Shown here: piece by piece, positions 1-64,000 of the stretch
How positions within the stretch are numbered: position 1 is the stretch's first letter
How the letters are laid out: every line of letters begins with the position of its first letter
DNA from: Hyphomicrobiales bacterium
GTDB taxonomy: Bacteria; Pseudomonadota; Alphaproteobacteria; Rhizobiales; Methyloligellaceae
Direction: 5' to 3'
DNA length: 64,000 nucleotides
Assembly (NCBI GenBank): GCA_003228955.1
Contig: QIGN01000178.1
Span: forward strand, 1-64,000
Notes under the pieces: model-generated
What the model saw: only the letters and a program-made list of their open reading frames with translations
The model's database searches: none
What the model was told of the DNA's origin: nothing
Program-made: the position numbers and the translations under genes

Positions 1-75
1 CCGGAAGTCTATGGCGGTATCGACGAGATGCGCGCGGGTGAAATTCTCAAGAGTTTTTTTAAGCAGCGGCGCTGA
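1..75 (+). CDS. 3' end of an unidentified protein-coding gene
   Basis: An open frame enters from the left edge and ends at a TGA at 73-75, giving only the last 24 residues, which close with a basic FFKQRR tail. It converges on purD, whose stop lies 18 bases downstream. The tail is too short to assign to a family; a YGG..E stretch faintly recalls acyl-CoA dehydrogenase C-termini, but that is not enough for a call. It could also be a chance frame. Confidence 0.4.
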   Translation, partial: PEVYGGIDEMRAGEILKSFFKQRR

Positions 76-93
76 TTTGTCCCGCAGCCAGAT

Positions 94-1377
94 TCACGCA
101 GCCGCGTCCTCGCGCGCGATGGCCTGCCAGCCGATATCGGACCGGCAGAAACCCTCGCTCCAGTCGATTTTGCCAATGGCCGCATAGGCGCGCGCCTGCG
201 CCTCGCGCACGCTTTGCCCTCTTGCGGTGATATTGAGAACGCGCCCGCCGGTGGCGACAAGCTGGCCGTCCTCGAGCGCGGTGCCGGCATGAAAAATCTC
301 GATATTTTCATCGCGTCCCGCTTCGTCCAATCCTGAAATAGCCGAGCCTTTTTCGTAAGAGCCGGGATAACCTTTTGTGGCCATGACGACGCTCAGCGCC
401 ACATCGTCATGCCAGCGCAAATCGAAGTGATCGAGCACACCATCGGCCGCGGCCAGCAGGGCGGGAAGAAAATCGCTGTTGAGCCGCATCATCAGCACCT
501 GGCATTCAGGATCGCCAAAACGCACGTTATATTCGATCAGCTTCGGACCGGCGTCGGTGATCATCAGCCCGGCGAAGAGCACGCCCTGATAGGGCATTCC
601 GGCCTCCGCCATGCCTTCGATGCTGGGCAAGATAATCTCTTCCATCACACGGGTGCACATGGCTTCGCTCATGACGGGGGCGGGAGAATAGGCGCCCATG
701 CCGCCGGTATTGGGACCCTCGTCGCCGTCAAAGGCGCGCTTGTGGTCCTGGGCGGTGGCGAGGGGTAAAACATTCCTGCCATCGCACAGAACGAAGAAGC
801 TGGCTTCTTCTCCGGCCATGCATTCCTCGATCACCACTTCCGCGCCCGCGCCGCCGAATTTGCCGGAAAAACACTCATCGATTGCGGTTAGCGCCTGATC
901 GAGGTGCTCCGCGACGGTCACGCCCTTGCCGGCGGCGAGCCCGTCGGCCTTCACCACGATGGGCGCGCCTTGCGCGCGCACATAATCCTTGGCGGCTTGC
1001 GCGCCGGTGAAATGCCCGTATGCGGCGGTGGGAATGTTCTTGCGGTCGCAAAGTTCCTTGGTGAAGACTTTCGAGCCCTCCAGCTGCGCGGCGGCTCTGG
1101 AGGGGCCGAACACCTTAATTCCTCGCGCGGTCAGATCATCCGCCAGCCCGGCGACCAGCGGCGCTTCGGGACCGACCACCGCCAGCACGATTTTCTTGTC
1201 CTTGCAGAACCGCGCGACCGCTGCATGATCTTCAATGTCGAGCGCCACGCATTCAGCCACATTGGCGATGCCGCCATTGCCCGGCGCGCAATAGAGCTTT
1301 GTCAGCAGCGGGCTTTTGGCGAGAGACCAGCACAGCGCGTGTTCGCGCCCGCCTGAACCAATGACAAGAACATTCAT
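94..1377 (-). CDS. purD: Phosphoribosylamine-glycine ligase (GAR synthetase)
   Basis: Joins 5-phosphoribosylamine and glycine with ATP to make GAR, the second step of cytosolic purine synthesis. The 427-residue length fits the family. The N-terminal GSGGREHA motif (residues 7-14), the ATP-grasp region with [10 protein letters not shown] (221-230) and the [10 protein letters not shown] metal/ATP motif near 285 are all present, so it looks intact and active. ATG start at 1377. It is divergent from xseA with a gap of about 96 bases. The purine gene purC is also in this window but about 12 kb away, so the pathway is not clustered. Confidence 0.97.
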
Positions 1378-1473
1378 GAAACGGGGCCCTCAAGTAGCGC
1401 GGCATTGCAGTCCGGTGGCTCCCGTGATGTAACATTGGGCGCAGCGCAAAGAAAACAGGGGAGAGCGCACCCG

Positions 1474-2916
1474 GTGGAAAACACCGAGCAAAGTGGGACC
1501 GAGCCGCAGGGCAACGTCATGGAGGTGAGCGTCTCGGAGCTCTCCTTCGCCATCAAGCGGGCGATCGAGGACGGGTTCGCCTATGTGCGGGTGCGCGGGG
1601 AACTGGGGCGTGTCGTGCGCCCCGCTTCGGGTCATGTTTATCTCGACCTGAAGGATGAAAAAGCGGTGCTTTCGGGCATCATCTGGCGCGGGCAGGCGGC
1701 AAAGCTGAAAGTACAGCCCGAACAGGGGATGGAGGTTATCGCAACCGGAAAGCTCACGACCTATCCGGGTCAAAGCCGCTACCAGATCGTCATCGAAGCG
1801 CTTGAGCCGGCGGGTGAGGGCGCGCTTCTCGCCCAGCTTGAGAAGCTGAAGAAGAAACTCGGCCTTGAAGGGCTGTTTGACGAGGCGCGCAAAAAGCCTC
1901 TCCCTTTCCTGCCCCGGGTGGTTGGCATCGTTACATCGCCTTCAGGCGCGGTGATCCGCGACATGCTGCACGGCTTTGCCGAGCGCTTTCCCGTGCATGT
2001 TGTGCTGTGGCCGGTTCGTGTGCAGGGGGAAACCTGCGGCGCGGAAGTGGCTGCCGCCATTCGCGGATTCAATGCACTCGATGAAAACACGAGCGTGCCC
2101 CGGCCCGATGTGCTGATTGTCGGGCGCGGCGGCGGGTCTCTGGAAGACCTGTGGGGTTTCAATGCGGAAGAAGTGGCGCGGGCGGTGGCGGACAGCGCCA
2201 TTCCGCTTATTTCCGCCGTTGGTCACGAGACCGACTGGACGCTGATCGATCTTGTCGCCGATGCCCGCGCGCCGACGCCCACAAAGGCGGCGGAATGGGC
2301 GGTGCCGGTTCTCGCCGATCTGCTGGAGAGTCTGGGAAACAATCATCGCCGGCTGGGGATTGCCCAGCGCCGCTCGCTCGATCAGCACCGGGTTGCGCTC
2401 AAGGCCGCCGCGCGCGGGCTGCCGAAATTGTCCAGCCTTCTCGCACTGCCGCGCCAGCGCTTCGATGCCGTTTCAGACCGGCTGCCGCGCGCGCTTACCG
2501 CCAGTGCCCGTGCGCATGGAATGCGGTTCACCCGCGCCTCCGCCCGCCTTGCTCCTGGGTCCCTGGCGCAGAAAACGCGCCAAGCGCGCGACAGGCTCAC
2601 CCGAACCAGCGAACACGGATCGCGGGCCCTGCGCCATGGCGTGGATTCCAGACGCCGCGCATTGAACGCCCGGGCCCAGCTCCTTTCGTCTCTGGGGCAT
2701 CGATCGGTTCTGGCGCGGGGCTTTGTTCTGGTGCGCGATGGTGAAGGGCATATGCTGCGTTTGGCGCGGCATGTGTCGGCGGGAGACCCCCTTGATCTGG
2801 AATTTTCCGATGGGCGTGTCGCGGCGACAGCCCTTACGCGCAAGGGACCCAAATCCGCTGCCCGGGCACCCAGGCGCGGCGGCTCTGGCGAGGGACCGCA
2901 GGGGTCGCTTTTTTGA
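1474..2916 (+). CDS. xseA: Exodeoxyribonuclease VII large subunit
   Basis: Catalytic large subunit of exonuclease VII, which degrades single-stranded DNA in both directions together with XseB. Visible are an N-terminal OB fold beginning at the SVSELS segment, the catalytic-domain motifs GIVTSPSGAVIRDML and GRGGGSLEDLWGFN, and a long arginine-rich C-terminal region that would form the coiled stalk. I chose the GTG at 1474 because a GGGGAGAG ribosome site sits just upstream. A TTG at 1405 and an ATG at 1519 are in the same frame; the ATG would leave little before the OB fold. xseB is not in the window. Confidence 0.95.
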   Translation: MENTEQSGTEPQGNVMEVSVSELSFAIKRAIEDGFAYVRVRGELGRVVRPASGHVYLDLKDEKAVLSGIIWRGQAAKLKVQPEQGMEVIATGKLTTYPGQSRYQIVIEALEPAGEGALLAQLEKLKKKLGLEGLFDEARKKPLPFLPRVVGIVTSPSGAVIRDMLHGFAERFPVHVVLWPVRVQGETCGAEVAAAIRGFNALDENTSVPRPDVLIVGRGGGSLEDLWGFNAEEVARAVADSAIPLISAVGHETDWTLIDLVADARAPTPTKAAEWAVPVLADLLESLGNNHRRLGIAQRRSLDQHRVALKAAARGLPKLSSLLALPRQRFDAVSDRLPRALTASARAHGMRFTRASARLAPGSLAQKTRQARDRLTRTSEHGSRALRHGVDSRRRALNARAQLLSSLGHRSVLARGFVLVRDGEGHMLRLARHVSAGDPLDLEFSDGRVAATALTRKGPKSAARAPRRGGSGEGPQGSLF

Positions 2917-3023
2917 AAAGCGGCCGGTTTGCGCCAGTACTCGCGGGGGAACAGGCTGCACTGGCGACGCCGCCGCAAGTCACACTCTTCCGCGCGGCGC
3001 GCAAATATGCGAGACCATAACGA

Positions 3024-3242
3024 ATGAACAGGCTGGAAAAGAATTTTTCGCTCAAGGGCGAGGCTACGCTTAGTTATGGCGACAGCGAATATCAGGTCGA
3101 AAAACCGGGGGAGTTCGTGCGCTGCGCGGTAACGGACCAGCCAATCCCGCTTGAGGAATTACGCTACTGGAGCGTGGAACTCCAGGAGCCCTATGCTTCG
3201 GCGCAAATCTCCCTGCAGCGTTATTGCGAAAAAAAGAATTAG
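3024..3242 (+). CDS. DUF2093 family small protein
   Basis: A 72-residue protein matching the small alphaproteobacterial DUF2093 family, which is typically found between xseA and lpxK as here. Recognisable family features are the YGDSEYQVEKPGEFVRCAVT segment and the IPLEELRYWSV segment. It has no signal peptide or membrane span. The function is unknown. ATG start. Its TAG stop overlaps the lpxK stop on the other strand by four bases, so the two genes converge tail to tail with no room for a terminator. Confidence 0.85.
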   Translation: MNRLEKNFSLKGEATLSYGDSEYQVEKPGEFVRCAVTDQPIPLEELRYWSVELQEPYASAQISLQRYCEKKN

Positions 3243-4246
3243 CTCGCTTTCAGCGCACGCGAGACAAGCCCCTTGATCGCGCGCTCATCCCTGAATTTCA
3301 TTTTAACCGGCAGCATGATCGCGGCCGCTTTCAACCGCTCAAGGTGGTCTTCCCCTTCAAGGCGGACCATATCTTTTTGTGTCGTGATCAGTTGCGCGCC
3401 ATGGCGTGCGGCCAGTTCCAGCAGCATATCCGCGTTCTGAGGCGTAAAGAGGTGATGATCGCCATAGGCGATGCGCTCGATAATCCTGACCCCAAGGCCT
3501 TCCAGGGTTCTGAAAAACTTGTCCGGATTTCCAATCCCGGCGAAGGCGACGACGGGCCTGGCGCGCAACCGGGCGGAAACATTCTCCGGCAGGATCTCCG
3601 CTTCCAGCAATGGCAGTGAGGCGCGTGCGGCCAGGGTCGCGATATGATCTTTTGCCGGTCCCGAGCCAACCAGAACAAGAGCGCTGGCCTTGCGGAGCTG
3701 AAAGCCGAGGCTGGCGCGCAGCGGGCCGGCGGGGATGACATGTTCGTTGCCCAGGCCCAGTTCGGCGTCGATCACGGCCAGGGACAGGGATTTGGCAAGG
3801 CTGGGGTTCTGAAAGCCGTCGTCCATGACAATAACGCTGGCGTTCCGGTCCAGCGCGGCGCGCGCGCCCTCGGCCCTGTCGGCGGCGACGATCGTCGGCG
3901 CGGCGCGGGCCAGCAGCAGAGGTTCATCGCCAACAGTTCGTGCGTTGTCCTTATCCGGGTCGACCAGATGGGGTCCTTTTGTGGTCCCGCCATAGCCGCG
4001 CGTCAGAAAAACCGGTTGCTCGCCCGCGTCGTACAAAAACCCGGCAATGGCGATGGCCGCCGGGGTCTTGCCGGCGCCGCCGGCGGTGAAATTACCAACG
4101 CAGATGACCGGAATGCCGGCCTTGAAGGGGCGGGTGAACGCCCAGCGCAGGCGGGTTGCCGCATCCCACACAAGTGCCGCCGGCATCAGCAGGGCCGGCC
4201 AGATGCTCCGCGTCCGGTACCACCATGAGGGCGCGTTAAGAGGCAC
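3239..4246 (-). CDS. lpxK: Tetraacyldisaccharide 4'-kinase
   Basis: Phosphorylates the 4' position of the lipid A disaccharide at the inner membrane, giving lipid IVA, the acceptor for Kdo. A membrane-associated N-terminus (LNAPSWWYRTRS then a hydrophobic stretch) is followed by the P-loop GNFTAGGAGKTP (residues 51-62) and the VMDDGFQNP Walker-B-like motif. I chose the GTG at 4246 because LpxK proteins start a few residues before the APSWWYR segment; it overlaps the end of the upstream gene by 11 bases, as translationally coupled genes do. The frame stays open to 4312, but that start would be unusually long. It follows the Kdo transferase fusion gene in one leftward operon. Confidence 0.95.
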   Translation of the reverse strand: MPLNAPSWWYRTRSIWPALLMPAALVWDAATRLRWAFTRPFKAGIPVICVGNFTAGGAGKTPAAIAIAGFLYDAGEQPVFLTRGYGGTTKGPHLVDPDKDNARTVGDEPLLLARAAPTIVAADRAEGARAALDRNASVIVMDDGFQNPSLAKSLSLAVIDAELGLGNEHVIPAGPLRASLGFQLRKASALVLVGSGPAKDHIATLAARASLPLLEAEILPENVSARLRARPVVAFAGIGNPDKFFRTLEGLGVRIIERIAYGDHHLFTPQNADMLLELAARHGAQLITTQKDMVRLEGEDHLERLKAAAIMLPVKMKFRDERAIKGLVSRALKAS

Positions 4247-6260
4247 GCCTGCGTTCCCTTTTCGGCGGTCTGGGTGGTAGAAATGGCGCCAGAGCCTCAA
4301 GGGTGAGTTCAAGCGCGCCGCTCATTGCCGCCACGGCCTGCCTGCCGCGTGAGACAAGCGTTTTGCGTGTGCTTTCATCCTGGAGGAGTATCAGCGCCCG
4401 GGCTGCAAGCTCTTCCGCGTTTTGCACTTCGACACAGGCATTGGCGTCCAGCAGGGCGTTATAGGCTTCCTTGAAGTTATGGATATTGGGGCCGGAGATT
4501 ACCGCCGCATCATGCATGATGGCTTCAACCGGGTTCTGGCCACCATGGGGGACCAGCGAGCCACCGATAAAAACCACCGGTGCGAGGGCGTAAAACAGGC
4601 CGAGCTCGCCGATTGTGTCGGCAAGATAGATGTCGTGGGCATTCGACGGCGCACTGATATCCGTGCGCCGGGCGCAACTCAGCCCATGGGTCTTGAGCAG
4701 ATCGCGGATGGCTTCTCCCCGGTCAGGGTGGCGCGGCGCGATTATGGTCAGCAAACCGGGAATGTCCCGCTTAAGGGCCAGGTGGGCCTTTGCCACGATT
4801 TCTTCCTCGCCCCGATGCGTGCTGGCGGCAAGAAAGACCGGACGCGGTGCAATGGCTTTTCTGAGTTCGGCCAGCACCTGCATATCAACGGGCAGGGCCG
4901 GCGCATCCATTTTCAGGTTTCCCGCGGCGATCACATTACGCGAGCCCAACCTCTCGAAATGGCCCGCATACCGGTTGCTTTGCGCAAGCACAAGATCGAA
5001 ACTGGAGAACAGAGGCCGGGCAATTCCGGCGCGTTTGCGCCAGCGCCTGTAGGAGCGCGGAGAAATGCGGCCATTGACCTGCACAAGCGGAATACCGCGC
5101 CTGCGTGCTTCGCGGATCATATTCGGCCAGATTTCCGATTCGGTTAAAAGCGCGATGCCGGGGCGCCAGTGGTCATAGAAGCGCTTCATGAAGTCAGGTG
5201 TGTCCAGCGCGACATATTGATGAATGGCCTGGTCGGGCAGCCGGGCGCGGGCCAGCCGGGCCGACGTCACCGTTCCGGTCGTCAGCAAAACATGCAGATC
5301 AGGGCGTTCCTGCATCAGTCTTTCGATAAGGTGGAGAATGGCATTTGTCTCGCCGACACTTGCAGCATGGAACCAGACAAGCGGCCCTTCGGGGCGGGGA
5401 ATGCTGGGGATGCCCAGCCGCTCACCGGTGCGTCCGGCCTCTTCCTTGGAGTGGCGTTGCCGGTATTTCAGAAGCAACGGCGCCACGGGTTGCAGGAGCC
5501 TTGTGGCCAGGGTGTATCCGCGCAGCATGGCGCCATATTCTCGCGCTGTTTCCCCGGCAGGTCCGCCGCGCTCGGTGGTTCCGGACAATTTGTAGGCCCG
5601 CGCCGTCACTTCGTTCAGGCTCTCCTCCAAAGCCTTCCGCGCGGCTTCGAGTTCTGAAGCGGTTGCGTGGCGTGGAACGCGAATTTGCTCGCCTCCGGCA
5701 ATGACCATGCTGGAAAAGGGCAGATTTACGGTGAAGCCGCTCCAGTTGTTGAGTTTGAAGTAGCGGCTGGAAACAACCGCGCAGGGCATGATCGCCCGTC
5801 CCGAATACTTTGCCAGCGTCACAAGGCCGAGCCCGGCTTTTCGGGCTGGTCCAGGAGGAATATCCGCCGTCAGGGCAACTGTCGTATCGTTTCTGAGGGC
5901 TTGCATACAGGCTCGCAGGGCAGCATATCCGCCCTTGTTCTTGCCTGATCTTCCCGAACCCGAGCCACGGATGGTCGTCATGCCAAAGCGCGCGACAGTG
6001 GCGTCCACAATGTCCCCGTCAATATGCCTGGCCACCATAATGGCAACATTGATGTCGTCACGGGTGCGCAGGAATGGAAGCAGAAGCCCCTGCCCATGCC
6101 ACATGGCTATGATGAGCGGGTGATCGGGCATGTTGTTCTGAATAACTCCGGGAGGGTCTTCCTTCAGGGAGCTGGTCCGTCTGATGAGCCGGACAAAGCT
6201 GGCCAGAAGCCCGCCCGCGGCGCCGATAACCGTTTTTGACTTCAACACACGTTGCAACAT
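4236..6260 (-). CDS. waaA: Fusion of DUF374 acyltransferase-like domain with Kdo transferase
   Basis: One uninterrupted frame encodes two normally separate enzymes. Residues about 4-226 are a DUF374/LPLAT-type domain (MWHGQG with the catalytic-type His near 55, then ADIPPGPARKAGLG in place of the usual DGPRGP). Residues about 241-669 are a complete CMP-Kdo:lipid A 3-deoxy-manno-octulosonate transferase, with GERLG (catalytic-type Glu near 280), FHAASVGE, LLTESEIWPNM and the C-terminal HGGQNPVEA motif. The chosen ATG at 6260 matches where DUF374 proteins normally start and lies 23 bases after the ABC transporter stop; the frame is open further up to 6368. The second domain adds Kdo to lipid IVA. 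The role of the first, perhaps lipid acyl transfer in the same pathway, is inferred. Confidence 0.92.
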   Translation of the reverse strand: MLQRVLKSKTVIGAAGGLLASFVRLIRRTSSLKEDPPGVIQNNMPDHPLIIAMWHGQGLLLPFLRTRDDINVAIMVARHIDGDIVDATVARFGMTTIRGSGSGRSGKNKGGYAALRACMQALRNDTTVALTADIPPGPARKAGLGLVTLAKYSGRAIMPCAVVSSRYFKLNNWSGFTVNLPFSSMVIAGGEQIRVPRHATASELEAARKALEESLNEVTARAYKLSGTTERGGPAGETAREYGAMLRGYTLATRLLQPVAPLLLKYRQRHSKEEAGRTGERLGIPSIPRPEGPLVWFHAASVGETNAILHLIERLMQERPDLHVLLTTGTVTSARLARARLPDQAIHQYVALDTPDFMKRFYDHWRPGIALLTESEIWPNMIREARRRGIPLVQVNGRISPRSYRRWRKRAGIARPLFSSFDLVLAQSNRYAGHFERLGSRNVIAAGNLKMDAPALPVDMQVLAELRKAIAPRPVFLAASTHRGEEEIVAKAHLALKRDIPGLLTIIAPRHPDRGEAIRDLLKTHGLSCARRTDISAPSNAHDIYLADTIGELGLFYALAPVVFIGGSLVPHGGQNPVEAIMHDAAVISGPNIHNFKEAYNALLDANACVEVQNAEELAARALILLQDESTRKTLVSRGRQAVAAMSGALELTLEALAPFLPPRPPKRERRRAS

Positions 6261-6282
6261 ATACAGTGCCGCCGGAGCTTGG

Positions 6283-8169
6283 TCATTCAGCCGGGACAGG
6301 GCGGTCCGCACCTGTTTTCCGTGAGGGTCTGGAGGCGTCTTTGCGCCCTGGCTTACGCCCGTTGCCATCTGGCATGAGCCCGAGCTGCGCGCTGTTCAGA
6401 CGGGCGTAAAGCCCGCCGGCGGCCATCAGATCCTCGTGGCGTCCCTGTTCCACGATCCGTCCGCCGTCCAGAACACAAATCACATCCGCCTCCTTCACGG
6501 TCGACATCCGGTGCGCAATCATCAGCACGGTGCGCCCGCGCATGAGTTTTTCAAGTGCCTGCTGTACCTTCGCCTCCGCCTCTCCATCGAGCGAACTTGT
6601 GGGCTCGTCGAGCAGCAGGATCGGCGCGTTTCTGAAGATGGCGCGGGCGATGGCAATGCGCTGCTTCTCGCCGCCTGACAGGATATTTCCGGCCTCGCCG
6701 GCACGCGTGTCATACCCCTCGGGAAGCCGTGATATGAAATTGTGCGCGGCGGCCGCCTTGGCGGCGGCAATGACGTCCTTATCGCTGCCCTTCGAGCCGT
6801 AGGTGATATTGGCTCGGATGCTTTCATCGAACAGCACCGGGTCCTGGGTCACCAGGGCAAGAGATTCGCGCAGGCTGGCAATGGTCGCCTTGGAAATATC
6901 CTGTCCATCGATGAGGACGCGGCCCTCCTGCGGGTCGAAGAAACGTAGCGCGAGATTGATTATTGTACTTTTGCCGGCGCCCGAAGGGCCCACCAGCGCA
7001 ATCGTTTTTCCAGCCGGAACGTTAAGTGAAATATTGCGCAGCACGGGGTTCTTGTCGTCATAGGAAAAAGACACATTCTCGAAAACGATTTCGCCATTGC
7101 CGGGTTTCAATGGCTTGGCGCCCGGGGCGTCCACCAGCTTGCGTTCATGGTCGATAATGCCAAATACCCGGCTGGCGGCGGCCACGCCCTCCTGCACGGC
7201 GGTCTGCAATGTCGCCACGCTTTTCAACGGCTGATAGATGAGCATTGCCGAGGTCATGAAGCCCATGAAATGACCAAGTGATACAGCGCCCGTGATGCCC
7301 TTCACGCCGGCATAGTAGATCAGCAGGGCGAAGCCGATGCCAACCATGATTTCAACAATAGGACCCGATGCGGCGCGCGCCCGGGCGCCGCGCATGGTAA
7401 ATTCCAGGGTCCGGTTGATGGCTGTCGTTGCACGCGCGATCTCATGATCCTCCTGCCGGTAGGCGCGAACGATCGGGCTGCCGGCGATGGTCTGCGAAAT
7501 GAGCGCGCTCAAATCCCCGGTTTCCTGAAGTGATTTCGTGGTCGACTTGTTCATTTTGCGCCGCTGCCGGCCGAGCAGAAAAATAGCGATCGGCATGAAC
7601 ACCAGAACAACCCCGGAGAAGCGTAAATCCATGTAGAGCATGACGCCGACGAGGACGATGACCTTGAGCAGGTTCTGCCCCAGCGCCACGATCGCGCGGC
7701 TCGCTGTCGCACGGATGAGATTGACGTCATAAAGAAAACCGGAAATCAGACGTCCCGAATGCACCGAATTGATCCAGCTGAGATCCGCATGGGTTATCTT
7801 GGCGAACATGGAGATGCGCAGATCGGCAATGAACCGGTGACCCAGATACCCCACCGTGACAGTGGAGATGTATTCCGTGATCGCCTTGGTGACGGTGACA
7901 ACGACGATGAAGGTCATGATCGGGTAGATCATGTCGGTCTTTTTGGCGATGAATACGTCATCGGCTGTCATCTGGATCAGGAAGGGAATGGCGCCGGTGG
8001 TTACGGCCGAGAAGGCGAGCGCAATGCCGGCAAGAGCCAGCAGGCCGAGCCGGGGCCGAAGGTGCTCGTGCCATATGCGCTCGACAACTTCGCGCGTTGT
8101 ATAGTCGGCCTGAAGCTCGTCGGCCTTGCGCGTGATCGAACTGGTGTCGGTAAACAGAGTGTCTTTCAC
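6283..8169 (-). CDS. ABC exporter, fused permease and ATPase, MsbA-like
   Basis: A 628-residue half-transporter with six membrane segments in the first 325 residues or so and a complete nucleotide-binding domain: Walker A GPSGAGKS (394-401), signature LSGGEKQR (497-504), Walker B ILLLDEP (517-523) and an H-loop AHRMS. It probably works as a homodimer. Being first in a lipid A/Kdo operon, flipping lipid A precursors across the inner membrane (MsbA role) is the likely job, although this subfamily also includes other lipid and drug exporters. GTG start with a GGAAAG ribosome site. The C-terminus has a basic tail rich in Lys, Arg and Ser. Confidence 0.9.
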   Translation of the reverse strand: MKDTLFTDTSSITRKADELQADYTTREVVERIWHEHLRPRLGLLALAGIALAFSAVTTGAIPFLIQMTADDVFIAKKTDMIYPIMTFIVVVTVTKAITEYISTVTVGYLGHRFIADLRISMFAKITHADLSWINSVHSGRLISGFLYDVNLIRATASRAIVALGQNLLKVIVLVGVMLYMDLRFSGVVLVFMPIAIFLLGRQRRKMNKSTTKSLQETGDLSALISQTIAGSPIVRAYRQEDHEIARATTAINRTLEFTMRGARARAASGPIVEIMVGIGFALLIYYAGVKGITGAVSLGHFMGFMTSAMLIYQPLKSVATLQTAVQEGVAAASRVFGIIDHERKLVDAPGAKPLKPGNGEIVFENVSFSYDDKNPVLRNISLNVPAGKTIALVGPSGAGKSTIINLALRFFDPQEGRVLIDGQDISKATIASLRESLALVTQDPVLFDESIRANITYGSKGSDKDVIAAAKAAAAHNFISRLPEGYDTRAGEAGNILSGGEKQRIAIARAIFRNAPILLLDEPTSSLDGEAEAKVQQALEKLMRGRTVLMIAHRMSTVKEADVICVLDGGRIVEQGRHEDLMAAGGLYARLNSAQLGLMPDGNGRKPGRKDASRPSRKTGADRPVPAE

Positions 8170-8311
8170 GAGGTCTTTCCGTCGGCGGACCTGGGTCCTG
8201 AGCCTAGAGTTACACGCTGCGCCGCGCGGGCTGAATATGATTGATCGATCTTCTAACAGCTAAAACAACATTGCGCCATATGACGGATTCAGACCGGCCC
8301 AGGCGCTGTTT

Positions 8312-8569
8312 TCAGGCTTTGTCTTTCTCTTCCTGCGGGTCGAGAAGGCGATGCATATGGACGATGAAGTAACGCATATGCGCATTGTCCACCGAGCGTT
8401 GCGCTGCTCCCTTCCATGCATCGTAAGCGCGCGCATAGTTGGGATAAAGACCCACAATATCAATCTCATCAAGGTTTGCGAACTCGACGCCCTGAAGGTC
8501 CGTCAATTCACCGCCCAGCACCAGATGAAGCAATTGCTCGGGCGTGTCCTGCTCTTCGCTTTTGGTCAT
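8312..8569 (-). CDS. DUF4170 family protein
   Basis: An 85-residue soluble protein of the DUF4170 family, short acidic alphaproteobacterial proteins commonly encoded beside the lpxK-waaA block and a CysQ-like gene, which is the arrangement here. The segment LVLGGELTDLQG followed by DIVGLYPNYARAYDAWKG is the recognisable core. Function unknown. The best Shine-Dalgarno match, AAAGGAGG, sits about 13 bases before the ATG, which is longer than usual. Confidence 0.85.
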   Translation of the reverse strand: MTKSEEQDTPEQLLHLVLGGELTDLQGVEFANLDEIDIVGLYPNYARAYDAWKGAAQRSVDNAHMRYFIVHMHRLLDPQEEKDKA

Positions 8570-8619
8570 AGGATTGATTGTGCCTCCTTTTAACTTAGGT
8601 TGCGGTCCGGGCCGCCAAG

Positions 8620-9447
8620 TCAGATTGTCGCGTGCCGGGTGCGCTCGATCAATGCCGCATGGAGTGCCGGACCGGCGGAGACGATAGAGCTGTGGCGTGA
8701 ATTCTCGCGATTGTAAACCAGCGGCCGCCCGTTATGGGTCGTGACGATGCCGCCGGCCTCATCCACCAGAAGATGGGCTGCGGCGACGTCCCAATCGCTT
8801 TTCGCCGACATGGAGACTGTCCCGTCGCACTTTCCGGCAGCGACAAGGGCAAGACGGTAAGCGATCGAATTGACCCAAACGGTTTCAATCTCCGGCCACG
8901 GCCGGTCCCATTTTCCGGGCCGGAACTGCGTTGCCGAGGCCGCCAGACGGCAGCCTTCAAGGCGTACCGGCTCGCGTACCGCAATGGGTGTGCCGTTCAG
9001 GAATGCACCGCCGCCAAGCGCGGCCCGGTAGAATTCGCCCGTCGCGGGGTTGAATACCGCCGCAAGCCGGGGGTGTCCGTCTTCAACCAGTGCGGCGGAG
9101 ATCGTCCATTCCGGTTTGCCTTTCAGGAAAGCGCGCGTGCCATCGATCGGATCGACCACCCAGACCCGAGATTTCGAGAGCCGGTCAGGGTTGTCCTCGC
9201 TCTCTTCGGAGAGCCATCCATAGGATTTTCTGCCGGAGATAAGGCGCTCCTTCAGCAGGGCATCGACTGCGAAATCGGCTTCGCTCACCTGGGTTCCGTC
9301 TGGCTTGGTTTGGGTGCGCGGCGCGTTGCCGAAAAAGGTCATCGCAAGGTCGCCAGCTTCGCCCACCGCTTCGGTCAGCAATTTCAGATCGGCCTCAAGA
9401 GAAGTATCTTGCGCGGAAGCGGCGGCGGAGCGAGGCGGCAGGGTCAT
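8620..9447 (-). CDS. cysQ: 3'(2'),5'-bisphosphate nucleotidase / inositol monophosphatase family (CysQ-like)
   Basis: A magnesium-dependent, lithium-sensitive-type phosphatase of the inositol monophosphatase fold. The metal-binding motifs are visible: LSEESED (about 79-85), DPIDGTRAF (99-107) and WDVAAAHLLVDEAGG near the C-terminus. Its position beside DUF4170 and the Kdo block favours the CysQ branch, which recycles adenosine 3',5'-bisphosphate from sulfate assimilation, but inositol phosphatase activity cannot be excluded. I chose the ATG at 9447 because an AGGGTCC site precedes it; the frame stays open to 9549 without a family match. 275 residues is the usual size. Confidence 0.88.
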   Translation of the reverse strand: MTLPPRSAAASAQDTSLEADLKLLTEAVGEAGDLAMTFFGNAPRTQTKPDGTQVSEADFAVDALLKERLISGRKSYGWLSEESEDNPDRLSKSRVWVVDPIDGTRAFLKGKPEWTISAALVEDGHPRLAAVFNPATGEFYRAALGGGAFLNGTPIAVREPVRLEGCRLAASATQFRPGKWDRPWPEIETVWVNSIAYRLALVAAGKCDGTVSMSAKSDWDVAAAHLLVDEAGGIVTTHNGRPLVYNRENSRHSSIVSAGPALHAALIERTRHATI

Positions 9448-9588
9448 GGACCCTGCTAGCAGTTTGTGAATCTTTCTAAAAGACTTACATGCCGAATACC
9501 AAACTTTAACGGTCTTCTTTAAGAGGATCAGAACATCTGTGTGGCACACTCCCCATCATTCAAGGCTGCGTCAGACGGCCTGGATTTA

Positions 9589-9612
9589 AGGTTGCTACAG
9601 ACAACCTGGGGG
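9589..9612 (+). promoter_or_regulatory. Hairpin ending just before the ribosome site of the DUF6101 gene
   Basis: AGGTTG (9589-9594) and CAACCT (9602-9607) form a perfect 6-bp inverted repeat with a 7-base loop. The GGGGGAG Shine-Dalgarno begins at the next base. In mRNA this could stack against or partly control the ribosome site, or it could be a protein-binding palindrome. There is no experimental basis for either role. Confidence 0.35.
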
Positions 9613-9620
9613 AGTTAACA

Positions 9621-10217
9621 GTGAGGCGTCAAACACACCCGCATGGGCTTGCGGCGCGCTGGCCGTTGCGTCCAATGGATGTAAATCCGTTCGGATTGCC
9701 GGTGCGCTACAGTCTTCCAGTCGATAGCGATGCGGATCATGCGCGAGAAGCGCGTGATCTCATCGAGATCGATAAGGGCTCGATTGCCGTGGTGCACGAG
9801 GTTAGCGGTGCGCCGGCGGTCAGGCGGAGCCTGGCTCTGGAAGACTTTTCAGGCGTGGCGATCAGGATCGAAAGCGTCAGCGAGGGGGTTGACGGTTTCG
9901 CGATCTCCGTCAATCTGCATCACCCCGATCCGAAACTCTGCTTTCCGCTGCACATGGCCTTCGACATGAGCGAAGTCGGTGCGCGCTGGCAAAGCTGGGG
10001 CCGGGCCCTCAAGCTGCCGCTTTTGCTGCCCGCGCTCGACGGCAGCTGGCGCGAGCCTGTCGAGCGGTTTGGTAAAATGAAAGTAAAGCCGCCCTGTGTA
10101 CGGCCGGCGCGGTTGGCTCTGGGCGGGCGCCGCTCCGATATCTCGTCAGTGCGCGAGATGGGCGATCAGGCTCTGATCCGCAGCATTCCTGGCGAGGAAT
10201 TGATTGCGCGCAACTAG
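9621..10217 (+). CDS. DUF6101 family protein
   Basis: A 198-residue soluble protein that I place in the alphaproteobacterial DUF6101 family, mainly from its size, its position between a cysQ-like gene and ubiA/rsmE, and the sequence style around RWPLRPMDVNPFGLPVRY. A conserved-looking centre covers the acidic FDMSEVGARWQSWG region. No catalytic motif is apparent and function is unknown. The GTG at 9621 is chosen because GGGGGAG precedes it at ideal spacing. It converges on ubiA with an 8-base gap. Confidence 0.65.
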   Translation: MRRQTHPHGLAARWPLRPMDVNPFGLPVRYSLPVDSDADHAREARDLIEIDKGSIAVVHEVSGAPAVRRSLALEDFSGVAIRIESVSEGVDGFAISVNLHHPDPKLCFPLHMAFDMSEVGARWQSWGRALKLPLLLPALDGSWREPVERFGKMKVKPPCVRPARLALGGRRSDISSVREMGDQALIRSIPGEELIARN

Positions 10218-10225
10218 TCCGGACA

Positions 10226-11176
10226 TCAAAACACGGCGCTTAGCGCCATATCCGCCACCATCGCGGCAAATATGATCGCGCCGAAATCCCTGTTCGCGCG
10301 GAACCGGGAGAGGCAGCTTTTTTCATCCTCCACATCCAGCGTGACAATCTGCCAGATAAGATGAGCCGCGCCGCCCGCCAGCATAATGACAAAGATGAAA
10401 CCCGCGCCCGCCGCGATGCCGGCCGCGGCGATACCGCCAATGGCCAGGGCGTAAAACAGCGCGAGCCAGCGTTTCGTGGCCGACCCGAATTTCAGCGCCG
10501 TGGATTTGAGACCGAGCAGCGCGTCGTCTTCCTTGTCCTGATGCGCATAAATTGTGTCATAGCCGATGGTCCAGGCCACCGCGCCGCCATAGAGCAGCAG
10601 TGATGCCAGTGAAAGCTCAGCCTTCACAACCGCCCAGCCCATCAATGCGCCCCAGGAGAATGCCAGCCCCAGAACCGCCTGCGGCCAATAGGTATACCGC
10701 TTCATGAACGGATAGGTGGCCACAACGCCCAGTGACGCGAGCCCGAGCACAATGGAGAATAGGTTGAACTGCGACAGGACAGCCAGACCGGCAAGGGAGA
10801 GTGCAACCATAAAGATTTGCGCCTGGCGCAGGGTCACCTGGCCACTGGGAATGGGCCGCGATCTGGTGCGGGCCACCTGGGCGTCAATATTCCTGTCGAC
10901 GATGTCATTCCACACGCAGCCCGCGCCGCGCATGGCGATTGCGCCAATAGCGAAGAGAGCCAGGAACCATGGGTCCGGGTAGGGCGTTCCGTCATGGATG
11001 CCCGCCAGCGCCAATGACCACCAGCAAGGCCACAGCAACAGCCAGACACCAATCGGGCGATCGGCACGGGCAAGTCTGAGATAGGGCCGCCAGCTTTGCG
11101 GGGCCCTGGCGTCAACCCAGTTGTCCGGGACGGCGTCGGCGACGGAGTCATGCCTGGAAGAGATGTGCCTGTTCAT
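10226..11176 (-). CDS. ubiA: 4-hydroxybenzoate polyprenyltransferase
   Basis: Integral membrane prenyltransferase that attaches the polyprenyl tail to 4-hydroxybenzoate in ubiquinone synthesis. Both aspartate motifs are present: NDIVDRNIDAQVARTRSRP in the first half and YAHQDKEDD in the second, separated by several hydrophobic helices. 316 residues with an ATG start at 11176. It is divergent from rsmE across about 139 bases. A related UbiA-fold enzyme, heme O synthase, is encoded later in the window, but the substrate motifs distinguish them. Confidence 0.95.
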   Translation of the reverse strand: MNRHISSRHDSVADAVPDNWVDARAPQSWRPYLRLARADRPIGVWLLLWPCWWSLALAGIHDGTPYPDPWFLALFAIGAIAMRGAGCVWNDIVDRNIDAQVARTRSRPIPSGQVTLRQAQIFMVALSLAGLAVLSQFNLFSIVLGLASLGVVATYPFMKRYTYWPQAVLGLAFSWGALMGWAVVKAELSLASLLLYGGAVAWTIGYDTIYAHQDKEDDALLGLKSTALKFGSATKRWLALFYALAIGGIAAAGIAAGAGFIFVIMLAGGAAHLIWQIVTLDVEDEKSCLSRFRANRDFGAIIFAAMVADMALSAVF

Positions 11177-11315
11177 TTCTGGTCCACGGATACGAATTCC
11201 AAGCCTGTTCGCTTGTAGCGCGATTCATCCCCTATTATGAGGAGTAATTTGCTGGCGGGGCGATAGCGTTTCATCGGAATCGCCTGCACATGGGAAAACA
11301 ACTCCGCGAGGCGGT

Positions 11316-12047
11316 ATGCGCACCAGCACGGTCAGGCTTTTTTTGGAGCATAAACTTCACGCAGGGCTCGAAATTGCGGCTACGCGCGCGCAGGCCAACT
11401 ATCTGCTCAATGTGATGCGGTTGGCCGATGGCGCGGAAGTCCTTGTATTCGATGGTGCGACGGGGGAATGGCGCGCGCGGGTTTCGCGGCAAAACCGCAA
11501 TGCCTGCACGTTGCATATTCTGGAACGGACACGGGCACACAAGCCGGGTCCCGACATTCACTATCTGTTTGCGCCGGTCAAACGCGCGCGCCTCGATTTC
11601 ATGGCGCAAAAAGCCACTGAGCTTGGAGTTGCGGCCCTTTGCCCGGTGATGACGCGCCTGACAATGGTGCGGCGGGTCAAGCTGGATCGTTTGCGCGCCA
11701 ACGTCATTGAGGCCGCAGAACAGTGCGGTGTGTTGCACATCCCGCGGGTCTGCGAAGTCATGACACTGGACAGGATGCTCGATGGTTGGGATCCGGCGCG
11801 CCGGATCGTATATTGCGACGAAGCGGCGCCGGTCGCCTCGCCGCTGGAGGCTTTGTCAGGGCTTGCACCGGGACCTCTGGCGGTTCTGACCGGTCCGGAG
11901 GGCGGCTTCGACCCTGACGAGCGCGCCCGCCTCCGCGATCTTGATTTTTTGTTGCCTATTTCACTTGGTCCCCGTGTAATGCGCGCCGATACGGCGGCAG
12001 TGGCCGCGCTCGCGCTGGTCAATGCTGTTCTCGGCGACTGGCGCTGA
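11316..12047 (+). CDS. rsmE: 16S rRNA (uracil-1498-N3)-methyltransferase
   Basis: SPOUT-fold methyltransferase that methylates U1498 of 16S rRNA. The N-terminal PUA-like domain covers about the first 75 residues. The SPOUT knot is marked by FAPVKRARLDFMAQKATELG, TGPEGGFDPDE and the C-terminal SLGPRVMRADTAAVAAL motif. ATG at 11316, 243 residues, the normal length. The next gene, gshA, starts 17 bases after its stop, so they are probably co-transcribed. Confidence 0.95.
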   Translation: MRTSTVRLFLEHKLHAGLEIAATRAQANYLLNVMRLADGAEVLVFDGATGEWRARVSRQNRNACTLHILERTRAHKPGPDIHYLFAPVKRARLDFMAQKATELGVAALCPVMTRLTMVRRVKLDRLRANVIEAAEQCGVLHIPRVCEVMTLDRMLDGWDPARRIVYCDEAAPVASPLEALSGLAPGPLAVLTGPEGGFDPDERARLRDLDFLLPISLGPRVMRADTAAVAALALVNAVLGDWR

Positions 12048-12063
12048 GGTTCCAGGAGAAGAA

Positions 12064-13446
12064 ATGTCCACACGCGAGGATGGCCCGCAGCGCCCGGTTA
12101 TCGAATCGCGCGACCAGCTGGTCGCCGAGTTCGAACGCGGCTGCAAGCCCGCCGCCGACTGGCGTATCGGGACCGAGCATGAAAAATTCGGCTTTAATAC
12201 CGCCGGCCTGACCCCGCTCGCCTATCAAGGGGAGAGGGGCGTCTTTGCACTGCTGGAGGAAATGGCCAATCGGTTCGGCTACGAACGGGTGATGGAGGGC
12301 GAAAACATCATCGCGCTCAAGCAGCCCGATTGCCCATTGGGCGGCTCAATTACGCTGGAGCCCGGCGGCCAGCTGGAATTGTCGGGCGCGCCGCTGAAAA
12401 CCCTGCACCAGACCTGCGATGAGGTTGGTCTCCATCTGGAGCAGGTGCGCAATATCGCCGACGATTGGGGTATCGCATTTCTGGGCATGGGCTTTTCGCC
12501 GAAATGGACACTTGGTCAGACGCCCCGCGTGCCCAAGCTGCGCTATGAGATCATGCGCTCCTACATGCCTCGCATGGGGGATCACGGGCTCGATATGATG
12601 CACCGGACCTGCACCATCCAGGTCAATCTCGATTTCGCCGATGAAGCCGATATGGTCAAGAAGTTGCGCGTCAGCCTCGCCCTGCAACCCATCGCCACGG
12701 CAATTTTCGCCAATTCACCCTTCAAGGAGGGCAGGCCGAACGGCTTTTTGTCCCTGCGCAGCGAGATGTGGCGCGACACCGATCCGGACCGGACCGGCAT
12801 GTTGCCTTTCGCATTCGAGGACGGGATGGGTTTTGAGCGCTATGTCGACTATGCCCTCGATGTGCCGATGTATTTCGTCTATCGCGATGGGGACTATATC
12901 GATGTGGCCGGGGCCTCTTTCGGAGATTTTCTCGACGGCAAGCTGGAAGCGCTGCCGGGCGAAAAACCCGATGAAACCGACTGGACCGACCATGTGTCGA
13001 CGCTGTTTCCAGAAGTGCGCATGAAGCAGTTTCTCGAAATGCGCGGCGCCGATGGCGGGCCGTGGCGGCGCATTTGCGCGCTGCCCGCCTTCTGGACCGG
13101 GCTGCTTTATGACGGGGGCGCGCTGGATGCGGCCTGGGACCTCGTCAAGGACTGGACGAGCGAGGAGCGTCAGGCGCTGCGCAATGCGGCACCCCGGCAG
13201 GCGCTGAATGCGCCTTTCCGTGGGGGCACGGTGCTGGATGTGGCCCGCAAATGTGTGGAAATATCGCATGCAGGGCTTGCCGCCCGGGCGGAAGTTGACG
13301 ATACGGGCGATGATGAAACCCTGTTTCTGCAAGCCGTGGAAGATATCGTCGCGACAGGGCGCACGCCCGCTGACTCTCTTCTGGAGTCTTATGAGCGTGA
13401 CTGGGGCGGCGATATTGACCGGCTTTTCGAGACGGAAGCATTTTAA
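12064..13446 (+). CDS. gshA: Glutamate-cysteine ligase, alphaproteobacterial/plant type
   Basis: ATP-dependent first step of glutathione synthesis, joining the gamma-carboxyl of glutamate to cysteine. It belongs to the GCS2 group shared by alphaproteobacteria and plants rather than the E. coli GshA group; IGTEHEKFGF, LEPGGQLELSG and the MHRTCTIQVNLDF segment are characteristic. The ATG at 12064 is preceded by AGGAGAAG and gives 460 residues; the frame is open upstream into rsmE but that extension has no family match. It is followed 15 bases later by purC on the same strand. Confidence 0.95.
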   Translation: MSTREDGPQRPVIESRDQLVAEFERGCKPAADWRIGTEHEKFGFNTAGLTPLAYQGERGVFALLEEMANRFGYERVMEGENIIALKQPDCPLGGSITLEPGGQLELSGAPLKTLHQTCDEVGLHLEQVRNIADDWGIAFLGMGFSPKWTLGQTPRVPKLRYEIMRSYMPRMGDHGLDMMHRTCTIQVNLDFADEADMVKKLRVSLALQPIATAIFANSPFKEGRPNGFLSLRSEMWRDTDPDRTGMLPFAFEDGMGFERYVDYALDVPMYFVYRDGDYIDVAGASFGDFLDGKLEALPGEKPDETDWTDHVSTLFPEVRMKQFLEMRGADGGPWRRICALPAFWTGLLYDGGALDAAWDLVKDWTSEERQALRNAAPRQALNAPFRGGTVLDVARKCVEISHAGLAARAEVDDTGDDETLFLQAVEDIVATGRTPADSLLESYERDWGGDIDRLFETEAF

Positions 13447-13461
13447 TCGCCGCGGGGGCAC

Positions 13462-14448
13462 ATGACACTTACCAACGATCACAAACTGGCATTGGCCAGC
13501 GTTCTGACGGACGGAGAATTTTCCGAATTGCCGAATTTTCAGCGCGGCAAGGTCCGCGATTCCTACAATCTTCCCGATGGCCGCCGGATCATGATCGCCA
13601 CCGACCGGCAATCCGCTTTCGATCATGTGCTCGCCGCGGTTCCCTTCAAAGGGCAGGTGCTGACGCAGACCGCGCGCTTCTGGTTCGACCAGACAGCCGA
13701 TATCTGTCCCAACCATGTCATCAGCTATCCCGACCCGAATGTAGCCGTTGCCAAGACACTCAAGATTCTCCCCATCGAGATGGTTGTGCGCGACTACATG
13801 ACCGGATCGACCGAAACCAGCATCTGGCCTATGTACGAAAAAGGCGAGCGCGTACTTTATGGCCTGCGCTTTCCCGAAGGCCTGGCAAAAAACCAGAAAT
13901 TGCCGGACACCATCATCACGCCGACCACCAAGGCGGAGGCCGGCGAGCATGACGCGCCGACGACCGAAGCGGAAATCGTGGAGCAGGGAACCCTCACCCG
14001 GGCGCAATGGGACGACGTTGCCGCGAAAAGCCTCGCCGTGTTTGCGCGCGGCCGCGAGATAGCCGCCAGGAACGGGCTTATCCTGGTCGATACAAAATTC
14101 GAATTCGGGCTGGACGAAACGGGAGAAATTATTCTTGCCGATGAAATCCTGACACCGGATTCGAGCCGGTACTGGATTGCGGAAAGTTATGACGCGCGCC
14201 TGGCTGCTGGCGAGGAACCAGAAAGCCTCGACAAGGAATTTCTGCGCCTGTGGGTGCGGGGCCAGTGCGACCCCTATAAAGATCCGATTCCGGAAATCCC
14301 GCCCGAAACCCTGATGGAATTCGCCGGTAAGTATGTCGCTTTGTACGAGACCGTGACTGGAAAGAAATTCGAATATTCCGATCCGGCTATTCCCGTGCGC
14401 GATCGTGTCCGGGCGGCGCTGGCGCGCGAATTTCCGGAGTTTTTTTAG
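13462..14448 (+). CDS. purC: Phosphoribosylaminoimidazole-succinocarboxamide synthase, long form
   Basis: SAICAR synthetase of purine biosynthesis, adding aspartate to CAIR. Motifs include RGKVRDSYNL near the N-terminus, ATDRQSAFD and VDTKFEFGLD. At 328 residues it is the long form resembling the yeast Ade1 type rather than the ~240-residue form common in bacteria; some alphaproteobacteria carry both, and only this one is seen here. ATG start with GGGGG upstream. It ends 14 bases before the end of the oppositely oriented LysR gene. Confidence 0.95.
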   Translation: MTLTNDHKLALASVLTDGEFSELPNFQRGKVRDSYNLPDGRRIMIATDRQSAFDHVLAAVPFKGQVLTQTARFWFDQTADICPNHVISYPDPNVAVAKTLKILPIEMVVRDYMTGSTETSIWPMYEKGERVLYGLRFPEGLAKNQKLPDTIITPTTKAEAGEHDAPTTEAEIVEQGTLTRAQWDDVAAKSLAVFARGREIAARNGLILVDTKFEFGLDETGEIILADEILTPDSSRYWIAESYDARLAAGEEPESLDKEFLRLWVRGQCDPYKDPIPEIPPETLMEFAGKYVALYETVTGKKFEYSDPAIPVRDRVRAALAREFPEFF

Positions 14449-14462
14449 GGAGCACCCCTGTT

Positions 14463-15347
14463 CTATACCCACATCTGCGATGCAAAATTCAGATTGTTGA
14501 GACTTTTCACGATGTGTTCCGCCAGCGCCTCGACGCTGGTTGAAGAGCTGCCCTTGGCGCGCAGCAACGCGATATCGCAGTGGGGCAAATCGGGGTAGCC
14601 CTCATCGGCGCCCAGCTGCCGCATTCCCGGCCGCACGGCGCTTTCGGGGACAACGGACACGGCGAGCCCGGAAAGGACCGCAGCGGCCAAAGCCGCCGCG
14701 CTCGGGCTTGTGTAGAGAACTCTGTAGGACCGTTTCATCTGGTCCAGCGCGTTTGTAGTGTCAGTGCGCCAGGAACAGCTCGCCGGGCCAAGCGCCAGGG
14801 GGATCACCTTTTGCTCCTCGACCTTGTGCCGGGGAGAGGTGACCCAGCATAATCGCTCGCGCCGGATGACTTCCCCATGGGGCCCGCAATCATTGTGGGT
14901 GGCTATGGCAAGGTCGAGCTCGCCCTGGGTAATCCGCTTCATCAGCGACGTGCTCGATTCGCAAATCACTTCAACTTCCACCATCGGGTGGGTGCGCGAA
15001 AAACCGGCGAATATCGGCGGCAAGAAACGCTCCGCATAATCATCTGGCGTGCCGATCCGCACATAACCGGCCAGGTCCGGTTCCTTGAGGACCGTCATCG
15101 CCTCATTGTTCAGATGGATGATCCTGCGCGCATAGTCGAGCAGACGCTCTCCATCCGGCGTCAACTTGTTCTGGCGTCCGGCCTTGGCGAACAGTGGGCG
15201 TCCGATGGACTCCTCAAGACGCCGCATCTGCATGGAGACAGCGGCCTGGGTCTTGTGAACCTCCGATGCGGCGCGGGTAAAACTTCCCGTATCGGCAATG
15301 GCAACGAGCGTTTTCATGTGGTCTGAATCCAGCAGGGGAAGGGGCAT
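14463..15347 (-). CDS. LysR-family transcriptional regulator, VtlR/LsrB-like
   Basis: An N-terminal winged helix-turn-helix (TGSFTRAASEVHKTQAAVSM, about residues 20-40) is followed by a type 2 periplasmic-binding effector domain. The divergent small DUF1127 gene is the arrangement known for VtlR of Brucella and its relatives, which activate small DUF1127 genes and an sRNA; equating this protein with VtlR is an inference. I chose the ATG at 15347 because GAGG lies just upstream; an ATG four codons earlier (15359) lacks a ribosome site. Autoregulation through the palindromes at 15370-15433 is likely. Confidence 0.88.
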   Translation of the reverse strand: MPLPLLDSDHMKTLVAIADTGSFTRAASEVHKTQAAVSMQMRRLEESIGRPLFAKAGRQNKLTPDGERLLDYARRIIHLNNEAMTVLKEPDLAGYVRIGTPDDYAERFLPPIFAGFSRTHPMVEVEVICESSTSLMKRITQGELDLAIATHNDCGPHGEVIRRERLCWVTSPRHKVEEQKVIPLALGPASCSWRTDTTNALDQMKRSYRVLYTSPSAAALAAAVLSGLAVSVVPESAVRPGMRQLGADEGYPDLPHCDIALLRAKGSSSTSVEALAEHIVKSLNNLNFASQMWV

Positions 15348-15369
15348 TTTGAGCCTCATTTAATCAATA

Positions 15370-15387
15370 AAATACTGTGATGTATTT
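15370..15387. promoter_or_regulatory. Palindromic candidate operator between LysR and DUF1127 genes
   Basis: A perfect inverted repeat AAATAC-N6-GTATTT contains the TA-N-TA spacing of LysR-type boxes and lies 23 bases upstream of the regulator gene start. Two further palindromes follow towards the DUF1127 gene: AAACA-TT-TGTTT (about 15393-15404) and AACATGTT (about 15417-15424). The DUF1127 start is 168 bases away, so the sites could serve both promoters. Function is inferred from symmetry and position. Confidence 0.5.
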
Positions 15388-15555
15388 CATAATAAACATT
15401 TGTTTGATTTATGGAAACATGTTCCTCATATTCGCTTCAACAGGGCGGGCTGGTCCCGTCCAGAGATCACGGCAGGGCGTTACAGTTTTTACGGCGGCGG
15501 GAGACACTTCCGCGCGCAGCGGAATTGTTCGCCTTGAAAACAAGGAGTTAAGACA

Positions 15556-15873
15556 ATGACTCACGCACCAGCTGAAGCCAACCGGTTGGGCCGGCCGGCA
15601 AGCAGTCCGGGGCTGCTACTCCCTCTTTGGCAGACCTTCGAATTTGCCGGCCGGCTGCTTGAGGCGCGCCGGGGCCGGCGGGAGGTTCTCCGTCTGGCCC
15701 GAAACAATGATGCACTTCTAGCGGATATCGGAATTGCCCGCTCCGACGTTGAACTGGCGCTGAAGCAGCCCTGGCACGCCGATCCCTCACGGGCCCTTGC
15801 GATGGGTGTCAATTGCCGAAAGGCAGCCTCGCGCTGGGCGCGCGAACGCCAGGGAAGTTCAGACAAGGTATGA
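15556..15873 (+). CDS. DUF1127 domain small protein
   Basis: A 105-residue arginine-rich protein with the DUF1127 signature in its middle (LARNNDALLADIGIARSDVE), flanked by a non-conserved N-terminus and a basic C-terminus. ATG with AAGGAG upstream. Short DUF1127 proteins in alphaproteobacteria have been tied to phosphate, carbon and RNA metabolism, and their longer relatives often sit next to a LysR gene, as here. I infer control by the neighbouring regulator. No membrane segment or signal peptide. Confidence 0.85.
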   Translation: MTHAPAEANRLGRPASSPGLLLPLWQTFEFAGRLLEARRGRREVLRLARNNDALLADIGIARSDVELALKQPWHADPSRALAMGVNCRKAASRWARERQGSSDKV

Positions 15874-15992
15874 GTTTTTTGACTTAAGCATCTTGCCGGA
15901 CTTACGCCTCCACCTTAATTGTTCTCTATTCCCTGTATTCCGGAATCCCGGAGTGCGGGTCATAGAGGCAATGCGTTCAAGGGGAAGTGTAA

Positions 15993-16196
15993 ATGTCAGT
16001 ACACAAGACAATCGAGATAAGTGCCGAATCCAAAAAAGGCTGGTCGGAAGCGGCCGGGAATGTGGTGAAGGAAGCATCCAGGACCGTCAAGGACATCAAA
16101 TCAATCTGGGTCAAGGATCAAAGTGCGATCGTGAAGGACGGGGAAATTACGTCCTATCGCATGAACTGCAAGGTTACGTTTGAAGTCAAATCCTAA
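15993..16196 (+). CDS. Dodecin family flavin-binding protein
   Basis: A 67-residue protein with the complete dodecin pattern: an initial strand (KTIEISAESKKGW), a helix (AAGNVVKEASRTVKDIK) and two strands carrying IWVKDQSAIV and YRMNCKVTFEVK. Dodecins assemble as hollow 12-mers that store riboflavin, FMN or coenzyme A; the Trp in SIWVKD is at the flavin-stacking position. ATG with AAGGGGAAG upstream. Single-gene unit, ended by a strong terminator. Confidence 0.93.
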   Translation: MSVHKTIEISAESKKGWSEAAGNVVKEASRTVKDIKSIWVKDQSAIVKDGEITSYRMNCKVTFEVKS

Positions 16197-16224
16197 CGGG
16201 CTATGCCGCTGGATTGAAATTTTC

Positions 16225-16265
16225 GGCCGGCGCCGCGTGAGTGGCGCCGGCCTGGTTTCATTTTT
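16225..16265. terminator. Rho-independent terminator between dodecin and IalB-family genes
   Basis: A perfect 10-bp stem, GGCCGGCGCC (16225-16234) with GGCGCCGGCC (16243-16252), encloses an 8-base loop and is followed by a T-rich run TGGTTTCATTTTT on the plus strand. On the minus strand the stem is followed by GAAAATTT, a weaker tract. The genes on both sides converge here, so it probably stops both, best in the plus direction. Confidence 0.8.
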
Positions 16266-16269
16266 CCGG

Positions 16270-16848
16270 TCATCTGGATTTTGAAAGCGCCGTCAGTTGT
16301 TCAAAGCCCTTGGTGAATCCTTTGAGCGATACCGGTATGGCGCGCCCCTCTTCCTTTGTCTCGACAATAATGAAAAGGGCGGTCTTGCCAGTCTTGAACT
16401 TGTCGAGAAGCGCATCCTTCACGACAATTTCCGAGATGCATCCCATTGGCCGGCAGCGAATGAAGGGCAATGGCTTGTCGCCAATGGGCTCTTTATCGAT
16501 TCGCAGTCCCAGTCCGAATGGGAGGAGAACGCCGAGCGGAGCGACGACGCGCATCACCTTGTCCCCCTTTGACGTTAACAGGAAAATGACCCTCAGTCCG
16601 ACATTCGAGCGCTCTTCATCGATGACGCTTTGCAGCAATGCGCATCGCTGTGTCCGCGCCCCGGGGGGCTTCCCGCAATCGATTCGCCAGTCTCCGAAAG
16701 ACTTATTGGCCTTGGCCTTTTCCTGAGCGTGGACCTGGGGCGCGGCCGTTGCCAGCCATCCGGTGACTAAAGCACCAAGGAAGACGGCAGCGGAGAAGCG
16801 CGGCAATTCCCGGCTGATTGATCTGAGTTGGCCTGGTGACTTTGTCAT
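16270..16848 (-). CDS. Invasion-associated locus B (IalB) family protein, exported
   Basis: Periplasmic protein of the IalB family, named after a Bartonella protein linked to red-cell invasion but widespread in free-living alphaproteobacteria, where its role is unclear. A signal peptide (hydrophobic AAVFLGALVTGWLATAA, cleavage near HAQ-EK) precedes the FGDWRIDCGK motif and the pairs of cysteines (DC...RC and CRPMGC) expected to form disulfides. The ATG at 16848 is preferred to a TTG three codons earlier. 192 residues. Transcribed alone towards the dodecin terminator. Confidence 0.85.
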   Translation of the reverse strand: MTKSPGQLRSISRELPRFSAAVFLGALVTGWLATAAPQVHAQEKAKANKSFGDWRIDCGKPPGARTQRCALLQSVIDEERSNVGLRVIFLLTSKGDKVMRVVAPLGVLLPFGLGLRIDKEPIGDKPLPFIRCRPMGCISEIVVKDALLDKFKTGKTALFIIVETKEEGRAIPVSLKGFTKGFEQLTALSKSR

Positions 16849-17297
16849 GGAGTGCAATCAGTTGAGTTGCGGCATGAGGAGACTATAGCATCGCGGATTG
16901 GCGAGAATATTAACCGGCGCGCGGCAAGCGGTTTTCCGACGGTAAACGCTAACTGACTCACGTATATTCTGGGCCAAAATTTGACATTGTGCCGTAACGG
17001 GAGCCAATTTCTGGTCTCTGACTGCTCGGTGTCTTCGAATGGACGCGTATATTTGACGCAGCAGAAATCCGTATATCAATCTTGCCAACCGCGATACTCC
17101 TATGTTCTTTCAGTTTTTGCTCCTTCATCCGTTGGACAGGGCTGCGAATCTCTTTGTGTGTATTGTATTGCGGGATTCGGGGGTGTAAGAGCCGAAGACT
17201 CTTGGGCGGGGGGTTCCTGGTCACGTATTTTCGTGTGGCGCCGTCGCACGTCGCGGGATATCAAGTGGGAGCTGGGGATATCAATAGGAGCAAGGGA
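16849..17297. other. Long intergenic region with the presumed cox operon promoter
   Basis: This 449-base stretch separates the IalB-family gene from coxB and holds no convincing gene. A consensus-like -35 TTGACA lies at 16981-16986 and TTGACG at 17053-17058, but neither has a clear -10 at the right distance. A TATAGT element at about 16885 on the minus strand may belong to the IalB-family promoter. A 10-base word GGGATATCAA is repeated 20 bases apart (17255-17264 and 17275-17284) just before the coxB ribosome site. I see nothing else. Confidence 0.4.
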
Positions 17298-18167
17298 ATG
17301 GCGAACGGATTTTCCGGGGCGAGAATATGTGCGGCATTCGCGGCTTCGGCCTCATTCTTCTCAACGGCGCCGGCATGGGCCCAATTGGGTCAGCCCAGAG
17401 ATTGGCAGCTGGGTTTTCAGGAGGGTGTTACGCCGATCGCACGGCAAATGATAGTTTTTCATGATTTCCTTCTGGTTCTTATCACGGTGATTACGCTTTT
17501 CGTGCTTGCGCTTCTGGTCTATGTGGCGCTGCGTTTCAACAAGAAAGCCAATCCGAAACCCTCCAAGACAACGCATCACACACTGCTCGAAGTCGCGTGG
17601 ACCGTCGTCCCCATTCTGATACTGATGGTGATCGCCGTACCCTCCTTCCGGCTGCTGTTCGCGCAATATGATTTTCCGGAAGCCGATGTCACCGTAAAAG
17701 CGATCGGCAATCAGTGGTACTGGACCTACGAATATCCCGACAACGGCGATCTGACATTTGACGCGGTTATGCTTGAAGACGACGAACTGAAGCCCGGCCA
17801 GCCGCGATTGCTCGCGACCGACAACGATGTCGTCGTGCCGGTCAACAAGAACGTTCATGTGCTGATCACGGCTTCGGATGTTCTGCACAACTGGACTGTT
17901 CCGGCGTTCGGCGTGAAAGTGGATGCCGTCCCGGGGCGGATCATACGCACTTGGTTCCGGGCCGAGAAGACGGGTATTTTTTATGGACAATGCTCCGAGC
18001 TTTGCGGACAGAGGCACGCGTTCATGCCGATTGCGGTTCGTGTGGTGACAGAGGCGGAGTATGCAATATGGCTCGAGAAGGCGAAGAAAGAATTCGCGTC
18101 CGCGCCCTCCGGAAAAGATGAGTTGGCGTCCAAAAACGCCTCCCAGCTCGCGGAGCTGACCCGTTAG
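17298..18167 (+). CDS. coxB: Cytochrome c oxidase subunit II
   Basis: Carries the CuA centre that accepts electrons from cytochrome c in the aa3 terminal oxidase. Signal peptide ending near AWAQLGQP, two membrane helices (about residues 50-110), then a periplasmic cupredoxin domain with the QWYWTYEYPD aromatic cluster and the CuA ligands GQCSELCGQRH...M. ATG at 17298 with AGGAG/AAGGGA upstream gives 289 residues. The frame extends upstream to 17082, but that part is intergenic sequence. First gene of the oxidase cluster. Confidence 0.97.
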   Translation: MANGFSGARICAAFAASASFFSTAPAWAQLGQPRDWQLGFQEGVTPIARQMIVFHDFLLVLITVITLFVLALLVYVALRFNKKANPKPSKTTHHTLLEVAWTVVPILILMVIAVPSFRLLFAQYDFPEADVTVKAIGNQWYWTYEYPDNGDLTFDAVMLEDDELKPGQPRLLATDNDVVVPVNKNVHVLITASDVLHNWTVPAFGVKVDAVPGRIIRTWFRAEKTGIFYGQCSELCGQRHAFMPIAVRVVTEAEYAIWLEKAKKEFASAPSGKDELASKNASQLAELTR

Positions 18168-18247
18168 CGCTGGCCGCTGGCGGGCGTATCTTGAATTCAA
18201 AGGGTCCGAAGATACAGCGGTCGGGCCGAGAAAAACGAGGAATATGA

Positions 18248-19849
<1,602 letters not shown>

Positions 19850-19851
19850 AG

Positions 19852-19867
19852 GTCAGGTTTGCCTGAC
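19852..19867 (+). other. Intercistronic hairpin between coxA and ctaB
   Basis: GTCAGG and CCTGAC form a 6-bp stem with a TTTG loop just after the coxA stop. There is no T-run, so it is more likely an mRNA stability or processing element, lowering expression of the assembly genes relative to the subunits, than a terminator. Confidence 0.4.
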
Positions 19868-19902
19868 GGTATTGTGCCAACTAATTATGTGGACGGCATT
19901 CA

Positions 19903-20853
19903 ATGAGTGACACGAGCCTGAATATCTCCCGATCGGGATTTGACGCGACGCCGACGGTCAGTGAAGGCGGGGTGGGCGACTATATTGCGCTGATGAAGCC
20001 GCGCGTCATGTCCCTGGTTGTCTTCACGGGTTTTGTCGGTCTTGTGGTCGCGCCTGGCGCCCTGCATCCGGTGTTGGTTCTGGCCGCGCTTATCTGCATT
20101 GCCGTGGGCGCCGGCGCGTCCGGGGCATTGAATATGTGGTATGACGCCGATATCGACGCCAAGATGCAGCGTACGGCCGGCCGGCCGATTCCGCGCGGGA
20201 AGATCACCCCCGATGAAGCCCTGACATTCGGCACCGTTCTCGCTGTCGGGTCGGTTGTTTGCATGGGATTGATGATCAACTGGCTCTCCGCCGGACTGCT
20301 GGCCCTGACGATCGGGTTTTACCTTTTTGTGTACACAATGTGGCTCAAGCGCCGCACACCGCAGAACATCGTAATCGGCGGTGCGGCCGGAGCATTGCCG
20401 CCGATGATCGGCTGGGCGGCGGTTACAGGAACCGTGAGCCTGGAAGGCTTTATCCTGTTTCTCATCATCTTCTTGTGGACGCCGCCGCATTTCTGGGCAT
20501 TGGCGCTGAACCGGACAGAGGACTATAAGCGCGTCGGGGTGCCGATGCTTCCCGTCGTAGCGGGCGCCGATGCAACCCGGCGGCAAATCCTCATTTATTC
20601 CGTGCTGCTGGCTCCTGTCGGGCTTTCGCCGGCGTTTATCGGCCTTGGCGGGACGCTCTATGGCGTTACCGCCGGTCTGCTGGGCGCGCTGTTTGTGGCG
20701 CTGGCCTGGCTTGTTTACAAGCGGCGCGAAGGCCGCGCGGCGGAGCGTGCCGCACGGCAACTCTTCAGCTTTTCGATTTTGTACCTATTGCTTCTGTTTG
20801 CTGTTTTGCTCGTCGAGCAGGCCTTTGGGGGACTGCTGGCATGGACGACATGA
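19903..20853 (+). CDS. ctaB: Heme O synthase (protoheme IX farnesyltransferase)
   Basis: Membrane UbiA-fold enzyme that farnesylates heme b to heme O, the precursor of heme A for CoxA. The motif [19 protein letters not shown] and the later [11 protein letters not shown] are diagnostic. 316 residues, with about nine membrane segments. ATG at 19903. Its stop overlaps the coxF start by 13 bases, indicating translational coupling. Confidence 0.96.
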
Positions 20854-20993
20854 TCCAGCTGACCGAGGAGCAGAAGAAACGCCGAAGGTCGCGCTCGGTC
20901 GCCATCGCGTGGGTTTTGGGGGCGCTGGTGGTCCTGTTTTTTATCGTCACGATTGTGCGTCTTGGCGGTAATGTGGCGAGTCGGTCCCTTTAG
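20841..20993 (+). CDS. coxF: Small cytochrome c oxidase cluster protein, CoxF-like
   Basis: A 50-residue gene missed by length cut-offs. It begins [19 protein letters not shown] and is followed by a single membrane helix ([20 protein letters not shown]). A charged short N-terminus plus one helix, sitting between ctaB and ctaG, is the pattern of the CoxF-type small proteins of alphaproteobacterial oxidase clusters. Its ATG overlaps the end of ctaB and its stop is 21 bases before ctaG. The biochemical role is uncertain. Confidence 0.8.
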
Positions 20994-21014
20994 GCCGTAT
21001 GAAAGAGACAAACG

Positions 21015-21629
21015 ATGACGGATAGGATGTCTGGGACGCCAAAGCCGGAAAAGCGCTCAACGCGCAGCAATCTCAAGGTCGCTGTGTCCATGGCGAGTAT
21101 TGCGGTGGGTATGGTTGGCGTATCCTATGCCGCGGTTCCGCTCTACCAGCTGTTTTGCCAGGTCACCGGATATGGCGGGACGACCCAGCGCGCCGAACGG
21201 GCGCCGGATACGATACTCGAGCGCACGATCACGGTGCGGTTCGACGCCAATGTGAGCCGTGGCATGGGCTGGAAATTCCGTCCCGTTCAGCGCAAGCAGG
21301 TTTTGAAGATCGGTGAATCCGCACTCGCATATTACGAGGCGGAAAACCCCACGGGCAGAAGAATCACCGGAACGTCATCATTTAATGTGTCGCCGCAGGC
21401 GGCCGGGGTTTACTTCAGCAAGGTTGAATGTTTCTGCTTTACCGAGCAAACCCTGGAGCCCGGCGCCCGGGTGGAAATGCCGGTAACCTATTTCATCGAC
21501 CCGGAAATCATGAACGATCCCGTGGCCCGCAAATTTCGCGAGATTACACTGTCCTATACATTCTTCCCGGTGAAGGAGAGTGCGAAGGTGGCGGCAGGTA
21601 AAGGCACGCCGAAGCGTGACGGAACGTAA
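21015..21629 (+). CDS. ctaG: Cytochrome c oxidase assembly protein CtaG/Cox11
   Basis: Copper chaperone that delivers copper to the CuB site of subunit I. One N-terminal membrane anchor (VSMASIAVGMVGVSYAAV) is followed by the YQLFCQVTGYGGT motif and a periplasmic immunoglobulin-like domain with the CFCF copper-binding pair. 204 residues, ATG at 21015. The basic C-terminal tail (KGTPKRDGT) is not conserved. Confidence 0.95.
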   Translation: MTDRMSGTPKPEKRSTRSNLKVAVSMASIAVGMVGVSYAAVPLYQLFCQVTGYGGTTQRAERAPDTILERTITVRFDANVSRGMGWKFRPVQRKQVLKIGESALAYYEAENPTGRRITGTSSFNVSPQAAGVYFSKVECFCFTEQTLEPGARVEMPVTYFIDPEIMNDPVARKFREITLSYTFFPVKESAKVAAGKGTPKRDGT

Positions 21630-21720
21630 CCGATTGAATACGACCTGAAATTGAGGACATGTGGCCCTGATGCGGGCCGGTAAAGACAAACGCCCCCGGG
21701 GGGGGATAAGGAGCGATCAC

Positions 21721-22587
21721 ATGGCCAAAGCGCACGCCAACGAACATGACTATCATCTGGTCGAACCAAGCCCCTGGCCAATCGTTGGCGGTATTTCCGC
21801 CTTTGTGACGGCCCTCGGTCTCATCATCTGGATGCAGTCCATGGGTGACGGCGAAGGGTTGTTCGGATTTAGCGGCCCCTGGATTTTCGCTATCGGAGTT
21901 ACCAGTGTTGCCGCCACCATGTTTGTCTGGTGGCGCGATGTCATCAATGAAGCCGAGCACCAGGGCCATCACAAGCCGGTGGTGCAACTGCATTTGCGCT
22001 ACGGAATGATTTTGTTCATCGCTTCGGAAGTGATGTTTTTCGTTGTCTGGTTCTGGGGTTTTTTCGACGCTGCGCTTTTCCCCGATGAGGCGGTGCAGGT
22101 CGCCCGCACGGAATTCACCGGGGGGCAATGGCCGCCAAAGGGCGTCGAGACCTTTGACCCCTGGGACATTCCGCTTGTGAATACGCTCATTCTCTTGACA
22201 TCCGGCACGACCGTCACCTGGGCCCATCATGCGCTTTTGAAGGATGACCGGCGCGGGCTGATCCTCGGTCTGGTCTGCACGATCATCCTAGGTGTTATGT
22301 TTACCGCCCTGCAGGTTTACGAATACGCGCAAGCCTCGTTCCCCTTCTCCGGCAGCATTTATGGCGCAACTTTCTACATGGCGACCGGGTTTCACGGCGC
22401 GCATGTGATTATCGGAACCATATTTCTGACTGTTATCCTGTTCCGTTCGCTCGCCGGGCACTTCACCTCCAAGCAGCATTTCGGCTTCGAGGCCGCGGCC
22501 TGGTACTGGCACTTCGTCGACGTAGTCTGGCTGTTCCTTTTCGCCGCTATCTATGTCTGGGGCGCGGGCACGCCGGCGGTGCATTAA
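21721..22587 (+). CDS. coxC: Cytochrome c oxidase subunit III
   Basis: Seven-helix subunit that stabilises the catalytic core and helps proton uptake. Family features include HDYHLVEPSPWPI at the N-terminus, the ASEVMFFVVWFW segment, TSGTTVTWAHHAL, TGFHGAHVIIG and the closing WYWHFVDVVWLFLF motif. The ATG at 21721 has AAGGAG upstream and matches the family start; the frame reaches back to a GTG at 21661 without homology. 288 residues. Confidence 0.97.
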   Translation: MAKAHANEHDYHLVEPSPWPIVGGISAFVTALGLIIWMQSMGDGEGLFGFSGPWIFAIGVTSVAATMFVWWRDVINEAEHQGHHKPVVQLHLRYGMILFIASEVMFFVVWFWGFFDAALFPDEAVQVARTEFTGGQWPPKGVETFDPWDIPLVNTLILLTSGTTVTWAHHALLKDDRRGLILGLVCTIILGVMFTALQVYEYAQASFPFSGSIYGATFYMATGFHGAHVIIGTIFLTVILFRSLAGHFTSKQHFGFEAAAWYWHFVDVVWLFLFAAIYVWGAGTPAVH

Positions 22588-22775
22588 CCCGCCCGGGAAC
22601 GCCTCGGACCCGTTTGGCGGCCAGGGCAAGGGTTGTTCCTCCTGGACGAGCTTTACGGCGGAGGTTCGATGCCGGCTCGCAATGTTTATTCGCCGCCATA
22701 GCCTTTCATGGCGGGTTTGGTGTCGCGTTGTCCGCGGCCCGGGAGGGCCGGCCGGACAGGCGTTAGGACAGAAAT
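22588..22775 (+). pseudogene. Gap with a possible decayed DUF983 gene
   Basis: Many alphaproteobacterial oxidase clusters have a DUF983 zinc-ribbon/membrane gene between coxC and SURF1. Here only 188 bases lie there. One frame reads DPFGGQGKGCSSW and then, about ten residues on, RCRLAMF, which loosely resembles the CPxCGxGKLF ... RCxxC start of DUF983 with the cysteines lost, and no membrane helices follow. This may be a remnant or chance similarity. No intact gene is present. Confidence 0.2.
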
Positions 22776-23504
22776 TTGAAACGTGATCTGATTTGGCTGA
22801 GTGTGCTGGCGCTTGCGGTTTTTGGCGTTCTTGCCGGACTGGGGTTCTGGCAGCTTCAGCGCTTTGCGTACAAAGAAGGGCTTATCGAACGCATTGAGGC
22901 GCGAGCCCGCGCCGCCCCGCTCACGCTGGAGCAGGCCCTTGCGCAGTGGGATGACAAAAAGGATGTCGAATATTTCCGCGTGCGCCTTGAGGGGCGCTTT
23001 CGGCACGCCAGGGAGAGTCACTATTTTACGGTCATAAAGGAAACGGCCGGCTGGCGTGTGATTACGCCGTTTATCACCTCCTCCGGGCGCATAGTCATGG
23101 CCGATCGAGGTTTCGTTCCCGAAGGCTTCAAACAGCCCGGGGCCCGTGCCGCCGGGCAGAGCGAGGGGTTGCAAACCGTAACCGGGTTTGCGCGTGCGTC
23201 TGGCATACAGGCCCCCTTCGTGCCCGACAATTCACCCGAGAAGAATGCATGGTTCTGGCGCGATCTTGAGGGCATGGCCTCGTCGGCCCTTTCCAAAACC
23301 GAGATCAAACAACTGGTGCCCTTCTTTGTGGAACTGGATGCAACGCCCGTTCCGGGCGGCTGGCCGAAAGGCGGGGTCACACGGCTCGAGCTGCCCAACA
23401 AACATCTGCAATATGCAGGGGTCTGGTTCGGTTTGGCCGCTACGCTTCTGGTGGTCTTCGCCGTCTATTTGCGGGGCCGTTTTCGGCGGCGTCCATTCAC
23501 CTAA
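22776..23504 (+). CDS. SURF1 family cytochrome oxidase assembly protein
   Basis: Inner-membrane factor involved in heme A insertion into subunit I. Two terminal membrane helices (LSVLALAVFGVLAGLGFWQL and FGLAATLLVVFAVYL) flank a periplasmic domain with the family pattern GFWQLQRFAYKE, GWRVITPF and the final LELPNKHLQYAGVWFGLA. The start must be the TTG at 22776, because an in-frame TAG lies at 22764-22766 and no ATG or GTG falls between; AGGA sits upstream. 242 residues. Confidence 0.93.
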   Translation: MKRDLIWLSVLALAVFGVLAGLGFWQLQRFAYKEGLIERIEARARAAPLTLEQALAQWDDKKDVEYFRVRLEGRFRHARESHYFTVIKETAGWRVITPFITSSGRIVMADRGFVPEGFKQPGARAAGQSEGLQTVTGFARASGIQAPFVPDNSPEKNAWFWRDLEGMASSALSKTEIKQLVPFFVELDATPVPGGWPKGGVTRLELPNKHLQYAGVWFGLAATLLVVFAVYLRGRFRRRPFT

Positions 23505-23558
23505 AAACGTTAAGTCCGCTTGCGGGGCCACCGGTTCGCATTTACCGTGCACGCCGAG

Positions 23559-25007
23559 ATGAGTATGGCTGTCCAAATGCAAAATCAAGCCAGTGAATTG
23601 CGCTATGTGAGCACGCGCGGGACCGCGCCCGCGCTTGGCTTCGAGGATGCTATGCTGGCCGGGCTTGCCCGCGATGGCGGGCTCTATTTGCCCGCCGCGT
23701 GGCCGCGGTTCACGCCGTCCGATATCAAGGCGATGTCCGGACTGTCATATGCGCAAACCGCATGCCGGGTCATGGAGCCGTTTGTCGGCGCTGATATTTC
23801 GCAAAAGGAATTTTTCGGAATTGTCGAGGCGGCTTACGCCACGTTCTCGCACGAAGCGGTAACGCCGCTCGTCGAGCTCGGACCGGATCAGTGGCTGCTT
23901 GAGCTGTTTCACGGGCCGACGCTCGCGTTTAAGGATGTGGCCATGCAGTTGCTGGGGCGCCTCATGGACCGCGCCTTGCGATTGCGCAAGGCCCGCGCGA
24001 CCATCGTCGGGGCGACGTCAGGGGATACCGGCGCGGCGGCCATCGAGGCTTTTGCCGGGCGCGGGTCCATTGATATATTTATCCTCCACCCCCATGGCCG
24101 GGTCAGCGATGTTCAGCGCAGGCAGATGACAACAGCACGCGCGGACAATGTGCATAATATTGCCATTCAAGGCACCTTCGATGACTGCCAGGCACTGCTG
24201 AAGGCTCTGTTCAACGATCATGAACAGCGTGACCGGCTGTCGCTCGCCGGGGTGAACTCGATCAACTGGGCGCGAATCATGGCTCAGACGGTTTATTACT
24301 TCGTGTCCGCGGCAGCGCTCGGGGCGCCGGGGAGGCCGGTTCGTTTTTGTGTTCCAACAGGAAATTTCGGCGACGTTTTCGCCGGTTACGTGGCGTCCCG
24401 CATGGGATTGCCGATTGACCGCCTCGTTATAGCCACGAATGTGAATGATATCCTTGTACGGACCCTAAAGAGCGGGCGTTATGAACCCGGCGCGGTCGTC
24501 GCGACGTCGAGCCCAAGCATGGATATTCAGGTATCGAGTAATTTCGAGCGGCTGATTTTCGAAGCTGCGGGACGCGACAGTGTACGGGTTTGCCAATTGA
24601 TGAGCGATCTGGCAGGCCACGGCAGTTTCACCCTGTCGGAAAATGAACTCTCATTCCTGCGCTCGACGCTCGCCGCCGAGGCCGTGGATGAAGAGCAGGT
24701 GGAGTGCACGATCCGAGAAGTTGCCCGCGAGACGGGGTATGTCTGCGATCCCCATACCGCCGTTGGTCTTGCCGCCGCGCGGCGCCAGCCTGCAGAGGGA
24801 ATACCGGTTGTGACGCTGGCGACGGCCCACCCCGCGAAATTCCCCGATGCGGTCGGGGCCGCAACGGGCAAACGCCCGCATGCGCCATCGCGCCTGGAGG
24901 AAAAACTCGGCGCCGATGAGCGCTTTGACATTCTGGAAAATGACTATGGTGCGCTGGTCGCTTTTATCGAAGCGCGTGCTCGCGTCCTGACGGAGCCGGG
25001 CACATGA
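23559..25007 (+). CDS. thrC: Threonine synthase
   Basis: PLP enzyme converting O-phosphohomoserine to threonine. The N-terminal YVSTRGTAPALGFEDA motif, the PLP lysine in TLAFKDVAMQ, the GATSGDTGAAA phosphate loop and VPTGNFGD are all present. The ATG at 23559 (482 residues) is chosen; ATGs at 23565 and 23577 are also possible, as family members start close to YVSTRG. It shares a 4-base ATGA overlap with the protease gene. The other threonine gene, thrB, is 8 kb away. Confidence 0.95.
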   Translation: MSMAVQMQNQASELRYVSTRGTAPALGFEDAMLAGLARDGGLYLPAAWPRFTPSDIKAMSGLSYAQTACRVMEPFVGADISQKEFFGIVEAAYATFSHEAVTPLVELGPDQWLLELFHGPTLAFKDVAMQLLGRLMDRALRLRKARATIVGATSGDTGAAAIEAFAGRGSIDIFILHPHGRVSDVQRRQMTTARADNVHNIAIQGTFDDCQALLKALFNDHEQRDRLSLAGVNSINWARIMAQTVYYFVSAAALGAPGRPVRFCVPTGNFGDVFAGYVASRMGLPIDRLVIATNVNDILVRTLKSGRYEPGAVVATSSPSMDIQVSSNFERLIFEAAGRDSVRVCQLMSDLAGHGSFTLSENELSFLRSTLAAEAVDEEQVECTIREVARETGYVCDPHTAVGLAAARRQPAEGIPVVTLATAHPAKFPDAVGAATGKRPHAPSRLEEKLGADERFDILENDYGALVAFIEARARVLTEPGT

Positions 25008-26290
25008 GTGTGCAGACAACAGACTTGGCGAATGGAATGCGGGTGGTGACTCACGCGATGCCGCATCTGGAGACCGCTTCTCTTGGTGTCTGGGTGGGGA
25101 CGGGCGCGCGCTGCGAAGGACCGGGCCAGCACGGTATTTCCCATCTTCTGGAGCATATGGCGTTCAAGGGGACGAACAGGCGCAGCGCCCGCGAAATCGC
25201 CGAGGAGATCGAATCCGCCGGTGGCGAACTCAACGCGGCCACGAGCCTGGAGACGACCGCCTATTACGCCCGTATGCTCAAGGGCGATATTCCGCTGGCG
25301 ATAGATATGCTTGGGGACATCCTTCGGTATCCGAAATTCGATACACGCGAACTCGCCCGCGAGCAGGACGTTATCCTGCAGGAGATCGCAGCGGCCGAAG
25401 ACAGCCCGGACGATGAGGCTTACGACCTGGTGCAGGAGGCCGCGTTCACAGGACAGGCGCTGGGGCGGACAATTCTTGGCACAAAGAGGAGCGTACGCGA
25501 ACTTACCTCCCCGGACCTGGCAGCCTATATGACAGCGAATTATGTGCCCGGCGCGATGGTCCTGGCGGCCGCCGGGGCGGTGGATCACGATCAAATCGTC
25601 AGCCTTGCACAATCCACCTTTGGAGATATGAAGGCGAAAAGCCCGCCCGCGCCGGCCGCGGCGTCCTACAGAGGTGGCTTCAGACGCTCGGCGCGGCGTT
25701 TTGAGCAATCGCATATCGTGCTGTCCTATGAAGGTCCCTCTTACCGGGACGAAACCATGTATGCGGCGCAAATTCTCTCCAGCCTTCTGGGCGGGGGCAT
25801 GTCATCGCGCCTGTTTCAGGAGGCGCGCGAGGCGCGGGGGCTTTGTTACTCGATCTACTCCTTTTGCTGGGGCCTGTCGGATACTGGGCTGTTTGGCGTA
25901 CATGCCGCCACGGGCGGCGATCAGATGCAGGAGCTGGCGCAGGTTATCCTGAGGGAGCTTGAAAAGCTGGCCGATGATCTGGTGGGGGACGCCGAACTCG
26001 CACGCGCAAAGGCACAGCTCAAATCGGGTCTTTTGATGAGCCTGGAGAGTTCCGGCTCCCGCGCGGAGCAACTGGCGCGTCAAATGCTGGTATTCGGCAA
26101 GCCGCTGGCTGTCGGTGACCTGGTGGAAAAGGTTGAAGCCGTGGATAAAGAGGCGGTGCGCGCGATTGCCGGGAAGATTATAATTGGCGGGAAATCGAGC
26201 GCCTCGGCTGTTGGGCCCCTGAAGGACCAGAATGCTCTTGAACGGCTTATACAACAGCATGGGCCGGTTACAGCCAGGGCGGCGGAGTAG
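25004..26290 (+). CDS. M16 family zinc peptidase (processing peptidase-like)
   Basis: A single-domain-pair M16B protease of the mitochondrial processing peptidase beta type. The inverted zinc motif HLLEHM (HxxEH) and the downstream second ligand region ESAGGELNAATSLETTAYYARML are intact, so it should be active. The glycine-rich loop GGGMSSRLFQEARE in the C-terminal half is also typical. 428 residues, no clear signal peptide. It overlaps thrC by four bases; this thrC-M16 pairing is common in alphaproteobacteria. The substrate is unknown. Confidence 0.93.
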   Translation: MSVQTTDLANGMRVVTHAMPHLETASLGVWVGTGARCEGPGQHGISHLLEHMAFKGTNRRSAREIAEEIESAGGELNAATSLETTAYYARMLKGDIPLAIDMLGDILRYPKFDTRELAREQDVILQEIAAAEDSPDDEAYDLVQEAAFTGQALGRTILGTKRSVRELTSPDLAAYMTANYVPGAMVLAAAGAVDHDQIVSLAQSTFGDMKAKSPPAPAAASYRGGFRRSARRFEQSHIVLSYEGPSYRDETMYAAQILSSLLGGGMSSRLFQEAREARGLCYSIYSFCWGLSDTGLFGVHAATGGDQMQELAQVILRELEKLADDLVGDAELARAKAQLKSGLLMSLESSGSRAEQLARQMLVFGKPLAVGDLVEKVEAVDKEAVRAIAGKIIIGGKSSASAVGPLKDQNALERLIQQHGPVTARAAE

Positions 26291-26306
26291 GGGCGGGTGA
26301 ACGTAA

Positions 26307-26894
26307 TTGGCATTTCTTAGATCAATAACACCCCCTGAATCCGGTCCGCTTGTACACGGGGACGGGGTCTATTTGCGGGCGCCGCAAATGTCCGACTATC
26401 CGGATTGGGTGGAGCTTCGCTCGATAAGCCGGGAATTCCTGACACCCTGGGAACCGGCCTGGACCAGCAGTGAGCTCACCCGGTCCTCGTTCCGCCGCCG
26501 GCTGAAATATTATGCGCGGGATCTGCGCGAGGATCTGGGCTATGCGTTTTTCCTGTTTGATGGCGATGAGGACACGCTTCTCGGCGGGGTGACGCTTTCG
26601 AATGTACGCCGGGGTGTGACCCATGCCTGCACGCTGGGTTACTGGATCGGGGCGCCATATGCCGATCAGGGCAAAATGAGCGCCGGTGTGAGGGCGACGA
26701 TACCGTTTGTTTTCGACACATTGCGTCTTCACCGTCTTGAAGCGGCATGCTTGCCACGCAATGAAGCCTCCATAAAATTGCTGGAACGGGTGGGGTTCGC
26801 CCACGAAGGGCTGGCGCGCCGTTATCTGAAAATCAACGGTCTGTGGCAGGATCACGTGACTTATGCGCTGCTTGAGGACGATGTCCGCAGCTGA
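26307..26894 (+). CDS. GNAT acetyltransferase, RimJ/RimL type
   Basis: Resembles ribosomal-protein N-acetyltransferases. The acceptor-side start (GDGVYLRAPQMSDYPDWVEL), the CoA-binding region around TLGYWIGAPYADQGKMS and the C-terminal RLEAACLPRNEASIKLLERV helix are characteristic. The TTG at 26307 fits the family start and has a GGGCGGG ribosome-like site; no ATG in the frame fits better. 195 residues. Protein or metabolite substrate not determinable. Sits 16 bases after the protease gene. Confidence 0.85.
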   Translation: MAFLRSITPPESGPLVHGDGVYLRAPQMSDYPDWVELRSISREFLTPWEPAWTSSELTRSSFRRRLKYYARDLREDLGYAFFLFDGDEDTLLGGVTLSNVRRGVTHACTLGYWIGAPYADQGKMSAGVRATIPFVFDTLRLHRLEAACLPRNEASIKLLERVGFAHEGLARRYLKINGLWQDHVTYALLEDDVRS

Positions 26895-29800
26895 TCGGGA
26901 ATCGGGATTGTGGACCGGGATGAGGAATACCGCGAAGGTGAGTTTTGAGAGTTTAAAAATACGGTTTCGAGCGGCCATGGGCGTGGCCGTGGATTGGCGC
27001 GCGCATCGCGCGGCGCTGCTCGCGCTCCTGACTCTGCTGATATTCGGTCTTGCACCGGCGCTTGCCCTGGAGGCAATCCTGATCGATCCGGAAAAGGACC
27101 GGATTGATGTCACGGCGCAGGGTGAACTGTACGAGGGCCGTGGCGACAAGCTGCAAATCGAGACGGTGCCTGGCGCCGACGGGATCGTCGGGCGCATGTC
27201 CGTGGAGGCTACGACGACAGGCACCAACCCGAACTGGATTGTGTTTGCGCTCAAAAACGGTACCGAAAAACCGATCGTGCGCTGGCTCACCGCGCAGCGC
27301 TATACGCTGGTGGGGTCGTCGGTTTTCTGGCCGGATCTGGATTCGGGGCGAGTCGCGGCGGTCACGCCGTCGCTCGGGTTTCTCCCCAAGCGAATAGCAA
27401 ACGATCAAGCCGATATATTCCCCCTGACCATTGAGCCAGGCGCCGTCATCACCTTCATTGTGGAGATGAGCTCGCTCCAGGTGCCGCGGCTGAATTTATG
27501 GAAGCCGGAAGCCTATGAGCGCCACCTCAAGGACCGGATGCTGTTCAACGGAATATTGCTCGGCATTGTTGGCCTTACCGCGATTTTCCTTACAGCGGTT
27601 TTTGCCGCCAATCACAAATCGATTTTTCCTGCCGCTGCCCTCGTCGCCTGGGTCGCACTTGCTCTGTTCTGTGTGGAATTCGGGTTCTGGCACAAACTGT
27701 TCAAGCTGAGCGCGCAGGACAATGCCGTATACCGCGCCGCATCGGAGGCAGCTTTTGTCGCGTCACTTGTGGTTTTCCTCTACTCCTTCTTAAGGGTCAG
27801 ACTCTGGCATAACTGGATCAAGCTCGCCTTTGGCGCCTGGATATGCGCGCAAGTGGCGCTGATCGGCTTGACCTTCATTGACCCGCGTCTTGCTTCGGGT
27901 CTCGCCAGGGTTTCGTTCGCCGGCGTCGGGGTCGTAGGTGCGTTGCTCATCACTTACCTGGCGCTCAGAGGCCAGGAGCGCGCCATGTCCCTTGTGCCGA
28001 CATGGATGCTGCTTCTTGTCTGGATATTCGGGGCGAGCCTTGTTGTTGCCGGTCAGCTGTCGGGTGAAATCATCGTATCGAGCCTGCTGGCCGGCCTGGT
28101 GCTTCTGATCGTGCTTCTGGGCTTTACAGTGACGCAATATGCCTTTCGTGGCGGCACTCCGTTTCATGGCGGTCCCCCCGGTCAAATGCAACTCAGCACC
28201 CTCGCGCTCGAGGGGTCCGGTACTGCCGTATGGCAATGGAACATGCGCCGCGGCGAACTTTCGGTTGGCGCCGAGGTGGAAGAAGCGCTCAACCTTCCCG
28301 AAGGCATGCTTGAGGGCTCTTTGGAGGAATGGCTCAGGCACATTCATCCCGCTGATCGCGAACATTTCCGTCTGTTGCTGTGGTCGCTGCAGGAGAAAGG
28401 CGGCGGAGAGCTGAACACCGATTTCCGTATGCAAAGGGCGGATGGTTCTTATCTCTGGTTTGAATTGCGTGCGCACACCGTGGAGAGCCCGGTATCGGAC
28501 TCCGCGCAACGATGCGTTGGTCTGATGCGCGACATTTCAGGGAACAAACGCACAAGCGAACGTCTGCTGCATGACGCGGTGCATGACAGTCTGACGGGCC
28601 TGCCCAACCGCGAGCTGTTTCTCGACCGGCTGAGCGGCGCCGTCATGCGGGCTGAGGAGAGCACCGGCAATCGCCCGACGGTCCTGTTCATCGACATCGA
28701 CCGGTTCAAGAATGTGAACAAGAGCCTCGGGCTGGTTGTCGGGGACAGTATGCTGCTCACGCTCGCCCGGCGGTTGAGCCGGCATCTCAATCCGCAAGAT
28801 ACGATTGCGCGTGTTGGCGGCGACCAGTTTGCGGTTCTGATCGTTTCGGATGCAGAGCCCCAGCACATCGCCCTTCTGTCAGAACGAATCCGCCGCTCGC
28901 TTCGAAGTCCCATGCGCATTTCCGGCAAGGAGATCATCCTGACCGGGTCCATTGGCATCGCCGTCTATGACGGCAAGCAGGAAACCCATCAGGACCTGCT
29001 TAAGGAGGCCGAGATCGCCATGTTCCGCGCCAAGCGGTCGGGCTCGGACAGGGTTGATATTTTCAAGGCCAGCATGCGCGGCAGCGAAGAAGGGCGCCTG
29101 CCGCTGGAAAGTGAGTTGCGCCGTGCTATCGAGCGCAAGCAGATCAAGGTTCTGTATCAGCCCATTACAAATCTGGAAGCTAACACGCTGTCCGGCTTCG
29201 AGGCGCTGGTGCGCTGGGATCATCCCAAACACGGGCGGCTGAACCCCGATGATTTTGTGCCGATCGCCGAGGAAACCGGGCTTATCAGCGAGTTGGGCAG
29301 CTATGTGCTGGATCAGGCGCTCAAGCAGGCCGCGCGCTGGCAGAAGGCCCTGCCCTCGGCGCAATCTCCGATTTTCGTCTCTGTCAATGTGTCCAGCAGC
29401 CAATTGTTCCGGCAGGACCTGTTGCAGCAAATTCGCTCCATTCTATCGCGTGACGCTGTGCCCAAGGGGACATTGTGGCTTGAGATTACCGAATCCCTGG
29501 CTATGGAAAATCCAGAGCAGGCAATTGAAATCATGAAGATTTTGAAGGGGATGGGTGCAGGATTGTCACTTGACGATTTTGGAACCGGATTTTCGTCGCT
29601 CAATTATCTGCACCGTTTTCCGGTGGATACCATAAAGGTCGACAAATCGTTTATCCGGGATGCCGAACGAGAGGATTCCGCACCGGTTATCCTGCGCTCC
29701 ATCGTGGCCATGTCGCACGAGTTGGGTAAAAAGGTCGTTGCCGAAGGCGTTGAATCCGCAAGTGACGCCGACTTTTTGCGCTCGATCGGCTGCGAGTTCG

Positions 29801-30039
29801 CGCAAGGTTTTTATTTCGGAGAACCGATGAGCGAAAGGGGGGCCATGAGCCTGGTGTCCACTCTCGCAAAAGCCCTGAAGAAGAAAAATTCCGCGCGCAC
29901 ACGCCGTGCTCCGGCAAAAGCATCTGGTAAAACGGCCGCGCCGGCGCCCGTCGCCAGGGAAAGGGCCGGCACGCGCCGGGGCGGCGCTGCGGCGGCGCCC
30001 CTGCCTGTGCCGCGTGTGCCCTCGCCACGTCAGGCGTGA
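26881..30039 (+). CDS. Membrane-bound PAS-GGDEF-EAL cyclic-di-GMP protein
   Basis: About 1050 residues. Order: signal-like helix ([18 protein letters not shown]), an extracytoplasmic region of about 140 residues, a seven-helix-like membrane block (about 220-420), a PAS-like domain, GGDEF (motif GGDQF at 646-650) and EAL (774-776). The EAL domain keeps its key features: [45 protein letters not shown]. It therefore probably hydrolyses cyclic-di-GMP, while the cyclase site looks impaired. The C-terminus is a basic Ala/Pro/Arg tail. The start is uncertain; ATGs at 26863, 26881, 26920 and 26977 share the frame. It overlaps the GNAT gene and, at its end, yqgE. Confidence 0.93.
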
Positions 30040-30647
30040 CCTGAATCGTTCACCAGGCGTGCAGGATCAATGCCGATTTTTTCCAGAGCCCGCAGGTATT
30101 TTTTATCGATATTGCGGTCGAAGAGAATTTCCGCGTCGGCGGGACAATGCAGCCAGCCATTGGACTGAAATTCATTTTCCAGCTGTCCTGGCGCCCAGCC
30201 CGCATAGCCCAGCGCCAGGAGCGCTTTGTCTGGCCCGGCGCCACTGGCGATTGCGCGCAGTATATCGACTGTCGCGGTCAGACTGACGCGCTCATCGATC
30301 GGTAAAGTGCTGTCTTCTGCATAATAGTCGCTGCTGTGAAGCACGAATCCGCGTGCGGATTCGACCGGACCGCCAACATGAACCGCAATATCCGCCTTGG
30401 AGTCCGGCAAATGAATCGCTTCCCCCCCGCCGGCGATATTCAACTGCTCGAGAAGTTCAGAGAAATCGATATTGGGTGCGCGTTGATTGATTATGATCCC
30501 CATTGCGCCATCGGCGGAATGGGCACACAGATAGATCACGGCCTGCGCGAATCTTGAGTCCGCCATGGCCGGCATCGCAATGAGCATTTGGCCATCAAGG
30601 AACCGGTCGCCCGTTCCAGTGTTGTCATCGGATCGGCTTGCTAACAT
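30030..30647 (-). CDS. yqgE: YqgE/AlgH family protein (DUF179)
   Basis: A 205-residue protein of the UPF0301/AlgH family. Diagnostic segments are [27 protein letters not shown] and [16 protein letters not shown], followed by [15 protein letters not shown]. Function is not settled; AlgH of Pseudomonas influences alginate synthesis. Its 3' end overlaps the tail of the EAL gene by 10 bases on the opposite strand. ATG at 30647, divergent from the DsbD-domain gene across about 190 bases that contain the palindrome ATCCGGC-G-GCCGGAT (30698-30712). Confidence 0.93.
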
Positions 30648-30839
30648 GGCATAACGTTAACCCTTCGGGGCCGGGCTTGTGAAGGCTTATCGAACATATC
30701 CGGCGGCCGGATCTGCCCCGGATTCACGCAAGATTGAACATTTGTCAGACTGATCCTGTCGTAATAGCTGGTGAAGGAATGTAAACTCAATCGGGATATG
30801 AATCTGATTATTGCCGGGAAGCAAGGCCGAGAAAGTCAT

Positions 30840-31727
30840 ATGGCAGCAATGAGTATCGGGATCGCAATCAAATCGAAGCCATCAAGTCTGACGGTCGCCG
30901 CCGGTGTGGCCGCCGCATTAGCCATTGTGGCCGGGGCAACGCCCGCTGGTGCAGGATCAGCATCGGACTGGCAGCCGGGAAACTTCTTCGCCACGCGGTT
31001 GATAGCCGACAGAACGGCATGGCAAGGCGATAAAAAAGTACTTATGGCAGGCATTCACATCACGCTCGCAAAAAAATTCAAAACCTATTGGCGCGATCCG
31101 GGCGATTCCGGGTTGCCACCGAGGTTTGACTGGTCAGGCTCACAAAATCTGAAGTCGGCGCGTATCCTCTGGCCCGCGCCGACGCGTTACATTGACAGTG
31201 CCGGACTGTCGATCGGCTACAAGGACGAAGTTGTCTTTCCCGTCCTTATAGAACCGGTGCAGGCAGGGCAGCCAATCGATCTGCGCCTTAAGCTGGAGTT
31301 TGCTGTGTGTGCTGACATTTGCATACCGGCCGAGGCCGACTTGCGGCTCAGGGTTGGCAGGAGCGGGTTTTTTTCACGCAGTTACGCGTCTCTGCTCTCA
31401 CGCTATCTTGACAGGGTGCCCGGCAGAAAGGCCGTCGCTGGCCTTTCGGTCAGCGGTACCAAAGCCGAGCTTTCCGGAAAAGCTCCCTATCTCGCCATCG
31501 ATGCGCGTTTTCCTCAAGGAACAATTGGCGCCGATCTGTTTGTTGAAGGACCAAGAGGGTTCTATCTTGCACCTACCCAGACCGTGGACAAACGTAGCGA
31601 TGGCACGGTTCGCTTCAAGGTTGATCTGACCAAGGGTGACGATCCGAAGGAACTCAAGGGAAAGACCCTGACCCTGACGCTGGTTACGAAAACCGCGCAG
31701 ACAGAGACCACCTGGCGGATTAAATAA
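30840..31727 (+). CDS. Exported DsbD N-terminal-like domain protein
   Basis: A secreted protein of 295 residues resembling the periplasmic alpha domain of the thiol-disulfide transporter DsbD, without DsbD's membrane part or thioredoxin domain. Signal peptide near SLTVAAGVAAALAIVAGATP. The segment KTYWRDPGDSGLPPRFDW and a cysteine pair in CADICIPAEA are family features. It lies between yqgE and a peroxiredoxin gene, suggesting periplasmic redox or copper handling, but this is inferred. The ATG at 30840 is preferred; a GTG at 30771 shares the frame. Confidence 0.82.
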   Translation: MAAMSIGIAIKSKPSSLTVAAGVAAALAIVAGATPAGAGSASDWQPGNFFATRLIADRTAWQGDKKVLMAGIHITLAKKFKTYWRDPGDSGLPPRFDWSGSQNLKSARILWPAPTRYIDSAGLSIGYKDEVVFPVLIEPVQAGQPIDLRLKLEFAVCADICIPAEADLRLRVGRSGFFSRSYASLLSRYLDRVPGRKAVAGLSVSGTKAELSGKAPYLAIDARFPQGTIGADLFVEGPRGFYLAPTQTVDKRSDGTVRFKVDLTKGDDPKELKGKTLTLTLVTKTAQTETTWRIK

Positions 31728-31855
31728 TTTACCGCACCGCTTACCGGAAAATTATTCTTGCGCGATAAGCATTTGTCCCGGACAACGTGCTTGGCGGGCG
31801 GGCATTGTGTGGATATGCTCCAGCTCAATTTTCTAATCAATCCGGAGGACTGACG

Positions 31856-32341
31856 ATGGCTATCAGTGTTGGCGACAAGCTGCCAGACGTAACTTTCAAG
31901 GTTCTGACGGACGATGGTCTGACCGATATGACCGCACAAGACGTTTTTGGCGGTAAGAAAGTTGTGTTGTTTGGTGTGCCGGGGGCCTTTACGCCGACAT
32001 GCAATGCGATGCATGTCCCGAATTTCCTTGGATCCCTCGATGCGCTGAAGGCGAAGGGCGTCGATACGGTTGCCTGCCTGTCCGTCAATGACGCCTTTGT
32101 TCTCAGCGCCTGGGCCAAAGCCACAGCGGCGGATGGAAAGATCCTGTTTCTGGCCGATGGAAATGCCGACTTTGTAAAAGCCGCGGGGTTGGAGTTAGAC
32201 GCCTCGGCCAACGGACTGGGGACCCGCTCGCAGCGGTTCTCCATGATTGTGGAAGATGGCATCGTGAAGGTGCTGAACGTCGAGGAGATCGCGAAGGTCG
32301 TTGACGCCAGCAGCGCCGAGAAAATCCTCGAAGCGCTTTAG
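31856..32341 (+). CDS. Peroxiredoxin, type II / Prx5 subfamily
   Basis: Cytosolic thiol peroxidase that reduces hydrogen and organic peroxides, probably with glutathione or glutaredoxin. The catalytic motif is GVPGAFTPTC with the peroxidatic cysteine at 49. Thr 46 and the later GTRSQRFSMIVEDG arginine complete the active site. 161 residues with an ATG at 31856 preceded by GGAGG. A glutathione link fits with gshA elsewhere in the window. It converges on rnhA with a gap of only six bases. Confidence 0.95.
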   Translation: MAISVGDKLPDVTFKVLTDDGLTDMTAQDVFGGKKVVLFGVPGAFTPTCNAMHVPNFLGSLDALKAKGVDTVACLSVNDAFVLSAWAKATAADGKILFLADGNADFVKAAGLELDASANGLGTRSQRFSMIVEDGIVKVLNVEEIAKVVDASSAEKILEAL

Positions 32342-32347
32342 CCGGTC

Positions 32348-32791
32348 TCACTGATAAGGCGCCATGCCCTGGCGCGCGAGTTCATCCGCGTGCTCGTTTT
32401 CCGGGTGCCCGTCATGGCCCCTGACCCAATGCCATCTTACATCATGGCGTTCGCGGGCGGCTTCAAGGCTCTTCCATAATTCGATATTCTTGACGGGCTT
32501 CTTGTTGGCGGTGCGCCAGCCATTCTTTTTCCATTTTTTGATCCAGCTCGTAATGCCGTCCCGCAGATAGTTTGAATCTGTGTGCAGATCGACGCTGCAG
32601 GGCTGCTTCAGGGCATTCAGCGCTTCGATGGCCGCCAGCAACTCCATGCGGTTGTTGGTGGTTTGCGCGCCGCCGCCATTCAATTCTTTGCGATGATCCC
32701 CAAAGATCAAAATGGCGCCCCAGCCGCCGGGGCCCGGATTTCCCGAGCAGGCGCCATCTGTGTAAATCGTGACTGTTTGTTTTTGCGTCAC
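32348..32791 (-). CDS. rnhA: Ribonuclease HI
   Basis: Cleaves the RNA strand of RNA-DNA hybrids. The four catalytic acidic residues are present at D12 (YTDGACSGN), E50 (NNRMELLAA), D72 (HTDSNY) and D136 (EHADELA). 147 residues is the family norm. It overlaps the end of thrB by four bases in an ATGA arrangement and closes the ispH-thrB-rnhA operon. A type HII enzyme, rnhB, is also encoded in this window. Confidence 0.97.
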
Positions 32792-33762
32792 CTTTTTTCC
32801 TCGCCAAGTCCGTATTCGCGCGCCGTCGCCACATTGCGGTGAAAGCGCATTTTGCGGATGTATTCCAAGGGGTCCTTCGGCTTCACGAGGGCTTCCGCCG
32901 GGGTGTTCAGCCAGTCGTAAATCCGGGTCAGCAGGAAGCGGAGCGCCGCGCCGCGCGCCAGCACGGGCAAGGCTTCGAATTCTTCATCCGTGAACGGCCT
33001 GAGGGCCGTATAGGCGCGCAGCAGCGCGCGCGCCTTGGTAATGTTGAACGATCCGTCCGGCTCAAAGCACCAGGCGTTGAGACAAATGGCAATGTCGTAA
33101 GCAAGCATGTCATTGCAGGCAAAATAGAAATCAATAACGCCTGATACTTTGCCACCGAGAAAGAACACATTGTCAGGGAACAGATCGGCGTGAATGACGC
33201 TTTGAGGAATATCGCGCGGCCAGGCGTCTTCAAGCGTTGAAAGCTCTTCGCTCACTTCGGCGTCCAGCCCTTTCTGGATTGTATCGGCGCCGCCCCGGCA
33301 GGAGTCATGGAGCGGCCGCCACCCGGACACTGAAAGCGCATTGGCACGGGTCAAGGGGAAATCCTGTCCCGCCAGATGCAGCCTGGCAAGAGTTTCGCCA
33401 AGCGCCGCGCAATGACCGGCTGAAGGGCGGCGCACCCACAGACCTTCGAGAAAAGTGATCACCGCGGCCGGACGGCCGCAAAGTTCGTTCAGTATTTCGC
33501 CATTGCGGTCGCGCACGGGCAGCGGACAATTCACACCCTTGGCGGCGAGATGCTCCATCAACCCCAGAAAGAAAGGCAAATCCCCGAGGCTTACGCGTTT
33601 CTCATACAAGGTGAGAATATGCGGGCCCGCCTCGGTATGGACCAGATAATTGGTATTTTCCACACCCTCCGCGATGCCCTTGAACGACAATGCTTCACCA
33701 AGGCTGTAGCTGGAAAGGAAGCGGCTCAGTTCTTCATCGGAAACCTCAGTGTAAACCGCCAT
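32788..33762 (-). CDS. thrB: Homoserine kinase, phosphotransferase-fold type
   Basis: Phosphorylates homoserine for threonine synthesis. It belongs to the aminoglycoside-phosphotransferase-like ThrB group of alphaproteobacteria and pseudomonads, not the GHMP type. Key features: N-terminal [16 protein letters not shown], catalytic [14 protein letters not shown] and the metal-binding GVIDFYFA. The ATG at 33762 is set by the family start; the frame is open further upstream inside ispH. It begins two bases after ispH ends. 324 residues. Confidence 0.95.
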
Positions 33763-33763
33763 T

Positions 33764-34765
33764 TCAGGCAGACCCGCGAAGTTCGCGGGGGAGTTTGAAG
33801 GAGACGTTTTCATCGGCCGTCGAGACGGCTTCAAGCGTGGTCTCGAACCGGTCTTTAAAGGCGGCGATGATCTCATCGACCAGCACTTCGGGGGCCGATG
33901 CACCCGCGGTGATGCCGATGGTGCGAATATCGCGATAGTCGCTCCAGTCGATATCGTCCGCGCATTGCAGTAACGCCGCACTGCCGCACCCCGCCCGCTG
34001 CGCTACCTCGACGAGGCGCTGGGAATTCGAGCTGTTGGGGGCTCCAACGACGATGAGCCGGTCGCAGCGCGGCGCGATGCTTTTAACCGCAACCTGCCGG
34101 TTGGTTGTGGCGTAGCAGATGTCTTCCTTGTGGGGTCCGACAATTTTCGGGAACCGTGACTTCAGGATTTCGACAATCTCGCGGGTATCGTCGATAGAGA
34201 GCGTGGTCTGGGTCGTATAGGCGAGTTTTCCGGGGTCTTCGGGCTGATATATGCGGGCCTGTTGCGCGGTCTCCACGAGTTTGACGGTGCCATCGGGCAA
34301 TTGACCCATGGTGCCAATGACTTCGGGGTGCCCGGCGTGGCCGATCAGAATGATTTCCAGGCCCTGCGCGTAGTGGCGTTCAGCTTCCATATGAACTTTC
34401 GACACCAGGGGGCAGGTTGCATCGAGAAAAAACATCTTGCGCCTCTTGGCGGCCAGGGGCACGGATTTTGGTACGCCATGCGCGGAAAAAACAATCGGGG
34501 CATCTGTATCCGGAATTTCGTCTAATTCTTCTACGAAGATAGCGCCCTTGGCGCGCAGAGAGTCGACAACGTGGCGATTATGTACGATTTCATGGCGCAC
34601 ATAGACCGGTGGGCCGTATTTTGTGAGCGCGAGTTCGACGATTTGTACTGCGCGGTCGACTCCGGCGCAGAAACCGCGTGGAGCGGCAAGCAGAATATTC
34701 AGGGGCGGACGTGATCGCGCGTCCGTTTTCCTTGTGATTGAAGTCGTGTTTTCCTGGTCGTTCAT
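33764..34765 (-). CDS. ispH: 4-hydroxy-3-methylbut-2-enyl diphosphate reductase
   Basis: Last enzyme of the non-mevalonate isoprenoid pathway, a 4Fe-4S reductase giving IPP and DMAPP. The three cluster cysteines are in [20 protein letters not shown] and [11 protein letters not shown]; the substrate motif [11 protein letters not shown] is also present. The ATG at 34765 gives 333 residues, matching the family with a short unconserved N-terminus; the frame is open up to 35122 but covers the divergent gene. First gene of an operon with thrB and rnhA. Confidence 0.96.
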
Positions 34766-34919
34766 GCGGCCGCCGATGGTGAAATATAAAGGTTTTCCAA
34801 GCCTTTGCTGATGTAGGCCTTGCCAGATGAGTTCAGGGTTATTATCACAGACAGCTACAGTGCGAGAGCTTGGACCCTCACGAGCTAATACATGCTTGCG
34901 GGCGGGGCCTGTCAAGAGA

Positions 34920-35573
34920 GTGTACGGGGGCGTATTGAAAGTCTGTAATCCAGTATTGGGGCGGAGCGTCAGAAATTCGGCGGCGCTGGTGTTGATCGCC
35001 GCGGTTCTGTCCGCATGTGGCGTTTCGCAGATTACGTCTCCCTTCCGGTCGAAGGAAAAGGCGCGGGGGCTGGATGTCCCGGTAAGCGAGGCCTCTCTGC
35101 TGGAAGCCGCGCGTACCGACACCAGCGGTCAGGTCAGCATCGAAACCGCGATGACCGGTTGTCCGCAATTCAAAATCTGGCCGCGTGACCGCCTGCTGAC
35201 TGTTTATGACATTGGCCGTGAAGGTGACGGTCTTGCAATCCAGTATCGCGGTGAAATCACCAAGACCGCGCGCGAATGCCAGATCCAGCCAAATCAGGTG
35301 ACTGTCAAATACGGCTTTGCCGGACGCGTGCTGCTGGGCCCGCGCGGCCGTCCGGGACAAGTGCGGATGCCTCTCAAAATCCATATCACCGACAGCACCA
35401 GAAATATTGTTTCAAGCCAGGATGTGTCCGTTGCCGTAACCATTCCAGCCGGCAATCCGGTTGGGTATTTCTCCGCTGTGCGAGAAGTTTCCTTCAACTT
35501 GCCCGCCGGAGTTCCGCCGGGAGACTACAAGCTGTTCATTGCGTTTGACCGCAAAGCGCCTGGCGCCGGTTAG
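34920..35573 (+). CDS. Putative lipoprotein of unknown function
   Basis: A type II signal peptide is clear: basic GRSVRNS, hydrophobic [10 protein letters not shown] and lipobox LSAC, with the lipidated cysteine near residue 33. The rest is a beta-rich domain with no motif I recognise, including two further cysteines (TGCPQF and ARECQIQ). The start is uncertain: GTG 34920 and TTG 34935, the latter after GGGGG, are both plausible. It is divergent from ispH and ends about 35 bases before the promoter of the glycine riboswitch. Probably a periplasm-facing envelope protein. Confidence 0.75.
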
Positions 35574-35606
35574 AAGCTGCGGCCCAACGAAAAGCCGTTT
35601 GACGAG

Positions 35607-35634
35607 TTGACACCCCCCAAAGACCACTTATCAT
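35607..35634 (+). promoter_or_regulatory. Promoter of the glycine riboswitch-gcv operon
   Basis: A perfect -35 TTGACA (35607-35612) and a -10 TATCAT (35629-35634), one mismatch from consensus, are separated by 16 bases. Transcription would begin near 35641, about 40 bases before the first riboswitch aptamer, which agrees well with a riboswitch-carrying leader. Confidence 0.65.
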
Positions 35635-35680
35635 GATGCCCGTTGCCCATGGGCAGCGAACATAGAACCATATGACCCCA

Positions 35681-35880
35681 GCGGGAGAGACCGGTATCTG
35701 GCCGGCGCCGAAGGAGCAACAGCCTCGGAAACTCTCAGGCAAAAGGACCGCAAGGGGGATGGCTCTCTGGAAAGTAGCTCTGGCTCGTATTTTGCGTGCC
35801 CGGCTCACCGAAGGGGATAGGCAAGCGGGCTGCGGCAACGGCCCGCTGGTGAAATCTCTCAGGTACCGCGACAGAGGAGG
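35681..35880 (+). ncRNA. Tandem glycine riboswitch (gcvT leader)
   Basis: Two glycine aptamers in series. The first runs from GCGGGAGAGAC (35681) through the conserved GCCGAAGGAGCAA and CTCTCAGGCAAAAGGACCGC to GGCTCTCTGGAAAG near 35775. The second has CACCGAAGGGGATAGGCAAG followed by a GC-rich P3 hairpin, then ATCTCTCAGGTACCGCGACAGAGGAG ending near 35880. Immediately after comes a hairpin GAGGAG/CTCCTC (35874-35888), which could be the switching element. Glycine binding normally turns on the downstream glycine cleavage genes. Exact edges are approximate. Confidence 0.93.
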
Positions 35881-35940
35881 CGCTCCTCGAGCCAGTGCTC
35901 GAGCGGTGGCGCTACTGTTGTAACCGGAGGGGTGCGGGCC

Positions 35941-37095
35941 GTGAGCCAAGAGGCGGATGCCAACCAGACACTGAAACGAACACCCTTGCATGGGCTCCAT
36001 AACGAGCTTGGCGGCAAGATGGTGGCCTTCGCGGGTTATGAAATGCCCGTCCAGTACCCGCTCGGCGTATTGAAGGAACATTTGCATACCCGTGCAAAAG
36101 CCGGGCTGTTCGATGTCTCCCATATGGGTCAGGCGTTTCTGACCGGGCCTGATCATGAAACTGTGGCTGCCGCGCTGGAGACACTCGTTCCCGGTGAAAT
36201 CGCCAAGCTCGGCCCTGGCCGTCTGCGCTACACCATGCTGCTGAACGAAGACGGCGGTATTCTCGATGATTTGATGGTGACGCGCTCTGTTTCCGCGGGC
36301 GATGACGGGCGGCTCATGCTGGTCGTGAATGCCGCCTGCAAGACGGCGGACTATGCGCATATGCAGGCAAAGCTGCCCGGCAAGGTGAAACTGGAGCCGG
36401 TCGAGGACCGCGCCTTGCTGGCGATACAGGGCCCCGCCGCCGCTGCCGTTGTGGGACAATGGTGCCCGAAGGCCCCCGAGCTGGGTTTTATGACCGCGAC
36501 CAGTGCTGAGTTCGATGGCATCGACTGCCATATCAGCCGCTGCGGTTATACCGGCGAGGATGGTTTTGAGATTTCCGTTGCCGCCGCCAGGGCCGACCAG
36601 CTCGCGCGAACCCTTCTGTCACATGTCGATGTCGAGGCCATCGGTCTTGGCGCGCGCGACTCGCTGCGTCTTGAAGCGGGTCTGTGCCTGTACGGCCACG
36701 ACATCGATGAAACGACCTCTCCGGTGGAAGCCGATCTCGTCTGGTCCATGAGCAAACGCCGCCGCGCGGAAGGGGGGTTCCCCGGAGCGGAGCGTATTCA
36801 GCGCGAATTGAGCGATGGCCCGGGCCGGCTGCGTGTCGGTATCCAGCCCGAGGGGAAGGCGCCCGCGCGTGAAGGAACGGAAATTGCCGGCGCGGACGGA
36901 ACAATCATAGGCGTTGTCACAAGCGGTGGCTTTGGGCCAAGCGCCGGTGGCCCCGTGGCCATGGGCTATGTGCAGAGTGCGCATGGCGCGCCTGGCGCCA
37001 GTATCAATTTGTTGGTGCGCGGCAGCGCCCGTCCGGCGCGTGTCGCCGAGATGCCATTCGTACCGCATCGCTATTTCCGCAAAAAAACAGTTTGA
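35941..37095 (+). CDS. gcvT: Glycine cleavage system T protein (aminomethyltransferase)
   Basis: Transfers the methylene group from aminomethyl-lipoyl GcvH to tetrahydrofolate and releases ammonia. Recognisable: RTPLHGLHNELGGKMVAFAGYEMPVQY, GLFDVSHMGQ, RCGYTGEDGFEI and GLGARDSLRLEAGLCLYG. The GTG at 35941 is chosen because GGAGG lies 10 bases upstream; an in-frame GTG at 35932 is too close to it. 384 residues. Controlled by the glycine riboswitch just upstream. Confidence 0.96.
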   Translation: MSQEADANQTLKRTPLHGLHNELGGKMVAFAGYEMPVQYPLGVLKEHLHTRAKAGLFDVSHMGQAFLTGPDHETVAAALETLVPGEIAKLGPGRLRYTMLLNEDGGILDDLMVTRSVSAGDDGRLMLVVNAACKTADYAHMQAKLPGKVKLEPVEDRALLAIQGPAAAAVVGQWCPKAPELGFMTATSAEFDGIDCHISRCGYTGEDGFEISVAAARADQLARTLLSHVDVEAIGLGARDSLRLEAGLCLYGHDIDETTSPVEADLVWSMSKRRRAEGGFPGAERIQRELSDGPGRLRVGIQPEGKAPAREGTEIAGADGTIIGVVTSGGFGPSAGGPVAMGYVQSAHGAPGASINLLVRGSARPARVAEMPFVPHRYFRKKTV

Positions 37096-37107
37096 GGAGA
37101 GAGACAA

Positions 37108-37485
37108 ATGGCTGAAATGAAATACACCGAGGATCATGAGTATCTGCGCGTCGATGGAGATGTCGCAACAATCGGCATCACCAATCATGCCCAGGAGCAG
37201 CTGGGGGATGTTGTGTTCGTGGAATTGCCGGATGTGGGCAAGGTCTGCGCCAAGGGAGAAGAGGCGGCGGTCGTTGAATCGGTAAAAGCCGCCGCGGAAA
37301 TCAATGCGCCGGCCTCCGGAGAAGTTGTTGAAACCAATAGCGATCTGGAAAGCAATCCGGGTCTTGTGAATGAAGACCCCGAGGGCGGCGCCTGGTTCAT
37401 CAAGCTCAAGCTTTCCGACAAGAGCGAACTTGACGGGATGATGGACGCGGAAGCCTACGGGAAGTTTGTGGCGGAGCAGAGTTAA
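37108..37485 (+). CDS. gcvH: Glycine cleavage system H protein
   Basis: Lipoyl carrier that shuttles the aminomethyl group between the P, T and L proteins. The lipoylated lysine is K60 in [11 protein letters not shown]. The start [14 protein letters not shown] and [12 protein letters not shown] are typical. 125 residues; ATG with GAGGAGAG upstream, 12 bases after gcvT. Its TAA overlaps the gcvPA start codon by one base. Confidence 0.97.
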
Positions 37486-38831
37486 TGCGTTATCTGCCAC
37501 TTACCGATGCCGACCGGCAGTCCATGCTTGCCACAATCGGAGTGCAGGATATCGGAGAATTGTTTGCCGATATTCCCCAAGACGTTCGTCTCAAAGAGCT
37601 GGTCGACCTGCCGCGCCGGGCCGGGGAAATGGATGTCGAGCGCCAGCTTGGTGCGATGGCGGCGCGAAATACGTCAGCTTCATCGGTGCCGTTTTTTGTC
37701 GGTTGCGGCGCCTATAAGCATCATGTTCCGGCCAGTGTCGATCATCTTATTCAGCGCTCTGAATTCCTGACCGCCTATACGCCTTATCAGCCGGAAGTCT
37801 CGCAAGGCACGCTCCAGGTTCTTTTCGAGTTCCAGACCCAGGTTGCGATGCTGACGGGCATGGAAGTGGCCAATGCGTCGATGTATGACGGCTCGACCGC
37901 CTGCGGAGAGGCGGTGCTCATGGCCCAGCGTCTGACGCGCCGCACCAGGGCGGTGCTCTCGGGCGGCCTGCATCCGCAATACCGCAACGTTGTGGAGATG
38001 CTGGCGGATTTAACCGAATTTCCGCTTCATGCGCTTTCCGCCGACCCTGCCGGGGATGAGGACCTCATCGGGGCAATCGATGACGAGACGGCCTGCGTGG
38101 TCGTTCAGTCGCCCGACGTGTTCGGCCGGGTGCGCGATTTGAGCGCAATCTCCGCGGCGGCCCATGAAAAGGGCGCGCTCCTCATCGCGGTGGTGACGGA
38201 AGTCGTTTCCCTTGGCGCGCTCAAACCGCCTGGAGAAATGGGCGCCGATATCGTGGCCGCCGAAGGGCAGTCGATCGGCGTTGGCCTCAATTTTGGCGGA
38301 CCCTATGTCGGCCTGCTGGCCACGCAGCGGAAATTTACCCGCCAGATGCCGGGCCGCGTCTGTGGGGAGACCGTCGATGCAAATGGCAAACGCGGTTTTG
38401 TGCTGACGCTGTCAACGCGCGAACAGCATATCCGCCGCGAAAAGGCGACCAGCAATATCTGCACGAATTCCGGACTTTGCGCGCTGGCCTTCACGATTCA
38501 TCTCTCGCTTCTGGGAGAGGCGGGCCTGATGCGTCTCGCCCGGATCAACCATGCGAATGCGGTCGTCCTGGCGGACGCGTTGTCGGGTATCAAAGACGTG
38601 GAACTGGTCACCCCGGCGTTCTTCAACGAGTTCACCATACGGGTTCCAGGAAAGGGCATTGATACAGTGGAAGCGCTTGCGCGGAAGGGTGTTCTGGGAG
38701 GAGTGCCGGCGGCGCGGCTGGCGCCGGATCAGGCGGGACTGGATGACCTCATTATTGTCGCGGCGACGGAAGTCAATTCGGCGGATGACCGCGAGACTTA
38801 CGTGAAAGCCTTGCAGGAGGTGTTGTCATGA
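37485..38831 (+). CDS. gcvPA: Glycine dehydrogenase (decarboxylating) subunit 1
   Basis: N-terminal half of the P protein as a separate polypeptide, pairing with GcvPB. It starts [20 protein letters not shown] and contains [29 protein letters not shown] and [16 protein letters not shown], all typical. 448 residues. It lacks the PLP lysine, which is on subunit 2. Coupled to gcvH by a TAATG junction and to gcvPB by an ATGA overlap, suiting equal synthesis of the two halves. Confidence 0.96.
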
Positions 38832-40390
38832 GTATGAACCGGGGCGGGCGCCCGACATCCGCGCAAGGCGGCGGTTCGTCCGACAGCCCGACTTTCACCG
38901 GAAACAGGGCTCTGATGATCGAAGAGCCGTTGCTGTTCGAGGTGGGCGATATATCAAAGACCGGCGTCGATCTCGATGAGCCCGAAGCTCATGACTCGCG
39001 CCTTGGCTCTCTGGCGCGCTCGGAGATTGGGCTTCCCGGCCTCACGGAACCCGAAGTGATGCGCCACTATGTGCGCCTCAGCCAGAAGAATTTCGCGATC
39101 GATGCCGGAATTTATCCCCTGGGCTCATGCACTATGAAGCACAACCCAAGGCTCAACGAGAAGATGGCCCGATTGCCGGGTTTTGGAGATATTCATCCTC
39201 TCCAGCCGCAAAGCAGCGTTCAGGGCGCGCTGGAACTCATCGACACCCTCGCCGCCTGGCTGCTTGAACTGACGGGCATGGCCGGCGTTGCCATGTCGCC
39301 CAAAGCGGGCGCCCATGGCGAATTCTGCGGCATGGCCGCCATCAAGGCCGCGCAACTGGCCAAGGGGGATGCGCGCTCCGTTGTGCTGGTGCCGGAGTCG
39401 GCGCATGGCACAAATCCGGCAACCGCGGCCCTGCTCGGCTACAAGGTGCGGGACGTGCCGGCGCGCGAGGACGGAACCGTGAGTCCAGATGCGGTTAAAG
39501 AAGCGCTTGGCCCCGACGTGGCCGCCATCATGCTGACCAACCCCAATACCTGCGGGTTGTTTGAACGCGATATTGTCGCCATTGCCGACGCTGTTCATGA
39601 GGCGGGCGCCTATTTCTACTGCGACGGCGCCAATTTCACCGCCATAGTGGGGAAGGCAAAGCCAGGCGATCTGGGTGTCGACTGTATGCATATCAATCTC
39701 CACAAGACCTTTTCGACGCCCCATGGCGGCGGCGGGCCGGGTTCAGGTCCGGTGGTGTTTTCAGATGCCATCGCGCCCTATGCGCCGGTCCCCTATGTTG
39801 TTCGTAACGGCGAGGAGTTTACCCTTGTGGAAACCGCCGGGGCGGCGAAGGGCGCCAAACCCTTTGGCCGGCAGACGGCCTTTCATGGCCAGATGGGCAT
39901 GTTTGTACGCGCCCTGGCTTACATGATGAGCCATGGCTGCGATGGTCTGCGCCAGGCGTCCGAAGACGCGGTGCTGAACGCCAACTATGTGCGCGCGGGA
40001 TTGCGCGACGTCATGACCCAGCCGTTCGGAGACCGGGTGTGTATGCATGAAGTGCTGTTCGATGACTCTTTCCTGAAGGATACGGGTGTGACCACCCTCG
40101 ATTTTGCCAAGGCCATGATCGATGAGGGTTTTCATCCCATGACCATGTATTTCCCGCTGGTCGTGCATGGCGCCATGCTGATCGAGCCGACGGAATCCGA
40201 ATCCAAGGCAAGCCTGGATCAATTCATTGCGGCATTGAGGGATCTGGTGCGCGCGGCAAAGGGCAACGACAAGGAGCGTTTAACGGGCGCGCCCCATCAT
40301 GCACCCTGGGCCCGGCTCGATGAAACCCGCGCCGCGCGTCAGCCGGTCCTGCGCTGGAGCCCGGAAAAGCCTGCGGAGGCGGCGGAGTAG
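38828..40390 (+). CDS. gcvPB: Glycine dehydrogenase (decarboxylating) subunit 2
   Basis: PLP-bearing half of the split P protein, which decarboxylates glycine and loads the aminomethyl group onto GcvH. The PLP lysine is in [19 protein letters not shown]. Other family segments: [24 protein letters not shown] and [11 protein letters not shown]. 520 residues. Last gene of the riboswitch-controlled operon. It converges on atpF with a 30-base gap containing a hairpin. Confidence 0.97.
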
Positions 40391-40393
40391 GCA

Positions 40394-40412
40394 GCCGGCA
40401 TTCATGCCCGGC
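40394..40412. terminator. Possible shared hairpin between convergent gcvPB and atpF
   Basis: GCCGGCAT (40394-40401) pairs with ATGCCCGGC (40404-40412) with a single bulged C. It is the only structure in the 30 bases between the converging genes. There is no T-run in either direction, so it would be a weak or Rho-assisted terminator at best. Confidence 0.4.
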
Positions 40413-40420
40413 ATGGCAGG

Positions 40421-40912
40421 CTAATTCAGCTTGGTCTTGAGGTCCTTGATGGATTGATCAACCAGCTTGCTGGAGGCTGCCGGAGTCATCTTTTTGGCGA
40501 TGATCCGTTCGGCGGCGGAAACGGCGAGGGTCACGGCCGCGGCGCGAACCTCCCTAAGCGCCTGTTCCTCGGCGCGGGCGATCTTGTCTTCCGCCAGTGT
40601 GGTGCGCCGCTCAAGCTGGTCCTTGATCTTCTGGCGAGTCTCTACGCCAAGAGCCTCGGCTTCCTGTTTGGCGAGCAGGATAATCGATTCCACTTCCTTT
40701 TCCGCATCGCGGTGTTTGCGCTCATAGTCCGCCAGTATTGCCTGCGCTTCCTCGCGCAGACGCCGGGCCTCGTCCAGCTCCTTGCGGATGGTGTCGGCGC
40801 GGTCATCAAGGGCCTTCGTCACCATGCCGGGGACCTTGTAATAGACAATCAGCAGTATGAAACCGATGAAACTGACGGCGATCCAGAAATCCGATGTGGA
40901 AAATATATTCAT
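40421..40912 (-). CDS. atpF: ATP synthase F0 subunit b
   Basis: Peripheral stalk subunit that ties the F1 head to the membrane. One N-terminal helix (FWIAVSFIGFILLIVYY) is followed by a long charged coiled coil (about 40-145). 163 residues, ATG at 40912. It is last in the atpI-B-E-B'-F operon. The F1 genes are not in this window, as is usual for the split ATP synthase operons of alphaproteobacteria. Confidence 0.95.
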   Translation of the reverse strand: MNIFSTSDFWIAVSFIGFILLIVYYKVPGMVTKALDDRADTIRKELDEARRLREEAQAILADYERKHRDAEKEVESIILLAKQEAEALGVETRQKIKDQLERRTTLAEDKIARAEEQALREVRAAAVTLAVSAAERIIAKKMTPAASSKLVDQSIKDLKTKLN

Positions 40913-40930
40913 TACACGAGCCCCTGGGTC

Positions 40931-41416
40931 CTAGTTAACCGCGGCCTTGGAGACAGCCTGATTGACTTCGGATTTAGTCGCATTGCCGCCAATCAGTTCC
41001 TTGACGATTGCTTCGGCAACTTCGCCGGCGACCTCATTGACATGGGTCAGGGCATCGGACTTGGCTCGGGCGATGCGTTTCTCCGCCTCATCTGTCTTCT
41101 CGCCAATCTGCTTTTCGGCTTGGGATTTCTCTGCCTCCACCTCAGCAGCAAGCGCCTCGCGGGTCTCCTGGGCGATGCTCAGGGCCTTTGCACGCGCCTT
41201 GGCCAAGGCCTCTTCATAGGCGGCGATCGCCTCATCGGTTTTATGCTTCAGCTGCTCGGCCTGATCGAGGTCGGAAGCGATCCGGCCGCGCCGCTCTTCG
41301 ATGACCGTGGCGATGCGGGGCAGGGCCACGCGCGCCATGATGAGATACAGCGCGACGAAACTGATCGCCAGCCAGATAAGCTGTGGCGCAAAATCCTGCA
41401 GTACGAATTGGGGCAT
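40931..41416 (-). CDS. atpG: ATP synthase F0 subunit b'
   Basis: Second, divergent stalk subunit, which forms a heterodimer with b in alphaproteobacteria, cyanobacteria and chloroplasts. A membrane helix (LIWLAISFVALYLIMARV) precedes a coiled coil rich in Ala, Glu and Lys. 161 residues, ATG at 41416, 18 bases before atpF. The symbol atpG is used for b' in this context; in other organisms it denotes the gamma subunit. Confidence 0.93.
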   Translation of the reverse strand: MPQFVLQDFAPQLIWLAISFVALYLIMARVALPRIATVIEERRGRIASDLDQAEQLKHKTDEAIAAYEEALAKARAKALSIAQETREALAAEVEAEKSQAEKQIGEKTDEAEKRIARAKSDALTHVNEVAGEVAEAIVKELIGGNATKSEVNQAVSKAAVN

Positions 41417-41498
41417 CGTCGTGCTCCGGCAATGAACAGACCGCCGACGGCGCGCGAAAAGGCAACAGGCGCACGTTCGGGGCTGTCAGGCTGGCAGT

Positions 41499-41726
41499 CT
41501 AAAATACGAACAGAATGATCAGTGCGACCACCAGGCCGAACAGGCCCGTTGCTTCAGCGAGCGCAAAGCCCAGAAGCAGATTGGCGAACTGACCCGGCGC
41601 CGCCGACGGATTGCGAAGCGCGCCCGTGAGGTAGGCGCTGAATATCATGCCGATGCCGATGCCCGCGCCGACGAGAGCGATCGAGGCGATGCCGGCGCCA
41701 ATGAACTTTGCTGCTTCTGGTTCCAT
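41499..41726 (-). CDS. atpE: ATP synthase F0 subunit c
   Basis: Proteolipid of the rotating c-ring. Two helices are joined by the polar loop [11 protein letters not shown]. The proton-carrying acid is E58 in [13 protein letters not shown]. The first helix has the glycine repeat AGIGIGMIF needed for tight ring packing. 75 residues, ATG at 41726 with AAAGGAG upstream. Proton rather than sodium type by its helix-2 residues. Confidence 0.97.
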
Positions 41727-41771
41727 TTTTTGTGTCTCCTTTGCGGTAACGATCCGTTTGGTAAAGTTTGC

Positions 41772-42500
41772 TTAGTGGTGCATATGCAGAGCATCATTGA
41801 GGTAAATGCAGGTCAGGATAGCGAATACATATGCCTGCAAGAATGCCACGAGAATTTCGAGGCCGGTGAATGCGACCATGAAGGCGAGCGGCGCCCAGCC
41901 GCCGAGGAAACCAAGTCCCACAACGAAAGCCCCGAAAACCTTCAGCATGGCGTGGCCGGCCATCATATTGGCGAACAGGCGCACCGACAGGCTGAGGGGG
42001 CGTGTGAGATAGGAAATCGCCTCGACTACCACAAGCATGGGCAGCAACACCGCCGGGGCTCCCGAAGGAACGAGGAATTTCAGGAAGCCCAGGCCGTGCT
42101 TGGCAAAGCCGATGATTGTCACGCCGATAAAGACGAGGGCGGCGAGGGCGAAGGTCACGATGATTTGGCTGGTGACCGTAAAGGAATAGGGCACCATGCC
42201 CAGCATGTTGGTAAACAGGACGAACATGAAAAGCGAAAACACGAAAGGAAAGTATTTCTGCCCTGCCGAACCCACATTGTCGCGCACCATATTGGCGACG
42301 AATTCGTAGGAAAGCTCGGCCACGGACTGCATGCGTGTCGGCACCAGTGCCCGCCCGCGCATGCCCCAGATGGTCAGGAGAGTGATGAGGAAAACGGCAA
42401 TCACCATAAACAGCGAGGAATTCGTAAAAGAGGCGTCAAGCCCGAAAAGATCAAGTTTGATTAAACGTTTGATCTCGAATTGAAGCATGGGGTTCGGCAT
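41772..42500 (-). CDS. atpB: ATP synthase F0 subunit a
   Basis: Membrane channel subunit beside the c-ring. Typical segments are FTNSSLFMVIAVF, YFPFVFSLFMFVLFTNMLGM, RPLSLSVRLFANMMAGH with the essential arginine, and the C-terminal FLQAYVFAILTCIYLNDA. I chose the ATG at 42500 because family members begin about seven residues before QFEIKRLI. An in-frame GTG at 42545, 13 bases after atpI, has a GGGG site and would add 15 glycine-rich residues. Confidence 0.94.
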   Translation of the reverse strand: MPNPMLQFEIKRLIKLDLFGLDASFTNSSLFMVIAVFLITLLTIWGMRGRALVPTRMQSVAELSYEFVANMVRDNVGSAGQKYFPFVFSLFMFVLFTNMLGMVPYSFTVTSQIIVTFALAALVFIGVTIIGFAKHGLGFLKFLVPSGAPAVLLPMLVVVEAISYLTRPLSLSVRLFANMMAGHAMLKVFGAFVVGLGFLGGWAPLAFMVAFTGLEILVAFLQAYVFAILTCIYLNDALHMHH

Positions 42501-42557
42501 GCTGCTGCCGCCGCCCGCGCCCTGTCCGGCTAAATGTTCAGCCACCGATTGCCCCGA

Positions 42558-42956
42558 TCATTTCGCGTCCGGTCCCCGTTCCGGTTTTTTCGTTGCCGCC
42601 TGCGCGTCACCCGTATCTGACTGCATCGCAAGCGCTGTGCGGACTACATTCCAGATTCCGGCAGCCGCGCCCAGTACAAAAAATAATAGCAGAAAAACAG
42701 GTGACGTATCGAACCACCTGTCCAGCTGCCAACCGATCAAACCGCCGACGAGAAGTCCGACAACGAGTTCGGTCGATATCCGGAATGCCGTCCCCATTGC
42801 GCTGCCGCGTGCCTGCGCCTCCGGCGCATCGCCCGGGTGGCCCCTTGCGCGCTCAAGGCGCTTCTCAAAATCCGCAAACCTGTCATCCCGCTCCCCGGAT
42901 CTGTTTTCCCGGTTGCGGGTACGGTTTCCACCGTGGCTTTTAACGAATTTTGCCAT
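42558..42956 (-). CDS. atpI: ATP synthase accessory protein AtpI (AtpZ/gene 1 type)
   Basis: Small membrane protein that assists c-ring assembly. It has a charged N-terminal 55 residues followed by two helices (STELVVGLLVGGLIGWQLD and PVFLLLFFVLGAAAGIWNVV). I prefer the ATG at 42956 (132 residues), because the predicted promoter at 43018-43046 would start transcription near 43011, inside the region that the longer frame (to 43022) would need. First gene of the F0 operon. Confidence 0.88.
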   Translation of the reverse strand: MAKFVKSHGGNRTRNRENRSGERDDRFADFEKRLERARGHPGDAPEAQARGSAMGTAFRISTELVVGLLVGGLIGWQLDRWFDTSPVFLLLFFVLGAAAGIWNVVRTALAMQSDTGDAQAATKKPERGPDAK

Positions 42957-43017
42957 GGGTCCAACAGCCCCAATCAGGCGGCATCCCCGGCCCTTGTAAA
43001 AAGGCCATGCCGCGCGA

Positions 43018-43046
43018 ACCATAGTGTGGCCTTATGAGCGTGTCAA
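43018..43046 (-). promoter_or_regulatory. Promoter of the atpI-B-E-B'-F operon
   Basis: Read on the minus strand, a perfect -35 TTGACA (43046-43041) and a -10 TATGGT (43023-43018) are 17 bases apart. The predicted start near 43011 leaves a leader of roughly 55 bases before the atpI ATG. The remaining part of the 233-base gap to smc holds a palindrome GGCTGA-TTGA-TCAGCC (43180-43195) that covers the smc stop codon, and nothing else that I can see. Confidence 0.6.
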
Positions 43047-43189
43047 GAACTGGTGATTGCTGGCTAAGTAGATGATTTCATTTGGAAAAAATAGACGCCA
43101 CAAATGGCGGCAGGACTGAATTTACCCAGCCTTGAAAACCGGGGTTATTTGCCCCCTCCCGCCGCCCGGCCAACTGAGAGGCTGATTGA

Positions 43190-46100
43190 TCAGCCGGTGT
43201 CCCTGAATTGCTCCGCCGTTTCAAGATCAACCGAAACAAGCTGGCTGACACCGCGCTCCGCCATGGTGACGCCGAACAGGCGGTCCATTCGGCTCATGGT
43301 CACGGGATGATGTGTAATGATGAGGAAGCGGGTGTCGGTCGCCTTGCGCATTTCTTCCATCAGCCGGCAGAAGCGTTCCACATTCGAATCGTCGAGAGGC
43401 GCATCCACTTCGTCGAGGACGCAGATGGGAGAGGGGTTGGTGAGGAATACCGCAAAAATCAGCGCCAGGGCCGTCAGCGCTTTTTCGCCACCCGACAGCA
43501 GGGTCAGGACTTGCGGTTTTTTCCCTGGGGGGCGGGCAAGGATTTCAAGACCGGATTCCAATGGGTCATCGCTCTCGATCAATTGCAGTTCCGCTTCGCC
43601 TCCGCCAAACAGCGTCTTGAACAAATTCTGGAAATGCCCGTTTACTTCTTCAAACGCATCGAGCAGCCGTTTGCGGCCCTCGCGATTGAGCTTGGAAATG
43701 CCCTGACGCAAGCGCGCAATTGCCTCTTCGAGGTCTTCTTGTTCGCTGCTCATGGTCTCAAGTTCGCCGGTGATGTCCTCCAGCGTTTTCTCCGCCCCCA
43801 GATTGACACCGCCGAGATGTTCGCGATCCGCCTTGAGTTTGGCGATCCGCTCGTCGATTTCCTGAAGTTCGGGGGTCGGGGAACCTGGTTCAAGCTGGGC
43901 AACGGACAGACATTCTTCCGGTGCGCACTCAAGCTGTTCGGAGATCATGCGGGCCTGCTCCGCCCGGCGCTCGCGTGCCGCTTCAAGTCTTGCCTCAATG
44001 CGGGCGCGGTCTTCACGGGTTTCGGCAAGCACCGATTGCGCCTGGCGCATGGCCTTGTCGCGATCACGCAAAGTGGTGTCGGCCAGGCTCAGCGCATCGG
44101 CGGCGTCCCGGCGCGCTTTTTCGGCCTTGCCGATTTCATCCAGCAGGCGCGTGCGCCGCTTCTCGATCTGGTCCGGAAAATCGGTGAAAGCGTCAACCTC
44201 GGCGCGCGTTTCCTCAAAGCGGTCCCTGAGCGTTTCAATCTGGCGTGCCGCGCTTTCCAGGCGTGTGCTCCACTGATCGAGTTCGCGCGATACCGCGGCA
44301 ATCCTGTCCCGCAATATTTGCTGTTCACGTTCGATGCCGTCATTTTTCAACCGGGCGTCGGCATAGGCCGAGCGCTTGGCCGCAATGTCTTCCTGCAACG
44401 CTTCCAATTCACCATCGAGCGCGGATTCGGGCTCCAGTTTTTCGAGCGCGGTTTGAGCTGTTTTCAGGGCTGCACGTGCTTCTTCAAGCGCCTCGCGGGT
44501 GCGGGCGCCAGATTCCGCCAGCGCGCCCAATTCCTTGCTGGAGGCCTGAGCCGCGCGTTCAGCCGTTGCCAGCTCATCGCGCGCGGCTCCAAGCGCGCCT
44601 TGCGCGCCCCGCCAGGCCAAGCTTGCTTCACGGTCCTCGGCTTCGGCGTCAGACACCTCCTGGCAAATTGATCCGAGCAGTTCTTCGGCGCTTTTCGCTT
44701 TCCCGCGCGCCGCCTCCGCTTCCGCTGTCAGGGCGTCGAGGCGGTTGCGTTCCGCCAGCCGCCTGGCCGAGGCCGTTGGTGCATCGGCCGCTGCTGAGTA
44801 ACCGTCCCAGCGCCAAAGGTCGCCGGATTTGGAGACCAGACGTTGCCCGGGTTGCAATTCCCCTTGCAAGGCGTCACCGCGCTTTGCCGTAACAATGCCG
44901 ATCTGCGCCAGCCGCCGGGCCAGCGCCTTGGGCGCTTTAACGAATTTGCCGAGAGGCTCCGCGCCCTCGGGCAGGCCGGGGTCGGAAGACTTGCCGGCAA
45001 TCGACTCCCAGCGAGCCGGGGCTTTGGCATCGTCCGAAGCGTCGAGGTCATCGCCGAGTGCCGCGCCCAGCGCCAGCTCGTACCCCGATTCAACGCGCAT
45101 TTTGCCGACAACCGGAATCCACTTCGCGCCCTCCGCCGGTTTCAGAAGTTTCACCAATGTTTGCGCCTCGGTCTCAAGTTCCTGGGCGTGCAGTTTTGCT
45201 TCGGTGGCGGTTTCCCTGGCCGCATTCTCCTTGTTGCGCAGGGCTGCAAGCGCGTTTTCAGCTTCAAGGACGCGCTCCTCCAGCTTGCTCGCCTGGTTCG
45301 AGAATTCGCTTACATTGGTGCGAAGGCCGGAAATGTCCGGCGTGCCAGCTGGCGAAGATTCCAGTTTGATTAGCCGTGCATTGTCCTCGCGGTCGCGCGC
45401 CTCCAGCCGGTCAATTCGCGCCTGTTCACTTGAGGCGGCTGTACTGAGCTGCTGACGTTCCGCACGCAGGTCAGCAAGCCTTCCGGTGAGCAAGGAGAGC
45501 GCGCTTTCGGATTCCTCGCGTTCGCTTGCCCGCGCTTCCATCTCTTCGCGCGCCGCGGCGGCGGCGTTCGAAGGGTCGGGGGCATTGGCAAGGCCCTCTT
45601 CTTCTTCCTTGAGCCGCGCGAGGGCTTGTGCAGCCTCGCGTTCGCGTTCGGTTTCGCGTTCCAGATCGCTATTGAGCTGCGCGAGCCGGTCTTCCAGTTC
45701 CTGCTTGCGGGCCTGGGCACGCTCTTCTTCCCTCTCCAGTGTTTCCTGCTCAACATTCAGCCGGTGCAGCACGGCGCCGCGAGCCGCCTCCTCTTCGCGA
45801 AGGGGCTGCATTTCATCGGCGGCCTTGGTATGGGCGAGGATGGCCTGGGCTTCATTCTGGGTCAGTTGCGCGACGCCGCGAACCGCCTGCTCCAGTGCGG
45901 CTTCTTCCGCCTCCACATTTTGACAGGCCATGTTCCAGCGCAGATGATACTGAAGGGCTTCACCCCGGCGTATTTCGCCGGACATCTCCTTATAGCGCCG
46001 CGCCTGGCGCGCCTGGCGTTTGAGGGAGTTGACCTGGGTCTTGATCTGACCCATCAGATCCCGCAGGCGCTCCAGATTGTTTTCCGCGCCCTTCAGTCTC

Positions 46101-46645
46101 AATTCAGCTTCATGGCGGCGCGAGTGCAGACCGGCTATTCCGGCGGCATCTTCCAGAACGCGCCGGCGCTGCTGCGGGTTGGCGTTGACGATTTCTCCGA
46201 TACGTCCCTGGCGCACGAGAGCCGGAGAGCGCGCGCCGGTGGCCGCGTCCTCGAACAGCAGTCGCACATCGCGCGCCCGCACATCCTTGCCATTGATCCG
46301 GAAAACGGAACCGGCTTCGCGTTCGATACGGCGGGAGATTTCCAATTGATCGGAGTCGTTGAATTCAGCCGGCGCCTTGCGCTGGGAATTGTCGAGAAAG
46401 ATGGTCACCTCGGCCATGTTGCGCGCCGGGCGGCTTTGGGTTCCGGCAAACACGACATCATCCATGGACGCGCCGCGCATGCTCTTATGCGAGGTCTCGC
46501 CCATTACCCAGCGCAGGGCTTCCAGCAGATTGGATTTGCCACAGCCGTTGGGGCCGACAACACCGGTGAGTCCCGGCTCGACCAGCAACTCGGCAGGCTC
46601 GACAAAGGACTTGAATCCCAGGAGCCTCAGGCGTGTGATTTTCAC
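43190..46645 (-). CDS. smc: Chromosome segregation protein SMC
   Basis: Condensin ATPase of 1151 residues that loads at parS regions and organises the chromosome. N-terminal ATPase half with Walker A GPNGCGKSN (31-39), two long coiled coils around a hinge (about 510-640), and the C-terminal half with signature LLSGGEKALTALAL and Walker B ICVLDEVDAPLDD. The start is a GTG at 46645 with GGAG eight bases upstream; VKITRLRLLGFKSF is the usual SMC beginning. Conserved neighbourhood with the dsbA-like genes and dciA. Confidence 0.97.
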   Translation of the reverse strand: MKITRLRLLGFKSFVEPAELLVEPGLTGVVGPNGCGKSNLLEALRWVMGETSHKSMRGASMDDVVFAGTQSRPARNMAEVTIFLDNSQRKAPAEFNDSDQLEISRRIEREAGSVFRINGKDVRARDVRLLFEDAATGARSPALVRQGRIGEIVNANPQQRRRVLEDAAGIAGLHSRRHEAELRLKGAENNLERLRDLMGQIKTQVNSLKRQARQARRYKEMSGEIRRGEALQYHLRWNMACQNVEAEEAALEQAVRGVAQLTQNEAQAILAHTKAADEMQPLREEEAARGAVLHRLNVEQETLEREEERAQARKQELEDRLAQLNSDLERETEREREAAQALARLKEEEEGLANAPDPSNAAAAAREEMEARASEREESESALSLLTGRLADLRAERQQLSTAASSEQARIDRLEARDREDNARLIKLESSPAGTPDISGLRTNVSEFSNQASKLEERVLEAENALAALRNKENAARETATEAKLHAQELETEAQTLVKLLKPAEGAKWIPVVGKMRVESGYELALGAALGDDLDASDDAKAPARWESIAGKSSDPGLPEGAEPLGKFVKAPKALARRLAQIGIVTAKRGDALQGELQPGQRLVSKSGDLWRWDGYSAAADAPTASARRLAERNRLDALTAEAEAARGKAKSAEELLGSICQEVSDAEAEDREASLAWRGAQGALGAARDELATAERAAQASSKELGALAESGARTREALEEARAALKTAQTALEKLEPESALDGELEALQEDIAAKRSAYADARLKNDGIEREQQILRDRIAAVSRELDQWSTRLESAARQIETLRDRFEETRAEVDAFTDFPDQIEKRRTRLLDEIGKAEKARRDAADALSLADTTLRDRDKAMRQAQSVLAETREDRARIEARLEAARERRAEQARMISEQLECAPEECLSVAQLEPGSPTPELQEIDERIAKLKADREHLGGVNLGAEKTLEDITGELETMSSEQEDLEEAIARLRQGISKLNREGRKRLLDAFEEVNGHFQNLFKTLFGGGEAELQLIESDDPLESGLEILARPPGKKPQVLTLLSGGEKALTALALIFAVFLTNPSPICVLDEVDAPLDDSNVERFCRLMEEMRKATDTRFLIITHHPVTMSRMDRLFGVTMAERGVSQLVSVDLETAEQFRDTG

Positions 46646-46743
46646 CCGGCGTTCTCCAGCTTGCGTCCGCCGACAATCTCCACTTCGGCGAATCAGTTCG
46701 TGACTATGGGATAAACTACGACAGCGGCACAGAAATACGAGAA

Positions 46744-47424
46744 TTATGTGGTCTGTTGTACCGGCTGTTCCGCAAGCATGGCTTTAATCTGATCGAGGGT
46801 CAGGACACCACGGTATTTTTTTCCGTTGACGAAGAAGGTCGGCGTACCGGAGACGCCAAAATCGCGGGCGCGCTGCTTGATCTCTTTCAGGCTTTTTTCG
46901 AGTTCCTTGTCGGCCAGGCAAGCGTCGAATGCCTGACGTGTCATGCCTGTCTGCGCGGCAACCTTGTAGATTGCGTCGAGACGGACCTCCTGCGAGACCC
47001 ACTTGGTCCGCTGAACAATGTACTTGTCAAGCAGATCGAAATAATCCTTGTCCGGCGCGCAGCGGTTGATGATCGCAGCGGTGCCTGCCGCGCGCCCAAT
47101 CGGAAATTCACGAACGATGAAGCGAATCTTGCCAGTGTCGATGAGTTCTTTTTTGAAGCGCGGATAGACTTCGATGTGGAATTTGTAGCAGAACGGGCAG
47201 GAGAGCGAGACATACTCAATGACGACGTCGGATGCGGTGGGACTACCCAGCATTTTTTCGCCCAGGGGACCGGGCTTCATGAGTTCCGCCATGACCGGCG
47301 TGCCGTCGGCCGCAAGGAGTGCGCCTGGAGGAGGCTGGCGCGTCCCGCTGCTTGCGCACCCCGCCAGAGAGCCCGCGCCCACGGCCAGTGTACCGCCTAT
47401 AAATTTGCGCCGGTTCAACAACAT
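46744..47424 (-). CDS. Exported DsbA-family thioredoxin-fold lipoprotein
   Basis: Thiol-disulfide protein with active site CPFC (C76, C79). The N-terminus MLLNRRKFIGG carries a twin arginine, and SLAGC gives a lipobox (C23), so it may be a Tat- or Sec-exported lipoprotein. The cis-proline motif GTPTFFVNG and helical insert are as in DsbA. The ATG at 47424 is chosen because GGGGG lies about 10 bases upstream; ATG 47433 abuts that site. 226 residues. Second of two adjacent paralogues. Confidence 0.9.
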   Translation of the reverse strand: MLLNRRKFIGGTLAVGAGSLAGCASSGTRQPPPGALLAADGTPVMAELMKPGPLGEKMLGSPTASDVVIEYVSLSCPFCYKFHIEVYPRFKKELIDTGKIRFIVREFPIGRAAGTAAIINRCAPDKDYFDLLDKYIVQRTKWVSQEVRLDAIYKVAAQTGMTRQAFDACLADKELEKSLKEIKQRARDFGVSGTPTFFVNGKKYRGVLTLDQIKAMLAEQPVQQTT

Positions 47425-47502
47425 AGAAGGCATCCCCCAAGCTAGTTGCAATAAGCGGGAGAGTCTCCCGCATGCACCGCGTTCCGATGGCGCCGCCTAA
47501 AT

Positions 47503-48192
47503 CTACAGATAGGGCGCCATCGCCTTTTCAATATCGGCGAGGCTATTGCCCGATTCAAGCATTTTTCCATTCACAAACAGGGTCGGCGTTGCCTTCACGC
47601 CAAATTTTTGGTGTCCGTCCAGCGCTGTTTTTTCGATATAATCGGTCACCTTCTTGTTGCTCATGCACGCGTTAAAGGTCTCTTTGGTGAAGCCGGCCTG
47701 TTGGGCCATCTTGAAAAGCCGGGGCAACGGGCTGCCGGGACCTCTCGCCCATTTGTCCTGCTGCTTGTACATCACGGTGATAAACGGAAAATATTTGTCA
47801 GGACCCGCGCAGCGCGCCAGCGCCGCCGCGGCAAGCGCGATCCTATCGAGCGGGAATTCGCGGATGATGTAACGGACTTTGCCGGTTTTGATGTATTTTT
47901 CCGTCAGCTCGGGCATGGTGTTCATGTGATGATTTGCGCAATGCGGGCAAGTCATCGACGAATATTCGATGATCGTTACAGGCGCGTTTGCGTCGCCCTT
48001 GATATTTTCGTGCTCGGTGTTGACGATCATGGCGTTAGGGCCAGCGGACATTGGCGCCGTCTGCGCAATGGATGTTGAACTCAGGCCCAGATAGACAAAC
48101 CCTCCGGCGGCAACCGCAAGGGCGCCAAGGCTGAGATTGATTGCGCTGCGCCGGGACAGACTGGTTTTGCGGGAAGTTTTTAAATTCGCCAC
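47503..48192 (-). CDS. Exported DsbA-family disulfide protein
   Basis: Thioredoxin-fold protein with the classic DsbA active site CPHC (C82, C85) and cis-proline motif ATPTLFVNG. An N-terminal twin-arginine-like LSRRSAINLSLGALAVAAGG precedes a hydrophobic stretch, so it is exported, perhaps anchored. It probably oxidises cysteines in envelope proteins. GTG start at 48192 with AAGGAG upstream. 229 residues. It sits between dciA and the lipoprotein paralogue, and its upstream region carries a 21-bp tandem repeat. Confidence 0.92.
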   Translation of the reverse strand: MANLKTSRKTSLSRRSAINLSLGALAVAAGGFVYLGLSSTSIAQTAPMSAGPNAMIVNTEHENIKGDANAPVTIIEYSSMTCPHCANHHMNTMPELTEKYIKTGKVRYIIREFPLDRIALAAAALARCAGPDKYFPFITVMYKQQDKWARGPGSPLPRLFKMAQQAGFTKETFNACMSNKKVTDYIEKTALDGHQKFGVKATPTLFVNGKMLESGNSLADIEKAMAPYL

Positions 48193-48227
48193 GGGTTGCT
48201 CCTTGATGCGACCGAAATATCCACCAT

Positions 48228-48269
48228 TGCTCCGGCGGGTCAGGTAAATGCTCCGGCGGGTCAGGTAAA
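48228..48269. repeat. Perfect tandem duplication of 21 bp upstream of dsbA-like gene
   Basis: The 21-base unit beginning TGCTCCGGCGGGTCAGG occurs twice back to back (48228-48248 and 48249-48269) without mismatch. It lies 36 bases upstream of the GTG of the disulfide-protein gene and downstream of dciA, so it falls within or near the promoter. It probably arose by slippage; an effect on expression is possible but not shown. Confidence 0.8.
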
Positions 48270-48356
48270 ATTCAGTATATTGCGCGCAAATATAGCAGGA
48301 ATGAGGAATTTGGCGCTCAAATTTGTGTGTGCCGGTGCGACAAATTTCCCCGGCGC

Positions 48357-48881
48357 TTAGTCAATATTGGCGGCAAGTCTGGAAAGCGCGGCACGCAATC
48401 CATCCGCCTCGATTGCCCGATCCAGCGGGACTGCTTCTCGCACCGGCGTGTCCGGTGGCGTTTTATCCGGCGTTTCGCGGTGAACAGGCCCCTGTACAAT
48501 GCGCAAATGGGAGACCGCACGGTATCCGAAATAGATGTTGATGCGCTCAAGCAACTGCGGTGCAATGTGCTGAATTTCCAGAGATCTCGGGCCATCCACA
48601 CGCAGCACCAGGGTCGCGCCCGCGCGCCGGTGCTGAGCGCGGCTTTTCGCGCCGCCCTCATCCTCCGGGGAAGGTTCGGGGCCGCGCGGCCAGACAAGTC
48701 GCTCCGGAGACGTGATATCCGCGAATTCAGCGCCGACAATATCCGGCCAGTCGGAAAGCACGCTTGCGGAGGGGAAGCCATGAGCGCTGAAGGCGGCGCG
48801 GGTCACGCCAGGCACAAATGCGCCAATGGCGGAGGGTCCCCCGCGTGTTCCGCGTGCTTTTTTACCCGGCGTGTTGTTCAT
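48357..48881 (-). CDS. dciA: DciA-type helicase loader candidate (DUF721)
   Basis: A 174-residue protein of the DUF721 family; DciA is the ancestral loader of the replicative helicase DnaB in bacteria that lack DnaC. The conserved core is seen as VLSDWPDIVGAEFADITSPERL followed by GATLVLRVDGPRSLEIQH and a helix ending in ERINIYFGY. The C-terminus is an unconserved Pro-rich tail. ATG at 48881. Divergent from mutY across 94 bases; this neighbourhood is conserved in alphaproteobacteria. Confidence 0.88.
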   Translation of the reverse strand: MNNTPGKKARGTRGGPSAIGAFVPGVTRAAFSAHGFPSASVLSDWPDIVGAEFADITSPERLVWPRGPEPSPEDEGGAKSRAQHRRAGATLVLRVDGPRSLEIQHIAPQLLERINIYFGYRAVSHLRIVQGPVHRETPDKTPPDTPVREAVPLDRAIEADGLRAALSRLAANID

Positions 48882-48975
48882 CGGATTTTCAATGTGTCTG
48901 ATTTCACTGCGTCATGCTCTAGCATAACCGACCATGAGGTTGCGAGGCAGGGCAAAGACGGGCCATGGGGAAAAG

Positions 48976-50046
48976 ATGTCGGCAACGCCTGAGCCATCCC
49001 GGGTGGTGGACGCCATACTCCGCTGGTACGACACCGCCCGGCGCGATTTGCCGTGGCGTGCACCGCCAGGATCACGGGCCGACCCCTACCGGGTGTGGCT
49101 GAGCGAAATCATGCTGCAACAGACCACCGTCAAGGCGGTCATACCTTACTATGCGGCGTTTCTGGCGAAGTGGCCGGGTGTTGAGGCGCTGGCGGCGGCG
49201 GATATGGAAGATGTGCTCAAGGCCTGGGCGGGACTTGGATATTACGCGCGGGCCCGCAATCTTCATGCCTGCGCCAGAGCCGTTGCGGAGGAACATGGCG
49301 GGCGTTTTCCGGACAGTGAAGAGGAACTGCTGACTCTTCGCGGGATCGGGCCTTATACGGCGGCAGCCATCGCCGCGATCGCATTTGGCCGGCGCGCGGC
49401 CGTTGTCGATGGCAATGTGGAACGGGTTCTGGCCCGCCTGTTTGCGGTTCAAACCCCGCTTCCCGCCGCGGGGAGGGAACTGCGTGCTCTTGCTGAACGT
49501 CTTGCGCCCTCGCGCAGATCCGGCGATTTCGCACAGGGCATGATGGATCTAGGAGCCACCATTTGTACGCCTCGCAACCCCGGCTGCGGACGCTGCCCTT
49601 TGATGGCGGGATGCGCGGGGCTGAGGAAAAACCTTCAGAATGTGTTGCCCGCCAGAACACCGAAAAAGACAAAACCGGTCAGGCGCGGCGCGGCCTTTGT
49701 CGCCGTGCGTTCAGATGGCGCGGTGCTTTTGCGCGCGCGTCCGGTCAAGGGTTTGCTTGGGGGTATGACGGAAGTCCCCGGCACACCGTGGGCGGATGAA
49801 ATTTCCAGCCCGCTTTGCCATGCGCCGGTGGAGGGGGCGTGGAAACCGGTCGCGGGAATCGTGCGCCACACATTTTCCCATTTCTACCTGGAACTGGCGG
49901 TTTACAGGGCACGGGTTGGTGGTTCCGAACTGCGTGAAGCGGCGGGGCGTGAGCGGTGCTGGTGGGTGCCGCGCAATGAACTGGACACACAGGCTCTGCC
50001 GTCGGTCATGCGAAAAGTGATCGCCCATGCGCTTCAGCAGGACTGA
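48976..50046 (+). CDS. mutY: Adenine DNA glycosylase MutY
   Basis: Removes adenine mispaired with 8-oxoguanine. The catalytic region has LSEIMLQQTTVKAV with the family Glu, the helix-hairpin-helix LRGIGPYTAAAIAAIAFG and the catalytic Asp in VVDGNVERVL. The 4Fe-4S loop is complete (C-x6-C-x2-C-x5-C in CTPRNPGCGRCPLMAGC). The C-terminal NUDIX-like domain recognises 8-oxoG. The ATG at 48976 has GGGGAAA upstream; the frame is open to 48934. 356 residues. Ends eight bases before the convergent ccrM. Confidence 0.96.
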   Translation: MSATPEPSRVVDAILRWYDTARRDLPWRAPPGSRADPYRVWLSEIMLQQTTVKAVIPYYAAFLAKWPGVEALAAADMEDVLKAWAGLGYYARARNLHACARAVAEEHGGRFPDSEEELLTLRGIGPYTAAAIAAIAFGRRAAVVDGNVERVLARLFAVQTPLPAAGRELRALAERLAPSRRSGDFAQGMMDLGATICTPRNPGCGRCPLMAGCAGLRKNLQNVLPARTPKKTKPVRRGAAFVAVRSDGAVLLRARPVKGLLGGMTEVPGTPWADEISSPLCHAPVEGAWKPVAGIVRHTFSHFYLELAVYRARVGGSELREAAGRERCWWVPRNELDTQALPSVMRKVIAHALQQD

Positions 50047-50053
50047 TGTCTGA

Positions 50054-51238
<1,185 letters not shown>

Positions 51239-51904
51239 TCAAGGTAAAGGGGGGCTTAATTCGCCGACGTCTTTTGCGAGAAGGACAGCCTGAACGGGCC
51301 GGAAGGAGCGGCGATGATGGGGTGTTATGCCAAGCCTGTTCAAGCCGTCCGCATGATCGCGGGTGCCATAGCCCTTGTTGCGCTCCCAGGCATATCCGGG
51401 ATGGGTCTTGGACAATTCGATCATAATACGGTCGCGCGTCACCTTGGCGATGATCGAGGCCGCGGCGATGCTGAGAGACAGGGCGTCTCCCTTCACGAGA
51501 GTCTTGGCGGGGCAGGGAAGCGAGGGTGAACGGTTACCGTCGATGAGCGCCGCCGCCGGTTTGGCGGACAGGGCCTTGCAGGCCTGGCCCATGGCCCAGA
51601 GCGTCGCTGTTAGGATATTGTCGCGGTCGATGCGGGCGACATCGGCGATGCCGACGCCGACCTCCGCCAGCTCATAAATCTCGGCATGGAGCCGTTCCCG
51701 GGTGAGGGCCGTGAGCTTCTTGGAATCGTTCAGCCCGTCAGGCATGTTGGCCGCGTCGAGAATCACGGCGGCGGCGACCACCGGCCCCGCCCAGGGGCCG
51801 CGCCCGGCTTCGTCAACGCCCGCAATGGGAGCGCCGTGGCGTTCCATCAGCGCCCTTTCGTGAGCGAAAGAAGGATTGCTCCGCGAATCGATGATTCCCC
51901 TCAT
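51239..51904 (-). CDS. rnhB: Ribonuclease HII
   Basis: Incises DNA at single misincorporated ribonucleotides. Catalytic acids are in AGVDEAGRGPWAGPV (Asp-Glu pair), ALIDGNRSP and ALSLSIAAASIIAKVTRD; the HPGYAWERNKGYGT tail motif is also typical. 221 residues, ATG at 51904. It lies about 75 bases upstream of ccrM and follows the radical SAM gene with a 38-base gap, so the three may share transcripts. Confidence 0.96.
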   Translation of the reverse strand: MRGIIDSRSNPSFAHERALMERHGAPIAGVDEAGRGPWAGPVVAAAVILDAANMPDGLNDSKKLTALTRERLHAEIYELAEVGVGIADVARIDRDNILTATLWAMGQACKALSAKPAAALIDGNRSPSLPCPAKTLVKGDALSLSIAAASIIAKVTRDRIMIELSKTHPGYAWERNKGYGTRDHADGLNRLGITPHHRRSFRPVQAVLLAKDVGELSPPLP

Positions 51905-51942
51905 GCCAACAAAATGCCGGGAGGACGGCGCCCGCGCAATTG

Positions 51943-53070
51943 CTAAAACAGTGACATTTGCTGGCCCGGCAGGATCGGGGGCTCGAACAAATCGGTTCGC
52001 AGATCATAGCTCTTGGCGTTCAGCTTGAGCCGCTTGGCGGCGAGCTCGAAACGCCGCCCGATCTGCCACGCATAGGGCCCTTGGCCGCGCATCCGCCGGC
52101 TCCAGTTCGCATCATAGTCCTTGCCGCCGCGCATGGAGCGTATCAGCGACATGACGCGCTTTGCGCGGTTCGGGGCATGCTCAAGCAGCCATTCGCGAAA
52201 CAGACCGGAAATCTCCAGCGGCAGGCGCAGCATCACATACCCCGCTTCGCGCACGCCGGCCGCTGCCGCGCGGGCGAGGATGGTCTCGATTTCAGGATCG
52301 TTCAGCGCGGGGATAACGGGCGCCACCATCACGGCTGTGGGGATGCCCGCATCCGACAACTCCCGCAACGCCGCGAGGCGCTTTTCAGGCGTTGCCGCGC
52401 GCGGCTCAAGGCTCCGCGCAAGTCCGCGGTCGAGGGTGGTGACGGAGAGCGCTACTTTCACCAACCCCCGTTCCGCCATCGCGGACAGGATGTCCTTATC
52501 GCGCAAAATGAGCGCCGACTTGGTGACGATGCCGACCGGGTGATTGGCGCGCTCCAGAACCTCCAGCAACCGCCGCATGATCCGGTATTGCCGCTCGATG
52601 GGCTGATAGGGGTCGGTGTTTGTGCCCAGCGCAATGGTGCGGGGCGTGTATTTCGGATCGCCAAGCTCGCGCTCAAGCAGGGCGGGCGCGTTCACCTTGG
52701 CGAACAGTTTGCTTTCAAAATCGAGCCCCGCCGAAAGCCCGAGAAACGCGTGCGTCGGCCGCGCATAGCAATAGACGCAGCCATGCTCGCATCCGCGATA
52801 GGGGTTGATGGACTGGTCGAAGCCAATGTCCGGCGAAGTGTTGCGCGAAATAATGCTTTTGGCCCGCTCCTCCTGAACAGACGTGACGAAAGGCTCAAGG
52901 TCTCCAAGGCTCTCCCACCCATCATCCACCTCCTCGCGCGTTTCCGGCTCAAAACGCCCCGATCTGTTCGACACCGAGCCCCGGCCACGGCGACGCTGCT
53001 GCGGGATTTCTCCTGCCTCAGGCGCACACCGTGGCCGGACCAGGGAGGTATGGGAGGCATGCAGGTCCAT
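51943..53070 (-). CDS. Radical SAM protein of the PA0069 / photoproduct-lyase-like family
   Basis: A 375-residue radical SAM enzyme. The cluster motif is CEHGCVYCYARPTHAF (C-x3-C-x2-C), within the INPYRGCEHGCVYCYA context that this family shares with spore photoproduct lyase relatives. The N-terminus has RGRGSVSNRSGRFEPE, and TNTDPYQPIER and PVIPALNDPEIE follow. The substrate is unknown; a DNA-repair role is possible. A LexA-like box 26 bases upstream of its ATG is consistent with damage induction. Neighbour of rnhB. Confidence 0.9.
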   Translation of the reverse strand: MDLHASHTSLVRPRCAPEAGEIPQQRRRGRGSVSNRSGRFEPETREEVDDGWESLGDLEPFVTSVQEERAKSIISRNTSPDIGFDQSINPYRGCEHGCVYCYARPTHAFLGLSAGLDFESKLFAKVNAPALLERELGDPKYTPRTIALGTNTDPYQPIERQYRIMRRLLEVLERANHPVGIVTKSALILRDKDILSAMAERGLVKVALSVTTLDRGLARSLEPRAATPEKRLAALRELSDAGIPTAVMVAPVIPALNDPEIETILARAAAAGVREAGYVMLRLPLEISGLFREWLLEHAPNRAKRVMSLIRSMRGGKDYDANWSRRMRGQGPYAWQIGRRFELAAKRLKLNAKSYDLRTDLFEPPILPGQQMSLF

Positions 53071-53095
53071 GAATAGGAGCCTATATCATGAATGA

Positions 53096-53110
53096 GAACA
53101 AAGCAAGAAC
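53096..53110. promoter_or_regulatory. Candidate LexA (SOS) box, alphaproteobacterial type
   Basis: GAAC-N7-GAAC, the direct-repeat form bound by alphaproteobacterial LexA, with the A-rich centre and flanking As often seen in strong boxes (GAACAAAGCAAGAACA). It lies in the 104-base gap between the radical SAM gene (26 bases from its ATG) and the divergent glycosyltransferase gene (64 bases from its ATG). The core alone is expected about twice by chance in a window this size, so position is the main support. Confidence 0.5.
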
Positions 53111-53174
53111 AATTCGGAATGTTTGTTCACAGCACTTCTTGCCGCACCCCGCGAAGGCGCTATGATCCGCGCCC

Positions 53175-53864
53175 ATGATTTCCGTCATCATACCGACGCT
53201 GAACGCCGAAGCCGGGCTGACGGCGACCCTGACCGCGCTTGTGCCTGCGACAGTGCAGGGGATCGTGCGCGAGGTTATTATTTCAGATGGCGGTTCGGGG
53301 GACGCGACGGCGGACATCTCCGATGCCGCGGGCGCGCAATTGATCCTGGGTCCAAAGGGGCGCGGGGTTCAGCTTGCCGCCGGGGCGGAATGCGCGCGCG
53401 CGAACTGGCTGCTGTTTCTTCATGGCGACACGGTTCTGGAGCCGGGGTGGGAGCGCGAAGCCGCCACCTTCATCGAGCGCGTCGATGGCGGCGCGCGGCC
53501 TGTTGCGGCGGCCGCCTTTTCCTTCGCGCTGGATGATTTCGGCGCCCGCCCGCGTATGCTCGAGGCGATGGTCGGGCTACGCTGCGCGCTGTTTCGTTTT
53601 CCCTTTGGCGATCAAGGCCTGCTTATCCCGAAAAGACTTTACGCCACTCTTGGCGGCTACAACCCATTGCCGCTGATGGAGGACGTGGACCTGGTGCGCC
53701 GTCTCGGGCGCAGGCGGCTGGTGATGATGCGCACAAAGGCGGTGACCAGCGCGGTGCGCTACAAGCGCGAAGGCTATAGTGCGCGTATCGCACGCAACAT
53801 AGCCTGCCTGTCGCTCTATTATCTGCGCGTTTCCCCCGCAACCATCGTCCGTCTGTATGACTGA
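53175..53864 (+). CDS. Family 2 glycosyltransferase, TIGR04283 type
   Basis: A 229-residue GT-A enzyme beginning MISVIIPTLNAEAGLTATL, with ISDGGSGD (nucleotide-sugar pocket), the metal-binding LFLHGDTVLE and PLMEDVDLVRRLG, which fit the TIGR04283 group, named for arsenosugar synthesis in some genomes. The product here is unknown. The stop overlaps the next gene by eight bases, and the two are commonly paired, implying a joint function. Confidence 0.88.
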   Translation: MISVIIPTLNAEAGLTATLTALVPATVQGIVREVIISDGGSGDATADISDAAGAQLILGPKGRGVQLAAGAECARANWLLFLHGDTVLEPGWEREAATFIERVDGGARPVAAAAFSFALDDFGARPRMLEAMVGLRCALFRFPFGDQGLLIPKRLYATLGGYNPLPLMEDVDLVRRLGRRRLVMMRTKAVTSAVRYKREGYSARIARNIACLSLYYLRVSPATIVRLYD

Positions 53865-54513
53865 ATTGGGCAAGCTCGAGGGCGGCCCCCGGCGCTGGCT
53901 CGTGGTCATGGCCAGGGAACCGCGCTGCGGCGCCGTCAAGACGCGCCTGGCGCGCGATATCGGGGCGGTTGCGGCGACCGGCTTTTACCGCACTACATTC
54001 ACCAATGTCTCCCGGCGCCTGGCGCGCGACCCGCGCTGGCGCACGATCATCGCGGTGTCACCGGATATGGCGGCCGTTTCACCTGTCTGGCCGCGCGGTG
54101 CGGCCCTCATCCCGCAAGGTCCGGGCGATCTGGGCGCGCGGCTCCAGCGGGTGCTGGACTGGCTGCCCCCGGGTCCGGCGATCATCATCGGCACCGACAT
54201 CCCGGAAATAAGTGCGTCGCGTATTTCCGCCGCCTTCCGCCTGCTGCACGGCCATGACGCGGTATTCGGCCCCTGCGACGATGGCGGCTATTGGATGGTG
54301 GGTCTCAGGCGCAGCCCGCGCGTGCGGGCGATTTTCGGCAATGTGCGCTGGTCGAGCGCCCATACGCTTGCCGACACGCTGGCCAATCTGAAAGGCGCGC
54401 GCGTTGCCATGACCCATTCCCTGGCGGATGTGGATGACGGGATGAGCTACCGGCGGCTGGGTAAGGCGGGCGCCCGTGTTATTTTGCCCGCCATGTGGAG
54501 AGAAAACACCTAG
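53857..54513 (+). CDS. DUF2064 / TIGR04282 family nucleotidyl- or glycosyltransferase
   Basis: A 218-residue GT-A-like protein. REPRCGAVKTRLARDIG near the start is the nucleotide-binding loop; IIIGTDIPEIS and FGPCDDGGYWMVGL match the family's metal and substrate motifs. TIGR04282 proteins usually travel with TIGR04283 enzymes, as here with an 8-base overlap. The reaction is not known with certainty. ATG at 53857. It converges on the broken metallo-hydrolase gene, overlapping it by four bases. Confidence 0.87.
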   Translation: MTELGKLEGGPRRWLVVMAREPRCGAVKTRLARDIGAVAATGFYRTTFTNVSRRLARDPRWRTIIAVSPDMAAVSPVWPRGAALIPQGPGDLGARLQRVLDWLPPGPAIIIGTDIPEISASRISAAFRLLHGHDAVFGPCDDGGYWMVGLRRSPRVRAIFGNVRWSSAHTLADTLANLKGARVAMTHSLADVDDGMSYRRLGKAGARVILPAMWRENT

Positions 54514-55513
54514 ACATCGAACTGATAGCTCACCGGAACCCACCGGTAGCCGGATCCCTTCTTCTCGACATACCCGACGGCCGGGAACGGCATGTGATAC
54601 CCCGCCGATGCGATTTTGTCGGTGGCGATCATGTCGAGGATTTTCTTGCGTGTCACGACTGCCGCCGCGGCGTCCATGTCGAACACGCAATACCAGTCGG
54701 GCTTTGCCAGCGACGCCACATAGTGGTTTGTCGTATCGGCGAAGATCAGAAGGCGTTTTCCCGCGCTCTCGATATGGAAGCACATATGTCCCGGCGTATG
54801 CCCGAAGGCCTCGATCGAGGTGATGCCGGTCACGACATCGGCGCCTGGTTTTATGAAGGTCGCCTTTTCCGCCAGCGGCACGAGATTGCTGTGCACCGCC
54901 TGCGCCCGGCGCGCCATATTCTTGTCTTGTCGCTGCTCTCGAGCAGCTCTTTCCGCGACCAGAAATTATACTCCACATCGCCGGTGACATAGCGCGCATT
55001 GGGATAGTTGGCCCTGCCGTCTTCCATCAGCCCGCTGACATGATCCGGGTGGGCATGGGTGATGACGATGACGTCGATCTGGTCAGGGGTGAACCCGGCC
55101 GATACAAGAGCGGCCGCCGCCTTGCCCGCGCCTTTCGCGCGCCGCTCCTCGCCATAACCTGAGTCAAACATCACAACTTCCCTGCCGGTGTTCACGATCA
55201 CCGGCGTGAAGGAGATGGACATTTTGTCAGGCGGCAGGAAGTTCGCGGCGAGGAAGGCCTGAACGTCCTCGATCTTCTGGTTCTGGCCGAAGATCGGATG
55301 AACCTTAGGGATCGCAAGCGCCCCGTCATTGAGGGTGGTGATTTCAAAATCACCGAGCTTGAAGCGGTAATGGGTCGGGCGGGCGTTTCCGAGCATCGGA
55401 GCTTTTGCGGAGGCCGGCGTTATCAGCCCCGGCGAGAATGAAGCTGCGACGGCGGCTCCGGCGGCGCCGGCAAGCAGGCCGCGCCGCGTGAAATCGAATG
55501 TGTCTTCGGGCAT
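54510..55513 (-). pseudogene. Tat-exported metallo-beta-lactamase-fold hydrolase, frameshifted
   Basis: Two frames together make one protein: residues 1 to about 196 from 55513 (Tat signal TRRGLLAGAAGAAVAAS, zinc motif THAHPDH) and the C-terminal 135 residues (ending 54510, with FGHTPGHMCFHIES). The junction contains a 5-bp tandem repeat, CTTGT twice at 54921-54930 on the plus strand. Deleting one copy restores a continuous frame reading SSDKNMARRAQAV, which aligns with the intact paralogue next door. As written it truncates after about 220 residues, losing later metal ligands. A sequencing or assembly error is possible. It starts 20 bases after the paralogue ends, likely in one operon. Confidence 0.88.
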
Positions 55514-55533
55514 GATGTTTCTCCCCTATCGGA

Positions 55534-56529
55534 TTACAGATCGAACTGGTAGCTGGCGGGAACCCAGCGATAGCCTTCCCCCTTGCGCTCGACAAAACCA
55601 ATCGCCGGGAACGGCATATGATAGCCGATGGCGGGGATGCGGTCGCTCGCCGTCATGTCGAGGATTGTCTTGCGTGTTTGCGCCGCGCCGTCCTTGTCCA
55701 TGTCCGCGCTGACATGCCATTCGGGCTGTTGCAGGGAGGCGACGTAATGGATGATCGCATCGCCCCACAGAAGCAGCCGCTTGCCTTTGCTTTCGATATG
55801 ATAGCCCAGATGTCCCGGCGTATGTCCGAAGGAGGGTATGGCGTTGATCCCCGAGACGACTTCGCCTTCACTCTTGAGAAAAGTAATTTTTTCGCGTAGC
55901 GGCACCAGTTTCTGCTGCACGATCTGCGCCCGTCTTGCGACAGGCGGATCAGCCGAACCGGCGTCCGGGTCAGACCAGAAAGCATACTCACTCTCGCCGA
56001 CCAGGTAGCGGGCATTGGGAAAGATGGATTTTCCGTTTTCCATAAGCCCGCCAATATGGTCGGGATGGCAGTGTGTGATGGCGATGACGTCAATCTGCTC
56101 AGGCGTAAAGCCGGCTTTTTCCAATCCCTTGGCCAACCGGCCCGCCCCGACGTCACGGCGGATATCGCCATTACCGGAATCGAACAGGATCAGTTCCTTT
56201 CCCGTATTCACGATCACCGGTGTGTAGGAAATCTCCATTCTGGATTTCGGCAGGAAATTAGCTTCCGCCAGTTCCTGGACATCCTCTTCGAACTGGTCGT
56301 AGCCGAAAACCGGATAGGGTCCCGCGAAACTTGTGCCGCCGTCCCACAGGGTTGTGATTTCAAAATCGCCAAGCCTGAAGCGGTAATGGTTTGGGCGCGA
56401 GGGACCCATCATCGGCGCGGCGGCCCGGGCGGGCGGCGCGAAACCGCTGGCTAACAGGGCAGCTGCGGCGGCTCCGGCGGAACCCGCCAGCACTCCGCGC
56501 CGTGAAATTTCGAAACCGTCCTTGGTCAT
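55534..56529 (-). CDS. Tat-exported metallo-beta-lactamase-fold hydrolase
   Basis: Intact paralogue of the broken gene downstream. A Tat signal (SRRGVLAGSAGAAAAALLASG) is followed by a metallo-beta-lactamase domain with ITHCHPDHIGG (HxHxDH), the SFGHTPGHLGYHI histidine, the GDAIIHY aspartate and the C-terminal YHMPFPAIGF histidine. It therefore has a full binuclear zinc set and acts in the periplasm. The substrate is unknown; lactonase or quinoprotein-related hydrolases are relatives. The ATG at 56529 (331 residues) has GAGAG upstream; an ATG at 56544 is in frame. Confidence 0.9.
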   Translation of the reverse strand: MTKDGFEISRRGVLAGSAGAAAAALLASGFAPPARAAAPMMGPSRPNHYRFRLGDFEITTLWDGGTSFAGPYPVFGYDQFEEDVQELAEANFLPKSRMEISYTPVIVNTGKELILFDSGNGDIRRDVGAGRLAKGLEKAGFTPEQIDVIAITHCHPDHIGGLMENGKSIFPNARYLVGESEYAFWSDPDAGSADPPVARRAQIVQQKLVPLREKITFLKSEGEVVSGINAIPSFGHTPGHLGYHIESKGKRLLLWGDAIIHYVASLQQPEWHVSADMDKDGAAQTRKTILDMTASDRIPAIGYHMPFPAIGFVERKGEGYRWVPASYQFDL

Positions 56530-56675
56530 GTCGAGTGCTCTCATGCTGGTTTCAACAGGGGGTGAATGTCACGCGCCTCCTGAACCATTATACACAATCC
56601 GACCGGGCTGTTTTGCGATCATGGGTGAGTCTCGCGGATTGTTGCAGCTGACGTGCCAAATTTGAGTCTCATCAA

Positions 56676-56711
56676 TTGAACATACAATCTAATTGTAACT
56701 ACAATATAGTT
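56676..56711 (+). promoter_or_regulatory. brnTA promoter with nested inverted repeats
   Basis: A -35 TTGAAC (56676-56681) and a near-consensus -10 TACAAT (56700-56705) are 18 bases apart, so transcription should begin at or next to the brnT ATG at 56712. Three inverted repeats overlap the -10 area: ACAAT-CTA-ATTGT (56684-56696), TTGTA-AC-TACAA (56693-56704) and AACTA-N5-TAGTT (56697-56711). They are probable operators for BrnA, which represses its own operon in known systems. Confidence 0.6.
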
Positions 56712-56981
56712 ATGATATACGAATGGGACGATTACAAAGCCGCCCTAAACTACGATCTTCATGGCGTTTCGTTCCATCGTATCGAGGCTTTTGACTGGGC
56801 GTCCGCCCTGATCGCGCTTGATGATCGTTTTGACTATGACGAAGACAGATATGTCGCCATCGGCACGATAAGTGCGCGGCTTCATGTCGTTGTCTTTACA
56901 GACAGGAACGGTGTCACCCGGATAATCAGTCTCAGGAAGGCGAATGAGAGAGAGTGTAAATTCCATGAGCAGAAAAGCTAA
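56712..56981 (+). CDS. brnT: BrnT family toxin
   Basis: An 89-residue RelE-like ribonuclease toxin that blocks translation until bound by BrnA. The family pattern is clear: MIYEWDDYKAALNYDLHGVSF, then RYVAIGTISARLHVVVFTDR and the catalytic-type arginines in RIISLRKANERE. No Shine-Dalgarno precedes the ATG, and the promoter predicts a leaderless transcript. It overlaps brnA. The locus is AT-richer than its surroundings, consistent with lateral transfer. Confidence 0.9.
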   Translation: MIYEWDDYKAALNYDLHGVSFHRIEAFDWASALIALDDRFDYDEDRYVAIGTISARLHVVVFTDRNGVTRIISLRKANERECKFHEQKS

Positions 56982-57234
56982 GCAAATGTCAGACGCGGAC
57001 TTGCGGGCACTCAAGTCGCCGCCTCTGTCTGACAAATTCCTGTCAAAGATGCAGTCGGCTGAAGAAATTCTGCCAGACCTTGTCAGGCGTTCACGCGGCA
57101 AGCAGAAGGTGCCGACCAAGGTTCTGGTGACGCTCCGGCTCGATCGCGATGTCCTGGAACATTACAAGTCCGGCGGGCGCGGCTGGCAGACGCGTATCAA
57201 TGCCGATCTGAAAAAGCTGGCGCCAGGGGCTTAG
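56944..57234 (+). CDS. brnA: BrnA family antitoxin
   Basis: A 96-residue partner of BrnT. The C-terminal KVLVTLRLDRDVLEHY and GRGWQTRINADLKKL segments form the ribbon-helix-helix DNA-binding part typical of BrnA. The N-terminal half should wrap the toxin. The ATG at 56944 has AGGAAGG upstream inside brnT; an ATG at 56965 is also in frame. It would neutralise the toxin and repress the operator upstream of brnT. Confidence 0.9.
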   Translation: MRESVNSMSRKAKQMSDADLRALKSPPLSDKFLSKMQSAEEILPDLVRRSRGKQKVPTKVLVTLRLDRDVLEHYKSGGRGWQTRINADLKKLAPGA

Positions 57235-57349
57235 AGGGCATTTCTTTTGCGTGGGCCTGCGCCATGCTGCAGGAGGGAATTTGTAAACTGTCACCGTAAT
57301 TCCAAGTGGCATCGCCAGAAGCATGCTTTATCCAGAAAGGAGCATAGCA

Positions 57350-57787
57350 ATGGACGCATCTAAGATAGCACAGATGAACGATAAAGATGGGTTGCAGAAT
57401 TTGATGGAAAATGCCCGAAAATTGGACCGCGACGACGTTTACTGGCTTGCTTTTAGGCAAAAGTGCTCGCTCGAAGGGATGAATCTGGATGATCCCCTTG
57501 AACGTGATTTCTACAACGTTTTAAATGCATACGAGGAGCTATTGACCGAGAAGAACGGTCGGACGACTAAAGCAAACCGCACCCGACAAAAGCTCGCTAG
57601 GAAAGGTATAGAGCAGTGTCTGATAGACTGGGCATTGGGAGCCCCAACAGAAGGATTCAAATTGCTAATCAAAAAGGGGTTGTCAGAGTTAACCGCTGAA
57701 CATCTCGTCGTCCATTATAAAGACCGATTTCCTCCAGAAGCAGTTGATGCTGCTCAGAAACGATTAGTCGAAAACGGCGTCTGCTAA
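57350..57787 (+). CDS. Hypothetical protein in an AT-richer islet
   Basis: A 145-residue soluble protein, mostly helical and charged by its look (MENARKLDRDDVYWLAFRQK near the start). I do not recognise a family. The ATG at 57350 has AAAGGAG upstream, so translation is likely. The codons are noticeably more AT-rich than neighbours such as moaB. It follows brnA after 115 bases and converges on moaB. Function unknown; a link to the toxin-antitoxin pair is only positional. Confidence 0.75.
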   Translation: MDASKIAQMNDKDGLQNLMENARKLDRDDVYWLAFRQKCSLEGMNLDDPLERDFYNVLNAYEELLTEKNGRTTKANRTRQKLARKGIEQCLIDWALGAPTEGFKLLIKKGLSELTAEHLVVHYKDRFPPEAVDAAQKRLVENGVC

Positions 57788-57831
57788 TCACCATCTCGTT
57801 TTCGATGCCGGTCTGACCGTTTACCTAATTA

Positions 57832-58362
57832 CTATTCCTCCAGCAATCTCGGCATGATCTCGACAAAATTGCAGGGCCTATGCCGATTATCGAGCTGATA
57901 TTTCAGGATGCCCTCCCACGCATCCCGGCAGGCGCCCGGCGAGCCGGGCACGCAGAAGATGTAGGTGCCGTTGGCGACGCCGCCGCAGGCGCGCGACTGG
58001 ATGGTGGAGGTGCCGACCTTCTCGAAGCTGAGCATATGAAAGAGGGTCGAAAAGCCCTCGATCTCTTTCTCGAACAAAGGCCGGACGGCTTCAGGTGTAA
58101 TGTCGCGCCCGGTGAACCCCGTGCCGCCTGTCGTGATCACCGCATCGACGTCTGAGGATTCAATCCACCCCTTGAGAACCGCGCGAATGGCCTCGACGTC
58201 ATCCTTCACAATTGTGCGTTCCGCCAGAAAATGCCCGGCCTTGACAAGCATCTTCTCCAGCGAAGCGCCCGATTTGTCTTCCCTGGCCGTACGCGTGTCG
58301 GAGACCGTCAGCACGGCGATATTAACCGGGATGAAGGGGCGGTTCTCGTCGATCCGGGACAT
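57832..58362 (-). CDS. moaB: Molybdopterin adenylyltransferase-like protein MoaB
   Basis: MogA/MoaB-fold protein of molybdenum cofactor synthesis, adenylylating molybdopterin before metal insertion. Key motifs: VLTVSDTRT, DAVITTGGTGFTGRDITPEA and FCVPGSPGACRDAWEG. 176 residues, ATG at 58362. It starts six bases after the glycosylase gene ends, so they are probably co-transcribed. No other molybdenum cofactor genes are nearby. Confidence 0.95.
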   Translation of the reverse strand: MSRIDENRPFIPVNIAVLTVSDTRTAREDKSGASLEKMLVKAGHFLAERTIVKDDVEAIRAVLKGWIESSDVDAVITTGGTGFTGRDITPEAVRPLFEKEIEGFSTLFHMLSFEKVGTSTIQSRACGGVANGTYIFCVPGSPGACRDAWEGILKYQLDNRHRPCNFVEIMPRLLEE

Positions 58363-58368
58363 TCGCTG

Positions 58369-59184
58369 TTACTCCTTTGCGCCGAGGGCGGCTTTCAGCG
58401 TCAGCAGATCGCGCCAGGCCAGGCGCTTGGCGGCCGGCGTGCGCAGCAGATAAGCCGGATGCAGCATGGGCATTGCGCGGCGTGTCTTGCCGCCGATTTC
58501 GCAGGTCCGCCATGTGCCCCGTATCTTGGTGATGCCCTGTTTGGTCCCAAGCAGGTTGAGCGAAGCGGGTCCGCCGATGAGGACCAGAAATTCCGGGTTC
58601 AGCAACTCGGCCTGCCGGTTGAGAAAGGGCAGGCAGGCCTGCACTTCCTGCGCCGAAGGTGTCCGGTTCCCGGGCGGGCGCCAATAGACGATATTGGTGA
58701 TGTAAACATCATCTTCGGTGAGCGAAATCGCGCCGAGCATCTTGTCGAGCAGTTGCCCCGCGCGGCCCACGAATGGCAGGCCCTGCAAATCCTCATCGCG
58801 TCCCGGGCCCTCGCCGATGAGCATCACCCGGGCGGTGTCGCTGCCGCGCTTGAAGCACATTTTTTTTGCGGTCGCCTTCAACGCACAGCCATCGAATTGC
58901 GACAGGGACCGCTCAAGCTCCTCAAGCGTTTTTGCGTTGGCTGCGCGTTCGCGGGCATCCATGACGGCTTCGTCGGGGGCAATGCTGGCGAAGCCGGGAC
59001 GCGGTTCAGAAGGGCTGGGTTGGTTTTGAGGAAATTCACGCGCCGGAGGTGTCTTTGCCACAGGCCTGGGCTTCTCCGTCCGGGCGAACCAATCGACGGA
59101 AGTGTCCTCAATGGCTTCGTCCACGCCCATGGCCTGGTACCAGTCAAGCAATGCGGCGGCGGATGAGGCGTGGGAGTGTGTCAT
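58369..59184 (-). CDS. Uracil-DNA glycosylase, family 4-like (4Fe-4S)
   Basis: Removes uracil from DNA. Motif 1 is [17 protein letters not shown] (family 4 usually has GEAPG) and motif 2 is MLHPAYLLR. The probable cluster cysteines appear in [14 protein letters not shown] and VQACLPF, with a fourth (RTCEIGG). The first 85 residues or so are an unconserved Pro-rich extension. 271 residues, ATG at 59184. The gene is divergent from etf-QO across 213 bases that hold no gene. Confidence 0.92.
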
Positions 59185-59397
59185 GACATGTTCCAGATTT
59201 ACTTAGCACAACTTACCATGGCGCGGCGGCGCGCGAGAAGGCTTAAGCGGGTTTATTCCGGCCTCTGCGCCGGTCGTGGCAAACGCCTCGGGCGGGCGCG
59301 TCAGCGGCTTGTATCGCCGCACAAGAAGCGGAGGAACGATTGACGTCATGCGCTTGCGCGCACTATCCACTCTCATAGGACGAAGAGGTGACCTCCC

Positions 59398-61077
59398 ATG
59401 TCAGATTCGCAAGCGGCTCCTCCTGACCGGGAGTCGATGGAGTTCGATGTCGTGATTGTCGGGGCCGGGCCCGCCGGGCTTGCCGCCGCTATCCGCCTGA
59501 AGCAGCTGGCGCGGGAAGGTAACAAGGATGTCTCGGTCGTCGTTCTGGAAAAAGGCTCCGAGGTCGGCGCGCATATCCTTTCAGGCGCGGTTCTAGACCC
59601 GGTTGGCCTCGACGCGCTTCTTCCCGACTGGCGCGCGCGCGGCGCTCCGGTGGACACGCCGGTGAGCGCCGACAAGTTCCTCTATCTCACATCGGGCAAA
59701 TCGATCCGCCTGCCCAGTTTTCTGATGCCGCCGCTCATGAGCAATCACGGGAGCTATGTTGTGAGTCTCGGCAATCTGTGCCGCTGGCTTGGCGAACAGG
59801 CCGAGGCGCTCGGCGTGGAAATTTATCCCGGCTTTGCGGCAAGCGAAATTCTCTACGATGACAAGGGCGCGGTGCGCGGCGTGGCGACGGGCGATATGGG
59901 CGTCGCGCGTGATGGCGCGCCCAAGGACACCTTCATGCGGGGCATGGAGCTGATCGGCAAATATACGCTTTTCGGGGAAGGCGCGCGCGGCTCACTCACA
60001 AAGCAGCTCATTGCCAAATACAAACTTGACGAGGGCCGGGAGCCGCAGAAATACGGGCTCGGGCTCAAGGAGTTGTGGGAAGTTGCGCCGGACAGACATG
60101 AACCCGGCCTCGTACAGCACTCCATGGGCTGGCCGCTCGACGATGCGACGGGCGGGGGCTCTTTTCTCTATCATTTTGGAGAAAATCTGGTGTCGGTCGG
60201 TTTCGTCGTCCATCTGAATTACGCCAACCCCTACCTCTCGCCCTATGAGGAGTTTCAGCGCTTCAAAACCCATCCCCGCATCCGGGGCACCTTCGAAGGC
60301 GGCAAGCGCGTGGCCTATGGCGCCCGCGCGCTGACCGAAGGCGGGTTTCAGTCGGTGCCGAAACTCGTTTTTCCCGGCGGAGCGCTTGTCGGTTGCGGGG
60401 CCGGCTTCATGAATGTGCCGCGCATAAAAGGCTCGCATAACGCCATGCTGAGCGGAATCATGGCGGCGGAATCCGCGTTTGAGGCGCTGCAATCGGACCG
60501 CGCGGGAGATGTGCTTGAATCTTATGAAAAGATCTATGAATCCAGCGGGATAGCAAAGGATTTGAAGCGGGTGCGCAACGTCAAGCCGTTATGGTCGCGC
60601 TTCGGCACGCGGCTTGGGCTTCTGTTTGGAGGCGCGGATATGTGGCTGGGCACGCTCGTTCCGTTCCTGAAGCACAGCCTCAGCCATGGCAAGCCGGATT
60701 ATGCGAGTCTGGAGCCCGCATCCAGATTCACACCCATCGACTACCCCAAACCGGACGGTGTCCTCACATTCGACAAGCTGTCATCGGTTTTCCTGTCGGC
60801 GACAAACCATGAGGAAGACCAGCCGGTTCATCTGATGGTCGCCGATATGGATTTGCAGCTTGCAAGCGAACATGACCGGTTTGCGGGACCATCGGCGCGC
60901 TACTGCCCGGCGGGCGTTTACGAATGGATCGGGGAGGGTGAGGGCGGCGAGCCCCGCTTTCAGATTAATGCGCAGAACTGCGTCCACTGCAAAACCTGCG
61001 ACATTAAAGACCCCGAACAAAATATTACCTGGGTACCGCCAGAGGGCGGCGGCGGGCCGAATTATCCCAATATGTAA
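59398..61077 (+). CDS. Electron transfer flavoprotein-ubiquinone oxidoreductase
   Basis: Passes electrons from ETF (beta-oxidation and amino acid breakdown) to ubiquinone at the inner membrane. FAD-binding VVIVGAGPAGLAAAIRL lies near residue 18, the middle holds the quinone region, and the C-terminus has the 4Fe-4S motif CVHCKTCDIKDPEQNITW with PEGGGGPNYPNM at the end. 559 residues, normal for the family. ATG at 59398 with GAAGAGGTG upstream. Confidence 0.97.
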   Translation: MSDSQAAPPDRESMEFDVVIVGAGPAGLAAAIRLKQLAREGNKDVSVVVLEKGSEVGAHILSGAVLDPVGLDALLPDWRARGAPVDTPVSADKFLYLTSGKSIRLPSFLMPPLMSNHGSYVVSLGNLCRWLGEQAEALGVEIYPGFAASEILYDDKGAVRGVATGDMGVARDGAPKDTFMRGMELIGKYTLFGEGARGSLTKQLIAKYKLDEGREPQKYGLGLKELWEVAPDRHEPGLVQHSMGWPLDDATGGGSFLYHFGENLVSVGFVVHLNYANPYLSPYEEFQRFKTHPRIRGTFEGGKRVAYGARALTEGGFQSVPKLVFPGGALVGCGAGFMNVPRIKGSHNAMLSGIMAAESAFEALQSDRAGDVLESYEKIYESSGIAKDLKRVRNVKPLWSRFGTRLGLLFGGADMWLGTLVPFLKHSLSHGKPDYASLEPASRFTPIDYPKPDGVLTFDKLSSVFLSATNHEEDQPVHLMVADMDLQLASEHDRFAGPSARYCPAGVYEWIGEGEGGEPRFQINAQNCVHCKTCDIKDPEQNITWVPPEGGGGPNYPNM

Positions 61078-61102
61078 ATCCGCCCCGGGCAGGAGCAAAG
61101 CG

Positions 61103-62083
61103 ATGTTCTCAATGCAGGAACTCGAAGCGGCGGCGGACATCGTCCATGCCGTCATGCCTGCGACCCCGCAGTATAACTGGCCGCTGCTTGGTGCCCGGAC
61201 GCAGTGCGATGTCTGGGTCAAGCATGAGAATCATACGCCCATCGGTGCATTCAAGATACGTGGCGGGCTGGTCTATCTGAACGAATTGATAGCGTCGGGG
61301 GAACAACCCGAGGGGCTGATTACCGCGACGCGCGGCAATCATGGCCAGTCGATTGCTCTTGCCGGCCGCAAATACGATTTGCCAGTCACCATTTATGTGC
61401 CCCATGGCAACAGCACCGAAAAGAACAGGGCGATGGAGGCTCTGGGCGCCGAGCTTGTCGAGCATGGCGCCGATTTCGACGAATCCCGGATCGAGGCGGA
61501 CCGGGTGGCGGCAGAACGAAAATTACATTTTGTAACGGCATTTCATCCCTGGCTCATCCGCGGTGTCGCAACCTATGCATTGGAGTTTCTTTCCGCCGCG
61601 CGTGATCTGGACTCCGTCTATGTGCCCATCGGCATGGGGTCGGGAATTTGCGGCCTTATCGCGGTGCGGGAATTGCTTGGACTCAAAACGAAAATTGTTG
61701 GCGTCGTGGCGGAAAACGCACCGGCCTACGCCATGTCGTTCGACGCCGGAGAGGTGCGTGAAACGGACAGCGCGGCGACTTTTGCGGACGGCATGGCCTG
61801 CCGTGTTCCCTCGCCGGGCGCGCTGGAGATAATATGCCGGGGTGCGGAGCGCATCGTCACGGTTTCGGAAGACGAGATCGCGGACGCCATGCGTGCCTAT
61901 TACAGCGACACCCATAATCTGGCGGAGGGGGCAGGCGCGGCCCCGCTGGCGGCGCTTGTGAAGGAGCGCGAATCCATGCGAGGACGCAAAGTCGGCCTTG
62001 TCCTGAGCGGGGGTAATGTGGATGCCGGGCCCTTCTCCACGGTAATCAATGGTGGCACGCCGGCGCTGGCCCCGGTTGCGTGA
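61103..62083 (+). CDS. Threonine dehydratase-like PLP enzyme
   Basis: Fold-type II PLP enzyme of 326 residues. The PLP lysine is in TPIGAFKIRGG, with the phosphate loop around GSGICGLI and substrate loop TRGNHGQSIA. It has no C-terminal ACT domain, so it is the catabolic, TdcB-like form deaminating threonine or serine. EutB (hydroxyectoine breakdown) is a similar alternative, but no ectoine genes are present. The ATG at 61103 has AGGAG upstream. It follows the ETF oxidoreductase by 25 bases. Confidence 0.88.
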   Translation: MFSMQELEAAADIVHAVMPATPQYNWPLLGARTQCDVWVKHENHTPIGAFKIRGGLVYLNELIASGEQPEGLITATRGNHGQSIALAGRKYDLPVTIYVPHGNSTEKNRAMEALGAELVEHGADFDESRIEADRVAAERKLHFVTAFHPWLIRGVATYALEFLSAARDLDSVYVPIGMGSGICGLIAVRELLGLKTKIVGVVAENAPAYAMSFDAGEVRETDSAATFADGMACRVPSPGALEIICRGAERIVTVSEDEIADAMRAYYSDTHNLAEGAGAAPLAALVKERESMRGRKVGLVLSGGNVDAGPFSTVINGGTPALAPVA

Positions 62084-62169
62084 TGGGCCCGTGCGCTTTA
62101 TGACGCAGGAGTGATCAGGCCTGATTGGGTCTTGCAGGTAGTCCGAAATAGCGTAATTCTTTCTTTCGG

Positions 62170-62203
62170 GCGTCCCTATTGCGCTATACCCTGTAGGGGA
62201 CGC
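62170..62203 (+). promoter_or_regulatory. Inverted repeat before the TPR gene
   Basis: GCGTCCC (62170-62176) and GGGACGC (62197-62203) are complementary across a 20-base loop, just upstream of the ribosome site GGAG at about 62210. A palindrome ATCAGGCCTGAT sits at 62114-62125 in the same gap. Either may be regulatory; no known motif is matched. Confidence 0.35.
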
Positions 62204-62222
62204 GCTGGCGGAGTTGGCAATA

Positions 62223-64000
62223 ATGTCCAGAATATTTTCCATGTGTGGCAGGGTTTGCCGGACTGTCTTCCTTGCGGCGCTGGTCACGGTTTTCGTGACG
62301 CCTGTTTCCAATATAGCCTGGGTGGCGGAAGATCACACCCAAACACGCTCCCTGCTCGGCAGCTATCTTGCAGGGCGCGTCGCGCGCACGCTGCGTGACA
62401 ATTCCAAGGCCGCGCAATTCTATGAAAATGCGCTGGCCAGGGATCCGGGCAGCGACCTCATTCTACAGCGCGCTTTCCTGCTTGATGCGATTGGGGGGGA
62501 TTGGGAGCGCGCCCTGCGGCTTGCGGAAGACGTTGTCGCCAATGAAGCGTCACACCAGATCGCCCGCTTTCTGCTTGGCGTTAAGGCTTTCAAGCAAGGG
62601 GACTTTGCCGCCGCAAAGACTCATTTTGCTTCGGTACAGAAGGGATCGCTTTCCAATCTGACCGCGCGGCTGGCCCTCGCCTGGACATTTCTGGCGGATG
62701 GGGATGCCGATCGTGCAATCGATCAACTCACCGAGATAAAAAAGGCCGATTGGTCCCAGTTTTATAGGCAATATCACCGCGGGCTGATCGCTGATGTTGC
62801 CGGCAAGCGGGAGATTGCCGAAAAGGCGCTGTCGAAAGCCTTCAATAGCCGCCCGCGCACGCTCCGGATTGCGGAGGCTTACGCCCGGCGCATGAGCAAT
62901 GCGGGCAACGCGAAGCAGGCAGTGCGGATATTGAAAAAACATATCGGCAAGTCCACTCCGCATCCCGTTGCCCAAGCCCTGCTGAAAGACATCAGCGCCG
63001 GAAAAAAACAGTCGTTGCTCATCGCCAATCCAGCGGAGGGGCTGGCGGAAGTGTTCTACGCCATTGGCGACGCTCTGGCCGGGGAGGACAGCACGGAGGT
63101 TGGCTTGGTTTATCTGCGTATCGCATTGTATCTTAAGCCGGACTTCCCGCTCGCCAATTCCGCGATCGGCGAGATTTTTGACAAGATGGAGCAGTATCAG
63201 CAGGCCATCGAGGTTTACGACCGCGTGCCGCGGACATCGCCGATCTGGGAAAGAGTTCAGATCCGCAAGGCCTATGATCTGAACTCTCTTGATAAAACCG
63301 ATGAGGCGAAAACGCTCCTGGAGGGGCTTGTAAAAAATACACCGGCAAGTCTGCGCGCGCTTGACGCCCTTGGCAGCATTATGCGCTCCCGCCAGCGCTA
63401 CGACGAATCGGAGCGCTATTACAGCCGCGCAATTGAGCTTATTGACAAGCCCCTGCCACGGCATTGGAACCTGTATTACGCCCGTGGTGTAAGCCGCGAG
63501 CGGCTCAAGAACTGGCCTGATGCGGAGGCCGATCTGAAGATGGCCCTCAAGCTCAACCCGGATCAGCCCCTGATATTGAATTATCTTGGATATTCCTGGG
63601 TCGATCAGGGTGTCTATCTCAACGAGGCCATGGATCTCATACGCAAAGCGGTAAAGTTGAAGCCCAACGATGGATATTTCGTCGACAGCCTCGGGTGGGC
63701 GCATTACCGGCTTGGCAATTTTGATAAAGCGGTCCAGCACCTGGAGCGCTCCGTGGAATTGCGCCCCGACGACCCGGTCATTAACGACCATCTGGGAGAC
63801 GCCTATTGGCGGGTGAAACGGTTCCTTGAGGCAAAATATCAATGGAGCCAGGCACTCACCCTGGAGCCTGAACCTGAAGACGAGGCAAAAATCAGAAAGA
63901 AGCTCGCAAACGGCCTGGATGAGCCCAAGAAGCGCGTCGTCGCCGCCGCCAGCGATAAAAACAAGACCAGCGATGCTCAGCGGACAGGCGCCGAAAAAGA
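62223..64000 (+). CDS. Exported tetratricopeptide repeat protein, 3' end outside window
   Basis: An open frame of at least 592 codons that runs off the right edge. A signal-like helix (VFLAALVTVFVTPVSNIAWV) is followed by many degenerate TPR units; clear ones read AAQFYENALARDP, ALKLNPDQPLILNYLGYSWV, AVKLKPNDGYFVDSLGWAHY and HLERSVELRPDDPVINDHLG. The end of the window reaches a lysine-rich low-complexity tail, so the stop is probably close. TPR genes of this type often follow ETF-QO in alphaproteobacteria. Likely a periplasmic scaffold; partners unknown. Confidence 0.9.
   Translation, partial: MSRIFSMCGRVCRTVFLAALVTVFVTPVSNIAWVAEDHTQTRSLLGSYLAGRVARTLRDNSKAAQFYENALARDPGSDLILQRAFLLDAIGGDWERALRLAEDVVANEASHQIARFLLGVKAFKQGDFAAAKTHFASVQKGSLSNLTARLALAWTFLADGDADRAIDQLTEIKKADWSQFYRQYHRGLIADVAGKREIAEKALSKAFNSRPRTLRIAEAYARRMSNAGNAKQAVRILKKHIGKSTPHPVAQALLKDISAGKKQSLLIANPAEGLAEVFYAIGDALAGEDSTEVGLVYLRIALYLKPDFPLANSAIGEIFDKMEQYQQAIEVYDRVPRTSPIWERVQIRKAYDLNSLDKTDEAKTLLEGLVKNTPASLRALDALGSIMRSRQRYDESERYYSRAIELIDKPLPRHWNLYYARGVSRERLKNWPDAEADLKMALKLNPDQPLILNYLGYSWVDQGVYLNEAMDLIRKAVKLKPNDGYFVDSLGWAHYRLGNFDKAVQHLERSVELRPDDPVINDHLGDAYWRVKRFLEAKYQWSQALTLEPEPEDEAKIRKKLANGLDEPKKRVVAAASDKNKTSDAQRTGAEK

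Follow-up and report, generated by a model that had tools for sequence, protein, structure and literature searches.

In the window analyzed here, a 64,000-nucleotide stretch of contig QIGN01000178.1 from a Hyphomicrobiales bacterium (assembly GCA_003228955.1), a single minus-strand gene encodes a DUF374 acyltransferase-like domain followed by the Kdo transferase WaaA (KdtA). Is this a genuine two-domain protein, and does its first domain act in the manner of the DUF374 family? DUF374 corresponds to LpxJ, a replacement for LpxM that, where LpxM is absent, attaches the secondary acyl chain at the 3' position of lipid A (PMC6148475, PMC6286764). These papers describe LpxJ as able to work ahead of Kdo transfer and as having no HX4D/E motif of the usual kind. 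The claim made here is a modest one, as each enzyme is already known and many environmental bacteria have the fusion as their standard form. In the fusion, two lipid A steps are physically joined, and the LpxJ active site has undergone a natural experiment, in which an essential residue was replaced once, on the fusion lineage. Literature searches outside subscription papers returned no description of a DUF374-WaaA fusion.

One gene for two lipid A domains

The features of the locus to which the analysis refers are the following.

4236..6260, minus strand: fused gene, an LpxJ-like (DUF374) acyltransferase domain plus WaaA/KdtA, 674 aa and a stop codon
5574..6239, minus strand: DUF374/LPLAT-fold domain, residues 8-229, from Pfam, the profile envelope, and the structure model
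6096..6098, minus strand: His55, equivalent to LpxJ H61, the proposed catalytic base, present in 57/57 fused proteins
5934-5957: loop of about six extra residues, residues 102-109, modeled with low confidence
5832..5867, minus strand: ADIPPGPARKAG, residues 132-143, in place of PDGPRGP, with Asp133 kept (LpxJ D132)
5739..5741, minus strand: Ser174, aligned with LpxJ D173, where Asp is essential in R. typhi
5532..5582, minus strand: linker, residues 227-243, from the alignment of 57 fused proteins
4281..5531, minus strand: WaaA (Kdo transferase), residues 244-660, catalytic residues intact, from Pfam, NCBIfam, alignment, and fold match
3239..4312, minus strand: lpxK (tetraacyldisaccharide 4'-kinase), directly downstream, with an overlap between its listed ORF and the end of waaA
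6283..8169, minus strand: msbA-like lipid A exporter, directly upstream

The open reading frame is uninterrupted from 4236 to 6368, and its ATG at 6260, which yields the 674-aa product, lies 22 bases beyond the point where the msbA-like ORF upstream of it ends. Pfam detected both families in this one protein, DUF374 (PF04028) with 66.6 bits (cut-off, 26.8) and Glycos_transf_N with 205.8 bits (cut-off, 23.9). An earlier note, made from the sequence alone, had proposed that a DUF374 domain and a complete WaaA share a single frame, and the ORF, the Pfam matches, and the recurrence of the arrangement in relatives confirm it. No stop codon and no shift of frame interrupts residues 226-241; the frame recurs in the nearest named relative, bacterium BMS3Bbin10, which is 85% identical and has the same two domains. 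An LpxK-like ORF was found downstream in 54/56 named fused loci and an msbA-like ORF upstream in only 18/55, both by simple motif patterns that may undercount. The source genome (G000) contains one DUF374 copy, one WaaA copy, and one member of the LpxL/LpxM family (PF03279), for which the best NCBIfam matches are "lauroyl acyltransferase" models, below cut-off; LpxL and LpxM are not separable with certainty. With one DUF374 and one PF03279 copy, no candidate other than the fused domain is obvious for the remaining secondary acylation.

The second domain matches the WaaA of Aquifex with an E value of 5.1e-20. The equivalents of WaaA residues E31, E98, K162, R212, N273, and E276, to which catalytic or CMP-binding roles are ascribed in PMC6286764, are E304, E374, K450, R510, N576, and E579, all invariant in 57/57 fused proteins. 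The GT-B fold and these six residues are shared with WaaA/KdtA of Aquifex aeolicus (2xci) and the C-terminal domain of the Acinetobacter baumannii enzyme (4bfc), from which the window protein differs in bearing an N-terminal acyltransferase domain. The NCBIfam WaaA models scored below cut-off (best, 472 bits versus 617), which is an annotation threshold and not a biochemical feature.

For the first domain, a search of PDB sequences with the DUF374 profile gave only a weak match (PlsC 5kym; E = 0.056), and fold comparison was therefore used. Structure prediction returned a pLDDT of 89.6 and pTM of 0.81 for the whole protein and 91.5 and 0.88 for the N-terminal domain alone. The model of the latter matched the glycerol-phosphate acyltransferase entry GPAT 1iuq (Z = 13.2), PatA 5f2z (12.5), PlsC 5kym (12.3), and LpxM 5knk (11.0), within a search range of Z 10.8-13.2 for these enzymes compared with approximately 6-7 for unrelated rows, and Foldseek E values reached down to 8.9e-06. 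Both domains are thus seen as predicted models with the folds of their families. The related fold and the expected role in late acylation unite the domain with LpxM/LpxL; in contrast to these, it belongs to another Pfam family and carries WHGQGLL, with no HX4D/E motif.

Active-site residues and the branch of the fusion

Mutation of W60, H61, D86, D132, W172, or D173 abolishes the activity of R. typhi LpxJ, the D173A protein being inactive, and H84 is dispensable, as reported in PMC6148475. These residues were mapped by motif and spacing; the spacing 26/46/40 occurs in 23/32 TPDG-type rows and equals the R. typhi numbering exactly, which supports the mapping. In an alignment (A3) of 57 sequences (56 named fused loci, out of 61 eligible, and the window protein), Trp54, His55, Asp81, and Trp173 are invariant; they correspond to W60, H61, D86, and W172. 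The D132 equivalent (Asp133) is Asp in 56 proteins and Glu in one. The proposed LpxJ catalytic pair H61/D132 is therefore present, with His55 in 57/57 and Asp133 in 56/57. Five of the six essential residues are kept and the sixth is replaced, the D173 equivalent being Ser in 56 proteins and Asn in one; because an experimentally essential residue is absent, we do not claim membership in LpxJ.

The replacement was followed in a larger residue table of 116 rows, composed of 67 fused-clade rows (contig-edge and frame-broken ones included), 5 stand-alone paralogs, and 44 stand-alone relatives. The frame-broken L092 and most of L003-L030, which largely duplicate named genomes, were left out. Ser or Asn occupies the D173 position in 72/72 fused-clade rows, stand-alone paralogs included, and Asp occupies it in 44/44 stand-alone relatives outside the fused clade. 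The spacing between the D86 and D132 equivalents is mostly 52 in the fused clade versus 46, reflecting an extra loop of about six residues that is common to the fused clade and to stand-alone relatives of the non-DGPRGP type and absent from most canonical LpxJ-type proteins. Set against LpxJ of R. typhi and Epsilonproteobacteria, then, the window protein is of the same Pfam family and has five of its residues, yet it is fused to WaaA, has Ser for D173 and ADIPPGPAR for PDGPRGP, and contains these additional residues.

The earlier note had also drawn attention to the altered DGPRGP motif and suggested a changed activity of the first domain. The alteration (ADIPPGPARKAG at 5832-5867) is real and clade-wide. 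A changed activity is plausible, mainly by way of the replacement of Asp173 by Ser; the motif itself still contains the catalytic Asp that corresponds to D132, and unfused Parvibaculum combines a similar motif with Asp173, so that the argument leans more on the D173 position. The motif is TPDGPRGPR-like in the class sample, TADVPK-like in unfused members of the order, TAD[L/F]PPGP in Parvibaculum, and TAD[V/I]PPGPAR in the fused clade; its Asp is kept in nearly all, with Glu in L023/L173 and L024. We considered the motif change as a mark of the fusion and rejected it, since the unfused Parvibaculum form keeps Asp173 (6 rows). The motif thus changed before the fusion. A one-step loss of an R/K135-D173 salt bridge was not supported as stated, given that Parvibaculum combines P135 with D173 (6/116 rows). 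Ser or Asn at the D173 position is found only with P (71 rows) or T (1 row) at 135, and R/K with Ser in 0/116 rows.

To place these changes, we masked the motif and the Asp173 position and computed a careful tree of the N-terminal domain from 64 chosen rows. All 43 fused-clade rows group together (support, 99/97). On this tree Asp173 changes once and the fusion state twice, the second time in stand-alone Hyphomicrobium copies located inside the fused clade. A quick N-domain tree of 117 rows gave the fused clade a support of 91. The same clade was recovered at 99 in a tree of 105 WaaA rows, with the single-domain WaaA proteins of three genomes of the source family (G010, G011, and G012) nested inside, for which loss of the first domain is the simplest reading. 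Two of these genomes are without any DUF374 (G011, L070; G012, L072), and G010 (L177/L178) has a distant, unlinked DGPRGP-type DUF374 protein on another contig. The first domain is therefore dispensable in some relatives. The trees thus point to a single fusion event, and the change of Asp173 maps, as reconstructed, to the same branch as the fusion.

Stand-alone copies of the fused-clade acyltransferase were observed in Hyphomicrobium-like genomes (L138:2980-3717, L120, L134, L141, and L142). They carry TADVPPSRPRH or similar and Ser at the D173 position, and at least four of the genomes also have the fused gene elsewhere. The L138 copy faces a putative cyclopropane fatty acid synthase gene.

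Proposed function and competing readings

Membership in DUF374, the family of LpxJ, makes a bifunctional LpxJ-like/WaaA enzyme the likely product, and we consider it somewhat probable that an LpxJ-type late acyltransferase and a Kdo transferase are combined here in one inner-membrane-associated protein. LpxK, encoded next door, would make lipid IVA. The N-terminal domain would use acyl-ACP as donor and lipid IVA or Kdo-lipid IVA as acceptor, in which His55, with Asp133, would activate the hydroxyl on the 3' primary acyl chain. The C-terminal WaaA would add Kdo from CMP-Kdo. The fusion would set a 1:1 ratio and keep both sites near new lipid IVA from LpxK; the fixed ratio and membrane proximity are plausible gains. 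We infer both activities, the acceptor position, and the benefit of proximity from these comparisons. According to PMC6286764, members of the LpxJ family accept Kdo-free lipid IVA and between three and six acyl chains are tolerated by WaaA, so acylation first and Kdo first are both possible. The direct coupling of Kdo addition to a lipid modification step that the earlier note had put forward is likewise something we infer; late acylation of the LpxJ type is the most likely lipid step. On present sequence evidence, the fusion probably works like LpxJ plus WaaA. Three findings speak against this reading: the clade has no Asp at the position where D173A inactivates R. typhi LpxJ, the first domain is dispensable in some relatives, and the NCBIfam WaaA models score below cut-off.

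The replacements of Asp173 by Ser and of Arg135 by Pro remodel the site, and acyl or acceptor specificity may consequently differ from that of characterized LpxJ. Tentatively, the LpxJ site may have been re-engineered such that, once the domain is in cis with WaaA, Asp is dispensable or a new catalytic or substrate-binding arrangement is used, and the lipid A of the clade would then be different. Because Asp was replaced once on the fusion lineage, both the role of Asp173 and LpxJ-type action before or after Kdo addition could be addressed directly by comparing fused and separate enzymes.

A less probable but still credible reading is that the N-terminal domain does transfer acyl chains but in a job other than that of LpxJ, using another donor (e.g., very-long-chain or hydroxy-acyl ACP), another lipid A position, or a post-Kdo acceptor. 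The clade-wide Ser/Asn on a background of R/K135 changed to P, in a domain otherwise conserved, and the single origin of the clade would fit such a role, as would the stand-alone copy that at least four Hyphomicrobium-like genomes keep in addition to the fused gene, which is expected if the domain has its own function. Against it, the domain agrees with LpxJ in its proposed catalytic His and Asp and in the other essential residues.

It is rather unlikely that the domain is instead a noncatalytic module that binds lipid IVA or anchors WaaA in the membrane. The missing Asp, essential in R. typhi LpxJ, and the loss of the domain, with WaaA retained, from three source-family genomes could be explained in this way; however, four residues of the site are invariant and Asp133 is nearly so, and a dead domain should drift at its active site. 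In the 57 fused proteins the mean majority-residue frequency is 0.65 for the N-terminal domain and 0.66 for WaaA, with lower values at the ends and 0.54 for the linker, which is almost gap-free despite being more weakly conserved than both domains. Since the N-terminal domain is conserved equally with WaaA, it is probably an active acyltransferase with a remodeled site and not a relic, to judge from the alignments and models. A PlsC-like phospholipid acyltransferase joined to WaaA by chance gene order is highly improbable: the domain shares its fold and a weak sequence similarity with PlsC (5kym), but it is a DUF374 member with WHGQGLL in place of HX4D/E and lies between lipid A genes.

Distribution of the fusion among relatives

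A genome was scored as fused if its DUF374 and WaaA matches fell on the same contig with equal open-frame length. By this measure 26/41 relatives have the fusion: 8/8 in the genus, 19/25 in the family (genus included), and 7/16 among other members of the order. The remaining relatives have separate adjacent genes (G034, G036, G037, and G039), broken frames (G018 and G019), DUF374 on a different contig (G010), WaaA only (G011, G012, and G027), partial WaaA only (G023), or neither DUF374 nor WaaA (G028, G029, G031, and G038). Among 199 genomes drawn evenly from the order, counted by eye from two match tables, DUF374 was present in 147, WaaA in 161, and the fusion in 41, from 15 families. Whether the fusion is the common form across the order, a point raised in the earlier note, thus has a divided answer. 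It is widespread, being fixed in the genus and throughout a large sub-clade and not peculiar to the source genome, but it is a minority form within the order (41/147 DUF374 genomes). An assembly or sequencing artefact joining two genes has virtually no probability: the frame breaks in G018 and G019 are all that would suggest it, whereas the same frame in 41/199 genomes of 15 families, in isolates such as Methyloligella and Hyphomicrobium facile, and in the 85%-identical relative refutes it.

Most of the named relatives (80 of 158 loci kept) belong to Hyphomicrobiales. The fusion is present in Hyphomicrobium, Filomicrobium, Methyloceanibacter, and Methyloligella, and Parvibaculum, Stappia, Amorphus, and one Rhodobiaceae genome are unfused. 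The earlier note's statement of adjacent separate genes in related Alphaproteobacteria is borne out, e.g., by Parvibaculum and Stappia. The separate DUF374 and waaA genes of these and other Alphaproteobacteria have the same order and homologous domains as the fused gene, but they yield two polypeptides, and Asp173 is kept. In a draw of 289 genomes of the class, DUF374 was detected in 178, most frames being 220-400 aa among the matches listed. Beyond the order, DUF374 frames of >600 aa among the matches listed (G154 and G068) contained no fusion: DUF374 and waaA are in different frames in G154, and the long DUF374 frame of G068 is without WaaA. Rare fusions may occur elsewhere in the class.

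Several minor observations accompany these counts. A WaaA match is absent in 38/199 genomes of the order, and the near-complete G028, G029, G031, and G038 have no WaaA, DUF374, or LpxL/LpxM-family match; these four possibly have no lipid A, or an unusual one. In Methyloceanibacter methanicus R-67174 (L116) the two domains are in different frames; the breaks in L116 and L007 (M. methanicus / G019) lie near the linker, and that in L092 (G018) lies inside the first domain. L048 (G204) carries a tandem pair of DUF374 genes, both canonical.
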